Shown here: positions 1 to 25,512 of the stretch, in pieces | Numbering within the stretch: the first letter of the stretch is position 1 | Layout: each line of letters opens with the position of its first letter | Virus record (IMG/VR): IMGVR_UViG_3300035695_000019 | Span: 1-25,512 of that record | DNA from: a virus | Length of the DNA stretch: 25,512 nucleotides | Direction: 5' to 3' (one strand) | The notes under the pieces: model-generated | The model's database searches: none | The model's input: the letters and a program-made list of their open reading frames with translations, nothing else | What the model was told of the DNA's origin: nothing | Translations under genes and position numbers: made by a program

Positions 1-912
1 TGTGGCGCCAGACTGACCGTTATAGACGATATGACCCAGAACCCCGTTGCGATAGACCCGCGCCAGCGTGATGTTGCCCAATTGCGCGGGGGTGTTGCCA
101 ATTGTCACGAGATGGTTGGTGTCAGGTCCGCCCGTGATGTACTTGCCGTCGAACCTGCTGTGGGCATTCGTGAGATTGATGTAGATGCCCCAATCCAGAA
201 TCTCCGGGTGAAAGCGCCGGACGTCGAACTTGCCGCCGTTGCACACGAGCCCGATGCTACCCGGAACGAAACTGCCGTTCGTGCTGTTGCGCGGTCCGGC
301 CGGCTCTAGGCCGTCGATATGGACCAGCGAGCCATCGCCGTAATTGAAGATTGCACACGGCAGCGCTGCCGAGCAATTTATCTGGACCTGACGCACGCGG
401 ACGATCGACGCGCCGCCGTAGCCGATCTCTCCCTTGAAGCCAATTCGCTGTCCGCTGTAGAGCCGGACATTGTGCAGGATCGCGTCGGTGTCCTGATTGT
501 TGTTGGTATAGACCAGCGCCGTGCCGGAGGCCGCCGGCATCGAGGGCGGAGCCATCACGACCATGTTGCGCAGCGCTCCGCCAAACGCGGATAGATGCTT
601 GCTCGCATCACCGATATCAATCCCATGATCGGCGGGATCGAATGTCGATTTCAGAATGATGGCGCTTCCGTAATCGTTCGCACCCTGCATGGCGACTCCG
701 AACGGAAGCACAAGCTTCTTCGAAATCATCGACGAGCCACGCGGCAGGATCAGCGTGTCGCCTTGCGTTCCGCCAAGATCGACTCCCGGAGGAGTGATCG
801 TCCCTGCATCATTGGCTGCCTGCTGAATCGCCGCCCAGTTGTCGGTGGCGCTCGCATCGGAGCCATTCCAGTCCGCGCGGACATAATAGGGAGCCTGATC
901 GAGAAAAATCAT
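1..912 (-). CDS. Tail spike/fibre protein, beta-helix type, partial at window edge
   Basis: The reading frame is open from an ATG at 912 down to base 1 (304 codons with no stop), so the gene continues outside the window. The N-terminus has a pectate-lyase-like pattern: an Asp/Asn-rich start (DNWAAIQQAANDAG, about residues 24-37), then GDTLILPRGSSMISKKL and a Gly/Val/Ile-rich repetitive stretch, as expected of a right-handed parallel beta-helix. Such proteins usually form trimeric spikes that bind or cut host surface polysaccharide; catalytic residues cannot be assigned here. It begins 22 bp after the preceding fibre gene and is the third fibre-like gene in a row. The ribosome site is weak (a GGGGGA run about 10 bases upstream). 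The fold is fairly sure, enzymatic activity is not. Confidence 0.75.
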   Translation of the reverse strand, partial: MIFLDQAPYYVRADWNGSDASATDNWAAIQQAANDAGTITPPGVDLGGTQGDTLILPRGSSMISKKLVLPFGVAMQGANDYGSAIILKSTFDPADHGIDIGDASKHLSAFGGALRNMVVMAPPSMPAASGTALVYTNNNQDTDAILHNVRLYSGQRIGFKGEIGYGGASIVRVRQVQINCSAALPCAIFNYGDGSLVHIDGLEPAGPRNSTNGSFVPGSIGLVCNGGKFDVRRFHPEILDWGIYINLTNAHSRFDGKYITGGPDTNHLVTIGNTPAQLGNITLARVYRNGVLGHIVYNGQSGAT

Positions 913-934
913 ATTTTGAGTCCCCCGGGATGCT

Positions 935-2065
935 TCATTGCCGACCTGTGCAATGAATGTTGACATTGGTTGGATCGGCTAAGGCGTTCGACGTGTTCAA
1001 AGCGAACAAGTCTTGAGTCGTGATGGTCTTGTGTGATGCTACTGTGGAACCGAATTTAATAAATTCATTTCCTCCGTTGTCCTCAACGCTGCCAGCGCAT
1101 GCATAGTTTGTATTAGCGAATGCCGTGGTGAAGGTGATCGTGTAAGAACCAGTTCCAGTGCGCGATACACCCGTGACATTATACGACCCGTTTAGCGCCC
1201 CTGATGAACCTACGAAATTGACCCATGCTTTGATGGCGCTGTCGTGGCTTTGTGCCTGCGATGGCGTGACAGGTGCCGTCGTGCTCGTCCCGGTTTGCTG
1301 ATCGCTTTTGCTGGCTGCGGAAATGCCCTGAATCGTGGTGGAGTTTGTCCACAATGCAAATTGATTTGCGGTCGGCGTTCCACTCGCGAAGACGCCGCCG
1401 GAAGCGTTGCATCCAAAGGAATGAGTCGAGGTGCTGTAAGTCAGCGCGCCGCCGCAGTTGGCGATCGCCGTGGCCGTGACCACCGTCGATCCCCAATAGC
1501 CGAGCACGGTGTCGGAAGTGCCGTTCGCGATATTCGCAAGCGCAAGCAGGCCAGTCACGCCGTTGGCGAGATTGACGAAATCCCACTGCGGATTGTTGGT
1601 CGTGCCGGTGTTGGCAAGATAGCGCGTCGCGGACGTGTTCTTGTTCAGCGTGCCCAGCGTCCCGGTGCCGGTGCCATACAACAAATCGCCCTGAATGACG
1701 GATGGGACGCTGCTCCCGGTGGCCGAGAGCGGCCCCACCGTCACACCGTTGATGCGCACGAAGACGCCGGTTGATGTGAGCCAGATATCGCCATTGACCG
1801 GAGTGGTCGGCGCCACGCCGGGCGCGATCGCAAAGCCAGATCGGAAGGTGGTCGAAGCAATCGTGGAAAGACGGCCAGTCATGGAATCGCCGGCCTGATT
1901 GACGGCTTGATAGCCCAGCGAATCCTGCTTGGTCTTGAGACAGTCGTTCCACTGCCCCGCGGTCGGCACGTTTTTGAAGGTGAAGATCGAGCACCCGCTT
2001 TGCGCCTGTGCGGCCGTCAGCGAGAGCAGAAGCGAAACGATCGCAGCCGAGATGATCCTGATCAA
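935..2065 (-). CDS. Tail fibre protein with N-terminal signal peptide
   Basis: A 376-aa protein. The start is TTG at 2065, supported by a strong GAGGAGG site five bases upstream. Residues 1-21 form a Sec-type signal peptide: Ile-Arg start, hydrophobic core AAIVSLLLSL, then AQA just before QSGCS. The middle is Gly/Ser/Thr/Ala-rich and low in charge, as in fibre shafts (GDIWLTSTGVFVRING is a typical fibre motif). The region SKSDQQTGTSTTAPVTPSQA, followed by NGSYNVTGVSRTGTGSYTIT and a C-terminal beta-rich tip, matches patterns common at the receptor-binding end of tail fibres. The gene sits between two other fibre or spike genes downstream of the baseplate. A signal peptide on a virion fibre is odd, because virions assemble in the cytoplasm. 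A role as an exported protein, or as a host-derived fibre, is an alternative. Confidence 0.75.
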   Translation of the reverse strand: MIRIISAAIVSLLLSLTAAQAQSGCSIFTFKNVPTAGQWNDCLKTKQDSLGYQAVNQAGDSMTGRLSTIASTTFRSGFAIAPGVAPTTPVNGDIWLTSTGVFVRINGVTVGPLSATGSSVPSVIQGDLLYGTGTGTLGTLNKNTSATRYLANTGTTNNPQWDFVNLANGVTGLLALANIANGTSDTVLGYWGSTVVTATAIANCGGALTYSTSTHSFGCNASGGVFASGTPTANQFALWTNSTTIQGISAASKSDQQTGTSTTAPVTPSQAQSHDSAIKAWVNFVGSSGALNGSYNVTGVSRTGTGSYTITFTTAFANTNYACAGSVEDNGGNEFIKFGSTVASHKTITTQDLFALNTSNALADPTNVNIHCTGRQ

Positions 2066-2075
2066 GATAGCCTCC

Positions 2076-3257
2076 TCAGACTGCCTGTCCGCCGGTTGCT
2101 GTAGAGCCTGCGACCGATCCGGGAATGGATGTCGGTCCGCCGATGCCGGTCGCCACGATGATGCCGTTCAATGCCGCGCTGAACTTTGTGCCCGTGACAC
2201 TTCCCGGGCTGACGAAGGTGATCTGGCCGGCGGTGAAACCCAGATCGACCTGTCCACCTTGGAGGGCAACAATCGTTTGCTGTGTCACCGACAATGCCGC
2301 ACTGAAAGTGTGAGTGCCGCCCGGCTTGACGATGCTGTCAACTTCCGCATTGAAGACCGACCCGCAGGAGCCGCCGTTATAGGTGTGGCCGCCCGGGAAA
2401 ACGAAGCCGCCATTGTTGCCGAGAAACACTGCGCCAGCGACCGAATTGCTGGCGGTGGTGGTTGTGCTCATAGTAGCGCCAGAGCCAGCGACGAAACCGT
2501 TCGATGTATTGACGCTGCCATTGGTTTGAACCGTGAGATTCTTGACCTGCAACGTGTTCGGTCCACCCACGGAGAAGGCCGCGCCATTGGTCGGCGGCGC
2601 CACGATGACTGAGGAGGCAGTGCCGCCATCGATGACCACCGTGGGCCCGCCATAACTCGGCGTCGAAACGCTCTCGGCGTAAGTACCGGCCGCGATGTGG
2701 ATCGTGATGATGAACGCGCTTGGCGGAAACGACCATGCGGTGAGCAGCGCGTTCTGAATTGTTTTCTTCGCGGTCGCGGGCGTCAGGCCATTGTTGGAAT
2801 CGTTTCCGGTGGAGGTGTTGACATAGATGTCGGTGTTCGTGGTGATGATGCGCGACCAGACGAGCCAGCCCGCGCCGCCCGTGTCCGGATTGGTTACGTT
2901 GTTGTCGACGAGCGAAGCGTAGAACAGCAGCGGCTCGACCAGCGACTCGACGATCACGCCGCGGGGATAGCCGGCGATCGCCGATTGGAAGGTCGCATCA
3001 TAGGGCGGAAAGCATCGCCCGGTTGCCTGCCACTGCGACCACGCGGTGATCAGATTGAGCAGGCCGTTGAAGTCAGCTCCAAATGGCGGAACGCCACCGG
3101 ATGCGACTGGAGAGAAGTTCTCCGGCGGGAAACCACTCTGCAAGCTCGCCGCGCCCGGCGTGCCGGATGGCGTTTGCGGGACGGTCCGGATGTAGGGAGC
3201 GACGGCCGAACTCGCGAACGTGATCGGAAATTTGGTCGGGATGTTCGAGAGCTGCAT
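2076..3257 (-). CDS. Tail fibre/spike protein with beta-helix C-terminal part
   Basis: A 393-aa protein starting at ATG 3257, with an AAAGGGGA site five bases upstream. The N-terminal part (to about residue 130) holds GFPPENFSPVASGGVPPFG and DFNGLLNLITAWSQWQA, a pattern common at the baseplate-attachment end of phage fibres, plus PRGVIVES and GAGWLVWSR. From about residue 143 the sequence DIYVNTSTGNDSNNGLTPAT followed by AKKTIQNAL opens a parallel beta-helix (pectin-lyase-like) region with repetitive Gly/Val/Thr coils. The last part is Gly/Thr/Ile-rich. It follows the DUF2612 baseplate gene by 12 bp and precedes the signal-peptide fibre gene by 10 bp, so it is probably the fibre attached most directly to the baseplate. 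Receptor specificity cannot be read from the sequence. Confidence 0.8.
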   Translation of the reverse strand: MQLSNIPTKFPITFASSAVAPYIRTVPQTPSGTPGAASLQSGFPPENFSPVASGGVPPFGADFNGLLNLITAWSQWQATGRCFPPYDATFQSAIAGYPRGVIVESLVEPLLFYASLVDNNVTNPDTGGAGWLVWSRIITTNTDIYVNTSTGNDSNNGLTPATAKKTIQNALLTAWSFPPSAFIITIHIAAGTYAESVSTPSYGGPTVVIDGGTASSVIVAPPTNGAAFSVGGPNTLQVKNLTVQTNGSVNTSNGFVAGSGATMSTTTTASNSVAGAVFLGNNGGFVFPGGHTYNGGSCGSVFNAEVDSIVKPGGTHTFSAALSVTQQTIVALQGGQVDLGFTAGQITFVSPGSVTGTKFSAALNGIIVATGIGGPTSIPGSVAGSTATGGQAV

Positions 3258-3269
3258 GAATTTCCCCTT

Positions 3270-4019
3270 TTAAGCCAAGATGACCACGGACGCTTTGACC
3301 CCGGTCGGCTTCGGCAACACCCCTGAACTCTGGACGATGGCAAGTTCTAGCGGATTAAGCACAAATTCGAAAGTGTAGGTCATCACCATGCGTATGGCCG
3401 TCTGGCCGCTGTAGAATGGCGCTTGGTTGAAGCCGACCGTATCCGTCGCCTCTTCGAATCCAAACCATGGACCGAAGGTCGATCCTTCCGTCACATAGCA
3501 GTTTCCCCGATGCGGAAACAGCGTCAGCAACATCATGTTCAGCATCGGGATCGAGCATTGCGAGATGTTGGCGAACGCCTTGACCAGAATCAGTTGCCGG
3601 TAAGCCTCGTCTGTCAGCGTGAAGTTGTTCGAGATGAACTGGCCGGAATAGAACGGTGCCTGATTGAAGCCCACCGCCTCGTTCGATTCCTCGAAGCCGA
3701 AATAGGGCAGCGCGCTGATGATCTTGATGATCCGGTTCACGCCCACGATGCGCCCCCACACGTCGAGGCCATAGCCCACCGCCGAGTCCACGTTCATGAT
3801 CAGATCGTAGAAGGAGTCGAAATTCGCGGTGGGATCGATGAAGTCCGCGAAGTTCGTGATCAGCGTCGTCATGATCGGGCTGTTCGCGTACTGGCTTTGC
3901 AGGGTCTCCCAGATGTCGAACATCGACTGATCGCCGATGGCGCTGACGCCGATCGTGAAGCTGCCGATCTGATTGTCGAGCGGATCGGGAACTGGATATG
4001 GGGGGCCCGTATCAGTCAC
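3270..4019 (-). CDS. Baseplate/tail protein, DUF2612 family (gpI-like position)
   Basis: A 249-aa protein starting at GTG 4019. The GTGA overlap with the baseplate J stop fixes the start by translational coupling. The N-terminal part matches the DUF2612 pattern: a short helical segment (FDIWETLQSQYANSPIMTTL), then VGYGLDVWGRIVGVNR, and the family-typical DEAYRQLILVKAFANIS and LFPHRGNCYV. By position between baseplate J and the fibres it takes the place of P2 gpI, which links fibres to the baseplate. It carries an internal duplication: a 22-residue unit with FGFEE and VGFNQAPFYSGQ at residues 106-127 recurs at 185-206 with 17 of 22 positions identical. As I recall the family, members usually have one such unit and are shorter. 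Confidence 0.8.
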   Translation of the reverse strand: MTDTGPPYPVPDPLDNQIGSFTIGVSAIGDQSMFDIWETLQSQYANSPIMTTLITNFADFIDPTANFDSFYDLIMNVDSAVGYGLDVWGRIVGVNRIIKIISALPYFGFEESNEAVGFNQAPFYSGQFISNNFTLTDEAYRQLILVKAFANISQCSIPMLNMMLLTLFPHRGNCYVTEGSTFGPWFGFEEATDTVGFNQAPFYSGQTAIRMVMTYTFEFVLNPLELAIVQSSGVLPKPTGVKASVVILA

Positions 4020-5422
4020 AGCAGGATGACCTTCGTATTGTTGGGCGCGGTCACGGGCGACTGATCGATATCGATGAACAGCTCGTCATTCGGCGCCACG
4101 ACGGTTTTCATCGTGCCGCTCGTGACGGTGTTCGTGGTGTCGACCGTCCACGAGAGCCCCGATCCGGAGACGATGGTGGTGCCGGCGACCACGCCGTTTC
4201 CGGTGATCTGCGCGCCGACGCCAATGATGCCGGAGGTGATCGAGGTGACCGTGAGCACCGTTCCGGTGATCGAGCCCACGAAGACCGCCGCCGGCTGGTT
4301 ATCGCAGCCGAGCTTAATGGTGATGATCTGCACCCAAGAGCCGAGAGCTGCGATCGCCGAATAGAATCTCGATGCGAATATGTTGGTGCCGATCCGCGCT
4401 CGCTGGCCTCCATCCTCGCCGGCAAACGCCGAGACGAAGGCGTTCTGAATCTGGAGCACGGCATCAGCCGGGATCGCCGGATTGTTGGCGATCGACACCA
4501 GCGAGGTGACGGTCACGGGAGCGGGCCGCTCGAAGGTGACGTTGTAGGCCGGAAAGGGTGGCGTATAGCCGGATTGCGAGTCCAGCACGACCACCGTGGT
4601 GTTGCCGTTATAGCCGCAGCCCGGGGATTTCTTCGTCCACATTGCGTGCGCGACGTCTGCATCCGATCCGCCCACCGCCGCCACATAGATTGAGTTCGGG
4701 GCAAGCAGGAAGCCCTTGATCGTCTGCCCGGTCTGATTGACGTTTTCGGTCACGAACGCGTCGAGCACACCGGGCACGCTGAGCACGGCGCCGAGCACCG
4801 AAGGCAGCGAACCCTGCGAATTTTGCGCTACCGAAAGCCGGCGCCGGTCCTCGAACTCCGCGCGTGTCTCGGTGTTGCGGCCGATCACGCCGTCCAAATT
4901 GTTGACCGCCGAATCCCATCCGTTGATCGACTGGAAGATCGTGTCGATGGTGCCGGCCGGGCATGACACCGGGCCCGGTACCGTGCATTCGAACGTCAGG
5001 TCGATGGTGCTGCTGGCCGGGATCGTGCCGCCATCCACGGCGCGATACTGATTGGCGCCGTCCGAGGACTGCACGAGAGCATTTTGCGGGATCACCACGC
5101 CCTGAAGCCCGAGGCATGTGACCGTCACCACGGTCGGCGCCGATGGAATGCGCTCGATGAAATAAATGCGCGCGATCGCATCCTGATAGCGGCCGATGTT
5201 GTAGGCCGGGTCCATCTGCTGAGAAAGGAACACGAACGAATCGTTGGCGTTGCCGATCGCCGCGGTCTGGCTCACCGCGAGCTGTCCCTGCGGGGTTTCG
5301 TCCGCCATGTTCAGATCGTTGCCGAATGCCGCGTTGATCTCTTCCTTCACGGCAACAAGGATGTCGGACTCAGCCGGAGCGATGAATCCGTTCGGACCAA
5401 AGGAAGGCTGAGGGACCGGCAT
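4016..5422 (-). CDS. Baseplate J-like wedge protein with an inserted beta module
   Basis: A 468-aa protein starting at ATG 5422, two bases after the gp25-like gene. It has the architecture of baseplate J/gp47 proteins: an N-terminal segment (SDILVAVKEEINAAFGNDLN, DETPQGQLA), the RYQDAIARIYFIERIPS region, a beta domain (VTCLGLQGVVIPQNALVQSS), the IGRNTETRAEFEDRRRLSVA signature, and the C-terminal LFIDIDQSPVTAPNNTKVIL. J-type proteins join the wedge to the central hub and help trigger sheath contraction. About residues 381-441 hold a Gly/Thr/Val-rich module (GSITGTVLTVTSITSG) just before the conserved C-terminus. This makes the protein longer than the roughly 400 residues usual for the family. 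The same module recurs in three other genes of this window. Confidence 0.9.
   Translation of the reverse strand: MPVPQPSFGPNGFIAPAESDILVAVKEEINAAFGNDLNMADETPQGQLAVSQTAAIGNANDSFVFLSQQMDPAYNIGRYQDAIARIYFIERIPSAPTVVTVTCLGLQGVVIPQNALVQSSDGANQYRAVDGGTIPASSTIDLTFECTVPGPVSCPAGTIDTIFQSINGWDSAVNNLDGVIGRNTETRAEFEDRRRLSVAQNSQGSLPSVLGAVLSVPGVLDAFVTENVNQTGQTIKGFLLAPNSIYVAAVGGSDADVAHAMWTKKSPGCGYNGNTTVVVLDSQSGYTPPFPAYNVTFERPAPVTVTSLVSIANNPAIPADAVLQIQNAFVSAFAGEDGGQRARIGTNIFASRFYSAIAALGSWVQIITIKLGCDNQPAAVFVGSITGTVLTVTSITSGIIGVGAQITGNGVVAGTTIVSGSGLSWTVDTTNTVTSGTMKTVVAPNDELFIDIDQSPVTAPNNTKVILL
4100..4282 (-). repeat. Gly/Thr beta module in baseplate J (copy D)
   Basis: About 61 codons encoding FVGSITGTVLTVTSITSG, then GVGAQITGNGVVAGTTI and NTVTSGTMKTV. 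The layout (F-x-G-S/T-x-x-G-x-x-L-T-V, then I-x-G-x-G-V/I-x-x-G-T, then a T-V-S/T ending) matches the modules found at 12431-12811, 13707-13904 and 14339-14536. It interrupts the otherwise normal C-terminus of a J-type protein. This copy lacks the TGTPGGVGTY segment seen in the others. Confidence 0.65.
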
Positions 5423-5423
5423 G

Positions 5424-5780
5424 TCAGAACTCCGTCGCGGCGATCGCGCCGTTATCTAGCTTTATGATCACCTGCCCTTTCGGCCGCCGATCCACGATCG
5501 AATCGATGAAACATTGCGCCGAAACGACGAAGGGCACCGTCATGGCGGCTTGCATGAACAGCGACTTCATCAGGGACACAGGCGGCCAATGCCCGAGCAC
5601 CTGCTCCCAATAGGGCACGCCGCGGGTGGTGTCGTAATAGTCCTCGCCCAAGAACAGCTTGATCGCACAGGCGGCATTCTGCGCTTGGGCATAGGGCTGC
5701 GCCGCCAATGCAATGTCATGCGTTCCGGTGACGGTCAGGTCCCATGTTGCTGGATCGAGTAGAAAAGATTTGTGCGACAT
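5424..5780 (-). CDS. Baseplate wedge protein, gp25/W-like
   Basis: A 118-aa protein starting at ATG 5780, one base after the spike gene stop. The order FLLDPATWDLTVTGTHDIAL, AQAQNAACAIKLFLGEDYYD and TTRGVPYWEQVLG resembles small gp25/W-type baseplate wedge proteins. These have a short beta N-terminus, a helical middle and a C-terminal strand pair (KGQVIIKLDNGAIAAT). gp25-like subunits sit where wedge meets tail sheath and nucleate sheath assembly. Its position directly before baseplate J and after the spike is the standard order in contractile phages and agrees with the call. The length is normal for the family and I see no anomalies. Confidence 0.8.
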   Translation of the reverse strand: MSHKSFLLDPATWDLTVTGTHDIALAAQPYAQAQNAACAIKLFLGEDYYDTTRGVPYWEQVLGHWPPVSLMKSLFMQAAMTVPFVVSAQCFIDSIVDRRPKGQVIIKLDNGAIAATEF

Positions 5781-5781
5781 T

Positions 5782-6450
5782 TCAGGAATCCGATTCGCTG
5801 ATGACGGCGAACACCTTAGTGGATGGACCGTCTACCGTCACGACGGCGTGCGGAGCGTTCTTCTTTCCGAGATCGACCCTGCCGGGCGTCAGATACACCG
5901 AAAGGCCCGGAATCTTGAGCGAAACCTCGTTTTTCTTCACCTGCGCGTAGGAATTTCCCTTGTCCACACCGATCTTGATCGTGCCGTCGTCCATGAACTG
6001 CACGAAGCTTTCCGGCGTGTCCGCGATCACCGATCCGAGAAAAAAACCGTCAGAGATGTTGTAGCGGCGGCTAGAGCCCGGAGGCGACGCCTTCTTGGAT
6101 TTCTTCACGCCGGAGATGTCGCGATCGGCCGTCACCACGAACCCGATATCGTTCACCTTTGGATCGAGGATCACAGCGCTCTTGCCGCCCACGATCCGCA
6201 GATATGGCAAATTGTGTACGGTGACATGATCGGTCGTGCGCTGGATGCCATCGATCATCTGCACGAGAGGCAGCACGTCGACGCTGCCGATCGCCTTCAC
6301 CTCACCCTTGTTCGTGACCTTTTTCACTTGCACGATCGTGCACGTCATCATTGCGTTCTTCGCCATGTCGATGGCAAAGCGCAGGCTGTTGTGCCCCGAG
6401 GTGGGCGAGGTGGGAGAGTTCTGGGCGAAGGTCTGGCTTGTGTCGCTCAT
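5782..6450 (-). CDS. Baseplate spike protein, Gp138-like
   Basis: A 222-aa protein starting at ATG 6450, overlapping the hub gene stop by four bases (ATGA). The N-terminal half has the OB-fold pattern of Gp138-type spikes: MMTCTIVQVKKVTNKGEVKA, IGSVDVLPLVQMID, LPYLRIVGGKSAVILDPKVN and VVTADRDIS. The motif NISDGFFLGSVIAD follows. The C-terminal half is repetitive and beta-rich (FMDDGTIKIGV, VSLKIPGLSVYLTPGRVDLG), fitting a trimeric beta-helical needle. Such spikes form the tip of the tail tube and pierce the outer membrane. No metal-binding HxH tip motif is seen. The position between hub and wedge supports the call. Confidence 0.85.
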   Translation of the reverse strand: MSDTSQTFAQNSPTSPTSGHNSLRFAIDMAKNAMMTCTIVQVKKVTNKGEVKAIGSVDVLPLVQMIDGIQRTTDHVTVHNLPYLRIVGGKSAVILDPKVNDIGFVVTADRDISGVKKSKKASPPGSSRRYNISDGFFLGSVIADTPESFVQFMDDGTIKIGVDKGNSYAQVKKNEVSLKIPGLSVYLTPGRVDLGKKNAPHAVVTVDGPSTKVFAVISESDS

Positions 6451-7313
6451 GGGAGTGGTAATACCGCTGCACCGAGTTCAACGCCATCGAGGACCGCAAA
6501 CCAGTTGCCGCGCGGCGTGTTCGATTGAAGGTCATAGTCGATTCGTATGATCGTCCAAGTTCCGCAGGCTGGCGTGATGTCGCTCTGGATCGTCATGGTG
6601 GATCGGTAGGCGATCTCTCGGTGAAATTCGTATCGTACCTGAACGCCGTATTTGGTGAAGGACGGATAGTCGCGCAGCCCCGTCTGTGGCGAGATCAAGA
6701 GGCCGCCGCCGCTGTTGCCGTTCATCGGCCATACGGACAGCTTGTCCTGCTCGATAATGCCATCGCCGTTGGCCGCGTCGATGATCTCTTTCATCTGCTT
6801 CCACGGCGAGCCCCAATGATACGGGTCGGCGATCTTCTTGTTCAGGCCAAAATTCTGAAAGCCGAGATTGGCCTTGCCGGCGAGCTGCTGAAGCATTTGC
6901 GCGGCGTCGGTCGGTCCTGCAAAGCTCGTAGGCTCGGTCTTCATCACGGCAGCCTCCCCGCCCGCGGTAGCTAGGACGTGGAACGGGCAATCGGGCATTG
7001 CCTTCATGTCCGCCCACGCCTGCTGAATGTTGCCCACGAACACGGTCGACATGCCGTTTATCTCGTCACCGGCATCCACCTGAATCTTGATTCCGTAGTT
7101 AGGATGAACCACGGCTCCGAACGTCGAAAGCTGGTTGATGTGCTGGAGCGAGAGTCCGCGAATCGTCAATTGCAGTTCGCTCAAATTGTAGCCGCCAGCC
7201 CGCAGGATGCGCGCCGAGGTGCGAAGCGCGAACTTGCCGCGGGCATTGAATGTGATCGTCCCACCAAGCTTGCCGCCGAAGAAAGTGACGTCGATGTAGC
7301 GGCGAACGTACAT
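6447..7313 (-). CDS. Baseplate hub protein (gp44/gpD-like)
   Basis: A 288-aa protein starting at ATG 7313, one base after the plug gene stop. The N-terminus (YVRRYIDVTFF, ALRTSARILRAGGYNLSELQ, LTIRGLSLQHINQLSTFG) and the central beta segments (IKIQVDAGDEINGMSTVFVG, NIQQAWADM) have the pattern of hub proteins with a gp27/gp44-like fold. These form a trimeric ring joining the tail tube to the spike. A helical segment (DAAQMLQQLAGKANLGFQNF) leads into a C-terminal beta domain with LLISPQTGLRDYPSFTKYGV. It lies between the plug and spike genes, with a four-base overlap into the spike gene, which suggests coupled expression. The family call rests on pattern and gene order. Confidence 0.75.
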   Translation of the reverse strand: MYVRRYIDVTFFGGKLGGTITFNARGKFALRTSARILRAGGYNLSELQLTIRGLSLQHINQLSTFGAVVHPNYGIKIQVDAGDEINGMSTVFVGNIQQAWADMKAMPDCPFHVLATAGGEAAVMKTEPTSFAGPTDAAQMLQQLAGKANLGFQNFGLNKKIADPYHWGSPWKQMKEIIDAANGDGIIEQDKLSVWPMNGNSGGGLLISPQTGLRDYPSFTKYGVQVRYEFHREIAYRSTMTIQSDITPACGTWTIIRIDYDLQSNTPRGNWFAVLDGVELGAAVLPLP

Positions 7314-7314
7314 T

Positions 7315-7677
7315 TCAATATCCCAACGAGGTCAGATCGGCTTCCGTGAAATACAGCAGTTGGTAGCGCGTTCCGAGGCCCTGATAGGCCGGATCGTTGG
7401 TGCCCTGCGTGTCGTTGAAAATGAAGTCGCCAGCGAAGCCCACCGCCTCGTTCAGGTATGTGCTGCGGATGATGCGGTTGAGGTTTTGGCAGATCACCGC
7501 GCCGATCTCCAGCACGTTGTTGATGTAAATATCCATGTACAGCGTGGGCCCGTAGACGCCGGGATAGATCGCGTTGCCATAGCGGCGCGTGTAGAGCCGC
7601 AGCTCCACGGCCTGCCCATTGTCCAGCGTGGTGAGGACGTTCTGCGCGGGAACTGCCTGAAGCGGGATCAGATTCAT
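7315..7677 (-). CDS. Baseplate plug protein, DUF6983-like
   Basis: A 120-aa protein starting at ATG 7677. The opening IPLQAVPAQNVLTTLDNGQA followed by VELRLYTRRYG, then LYMDIYINNVLEIGAVICQN and a C-terminal GTRYQLLYF, matches the small beta-barrel plug family found in the same place in many myovirus cassettes. These proteins close the tail-tube tip or hub channel. It sits between the 210-aa hub-associated gene (6 bp gap) and the hub gene (1 bp gap). Length and content are ordinary. Confidence 0.7.
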   Translation of the reverse strand: MNLIPLQAVPAQNVLTTLDNGQAVELRLYTRRYGNAIYPGVYGPTLYMDIYINNVLEIGAVICQNLNRIIRSTYLNEAVGFAGDFIFNDTQGTNDPAYQGLGTRYQLLYFTEADLTSLGY

Positions 7678-7683
7678 CGCCTG

Positions 7684-8316
7684 TCATCCACTCGCTGAAC
7701 CGCCCGTTCCGGGCTTGATCGTGATCGTGCCGCTTCCTCCGGTCCCGTTGGGAGTGACTTCGGGCGACTGGATGTTGCCGACCAGCGCCGGCTGGAAGGC
7801 GCTCGGCGACGCCACGTTCTGGAAGTTGTTGACGCCATCCTCGCGGATTTCGAGGAAGTGAACGTCCACGATCAGGAGCCCGAGTCCGTTGCGCGAGGTG
7901 CGCCGGTAGTCGTAGTGCTCCACATTGAGACTCGGATAGACCGCTGTAGGCGTCACGGCCGTGTAGAGCGTGAGCGGGTCTCCGATCGCCGCAATCGAAT
8001 CTAGGAGCGCCTGCCGGTTGGCCTCGCTCCCGCCGGCCACGAACTGGATGCGGATGCGAAAGGGCGAATTTACCTTGTCATAGCTTTCGAAGCCGCCGCG
8101 CTCGACAGGATAGTCCGCAACCGTCCAATCCTGCTGATATCCGAAGTCGGTAACGGTGTCGGCGATCACGACCGGGGTGGCGCCCTCATAGATGCCCCAC
8201 AGCGGCGGCTCGCCGGGGCCGTAGCCTATGAAGGTATCGCCAGCCAGCACGTTCGCGACGTTGAGGAACGTGATGGCTGGATCGAGCAGATTAGGAACGC
8301 CCGGCGGAAGCGCCAT
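7684..8316 (-). CDS. Baseplate/hub-associated protein of unrecognised family
   Basis: A 210-aa protein starting at ATG 8316, sharing one base with the tape-measure stop (TGATG). The core about residues 40-160 is beta/alpha mixed: ATPVVIADTVTDFGYQQDW, VERGGFESYDKVNSPFRIRI, a helix RQALLDSIAAIGDPLTLYTA, and GLGLLIVDVHFLEIRE. This pattern resembles tail-tube-initiator or hub-linker proteins that follow the tape measure. The last 40 residues are Gly/Thr/Pro-rich and look disordered, ending in GTITIKPGTGGSASG. Position between tape measure and plug is the main support for a baseplate role. I cannot name the family with confidence. Confidence 0.6.
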   Translation of the reverse strand: MALPPGVPNLLDPAITFLNVANVLAGDTFIGYGPGEPPLWGIYEGATPVVIADTVTDFGYQQDWTVADYPVERGGFESYDKVNSPFRIRIQFVAGGSEANRQALLDSIAAIGDPLTLYTAVTPTAVYPSLNVEHYDYRRTSRNGLGLLIVDVHFLEIREDGVNNFQNVASPSAFQPALVGNIQSPEVTPNGTGGSGTITIKPGTGGSASG

Positions 8317-10178
8317 CAGACCAACCCCGTGTTTGCGTTCTGCACGTTGTCATAGTCCGAGAGTCGGCGCGAGATGCCGTCAGCATAGGCGCTCGGGTCG
8401 GCGCCCTGCGGCACCGTGACGTTCATGCTGTGAATGTTCGTGGTCGAGGTGTTGCTGTTGTTGTTATTGTTGGTGTCCCCGCCGAGCGGGCCGCCTTTGC
8501 CTATTCCGAGATTTTGCCAGTTCTCGAAGGTGCGCTGCGCGCCCGTGAGGCCCGGGGTGAGCGTGCCGCCGGTCCCTGTCTTGATCGAGATCGATCCGCC
8601 ACCGCCACCGGCCGCTCCAGCCTGCATGCGCTCGCGATAGGCCGCAGCATCGCGATAGTCGCCCGCGCCGAAGCGCTCGCCTCCGTTCCAGTCGTTGAAC
8701 ACATTGCCGCCGCGCCGCATTTGCGGATAGCGCCACCCGTTGGGATCGGACGGTAGACCTTGATCCGTGTAGCCCTGCGTCACGTTGCTGCCGCCGCTCA
8801 CGGTGTCGATCGCAGCATTCATGCGCCCGGCGAGCCCCGGATTGTTGCTGAGCGTCGCGAGCGCGCCGGGAAGCTGGCCGCGGTTGATCGGTCCATAGAA
8901 TCCGGAGTTCAACATCTGGTCGACGGTGATCGGTGGAAGTCCCTTTTGCGATCGCATGCTGTTCACATATCCGAGCCGATTGGCGAGGCTCTCGACCACT
9001 GGCACCGGATCGCGCTCGCCTTCCAGCATCGCCATCCCTGCCACGCGCTGGCGCACGCCGGGGTCGGACATTTGGTCGGTGAAGCTCTGCCGCTGCTGGC
9101 GCAGAAAGTCCGAACCGCCGGGCGAGACTGTCCCCGGTGCTGAGCCGCCGCCGCCGCCTCCAAGGCCCTGCCATCGATCTTGGAATGATCCGGGAGCCGC
9201 TCCACCTCCGCCATTGTCACCGCTGGAACGCCCCATCAGCAAATTCCAGCCGCGCTGCATCAGTCCCGGCTTGTTGGCGTTCGGTGCCAGCTCCGGCATG
9301 CCCATCCTCCCCAAGCCCTCGCCCATGGCCTGCGGCGGGCTTTGGTTGCCGGTCGCCCATTTCGTCAGCCAGTCGGTCAGTAGATTGAGGATTCTTGTCA
9401 ACGTGGCGATGAACGGCGCGAGCGCTTGCTGTGTCAGTCGGTCGATGACATTCATCAGATCGCCGAACGCTTCGGTCAGCTTCGTGAATTTAGCGATCTC
9501 CTCGTCAGTCGGCGCGATCTGCCTCGCTTTATCCAGCCGCTTTTGCATCTCCTCTGGACCGAGTGCGAGAGTACTGATCGCGCCGCGGGATAGTCCTCCA
9601 CGGGTTTGCAGAAGATGCGAGGCAAACGCCTTGTCTGGCTGGCTTACATACCATTCCGAAAGCCGACGCATGATCGTGTCGCCGGTGTCGGTTGGCTTCA
9701 TCGGCCCGATACCAAGCCCACCGCTGGCCCTGTCCCTGCCCATAAGGGCGGCGAGTTCGCTGGTTCCTGTAGCCTTAAATTCCTGAACTTGCGCATTCAC
9801 CGAAGACAGGGCTTGGCTCATCTCGCCGGCAGTGGCCCCGACCGTGCGTCCCACCTTTTCCCACGCATCCAAGTCCTGCGCTGAGATACCGAGCTGTTTC
9901 GACATATAGCCGAGTTCGGTAGTGGCCTTCGTCACCTCCTGCGTCAGCCGATTGAAGCCGAGCCCCGCCGCGACGATCGCGGCGATCGAGAGCATCCGCC
10001 CCTGCAATTCCTTGAAGGCCGAGGTCATCTCGTTGACGCGGCGGGTCGTGGTCTGGCCGTGCTTGCGGCTCGAGTCCTCCAACTCCTGAAGGTACTTGAT
10101 CGACTTGCGCTGTTCCTCGTTGAACTGCTTCGCATCGAGGTTGAGCGTGACGACGAGGGAATCGATGACGGTCGGCAT
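8316..10178 (-). CDS. Tail tape measure protein with a possible peptidoglycan-hydrolase-like domain
   Basis: A 620-aa protein starting at ATG 10178 with a GAGGGAGA site. The N-terminal 270 residues are mostly helical and typical of tape measures: VIDSLVVTLNLDAKQFNEEQ, a coiled coil (RKSIKYLQELEDSSRKH), a hydrophobic helix at about 62-76 (MLSIAAIVAAGLGF), TTELGYMSKQLGISAQDLDA, and ALAPFIATLTRILNLLTDWL. Two Gly-rich linkers (about 322-347 and 521-540) enclose a compact Trp/Tyr/Gly-rich domain (369-516) with GMAMLEGERDPVPVVESLAN and GWRYPQMRRGG. That domain could be a wall-degrading domain, though this is uncertain. The tail end (NIHSMNVTVPQGADPSAYAD) is a common tape-measure terminus. At about 0.15 nm per residue the whole protein would match a tail below about 90 nm. 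Confidence 0.8.
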   Translation of the reverse strand: MPTVIDSLVVTLNLDAKQFNEEQRKSIKYLQELEDSSRKHGQTTTRRVNEMTSAFKELQGRMLSIAAIVAAGLGFNRLTQEVTKATTELGYMSKQLGISAQDLDAWEKVGRTVGATAGEMSQALSSVNAQVQEFKATGTSELAALMGRDRASGGLGIGPMKPTDTGDTIMRRLSEWYVSQPDKAFASHLLQTRGGLSRGAISTLALGPEEMQKRLDKARQIAPTDEEIAKFTKLTEAFGDLMNVIDRLTQQALAPFIATLTRILNLLTDWLTKWATGNQSPPQAMGEGLGRMGMPELAPNANKPGLMQRGWNLLMGRSSGDNGGGGAAPGSFQDRWQGLGGGGGGSAPGTVSPGGSDFLRQQRQSFTDQMSDPGVRQRVAGMAMLEGERDPVPVVESLANRLGYVNSMRSQKGLPPITVDQMLNSGFYGPINRGQLPGALATLSNNPGLAGRMNAAIDTVSGGSNVTQGYTDQGLPSDPNGWRYPQMRRGGNVFNDWNGGERFGAGDYRDAAAYRERMQAGAAGGGGGSISIKTGTGGTLTPGLTGAQRTFENWQNLGIGKGGPLGGDTNNNNNSNTSTTNIHSMNVTVPQGADPSAYADGISRRLSDYDNVQNANTGLV

Positions 10179-10188
10179 TTTATCTCCC

Positions 10189-10829
10189 TCACTGCCGCTG
10201 TCTGCGGGCCCATTCGTCGGCGGCGCGGCGATTGTGCGCGTCGATCACGATCACCTCCAGCATAAGGTAAACGTCCTCGACCGAATAGACGCTGTCGCAC
10301 TCGTTCAGCGTGGCTTTTCCTGCCGAGATCACCGCGGCGATCGTGGCCGGCAGATTGCGATACTCCAAGAGGCCGGGAATATCATCGATCGGAGCGAGCC
10401 GCAGCTCCTCTTCGATTAACTCCCTTTGAAAAAAAAATCAGTGTGCAGCCGGAAAATGCGCTCGCGTAGTTGCAGGAGAGTTGTCACTTCCTCGACCTCG
10501 TCTCCCTCCATCTCGCGCATCACGATAGGCCGCACGATCGTAGGGTCTTTCGGATTGGGCATCACCTGAACGCAAGTCCACATCTCGTCGAGCAGCGGCC
10601 GCGCCTCTTCAAAACTGAGATTGTTCAGCGCCCGGAGCCCGGCAGCCGCGAATGACGCCATGCCGCCCTTCGCCGCATCCTCCGGCATATCGACGCCCGC
10701 ATGCGCCAGCGCGAGCAGCGCGCGAAAGGCCCAGCGCTCCGCTTTCAATGCCGGCATTTCGGTGATGATGAAGCGCTTGCCCTTGTCACGCCCTTCGGAC
10801 GTGATGTCGACTGTTTCGGTCTTTCTCAA
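10189..10829 (-). CDS. Tail assembly chaperone, long product made by -1 frameshift
   Basis: Reading back one base at the nine-T run (10429-10437) joins the 0 frame to an open -1 frame of about 79 codons that ends at TGA 10189-10191, 10 bp before the tape measure start. The extension reads QRELIEEELRLAPIDDIPGL, then EYRNLPATIAAVISAGKATL and ends AADEWARRQRQ, giving a fusion of about 213 aa. The -1 frame has no usable start codon of its own near the T run, and without it about 235 bp before the tape measure would be empty. Both facts support a gpGT-style fusion. A sequencing error in the homopolymer that wrongly splits one gene is the main alternative. Confidence 0.7.
10416..10829 (-). CDS. Tail assembly chaperone, short (unshifted) product
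   Basis: A 137-aa protein lying between tail tube and tape measure, the standard place of tail assembly chaperones. The start is TTG at 10829: a GGGAG site lies eight bases upstream, an in-frame TAA lies 13 codons upstream, and no ATG is available near by. The protein is mainly helical (ALKAERWAFRALLALAHAGV, FEEARPLLDEMWTCVQVMP) and ends in FFFKGS. The three Phe codons come from a run of nine T that is a likely slippery site. In many phages the short form (lambda gpG analogue) and a frameshifted long form are both made and together coat the tape measure before assembly. The family call is from position, size and the frameshift architecture. Confidence 0.75.
   Translation of the reverse strand: MRKTETVDITSEGRDKGKRFIITEMPALKAERWAFRALLALAHAGVDMPEDAAKGGMASFAAAGLRALNNLSFEEARPLLDEMWTCVQVMPNPKDPTIVRPIVMREMEGDEVEEVTTLLQLRERIFRLHTDFFFKGS
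10429..10437 (-). promoter_or_regulatory. Slippery T9 run, probable -1 ribosomal frameshift site
   Basis: On the coding strand the sequence is GA, nine T, then CAAAGGGAG. It reads GAT TTT TTT TTC in the 0 frame, which contains the heptamer T TTT TTT that allows tandem -1 slippage. The 0-frame stop follows four codons later (TTC AAA GGG AGT TAA), and the -1 frame stays open to 10189. The AAAGGGAG just downstream was not shown to form a stem-loop or act as a stimulatory element. Confidence 0.65.
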
Positions 10830-10888
10830 AATATCTACTCCCGCCTGTGCTGCGAGCGTAGAGAATTATCTCAATCGACGACCGAGCG

Positions 10889-11320
10889 CTAGAGCGGCGC
10901 CGGGGAAACACTCTGCCAAGTGACGACGAACGCCCGCGCGCGCAGCGTCTTGGCCGCATCCGGGAGATGGCGGTAGGTGGTGAGCGCGCCATTCGTCATG
11001 GCGAACTTCTTGGCGAGGCTCGGCAGCCATAGCGTCCCGTTGGCGCGGAAGACATCGATCGCCTTCACGTTGGCCAGATACCACTGATCGAAGAAATCGT
11101 TCGATGGCGAGTCCGCCATCAGCGACACCGACCACTGCACGGGCGAGAACACGAAGCCGGCGGCCAAGAAGCCGTCCACCCCCATCGCGACTTCGGCAGC
11201 CGGCACCGGGTCGTTCGTGAAGATGTCATCGGCCGCGAATTGCTGGAGCGGCTGCGGCGCGTTGAAGACGCCCGGGACCGCGATCATGATGACCGCATTT
11301 GCCGACGTGATAGAAGCCAT
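10889..11320 (-). CDS. Tail tube protein
   Basis: A 143-aa protein starting at ATG 11320, 12 bp after the sheath stop. It has the pattern of small myovirus tube proteins found next to DUF3383 sheaths: ASITSANAVIMIAVPGVFNA, the conserved FAADDIFTNDPVPAAEVAMG, MGVDGFLAAGFVF, SLMADSPSNDFFDQWYLANV, and the ending RARAFVVTWQSVSPAPL. Such proteins stack as hexameric rings to form the inner tube through which DNA passes. Position directly after the sheath and before the chaperone matches the standard order. A gap of 59 bp follows before the chaperone, in which I see no clear promoter. Confidence 0.85.
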   Translation of the reverse strand: MASITSANAVIMIAVPGVFNAPQPLQQFAADDIFTNDPVPAAEVAMGVDGFLAAGFVFSPVQWSVSLMADSPSNDFFDQWYLANVKAIDVFRANGTLWLPSLAKKFAMTNGALTTYRHLPDAAKTLRARAFVVTWQSVSPAPL

Positions 11321-11332
11321 CTAAGCCCCCAA

Positions 11333-13321
11333 TTATTGAACTTCGATGCTGGCGAGCGTGATCGCCTGCACGGATTGACCATCAGTGTACCACAGAGTGC
11401 AGGGCGGGCTCGCGCGCGCGGCGCGCACCTGCGGCGCAGCATCCGAAATCTGGAGATACCAGCCGCGCTGCGAGATCGTGCCCGCCACATCGACGCCGGC
11501 CGAATTGTTCACCTCGCTGATTTGCGCGTTGGAGAGCGTGATGCCGGGCCGGATCGCTCCGAACAGGATCGCCGCATCGATCGGGTCGAGGCAAGCCGCC
11601 TCGATCTGCGCATAGCCCGTGTTGTTGTAGGGAATCGAGAAGACGGTGAACAACAGCTCCATGATCGCCTGCTGGAGCGCGTTGTTCAGCCAAATCTGGT
11701 TGATGTAGGTGTCGGCCCACTCGAACGGTCCGGAGATGGTGCCGCGATTCCAGCCGATGAACTGCTGGCTGCGCGTCGCATAGACGCCATAGAAATTATA
11801 GCCGTTGCCGAACTGGCCGATCGCCTGCGGATCGCCCGCGAGATTATGCGCGACCGTCTGATTGGTGACATCCGCCACGAGCCCGGTCTGCGACTTGAAC
11901 GCGATCGTGATGCGGCCGTTGCGCTGCGTGAAGTCGATCGAGGCCACTTCGCCGAGGAAGAACGCCGCCTTGATCGGGCCCTGCGTGGTGTCGGGAGCCC
12001 AGATCACATAGGTGCCTGACGAATTGTTGGATTGCAGGATGCCGCCGAAGCTAGCCGGCGCCGGGAACGTGTTCGTGGCAGTGATGTCGGTGTCCCACGC
12101 GGCGTAGCAATAGCCGTCGTTCGTGGAGTTCGTCCACGCCGAGAACGCCTGCTTCTGCGTGCTCGCCACGCCGAAGTCGGGATCGATCAGCGTCATGAAG
12201 GTCGCCCAATCGCCCGTAATAGCGGTGAGCGCGGTCATGAAGCCGCTCGGCGTCTGGCCGGCGGAGCCCTGCGAGATCACAGCGCCATCCGCCGATCGCA
12301 GGTTGAGGCTATCCGCCGTGGTGCCGGTCGCAAAGGCCATCGTGGACGGCGTGCCGCCAACGATCACGCCCGAGGTGATCAGGTATCCGCCGGAGATCGA
12401 ATCATAGGTGACGGTCACATTCGTGCCGGCACCCGTGATCGTGCCGGACGAAACAACCGTGTTCGAACTGAGGAAATAGGTTCCGGTCAGACCGATGCCC
12501 GTGCCGAGCTGGGTGATCTGCGTGCCGGCCGTCATCGTGCCGCCCGCAAGCGTCTGTCCCACCGACAACGTGCCGAGGCTGTTTGCCGTGACCGTCATCG
12601 TGCCATAGGTGCCAGCGATCGCCGTGGAAACCACGACTTGGCTGAGATCGACGGTGTAGAGGCCAACGCCGCCCACAGTGCCGGAAATCTGTCCGGTGAT
12701 CTTCGTGCTCGCGGTGACGCCAGTGCCTGAGATCGTGGTGCCGGCCACGATCGTGCCGGTCGTAAGTGCGGTTACGGTGAGGATTTGACCCGCGATCGAT
12801 CCGGTGAACGAGGACGTCGATGCGGCCACCGAGGCCGTGCACGACATGATGTTCGGATTTGCTGCGCCGGCATTGAGCGCGGTCTGGATCAGCGCGGCCG
12901 CGGCTGAAAAGCTGGATGCGCCCGAGAGGTTCAACGCCGCCGCGGAGCGCGGATAGCCGTCGATCGTGATTGCCAGCGTGCCGGAGATCGCCTGAAGCTG
13001 CGGGATCGTCAGGCCGGCCACCGAGCCGCCGCGCAAGAAGGCGTCCACCGCCCCCTGATTGTATTGCGCGAACAGAAGCGAGCCGGGCTTCTTGTGCGAA
13101 TTTTCGAATCCGTTGAAATAGATCGTGGCCAGCGAATTTTCGAGCGAGGCGGGGCCGAAGTAGGTCGAAACATCTGCCGGGCTCGCGAACTGAAGCACCT
13201 GACCGATCGGAGGCCGTGTGCTCGACGTCAGCATCAGCCCGATCATATCGAGCGCTGAACCGCCGGCAGGAAGGACTCCGGGATTTACTTGAACGATATC
13301 TCTTGCCGGAATGGTCGCCAA
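11333..13321 (-). CDS. Tail sheath protein, DUF3383 family, with inserted beta modules
   Basis: A 662-aa protein. The start is TTG at 13321, supported by AGGAGG five bases upstream. The N-terminus (ARDIVQVNPGVLPAGGSALD, FASPADVSTYFGPASLENSL, ATIYFNGFENSHKKPGSLLF) and the later GDWATFMTLIDPDFGVAST, NGRITIAFKSQTGLVADVTN and C-terminal GIT-type strand region fit the DUF3383 sheath family. Sheath subunits polymerise round the tube and contract at infection. The protein is about 150 residues longer than I would expect for this family. The excess is at residues 171-297, where two Gly/Thr-rich beta modules separate SCTASVAAS from the conserved VTVTYDSISGGYLITSG. They probably project from the sheath surface. 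Confidence 0.9.
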   Translation of the reverse strand: MATIPARDIVQVNPGVLPAGGSALDMIGLMLTSSTRPPIGQVLQFASPADVSTYFGPASLENSLATIYFNGFENSHKKPGSLLFAQYNQGAVDAFLRGGSVAGLTIPQLQAISGTLAITIDGYPRSAAALNLSGASSFSAAAALIQTALNAGAANPNIMSCTASVAASTSSFTGSIAGQILTVTALTTGTIVAGTTISGTGVTASTKITGQISGTVGGVGLYTVDLSQVVVSTAIAGTYGTMTVTANSLGTLSVGQTLAGGTMTAGTQITQLGTGIGLTGTYFLSSNTVVSSGTITGAGTNVTVTYDSISGGYLITSGVIVGGTPSTMAFATGTTADSLNLRSADGAVISQGSAGQTPSGFMTALTAITGDWATFMTLIDPDFGVASTQKQAFSAWTNSTNDGYCYAAWDTDITATNTFPAPASFGGILQSNNSSGTYVIWAPDTTQGPIKAAFFLGEVASIDFTQRNGRITIAFKSQTGLVADVTNQTVAHNLAGDPQAIGQFGNGYNFYGVYATRSQQFIGWNRGTISGPFEWADTYINQIWLNNALQQAIMELLFTVFSIPYNNTGYAQIEAACLDPIDAAILFGAIRPGITLSNAQISEVNNSAGVDVAGTISQRGWYLQISDAAPQVRAARASPPCTLWYTDGQSVQAITLASIEVQ
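12431..12811 (-). repeat. Two tandem Gly/Thr beta modules in the tail sheath (copies A1, A2)
   Basis: Codons 171-297 of the sheath encode two related units. The first runs FTGSIAGQILTVTALTTG, ISGTGVTASTKITGQ, TVGGVGLYTVDLSQ. The second runs TMTVTANSLGTLSVGQTLAG, TAGTQITQLGTG, LTGTYFLSSNTVVSSGTI. Each follows the same order as the module in the terminator, the 202-aa protein and baseplate J. The two units differ enough to suggest an old duplication or separate arrivals. Confidence 0.7.
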
Positions 13322-13373
13322 GTTGGCCTCCTGCCCAAGCGTCGGACTGATTCACGCTTATACACAACACGAT

Positions 13374-14114
13374 CTATGGAGGATAGTGCGAGTCGATCTC
13401 GATCAGGCCGATGTGCACGGCATCCATAAATTGCTGACCGACCTGCGCGATGTCGTTCACCTGCATGCACGCATCGAGCACCCACCGCCACTCGTATTGC
13501 TGCTGATCGTTGATAAACGGCTGTTGCGCCGGATCATCCGCGTAGAGCGGCGTCACGTCCGGACCGAGAGCGCCGAAGAAGCGCGTACCATATTCGCTAC
13601 GAAAGAGCGTCGAAGCGGTCATCGCCATGTCGCTGGAAGAAAGATCGGCGGAATGGAAATCGAGCTGGATGGTGGCGCTAGCGGGCTGAAGATACTGCCA
13701 ATAGCCCGAGGCGAGCGTCTCGGCGGAAATCGTCTGGCTATTGCCGAGCTGATAGGTGCCGACTCCTCCCGGTGTGCCGGTGAGCTGTGACTTGATCCGC
13801 GTGCCATCCGCAACGCCCACGCCATAGAGGAAGCGCCCGGTCAGGATCGTGCCATGTAGCAAAGTTGCGACCGTCAGCACGTCGCCGGCAACCGAGCCTG
13901 TGAATTTCACATCGAATCCGGTGCCGCGATTGGTGGCAAGTCGATCGATCCGAATCGGTGTCATCACCACGAAGTTCGTCGTCTTCGGCTCGGGCACCCG
14001 ATTCGGCTGCGCGGCGATCACTTCGGTGCCGTCCGGTAGCACATCAAGCAGGAAGGCGCGCAGCGATTGCAGCGCGTCCGATTGTGAGGGGGCGAGGGCG
14101 GCAACGGTGGGCAT
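13374..14114 (-). CDS. Tail terminator/neck protein, with inserted beta module
   Basis: A 246-aa protein starting at ATG 14114 (TGATG with the previous gene). The flanks match a known neck/tail-terminator family: N-terminal LRAFLLDVLPDGTEVIAAQP, then NRVPEPKTTNFVVMTP; C-terminal ATIQLDFHSADLSSSDMAMT, LFRSEYGTRFF, LYADDPAQQPFINDQQQYEW. Terminators cap the finished tube and sheath and join the tail to the head. Between the two flanks, at residues 71-136, lies a Gly/Thr module (FTGSVAGDVLTVATLLHGTI to LTGTPGGVGTYQLGNSQTIS). Removing it leaves a normal length of about 180 residues. The gene stands directly upstream of the sheath, as expected. Confidence 0.8.
   Translation of the reverse strand: MPTVAALAPSQSDALQSLRAFLLDVLPDGTEVIAAQPNRVPEPKTTNFVVMTPIRIDRLATNRGTGFDVKFTGSVAGDVLTVATLLHGTILTGRFLYGVGVADGTRIKSQLTGTPGGVGTYQLGNSQTISAETLASGYWQYLQPASATIQLDFHSADLSSSDMAMTASTLFRSEYGTRFFGALGPDVTPLYADDPAQQPFINDQQQYEWRWVLDACMQVNDIAQVGQQFMDAVHIGLIEIDSHYPP
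13707..13904 (-). repeat. Gly/Thr beta module in the tail terminator (copy B)
   Basis: Codons 71-136 encode FTGSVAGDVLTVATLLHGTI, VGVADGTRIKSQLTGTPGGV and GTYQLGNSQTISAETLAS. It lies between two conserved halves of the terminator and aligns with the modules at 12431-12811, 14339-14536 and 4100-4282. The nearest relative is the copy in the next gene upstream, sharing the string TGTPGG-GTY. Confidence 0.7.
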
Positions 14115-14722
14115 CAGGGAGACGAAGCCTTGTAGAACGAGACGTCGAGCAGGCCGCCGGCCGTGGCGTCGATGAACTTCATCGCCGAGAGCGTGCCCGA
14201 ATACATCATTGGAGTAGGCTGCGCCGAGAGCAACAGCATGCCGTTCGTGGTGGTCGGGTTCGCGCCATCATCGCGCCAGCGGATGTTCTGGGTTTCCGCC
14301 TGTATCAGCGCGGCATTGGCGCCGAATGGCGGGCCCACGGTGGTCAGGGAGGCTGCCGAGGAGGTGCAGGATTGCGTGACCAGATAGGTGCCGGCGCCGC
14401 CGGGCGTGCCCGTCACCTGCGAGCCGATCCGCGTGCCCGCCGTTATGCCGGTGCCTGTGACCGGCCAGCCCGCCCCTATATCGCCGGTAACGGAAGAGGC
14501 GGTGAGGGTGGTGCCGGCGCAGGTTCCCGTGAAGGATGCCGCCACGCAGGCGCTCAGATCAACAGCGGAGGCCAAGGATGCGGCCGGCGTCTGGCAGTAC
14601 CCGATAGGGGTAACGGACATGCCGGCCTGCATCTGGGCCGCGGCCGGCCCGGGAAACAGGCTCACAAGCCAAATGGACGCCGCGATCAGCGGGCCGGCCA
14701 GTATGGAACGGAACTTTTTCAC
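14114..14722 (-). CDS. Signal-peptide protein with Gly/Thr beta module, unknown role
   Basis: A 202-aa protein. The start is GTG at 14722, with AGGAG eight bases upstream and the previous stop 11 bp away; this removes an upstream, unsupported extension. Residues 1-29 are a clear Sec signal peptide: MKKFR, hydrophobic SILAGPLIAASIWLVSLF, then PGPAAA before Q30. The mature part has four or more Cys (GYCQTP, LSACVAA, TGTCAGT, QSCTSS), unusual among its neighbours and fitting disulphides in the periplasm. Residues 63-128 hold the Gly/Thr beta module also seen in the sheath, terminator and baseplate J. The C-terminus (NIRWRDDGANPTTTNGMLLL, MKFIDATAGGLLDVSFYK) looks like a surface-domain fold. It could be an exported or virion surface protein. 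Confidence 0.7.
   Translation of the reverse strand: MKKFRSILAGPLIAASIWLVSLFPGPAAAQMQAGMSVTPIGYCQTPAASLASAVDLSACVAASFTGTCAGTTLTASSVTGDIGAGWPVTGTGITAGTRIGSQVTGTPGGAGTYLVTQSCTSSAASLTTVGPPFGANAALIQAETQNIRWRDDGANPTTTNGMLLLSAQPTPMMYSGTLSAMKFIDATAGGLLDVSFYKASSP
14339..14536 (-). repeat. Gly/Thr beta module in the signal-peptide protein (copy C)
   Basis: Codons 63-128 encode FTGTCAGTTLTASSVTGDIG, VTGTGITAGTRIGSQVTGTP and GGAGTYLVTQSC. The match to the copy in the following gene includes TGTPGG-GTY and GTRI-SQ at the same spacing. This copy is unusual in having Cys residues. Confidence 0.7.
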
Positions 14723-14733
14723 GGGGCGATCTC

Positions 14734-16968
14734 CTAGTCCGGGGTTTGGCAGGCCAAATGGGCCCACAGGCTGAGTTTCTGGCCGTCCGAGCATTGTGCA
14801 ACGCATTGCAGGCGGTAGGTCACCTCGCCGATCATGCTGCCGACCATTTGCCCCACCGCCTGATTGGCGAGCCCGCTGTTCGGAGATGGCGCGAGCACCG
14901 AGGGGCCGATCAGCCGCGCGGTCGGGGTGGGATCGGTCCCCTCGAACACATCGCAGGTGAGCGCGAGCACCGCGGTGATGATCACACCCGGCTGAAGGAT
15001 CAGCCCGAAATCGAACGTGACCGTCTCAAACTCCACGGTTTCATCGATCGGCGGAAGCAGATTGTTCGTTTGCGACACGTTGTTGCTAATCCCCACGACG
15101 ACTCGCTCACGGCGCAACGCGGTAGAAACCATGAATCGCCCCGCATCGACCGCCACTATACACCGTCGCCCGCCGCGCGCGATATAGTTCGGGGAGAACG
15201 GGACGTTGAAGTAGACGTTGATATTGTAGGCCGGGATCGAGGGCTGCTCGATCCGCAGGCGCCGGCTGATCGACCAGTCGATCGGGACGAATGGCGGCTG
15301 CACTGGCTGCACGCCGCTGCGGAGCGCAATGTTAGGGATATCGAGCTGCCGCGCCGAGACGAGATTGCGCCGCACCGACCAGTCGATCGGCGTGAAGGGC
15401 ACCGCATAGAGCGAGATGTTGAAGTGCGGCAGCGCGCCACGAGCGCTTGGCGCTCTGCGCGTGACCGGCCAATCATCCGGCGAGAACGGAAGCGGGTTCG
15501 TGAACAGATTGATGTTGATCGCATCCTGCTGCCGCTGAGGAACGGCAGGCAGGCGCACGGGCTTCGACCAGTCGAACTGCGCGAAGGGCGCCGGAGGAGC
15601 CCCGGTGTAGAGGTTGACGTTGAGCGGGAGCGGCGCACCCGGGACGGTCGGCACCCGGATCGGTTTTATCCAATCGAGCTGCGCAAACGGCTGCGGGTTC
15701 TTATAGAAGTTCGGGTAGTTCGGCTGCTGCGTGACCGGCCGGCCGAGAGGTGGCACGAACGGATGTAACCAATCGTACTGCGCGAAGGGTTGCGGATTCG
15801 ACAATAAATTAATGTTCGGCGGCTGTGCCGGTGGCAGGAACACAGCAAATCGCGTCTTCGACCAATCCGTTTGATGGAACGGGATTTCGAACAGCCAGAT
15901 GGCCTGATCGGAAAATCCTTCACTTGGAATGATGGGCCTGACGCGAGGCCAATCGGTCTGCGCGAAAGGCTTAGCTGTGACAGTCGGTATCGCAATATTT
16001 AGATTGTAGGGCCGCGCCTGTGGCGGCGAGCTAATGACCGAGAAAGGCTTCGACCAATCGAACTGCGCAAAAGGCAACGTGATGTCGATGATTCCCCCAG
16101 CCACCTGAGCCGACGGGAAATATCGATTGCCGAATGGAGCCGCCCAATTGGTTTGAGAAAATGGCGCAGCGGTGACGGTGACCGTGTAGATGTTTTGATT
16201 GTATGCCGCCTGATCCGGCGCAATCCTTCTGACGGTATTTGCTTTGGGCCAATCCGTCTGGCTGAATGGAATCTCGAAGGACCAGATCGCCTGATCCGAA
16301 AAACCCTCTCTCGACCCGACCGGAGAAACTCTCGGCCAATCGGTCTGTGAGAACGGCGCGGCAATGGTCGGGCTGTACAGATTTAGATTGTAAGGCTGTG
16401 CCGGCGGCGGTGATGAGTCCACCGTTTGCACGCGCGCAGACCAGTCATCCTGACTGAAGGGCACCCCGGAATAGATCAGGATGTTGTAGGGCTGCGGTGG
16501 CGGCAGGAAGTCGGGCAGTCTGAAAGCGTTCGACCAGTCCACCTTAGAGAACGGCGTCGTGGTGGTGACGCTGCTCGTAAGCACGAGCGCGTTCTGCGGC
16601 GATCTCCGCGGCAGGAAGTCCGGTGTCCTGAAGACCGACGACCAATCCGGCGGAACAAACGGCTTCGTGTTCTTGAACAGCTCACTGTTAAAGCGCGCCA
16701 TCCGCGGCGCGCTCAAGCGCACGCGCTGCGATGGAATTAGGAGTTGCCTAGAATTGTTGTTCGGGATCGGGTTCGTGAACCGACCGATATTGGTATGAAC
16801 CTGATCCGGCGCCGATGTCTTGACCCTGTAAGGGCCGTCCGACATGTCGATGTTGGCGATCGGCACGGCGACGATCGCCGTCAGCAACGCCATGCTTGAC
16901 CCGAGCGCCTGCCAAGAGGACGGAGCGATGTCCCTCGGAGGTGTGATCAGTGGCGTTCGGATTGTCAT
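14734..16968 (-). CDS. DW-repeat protein, presumed virion surface/fibre protein
   Basis: A 744-aa protein of no family I can name. The ATG at 16968 is chosen over an in-frame TTG nine bases earlier because AAGGG lies nine bases before the ATG and directly abuts the TTG. Residues 22-40 hold a hydrophobic stretch (SSMALLTAIVAVPI) that is not a typical signal peptide. Residues 104-598 are an array of 16 units, each 29-36 residues, with P-F-[AS]-Q/P-x-D-W-[SP]-[KR] followed by a Pro-rich stretch and N-[IL]-N-[LV]-[YF]. The C-terminal 100 residues form a different domain (FDFGLILQPGVIITAVLALT, QMVGSMIGEVTYRLQCVAQC, SDGQKLSLWAHLACQ), the pattern of an Ig-like phage surface domain. A fibre, decoration or adhesin role is inferred from context. 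Confidence 0.75.
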   Translation of the reverse strand: MTIRTPLITPPRDIAPSSWQALGSSMALLTAIVAVPIANIDMSDGPYRVKTSAPDQVHTNIGRFTNPIPNNNSRQLLIPSQRVRLSAPRMARFNSELFKNTKPFVPPDWSSVFRTPDFLPRRSPQNALVLTSSVTTTTPFSKVDWSNAFRLPDFLPPPQPYNILIYSGVPFSQDDWSARVQTVDSSPPPAQPYNLNLYSPTIAAPFSQTDWPRVSPVGSREGFSDQAIWSFEIPFSQTDWPKANTVRRIAPDQAAYNQNIYTVTVTAAPFSQTNWAAPFGNRYFPSAQVAGGIIDITLPFAQFDWSKPFSVISSPPQARPYNLNIAIPTVTAKPFAQTDWPRVRPIIPSEGFSDQAIWLFEIPFHQTDWSKTRFAVFLPPAQPPNINLLSNPQPFAQYDWLHPFVPPLGRPVTQQPNYPNFYKNPQPFAQLDWIKPIRVPTVPGAPLPLNVNLYTGAPPAPFAQFDWSKPVRLPAVPQRQQDAININLFTNPLPFSPDDWPVTRRAPSARGALPHFNISLYAVPFTPIDWSVRRNLVSARQLDIPNIALRSGVQPVQPPFVPIDWSISRRLRIEQPSIPAYNINVYFNVPFSPNYIARGGRRCIVAVDAGRFMVSTALRRERVVVGISNNVSQTNNLLPPIDETVEFETVTFDFGLILQPGVIITAVLALTCDVFEGTDPTPTARLIGPSVLAPSPNSGLANQAVGQMVGSMIGEVTYRLQCVAQCSDGQKLSLWAHLACQTPD
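15175..16662 (-). repeat. Array of 16 PF-x-x-x-D-W protein repeats
   Basis: The Trp of the motif recurs at spacings of 36, 31, 35, 29, 35, 30, 35, 29, 31, 33, 34, 33, 30 and 35 residues, and a last degenerate unit (PFSPNYIA) lacks it. Fourteen units have D-W, one has N-W. Between motifs lies a Pro-rich stretch and a strand-like segment such as YNLNLYS, ININLFT or FNISLYA. The DNA copies have diverged, so this is an old array rather than a fresh expansion. Confidence 0.85.
15688..16461 (-). repeat. Higher-order duplication inside the DW-repeat array
   Basis: Two blocks of 129 codons (16075-16461 and 15688-16074) align as a unit. The strongest stretch covers units 3-5 against units 7-9: both contain PYNLN, then QTDWPR, then EGFSDQAIW and FEIPF-QTDW. 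The second half of each block is more diverged. This shows growth of the array by duplicating about four units at once. Confidence 0.65.
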
Positions 16969-16980
16969 GACGAGCAACCC

Positions 16981-19074
16981 TTATAGACGAATGGAGGGCC
17001 GGAAAAGAACTTGCTGAGATGGTGGAGGCGTATCCTGAAAACCTTGATCGGTTTGAATTTCTATAGTCACCGACCCGGCCCCGGTCGCGCCTGACATTGC
17101 AGGCGTGATCTGGTTTGAGACAAGCCAGACATTCCCGCTATTGGGCAAAGTCAGTCCGCTATCGCTCCCGCCGCCGCCCGTCACGCCAGATGGCGTGATT
17201 ATCCTTGTTCCAGCAACCGTCAAATCGATGACTGGCGACCAGATGACATCGGTGTTCTGGGGTTTATTGACGACAAAGGGACCATCGAGATTCAGGGTGC
17301 CGCCAGAATATCCAGCGCCGACCGTGATCTTGATGGAGATGACCTGCCCCCAAACCTTGATGAGATTCGCTAGGGTAGAAATGCCGATGTTGCCGCTATA
17401 GGTCTTGAGCCAATGGGCACCGAAGCGTGGCGGCACCCATCCTGTGCTGGCGTTCGTTCCGGTGTTTCCCGAATATCCGATGACCTTCGGCAGCACACAA
17501 TGGATACCGACCGAAGCTCCGTTCACGCCGGCAGGAAATGATGAGACTGTTTGGTCGGTTTGAAGGAAGAGATTCCCTCCGCTCTCATAGATGTCGATGC
17601 ACTTCCAGACAGGGTCTTCTGCCTCATAACGCGCTCCGAATGTAAAATAAGAGCCGGGGATGGCCCACTGCGGGGGCTCGCCTGTCCCGGCGGCGATGGC
17701 ACGAGACATTAGTCCGTTGGAAACTGACCAAGCTCCAGCTCCCGCGATATCGCCTTCGCCAACTCCCGTCGCACCAAATGTGCCCGTCCCATTGAACGTG
17801 CTATTTGAGATCGAAATTGTTTCGCTGTTAGCATAGGCCGTGGGACTTAGGAGCGGTGAGTCAGGGATCGAGCAATTGTTGACCGTGTAGTTCGTCGGAG
17901 CGCCGTTGAAGAATACGCTGCACGTCACGTTGTTCAGTGTGACATTGAATGGGCTGCGGCTTTGAACAACGAAGCCGCGCACCGTGGAGTTGGATATCGT
18001 GCAGTTTTGCGTGCCTTTATCCAGCTCCCACAGCGTTGGGACCGTCAGATTGTCGGCAACGAAATCTTTCTGGACTGAGACATTTGGCCCAAAGTTTTCG
18101 CAGACGGAATTTTTGATGGTGATGCTTCGCGCGGTGCAATTGAACAGAGTGTAGTTGCTGTTGAAATTGACACCGTCCCAAATTTGTTCGGCATCCCAAG
18201 TGGGTTGGATCAAGTAAAGTGTAGCGGGACCACCAAGGCCGAATGCTCCTCCGGTATAGTTGGGAGGACCACTTCCGGGAGAGCCCAGCACCCATGCTGG
18301 CCATGTCGATTTATAGGAATAGATCAGCGGCGTTTGTATCGTGACCGTGCCCGCTACAGTGTCGACGGCGGTGATGAAGACGAACTCCGACCAAGCTGGA
18401 TTTGGCGGATTGCCGAATCCCTGCGTGTCATATCCGGTCAGCCATCCCCAAGTATTCGCGGTGTGTTTGGCGGCGTCTGCCGTCGTCACCATGGTGAGCA
18501 CGGTAGAGCCGGCGCTCACAGTCTGCACCAAGCTTTGCGCCGTGTTGTCGTTGTAGAGAAACCGACCGTTGCTGTTTGGGTTGTACCCGGAGCCAGCTCC
18601 GTTCATATCCGTGAGGGTGGGACCGCCTGTCCCATTTACAGCGACACTTTTTACGCCCAGCCCGATTTGCTGGCCGGTTCCAACTCCTGACGCCATGCAG
18701 TATCGACCGGCGGGGATGATGAGGGTGACGTTGGACAGACCCGCGTTTGCGATGTTGAACGCATTGAAGGCGCCGGTATCGTTGGTGCCCCATTCGAGTA
18801 TTTCTGATTGTGCCGAGAGGAACGCTGTTGCCGCTGCGCTAAGCGTCACCTGATTGCCGGCGGGCACGGCAGAGATCGTCGTGAGGTGAGTTAAGTTTAC
18901 GTTTGGATCAGTGCTCGCGCCTCCGATTGCGATAAATTTTCCGATGTCGCCAGAAGTCCAATGGCTGCTCCCCGTTATCAGGGTCGTTGGAGCACCGGAG
19001 GTGATCGTGCAGGTGTCGGTGACGATCTGGCCGTCCCCGAGAGCACCATAGTCGGTCTTGATGTTTACCGACAT
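16981..19074 (-). CDS. Tail spike protein, pectate-lyase-like beta-helix
   Basis: A 697-aa protein starting at ATG 19074, sharing one base with the preceding stop (TGATG). The start NIKTDYGALGDGQIVTDTCT is the pectate-lyase-superfamily opening (D-Y-G-A-x-G-D-G), followed by NDTGAFNAFNIANAG and VTLIIPAGRYCMASG, which lead into a long parallel beta-helix rich in Asn, Thr, Ser and Val (NCTARSITIKNSVCENFGPN, NCTISNSTVRGF, NVTLNNVTC, NCSIPDSPLL). After about residue 480 a different beta domain follows (GSYFTFGARYEAEDPVWKCI, DIYESGGNLFLQTDQ). Such spikes usually bind or degrade capsule or LPS. It lies before the tail genes rather than after the baseplate. Whether it is an enzyme cannot be told from the sequence. 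Confidence 0.8.
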   Translation of the reverse strand: MSVNIKTDYGALGDGQIVTDTCTITSGAPTTLITGSSHWTSGDIGKFIAIGGASTDPNVNLTHLTTISAVPAGNQVTLSAAATAFLSAQSEILEWGTNDTGAFNAFNIANAGLSNVTLIIPAGRYCMASGVGTGQQIGLGVKSVAVNGTGGPTLTDMNGAGSGYNPNSNGRFLYNDNTAQSLVQTVSAGSTVLTMVTTADAAKHTANTWGWLTGYDTQGFGNPPNPAWSEFVFITAVDTVAGTVTIQTPLIYSYKSTWPAWVLGSPGSGPPNYTGGAFGLGGPATLYLIQPTWDAEQIWDGVNFNSNYTLFNCTARSITIKNSVCENFGPNVSVQKDFVADNLTVPTLWELDKGTQNCTISNSTVRGFVVQSRSPFNVTLNNVTCSVFFNGAPTNYTVNNCSIPDSPLLSPTAYANSETISISNSTFNGTGTFGATGVGEGDIAGAGAWSVSNGLMSRAIAAGTGEPPQWAIPGSYFTFGARYEAEDPVWKCIDIYESGGNLFLQTDQTVSSFPAGVNGASVGIHCVLPKVIGYSGNTGTNASTGWVPPRFGAHWLKTYSGNIGISTLANLIKVWGQVISIKITVGAGYSGGTLNLDGPFVVNKPQNTDVIWSPVIDLTVAGTRIITPSGVTGGGGSDSGLTLPNSGNVWLVSNQITPAMSGATGAGSVTIEIQTDQGFQDTPPPSQQVLFRPSIRL

Positions 19075-19787
19075 CAGGCCCCCTTGATCTGTAGTCCAAT
19101 CGCGGCCCAGCTACCCGATGAAGGGTTATAACTTATCGAAGAAGAAGGACCATTGTCCCATGCTGCCGCGACGGCGTTGACATTTCCGGTATTTTCGGGG
19201 CTGCCAACGAACGGCGTTGATGTGGTGGTGGAAAAATTAGTTGTAGGAGACGAGAAACTTGCAGCGATCTTTCGCGTCGTCGGAGAGGCTGCGATATTGA
19301 TTGTGGGGATGGAGGTGGAACCGGAATTTGTCACCGGAGACGGGAAGGTAGTCGCCCCGCCTGTTTGATCCACGCCTACAAAAGAAATCATGTAAAGGCT
19401 GGTTTGTGCCGCTCCGGTCCATGTGGCGGTAACACTCTTTGAGCCTAGTACAGGGACCATGAGGTAGAACCAAAACTGGTTCGCGTCGGCGGCTCCCGGA
19501 ATCAAAGTCATAGACTGATTGGCGACAGATGGGTCCCAAGTCAGGGCAGGCGATGTGATGATGTTTTGCGTACTTTGTAGAATACCTAAAAGACAAAGAT
19601 TAGTCGTGCCATTTGACCCCGAGCCGACATTAACTGTTCCTCCACCGCCGCCAACGAAGTTATTTGAGGTAACACCCGAGCTGCTCAGAGGATAATGGCC
19701 GGATGAATCGAATAGGACAGTGGACTCGCCACCACCGCCGCCGGGTGGCGTGTAGATGATGCGACGGTTGCTGACGTTCACGCCCAT
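19074..19787 (-). CDS. Beta-sandwich surface protein, related to its neighbour
   Basis: A 237-aa protein starting at ATG 19787 with a GAGGT site nine bases upstream. The N-terminus has two polyglycine tracts (PPGGGGGESTVLF, FVGGGGGTVNVG), likely flexible linkers around a short attachment segment. The rest is beta-rich with few charges: ITSPALTWDPSVANQSMTLI, FWFYLMVPVLGSKSVTATW, MISFVGVDQTGGATTF and a C-terminal SWAAIGLQIKGA. The middle pattern (V-T-x-x-W/L, then I-x-F/Y-x-G-V/Y-D) parallels the 240-aa protein encoded just upstream at 19799-20521, so the two look like distant paralogues. No catalytic motif was seen. A virion decoration or fibre-associated role is inferred. Confidence 0.6.
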   Translation of the reverse strand: MGVNVSNRRIIYTPPGGGGGESTVLFDSSGHYPLSSSGVTSNNFVGGGGGTVNVGSGSNGTTNLCLLGILQSTQNIITSPALTWDPSVANQSMTLIPGAADANQFWFYLMVPVLGSKSVTATWTGAAQTSLYMISFVGVDQTGGATTFPSPVTNSGSTSIPTINIAASPTTRKIAASFSSPTTNFSTTTSTPFVGSPENTGNVNAVAAAWDNGPSSSISYNPSSGSWAAIGLQIKGA

Positions 19788-19798
19788 GGGGCTCTACC

Positions 19799-20521
19799 TC
19801 ACAGAAGAATCTGGGACATTAAAACATCGGCACCACCGGCCGCCACGATCTCCATCCCGAATCCAGACAGGCCCCACGCCGTACCGAGGCCGCCGTTGGT
19901 ATCGATATCCGCCCAATCGACCGAGGTTGATGTCGAGGAGGTTCGCGACTCGCTCTGGAAGCCGAGGCCGCCAGTATCAGCACTGACCCAATCGTAGAGT
20001 TCGGTCCAGCCGGCGCCGGGCGTAACCGGGCCGGCGGCGTTGTTGGCGCCGACCGCCAACGAGGCCACGACGAAGGATGTCGAGGCCGGTGCGGCGCCCA
20101 GCGTGATCGAGAAAGAAGTATGGTTGCCCTGCCCGGGGTTCGTACCTGTTCCAGTCGCCCCGATCGGCGTGCCAGTGTCATAGCCGGTATAGGCGATGAC
20201 ATGGGCATCATAGAAGATTTCACCCGTGGGCGAGCCCAGCGAGATCGTCATCGACGACGGCGAGCCGCCGACCGGCGCGGTCCATACCTCGTGCAGCGGG
20301 AAGAACGACGGCGCCATGCCGCCGTTGTCAGGACGAATGATGCCGCTCTGCCGCGTCCATGTCAGGCTGCCACCGGAGACCGACAGGCCGGTAGTGGTGT
20401 GATTGACGGTGCCGAACCAGAAGACGTGGAACGTCAGGATGCTGTTCGCGGGCGGCGTGAAGCTTCCCGTGCTGCCGGTGAGGTCGCCGCCGGCGTAGAC
20501 TTTGGTTTCGGCAAGGGCCAC
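19799..20521 (-). CDS. Beta-sandwich surface protein
   Basis: A 240-aa protein starting at GTG 20521 with an AAGGAAGG site nine bases upstream. The sequence is low in charge and rich in Gly, Ser, Thr and aromatic residues: SILTFHVFWFGTVNHTTTGL, LTWTRQSGIIRPDNGG, HEVWTAPVGGSPSSMTISLG, VIAYTGYDTGTPIGATG, ASTSFVVASLAVGANNA, and AWGLSGFGMEIVAAGG. This regular strand pattern fits a jelly-roll or carbohydrate-binding-like sandwich. The next gene (19074-19787) follows the same plan. It starts the surface-protein island. I do not recognise a named family. Confidence 0.6.
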   Translation of the reverse strand: MALAETKVYAGGDLTGSTGSFTPPANSILTFHVFWFGTVNHTTTGLSVSGGSLTWTRQSGIIRPDNGGMAPSFFPLHEVWTAPVGGSPSSMTISLGSPTGEIFYDAHVIAYTGYDTGTPIGATGTGTNPGQGNHTSFSITLGAAPASTSFVVASLAVGANNAAGPVTPGAGWTELYDWVSADTGGLGFQSESRTSSTSTSVDWADIDTNGGLGTAWGLSGFGMEIVAAGGADVLMSQILL

Positions 20522-20538
20522 GGCTCAAGCCCTTCCTT

Positions 20539-21003
20539 TTAATCGATCGTCGCGACCAGCGCATCCAGAAGGGTCTTGAGTCCGACGAGCTGCGCTGAGG
20601 TGAACGTGCGCTGCTGCGTGCGGCCGGTGTTATCGGCGGTGAAGGACGTGATCATCAGGAATGTGTTGGTCGAGTCCTTCGGGAAGTTGGCGATCGTCCA
20701 CGAGATCACAGCATCGAGCGCCGAAGTCATCGTGTTGAACTCGGTGGCGATACTGGCATCTCCGATCTGCGCCTGCGCATAGGCCGCAAGACCAGATAGG
20801 GCAGCGCATTTGGTCAGGTTGAGCCTGCTATCAGCAAGCATCGTCATGACGTCGAGGATGGTCTGCGCCGCCACATTGCCGGCCGCGCACGCGGTCGACA
20901 GCGATTGCGTGCGCGCCTTGATATTGGCCGCCGTGCCCTGCGCGAGATTAAGCGCAGCCTCCAGCGTGAACGATTGCGAGCCAGTCGAGGAGGGAAATGG
21001 CAT
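20539..21003 (-). CDS. Small helical phage protein of unknown function
   Basis: A 154-aa protein starting at ATG 21003, 10 bp after the preceding stop. It is mostly helical and Ala/Thr/Leu-rich: FTLEAALNLAQGTAANIKAR, AAQTILDVMTMLADSRLNLT, GLAAYAQAQIGDASIATEFN, then a strand pair (NTFLMITSFTADNTGRTQQR) and a final helix (AQLVGLKTLLDALVATI). No signal peptide, membrane helix or catalytic motif is seen. It sits at the border between the head-tail connection genes and the surface-protein island, so a minor virion or assembly role is likely. The ribosome site is weak. The family is not recognised. Confidence 0.6.
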   Translation of the reverse strand: MPFPSSTGSQSFTLEAALNLAQGTAANIKARTQSLSTACAAGNVAAQTILDVMTMLADSRLNLTKCAALSGLAAYAQAQIGDASIATEFNTMTSALDAVISWTIANFPKDSTNTFLMITSFTADNTGRTQQRTFTSAQLVGLKTLLDALVATID

Positions 21004-21013
21004 CTCAGCGTTT

Positions 21014-21529
21014 TTACAGTACTTCGTAGAAGATGTTCGAGCCGATCAGGCCGGCGGCGCCGACGTTCGCCGATGAGAGCACCGTTTCCGAGTTCGAGGT
21101 GGTAGCGGTGCCGACCGAAACCCACTCTTCCTCCGAGCCCGGATTGGTCTGCCACTGGATGATGCCGCCGAACGCATTGAAGGTCAGGTTCAGCCTAGCG
21201 ATCGTCACGGCCGGCGATCGGTTCGGAGCGGTGGCAGCGGCCACCATGGCCACAGGTGCCGTCGTTGGCGATGTGGCCGCGATATTGACCGGAGCATCCG
21301 TGTTCGGCAGCGCCAGCGCGGTCGGGGTGATGGCGAGCGTGGACGAGCGCGCCAAGCAGGTGGCGGTCACGGCCGAGGACGACGCCTGACCTTCGAGTAG
21401 CACCTTGCCGATCTTCAGGATGTCGGTGGCAGAACCTGCCTTGAGAGCTGCGAATGAACCGGCCGCGAGAACGCCATCGGCCTGCTGGAGCGGGGTGAAG
21501 GACGAGACCTGAAAAATGCGCTTCGACAT
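21014..21529 (-). CDS. Presumed virion structural protein, beta-rich
   Basis: A 171-aa protein starting at ATG 21529 with AAAGGA about ten bases upstream. It is Ala/Thr/Ser-rich with few charges: RIFQVSSFTPLQQADGVLAA, SATDILKIGKVLLEGQASSS, LTFNAFGGIIQWQTNPGSEE, VSVGTATTSNSETVLSSANV, ending in SNIFYEVL. The composition is that of capsid-decoration or other virion surface proteins. The gene is preceded by the broken zinc-ribbon gene. I do not recognise a family, and placement among structural genes is the main support. Confidence 0.6.
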   Translation of the reverse strand: MSKRIFQVSSFTPLQQADGVLAAGSFAALKAGSATDILKIGKVLLEGQASSSAVTATCLARSSTLAITPTALALPNTDAPVNIAATSPTTAPVAMVAAATAPNRSPAVTIARLNLTFNAFGGIIQWQTNPGSEEEWVSVGTATTSNSETVLSSANVGAAGLIGSNIFYEVL

Positions 21530-21553
21530 GGCGTTGGTTTTCCTTTGGCTGCG

Positions 21554-21916
21554 TTAGGGGAAAATGAGTTTGCTTGGGCTGCCCATCATCGATTTCGCAG
21601 CTTTGGTGTGGAGTTCGTCGACCACCTGCACGAAAGGCTTGTGGACGTATCCGGGCTGGGTGCGAATGAAATCGCAGCCATCGCAGATTTAGTGTCCCTC
21701 GCGGTTGTTGCACTCCATGCACAGCGCGCGCGGGCGAATGCGATCGGGATGTGGAACGACGCATGCGTTGCAGTGAGAGCAGCAAAGTGTCTTCGTCTCG
21801 TAGACCTTGCCCTCTCCGACGAGCTTGGGATCGTAGCCGGCCCATCGCGCAACATCCTCCGGCAAGCCCGGGGAGGCGCGGTGATCGACCATCAGATATC
21901 CCATCTCTTTCGGCAT
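21554..21916 (-). pseudogene. Zinc-ribbon protein gene interrupted by an in-frame TAA
   Basis: An ATG at 21916 opens a frame of 75 codons that stops at TAA 21689-21691. Reading through the TAA, the same frame stays open for 44 more codons (to TAA 21554-21556), ending 24 bp before the next gene. The Cys pairs span the stop: C46-x2-C49 (CSHC), C66-x2-C69 (CMEC), then after the stop C78-x2-C81 (ICDGC). Similar phage proteins that I recall have a CGHYICD-type string here, so the TAA likely replaces a Tyr codon (one base change from TAC or TAT). The N-terminus GYLMVDHRASPGLPEDVARW agrees with that family. Function unknown; a zinc-binding virion or assembly accessory is likely. Sequencing error, real truncation and readthrough are all possible. 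Confidence 0.7.
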
Positions 21917-21919
21917 GCT

Positions 21920-22324
21920 TCAGTTTCCGTACTGCACTGATTTGTCGTTTTGCAGGGTCGTGGCTACCTTTGCCCAATCGCCCCATTGCTCCAGCACCAT
22001 CGCGACAAGATATACGCCCGCATGCGCCCCGGTGGCAATCGTGATCAGATCGCCGCCCTTTTTCTGCACGCGAACGAGGCCGTCGATTTTTCCGTTTAGA
22101 TAAATTGCGACGCGCGTGCCTTGCAGATTGAGGTGCTCGATCTGCTGGATGTCACGGAAGGAAAGTGCCTGAACCTGCGCACTTACAGGGATCGGCGGCA
22201 CTTGGAATTTCGCGACTTGCGTGCCGTCCGGATTGGTCGAGCTGCCACTGCTCAGCGATAGCGTGGCCGGTGTCCACGGATTGACCGCCGACACCACAGG
22301 GCCCGCTATCGCGTTGAGGTTCAT
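21920..22324 (-). CDS. Conserved-looking phage protein of unknown function
   Basis: A 134-aa protein starting at ATG 22324. The N-terminal part is extended (LNAIAGPVVSAVNPWTPATL, SSTNPDGTQVAKFQVPPIPV); the C-terminal half has a regular alternation of strands and turns: VQALSFRDIQQIEHLNLQGT, RVAIYLNGKIDGLVRVQKKG, GDLITIATGAHAGVYLVAMV, LEQWGDWAKVATTLQND. This looks like a small barrel-type virion protein of the head-tail or tail region. It lies three bases before the broken zinc-ribbon gene. No enzyme motif is visible and I do not name a family. Confidence 0.65.
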   Translation of the reverse strand: MNLNAIAGPVVSAVNPWTPATLSLSSGSSTNPDGTQVAKFQVPPIPVSAQVQALSFRDIQQIEHLNLQGTRVAIYLNGKIDGLVRVQKKGGDLITIATGAHAGVYLVAMVLEQWGDWAKVATTLQNDKSVQYGN

Positions 22325-22345
22325 GACAACCCGCCCGAATCAGTC

Positions 22346-22900
22346 TCAGAGCCGGTAGAGCGTCCAAGCGCCCGCGCCGGTCTTGCGTGCTCGGAAGCGG
22401 CCCGAGACTGCCGTCACCACCGTCATGGTGCCGACCAAGGTCCATCCCGCCGCGGTACCGACCGTGAGCGTGTTGGGGCCGGTGTTGACGATCGAGAAAT
22501 CGAACGACGAGTTATTTGGTGCGGAGGCACCAAACGCCGTGTCGAGATTGGCTGCGGTGTCGAGCGTGGCCGCCACAGCGGCAGCGGAGGTGGTGGTGAC
22601 AAGGCCCGTGAGCATCAGCGCGGCGGTGAGCGTTCCGGTCGCGTTCAGGGTACCGGGAGTCACCTGCGAACCGATGCTGCCCGATCCGCTCTGACCATCC
22701 AGCACCCAAACCGCAGCGCCGACCGATGCGGACATGCACATCCACGAGCGCCCGGCCGTGGTGTTGATCCACTGCGATCCCACCGAATAGTTCTGCGAGC
22801 TGTCATTGGTGACAAGCGGGTCGGTAGTGGCCGCAAGGTTGTTCGTCAGCGCAAGATTGAAGGGAATGTCTCCGATCGGCGTGAACATGGTGGAACGCAT
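22346..22900 (-). CDS. Presumed virion surface protein
   Basis: A 184-aa protein. ATG 22900 is preferred to the ATG at 22888 because GAGGAG lies about ten bases before the former and nothing resembling a site precedes the latter. The segment YSVGSQWINTTAGRSWMCMS followed by GAAVWVLDG is a pattern common in phage fibre and decoration proteins. The middle is Ala/Thr-rich (LTAALMLTGLVTTTSAAAVA), and the C-terminus is a beta domain (NTLTVGTAAGWTLVGTMTVV, SGRFRARKTGAGAWTLYRL) often found in capsid- or fibre-associated proteins. It follows the tail-completion gene after a 67-bp gap, the longest between intact genes except that created by the broken gene. Confidence 0.65.
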   Translation of the reverse strand: MRSTMFTPIGDIPFNLALTNNLAATTDPLVTNDSSQNYSVGSQWINTTAGRSWMCMSASVGAAVWVLDGQSGSGSIGSQVTPGTLNATGTLTAALMLTGLVTTTSAAAVAATLDTAANLDTAFGASAPNNSSFDFSIVNTGPNTLTVGTAAGWTLVGTMTVVTAVSGRFRARKTGAGAWTLYRL

Positions 22901-22967
22901 GGGATGGTTCTCCTCAATCTGCCAAGATACGCGGCCGGGTTAATTGTGAACTGGAATCGTCGCGAAC

Positions 22968-23510
22968 TTACTTCAGCTTCACCTCGTAGTCCACGGACTG
23001 AAGCAAATGGCCGGTTTCGACCAGCGGCTTCGAGGAAACGCCGCCCGTGGATTCACCCGCCGCGACACGGCGCGCCGCTTCGCCGAGGCTCGCGCGCGTG
23101 ATCGTCTTGCCCTCGCCCTTCATCTTGCGGATCATCAGCGTGATCGGGGAGAGCGGCGGATCGTTGGTATCCACGATCGATTGCCGGAGCTGGCCGGCGA
23201 TCGCAGCGCCCGTCCGGTCGAAGGTGGCCTTGACGTCGAAATTCGTTTCGCGGAGCTGCGTGGCAAATCCATCCGGCCATTCGTCCTGATGCTTTGCGAT
23301 CATGTTGCGGAAGAATGGTCGCGGCGGGATGCCGGCGGCCGGGGCACCGAACTCCTGAATGGCCGCGATCATCGCGACCGGCTTGCCGTCCGGATAGGTG
23401 GCGTTCTCCAGAAATCCCACGCGCAGCTCGGCGCCCTGATTCACCTTGGTGGCGATCTGCTCCAGATATTTCTTCAGCTTGTCGCCGCCCTTGATCTCGA
23501 CCGCTGTCAT
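22968..23510 (-). CDS. Neck/tail-completion protein
   Basis: A 180-aa protein. The start is ATG 23510, which overlaps the preceding stop by four bases (ATGA); longer readings of the frame would run far into the connector gene and are rejected. Its features fit HK97 gp10/Mu gpG-type tail-completion proteins: an N-terminal helix (GGDKLKKYLEQIATKVNQG), a strand ELRVGFLENATYPDGKPVAM, the motif IQEFGAPAAGIPPRPFFRNM, a long helix, and the ending KPLVETGHLLQSVDYEVKLK. These proteins work at the head-tail interface. The order connector, then completion protein, is standard. Family placement is by motif only. Confidence 0.8.
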   Translation of the reverse strand: MTAVEIKGGDKLKKYLEQIATKVNQGAELRVGFLENATYPDGKPVAMIAAIQEFGAPAAGIPPRPFFRNMIAKHQDEWPDGFATQLRETNFDVKATFDRTGAAIAGQLRQSIVDTNDPPLSPITLMIRKMKGEGKTITRASLGEAARRVAAGESTGGVSSKPLVETGHLLQSVDYEVKLK

Positions 23511-24019
23511 GACCAGAACCGCCTTCCGAAGCCCGGCCGCGGGCCCGGCACGATCGTGGGTGTCGCGTAATACTGGAACGTGCGGAGCGCCTTGGTCATC
23601 TCCCAATAGGCCGCGCCGTACTTGGTCTGCATGTAGTACGCCTGCGAGAAGGTGCCGCCGGTCGCCTGCATGTCCGTCTGCACCGATACCGAGCCCTGCG
23701 AGGCCGAGCTGATGCGGCCCACCACCTGCGGCGCCGCCATCGCGCCTTGCTGGCCGGTCGGGTTGCCGTCCTGATCGCGCGGGGCAGAGAGATAGCCGAG
23801 GTGCGCCGTCAGATAGTAGAGCGCCTGCTGTAGCATCCAGTTCGTACCGCCACCCTGCCGGATCAGCGGGTTCGAGGCGGAGTTGTCGCACATCGTGGAA
23901 GCTTGCAGAAACCAGCTCTGGCCCTGCTGTGACGTGCAATTTCCGAACTCCGGAAACAGACTTTTGAAATCGGCATCATCGTAGGCGATGACCGCATTAG
24001 CGGGTGCGAGCAGCGTCAT
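23507..24019 (-). CDS. Head-tail connector protein, DUF4054-like
   Basis: A 170-aa protein starting at ATG 24019 with AAAAGGA about nine bases upstream. It overlaps the end of the 68-aa gene by 23 bases. The helical N-terminus with DDADFKSLFPEFGNCTSQQG, then ALYYLTAHLGYLSAPRDQDG, the RISSASQGSVSVQTDMQ segment and the C-terminal YYMQTKYGAAYWEMTKALRT match the DUF4054 adaptor pattern. Such proteins bind the portal or connector ring and prepare it for tail joining. Position directly before the completion gene agrees. Length is normal. Confidence 0.8.
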   Translation of the reverse strand: MTLLAPANAVIAYDDADFKSLFPEFGNCTSQQGQSWFLQASTMCDNSASNPLIRQGGGTNWMLQQALYYLTAHLGYLSAPRDQDGNPTGQQGAMAAPQVVGRISSASQGSVSVQTDMQATGGTFSQAYYMQTKYGAAYWEMTKALRTFQYYATPTIVPGPRPGFGRRFWS

Positions 24020-24203
24020 GGATGTGGTCCTTTTCGAGCTTCGCGGCTGTGTCGAGACAGCCGTTCATAGCACGTTCGGCATCTCGGCGCAGGGAGGGCT
24101 GGATCGAAGGGTTATCCACATGATTTTCAAGTTTGGCCGCGCGGGCGCGCAGCATGGCGATCTTTAGTATCGCCCTAACCCTGCTCGCCGCTTTTGTGGT
24201 CAT
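23997..24203 (-). CDS. Small basic protein of unknown function
   Basis: A 68-aa protein. ATG 24203 is chosen because GAGGTGG lies about nine bases upstream; an in-frame earlier ATG would overlap the preceding gene by nearly 100 bases. The protein is helical and charged (KAASRVRAILKIAMLRARAA, SLRRDAERAMNGCLDTAAKL). It overlaps both neighbours (29 and 23 bases), so it is likely translated by coupling. A further in-frame ATG at 24155 could give a 52-aa version. No family is recognised. Confidence 0.5.
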   Translation of the reverse strand: MTTKAASRVRAILKIAMLRARAAKLENHVDNPSIQPSLRRDAERAMNGCLDTAAKLEKDHIHDAARTR

Positions 24204-24507
24204 CGGAAACCGCCACCTCATTGCCCAGCATTTCGGTGAACGCCTCGCGCGTCTCGCGGTGGTCGTCATCCATCTTCTTGACGACCATCATGCCGTTCTG
24301 GCGGATGTCCTCCGCCATGGCCCTGTTCTTGTCCCGGACCATCTTCGCGAAGTCGAGCAGCGCGCCTGAAACCTCTGCCTTGGACTCTTCGAGGATTTGA
24401 CGAACCGATTTGCCTGCGCCGTGCCCGGCCATCTTCAAGTCCTCTGTTGCTTCGGTGAGCATCCGGTCGAGTTTTTGGCTCGCCGCCATGGTCTCCTCAT
24501 GGTTCAC
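24175..24507 (-). CDS. Small coiled-coil protein of unknown function
   Basis: A 110-aa protein starting at GTG 24507, overlapping the preceding stop by four bases (GTGA). An ATG six codons later (24489) is the alternative, with GAGGAG close before it. Nearly the whole protein is charged helix: SQKLDRMLTEATEDLKMAGH, KSVRQILEESKAEVSGALLD, FAKMVRDKNRAMAEDIRQNG, KMDDDHRETREAFTEMLGN. This suggests a coiled coil or helical bundle. It has no Cys, signal peptide or membrane helix. A scaffold or chaperone-like role is possible but not shown. Confidence 0.6.
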   Translation of the reverse strand: MNHEETMAASQKLDRMLTEATEDLKMAGHGAGKSVRQILEESKAEVSGALLDFAKMVRDKNRAMAEDIRQNGMMVVKKMDDDHRETREAFTEMLGNEVAVSDDHKSGEQG

Positions 24508-24827
24508 GGCGTAGGGTTTTCCTCTTCACGCACCTCCGCGACCACGCCGGCATCGAGCAGGGGGTTCTTTCCGGTGTTCTGCTCCAGCCATTTCGACCAC
24601 CACTCGGCATCGACTTCCGTGATACCCGGCGCACCGCCGTGCGAATGATCGCCCGTGGTGGTGCCGGCAATCAGGCCCGAGGGACCATTCAGACGAATGT
24701 GCGGACCATCGCGAACGACCTGACGTATTCCGGTGCCATCGTCATAGCCCTTGTGGAACAGGCAGATTGAAAGCCCGTTCGTCTGCGTGCAGGACACCTT
24801 CACGGTCTTGCGCTTTTCCTCGGCCAT
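24504..24827 (-). CDS. Small phage protein of unknown function
   Basis: A 107-aa protein starting at ATG 24827, with GAGAGG eight bases upstream and 16 bp after the preceding stop; a longer reading starting inside the upstream gene has no such support. The sequence is beta-rich in the middle (KVSCTQTNGLSICLFHKGYD, VRDGPHIRLNGPS) with a His/Gly turn (GDHSHGG) and a C-terminal helix (EWWSKWLEQNTGKNPLLDAG). The phrase L-N-G-P-S and a short acidic end resemble small phage proteins found near capsid genes. No function can be assigned. Confidence 0.6.
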   Translation of the reverse strand: MAEEKRKTVKVSCTQTNGLSICLFHKGYDDGTGIRQVVRDGPHIRLNGPSGLIAGTTTGDHSHGGAPGITEVDAEWWSKWLEQNTGKNPLLDAGVVAEVREEENPTP

Positions 24828-24843
24828 TCGAGCCTCTCGATTG

Positions 24844-25467
24844 CTACGCGACGCGAGTCGCGGGCTTGCGCCTGTCATCCGGCTGAATATCATCAACGTC
24901 CGCGCGCGTCGATTTCAGATTGCGGAGATCGTTTTTCGGGTTGATCGGTTCGAGGCCGGACTGATTAGCCGCCTCCTCGCGGGCGATGCCATGCACGGCA
25001 CTCTCGCTCTCGTGTGCGAAGATCATCCCGTTCATGACCAGCGGGTTCAGCCGGTTCATCTTCACCCATGCATCCCAGAAATCCTTGTCGACTCCGGGAT
25101 TCATCGCCGCGCCCGCTATGATCAGGGGTGCCGGCGGGAAGCCCTCCGGAGGCGTGCCGCGCGGATAGGCGGTGCCCCTGATACGAACCACCGGACCGAA
25201 TTTGCGGCCCTCCTTGACCAAGCGTCGCGTGCCGAGGCCCTGTTCATCGATCTCCTCGATCCGCGAGAGCTGGAGTTCGAGCCACGGGATGCCCAGCTTG
25301 CAGGCGACCGTGACCTTCGCACCGGACGACTGAACCTGCGCGATCTCTCCGTGAGCACTCTCGACGGCGCCGGGGTTGCGCATGAACTCCTGATTCGTCT
25401 GCTCCGATTTGGCAGCCGCGGCGGCCTCGCGTTCACGCGCTTCGCGCTTCTCTTTGGCTGTTGCCAT
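24844..25467 (-). CDS. Phage protein of unknown function, first gene in the window
   Basis: A 207-aa protein starting at ATG 25467, with GGAGGG close upstream. The first 30 residues are a charged helix (KEKREAREREAAAAAKSEQ). The middle is a beta domain: GAKVTVACKLGIPWLELQLS, GPVVRIRGTAYPRGTPPEGF, LIIAGAAMNPGVDKDFWDAW, NRLNPLVMNGMIFAHES. The end (ADVDDIQPDDRRKPATRVA) is polar and probably disordered. It resembles small phage proteins found between major capsid and connector genes, where a head-associated role would be likely. The family is not recognised. Confidence 0.6.
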   Translation of the reverse strand: MATAKEKREAREREAAAAAKSEQTNQEFMRNPGAVESAHGEIAQVQSSGAKVTVACKLGIPWLELQLSRIEEIDEQGLGTRRLVKEGRKFGPVVRIRGTAYPRGTPPEGFPPAPLIIAGAAMNPGVDKDFWDAWVKMNRLNPLVMNGMIFAHESESAVHGIAREEAANQSGLEPINPKNDLRNLKSTRADVDDIQPDDRRKPATRVA

Positions 25468-25512
25468 AATCCCTCCGGAATGAAAAACCTCGCCCTCTCA
25501 ATGGGAGGCCGA

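Follow-up and report, generated by a model that had tools for sequence, protein, structure and literature searches.

A PF..DW repeat protein of uncultivated phages is linked to two small conserved genes beside head genes of many capsid families and possibly belongs to a capsid-decoration cassette

The genes for a zinc-ribbon-like protein (ZNR), a small all-β protein (FQV) and a protein built of evenly spaced PF..DW motifs are linked on one strand in viral contigs, where they stand beside capsid genes of unrelated families. We tentatively favour, at a probability that we put somewhat below even, the reading that these genes form a capsid-decoration cassette, in which the repeats form an extended chain that attaches to FQV or the capsid by way of its motifs and presents adhesin domains; the repeat protein would then form the distal component of a phage-head cassette that is itself mobile. 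The conserved trio is absent from the libraries searched and from 50,697 phage records examined by tblastn, and it recurs across capsid families.

The window, by which we mean the whole stretch of DNA analysed (25,512 nucleotides), is a virus contig of 25.5 kb. It is a myovirus fragment, on which PHROGs placed tail sheath, tape measure and neck genes together with genes for the baseplate hub, the baseplate wedge and tail fibres; the tail genes begin at 14114. The repeat gene is flanked by neck genes and by a tail terminator gene (PF23961), in a block that lacks family matches. Its position among structural genes supports the earlier view that it encodes a phage protein. Coordinates are collected in Table 1, which includes a small domain similar to phrog_21413/phrog_38233 that four different proteins encoded in the window have in common. 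The repeat protein of another contig, L003, begins with the same domain.

Table 1. Features of the window discussed in the text, in order of position.
Feature	Position	Strand	Remarks
phrog_21413/phrog_38233-like domain	4085-4312	(-)	in baseplate wedge protein
Tape measure	8316-10178		PHROGs
Tail sheath	11333-13321		PHROGs
phrog_21413/phrog_38233-like domain	12617-12832	(-)	in tail sheath
phrog_21413/phrog_38233-like domain	13713-13910	(-)	in tail terminator
phrog_21413/phrog_38233-like domain	14333-14548	(-)	in 230-aa protein
DW-repeat protein gene	14734-16977	(-)	747 aa with TTG start; 744 aa with ATG start (16968)
C-terminal β-sheet domain, residues ~650-744 (744-aa form)	14737-15021	(-)	Ig/adhesin-like, low confidence
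16 PF-units (14 PF...DW, 1 PF...NW, 1 degenerate PFSPNY)	15175-16662	(-)	spacing 29-36 aa
Cargo gene, 697 aa	16981-19074	(-)	no family match; tailspike/β-helix-like by eye, N-terminus 'YGALGDG...'
Cargo gene, 237 aa	19074-19787	(-)	similar domain at 10 loci, sometimes fused to repeat protein
Cargo gene, 240 aa	19799-20521	(-)	no family match; lectin/Ig-like by eye
Cargo gene, 154 aa	20539-21003	(-)	relatives in L103 and L086 cassettes
FQV gene, 171 aa	21014-21529	(-)	all-β, jelly-roll-like; constant neighbour of DW-repeat genes
ZNR gene	21689-21916	(-)	zinc-ribbon-like, VDHRASPG signature; directly upstream of FQV
Neck or completion proteins	21920-24019		PHROGs

The preliminary description gave the repeat gene as 14734-16968 with 744 residues, which is correct for the ATG start, and omitted the strand, which is the minus strand. 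The 16 units that it reported, 29-36 residues apart over 15175-16662, were recovered with exactly that span. Numbered on the 747-residue form, 14 exact PF...DW motifs and one PFSQTNW lie at residues 106-562, and a degenerate sixteenth copy, PFSPNYI, lies at residue 593; the spacings between the first 15 motifs are 36, 31, 35, 29, 35, 30, 35, 29, 31, 33, 34, 33, 30 and 35. Shuffled sequences of the same composition contained on average 0.006 motifs and at most one (2000 shuffles), so an array of 16 units is real. The features that had been ascribed to every unit are less uniform than was thought. The D-W pair is exact in 14 of the 16 units and is altered in the PF...NW and PFSPNY copies, Ala or Ser follows PF in 12 of the 16, and the N-[IL]-N-[LV]-Y-like strand is clear in about 11 of the 15 inter-motif segments. 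Identity between units averages only 30%, which indicates an old array, while the best pair (units 5 and 9, 76% identical) points to a later duplication within it. The protein is rich in proline (13%) and aromatic residues, and is not basic. It had no match in Pfam, PHROGs, NCBIfam or PDB sequences, and a literature search on the motif strings returned nothing relevant.

A relative was found in IMG/VR, and scans were made with a loose two-motif DNA pattern. The pattern matched 65 viral stretches in IMG/VR against 19 contigs in a genome collection; nearly all of the latter were chance matches, with real arrays in two contigs, both of one Ignavibacteria MAG. Removal of near-duplicates left 70 distinct proteins with 448 units, the consensus being PF-x-Q-x-D-W-P-[NL]-P and the spacing 33.3 ± 2.3 residues. 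Motif positions that the search expression left free are conserved too (Q 74%, P+7 65%, P+9 69%), and a hydrophobic stretch lies directly before it, at positions -8 to -3. The spacers, in contrast, are near background composition and have almost no positional conservation, yet their length is constant. Whole units have been gained, lost or reordered between close relatives (L008 vs L087, L009 vs L073). Among 45 complete proteins, 11 have an N-terminal region of at least 120 residues and eight a C-terminal region of at least 100. Scans of 45 relatives against Pfam, PHROGs and NCBIfam gave only isolated matches and no recurrent repeat family; in one relative a terminal region matched a BNR-repeat family. 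The earlier statement that no described repeat family fits therefore holds for the relatives as it does for the window protein. Searches of the 50,697 INPHARED records by tblastn gave no match for four repeat proteins and the C-terminal region of the window protein, nor for three FQV queries and one ZNR query, although the low-complexity filter of BLAST may conceal weak matches in these searches. Judged from these sequence comparisons, the repeat family is large and missing from the family libraries searched (Pfam, PHROGs, NCBIfam).

The preliminary description took the regular strand-plus-turn pattern to suggest an extended β rod or solenoid, closed by a C-terminal Ig-like domain. An AlphaFold2 monomer model of the full repeat protein, made with 40 family sequences, had a mean pLDDT of 40.6, and its array was devoid of strands, with only turns of three to four residues at the motif. 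This does not back the rod, and comes close to the result that the preliminary description had itself named as counting against it. The pLDDT of about 40 over the array may stem from a poor, gappy alignment or, the modelling having covered monomers, from a fold that exists only in the oligomer. Foldseek was uninformative on the array, for which there was no usable fold. A C-terminal β domain is plausible, though each indication of it is weak, and its fold may be Ig-like. Residues ~650-744 were modelled as a β sheet at moderate pLDDT values of 57-77, and all Foldseek matches of the repeat protein fell in this part, none of them below E 1e-3; the best was an adhesin ester-bond domain (E 5.8e-3), and VIA matches reached a Z of at most 5.4.

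These data bear on the strongest rival explanation, in which the array is an ordered fibre shaft and each 33-residue unit contributes a strand and a PF..DW turn to a rod, oligomeric and probably trimeric, with adhesin domains at its ends. The nearly fixed unit length (33.3 ± 2.3) speaks for such a shaft, as do the hydrophobic stretch ahead of each motif, which frequently resembles N-[LI]-N-[LV]-Y, and the non-repeat terminal regions of many members, and phage fibres commonly model poorly as monomers. On the other side stand the strandless array at pLDDT ~40 even with 40 relatives, a proline content of 13% with spacers almost free of positional conservation, and the lack of any match among solved structures or repeat families. 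We consider an ordered shaft unlikely on this balance.

Comparison of the neighbours of repeat loci revealed a conserved two-gene partner module that the preliminary description had missed: FQV and ZNR recur above all other genes. Upstream DNA of at least 4 kb was available for 31 repeat loci; FQV was present in all of these and ZNR in 29, on the same strand as the repeat gene. The gene order is ZNR, FQV, variable fibre or lectin genes and then the repeat protein, and ZNR, FQV and the repeat gene keep this order in nearly all 31 loci (exceptions L043 and L037). A reciprocal scan, from which 80 loci were kept, was seeded by FQV only and is therefore independent of the repeat. ZNR was found at all 78 FQV-seeded loci with upstream DNA, directly adjacent to FQV in 69, and a repeat gene with at least three units at 36 of the 51 loci having 4 kb downstream. 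Fourteen loci were without any unit match. Eight of these were read by eye, and six contained degenerate relatives of the motif, such as YDWPNP or DQPNPRG; no relative was found by this reading in L149 and L192. The contigs of three more of the 14 (L109, L112 and L120) have a degenerate or minimal repeat gene, again by eye. Shortened degenerate repeat proteins (L109 9178-10119, L112 10505-11359) share a C-terminal tail resembling RRAxELAxYGPEVE...ILREIL, which may be another anchor.

Neither FQV nor ZNR matched a Pfam or PHROGs family at the cut-off, and a search with FQV of 397 genomes of a Rhizobium's order gave a single weak match containing three internal stops. The invariant residues of FQV are G47, N118, G121, G122 and E169. 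FQV proteins reach 92% identity in pairs of contigs where the repeat proteins share only ~30%. In the window itself, an in-frame TAA (21689-21691, minus strand) cuts ZNR short at a point where its relatives read on, and the homologous frame extends past it towards FQV; decay, a sequencing error or a shortened working form are all possible.

The genes that directly precede ZNR gave matches to ten or more different major-head-protein PHROGs, along with portals, head proteases and terminases, showing that one cassette has been joined to many capsid lineages. From these neighbourhoods the cassette appears to be mobile among phage heads. Encoding within the head module holds for the cassette generally, and its exact position differs between contigs: it lies between portal and scaffold in L109, after the major capsid gene in L001, and in myovirus-like head/neck regions in L120 and the window. 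Both podovirus-like and myovirus-like contigs carry it. It is this distribution that makes it improbable that the repeat protein is a tail- or baseplate-borne adhesin fibre whose gene merely lies near head genes. Fibre-like genes do adjoin it in the window, with tail genes from 14114, and one intervening gene of L001 matches a tail-fibre PHROG, but the cassette follows head genes of many families in podovirus-like and myovirus-like contigs, whose tails share little. Less probable still, the protein may work inside the head and be ejected along with the DNA, or serve as an assembly factor that is later discarded; this would suit the extended, unfolded prediction and the head-gene location but not a proline/aromatic-rich, non-basic composition, the terminal regions of many members or the BNR-repeat match of one.

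The decoration reading draws in part on the predicted structure of FQV. AlphaFold2 gave an all-β, jelly-roll-like fold with a pLDDT of 89.8, and its neighbours among solved structures, which include satellite-virus coats, ExsF and a Pam1 capsid chain (Z 5.6 for the last), are jelly rolls; Z values up to the observed maximum of 7.2 are at the level of a common fold. The ExsF structure was determined together with a peptide from its anchor protein. In BFVD, a neighbour is a 191-residue protein of phage LIMEzero, probably ORF57 by its length, with no clear function. FQV would be a decoration protein of the capsid surface and serve as the surface anchor, while the repeat region would be an extended proline-rich chain laid along the shell. 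Its evenly spaced PFxQxDWP[N/L]P motifs would dock singly, each on one of many FQV copies or capsomers, and docking sites set at regular intervals would suit the near-constant spacer of ~33 residues. The non-repeat ends, here a putative C-terminal Ig-like domain, may display binding domains for contact with the host or another surface, and further domains for display may come from the variable fibre or lectin genes that lie between FQV and the repeat gene. ZNR probably assists assembly or folding, or acts as a small structural partner. We infer the virion location, the contact of FQV with the motif, and adhesion.

Similarity of FQV proteins correlates with that of the repeat proteins (Mantel r 0.27, 0/500 permutations), more weakly so when ZNR is taken into account (partial r 0.16). 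The residue after DW is Pro in most other FQV clades, and in the clade of the window it is mainly Ser, with a minority of Pro. Both the correlation and this shift are consistent with contact, but shared ancestry alone may explain them. Further points weigh against the decoration reading, among them the other causes, named above, that the low model confidence of the array may have. The jelly roll is a common fold, and the matches of the FQV model are middling (Z ≤7.2). The regular unit length and the hydrophobic stretch before the motif exceed the needs of a pure docking array. Finally, the repeat gene of the window lies between neck and tail genes, not beside the major head gene. A bolder form, a novel type of polyvalent shell 'staple' in which a motif array with measured spacer threads across the copies of a dedicated jelly-roll partner, and a mobile three-gene cassette provides interchangeable head adhesins across unrelated capsids, is in our judgement rather doubtful.

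Arrays of this kind have parallels elsewhere. The DPF/DPW arrays of Eps15 and epsin achieve multivalent docking through numerous short aromatic/acidic motifs that an unstructured chain carries; they are eukaryotic, irregularly spaced and unrelated. Among proteins of the phage head surface, T4 Hoc, T5 pb10, N4 gp17 and phi29 gp8.5 resemble the proposed system in surface display and a suggested host-contact role, but they are folded domains or coiled coil and not a motif array, and no sequence similarity to these four was found. The first three are Ig-like head decorations (PMC7602432). The same article describes P30 of PRD1 as proline-rich, mostly disordered and extended along the capsid, much like the chain proposed here, although PRD1 is an unrelated membrane-containing virus and the passage on P30 describes no repeated PF..DW motif. 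In phage 7-7-1 (PMC12796354), an unstructured linker chain contacts the β-rich decoration protein gp002, and an Ig-type domain on one linker is proposed to start a head fibre. Linkers LP1/LP2 of that phage are similar to our proposal in that a low-structure chain touches a β-rich decoration protein; they differ in being disulfide-linked, and the section consulted reports no PF..DW array for them. The phage records searched gave no sequence match. Decorations of the phage head and extended linkers on capsids have precedents; what the searched catalogues lack is the motif array with its dedicated partners.

If the cassette is truly a head decoration, it would show very different capsids adopting one modular system for the display of binding domains. 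An odd repeat gene is in any case turned into a testable interaction, that of a motif peptide with FQV, and the family would allow many unannotated genes in uncultivated phages to be named.

Two minor observations concern the breadth of the family. Contigs L017 and L033, from the Ignavibacteria MAG (JAPUKJ01 bin), carry the repeat array, and L017 also carries ZNR and FQV; either the system extends beyond phages of Proteobacteria or a stray phage contig is present in the bin. The repeat protein of L057/L059 combines two repeat types, its PF..DW units being interleaved with copies of another one, LEAGSYSITGADLTPL.
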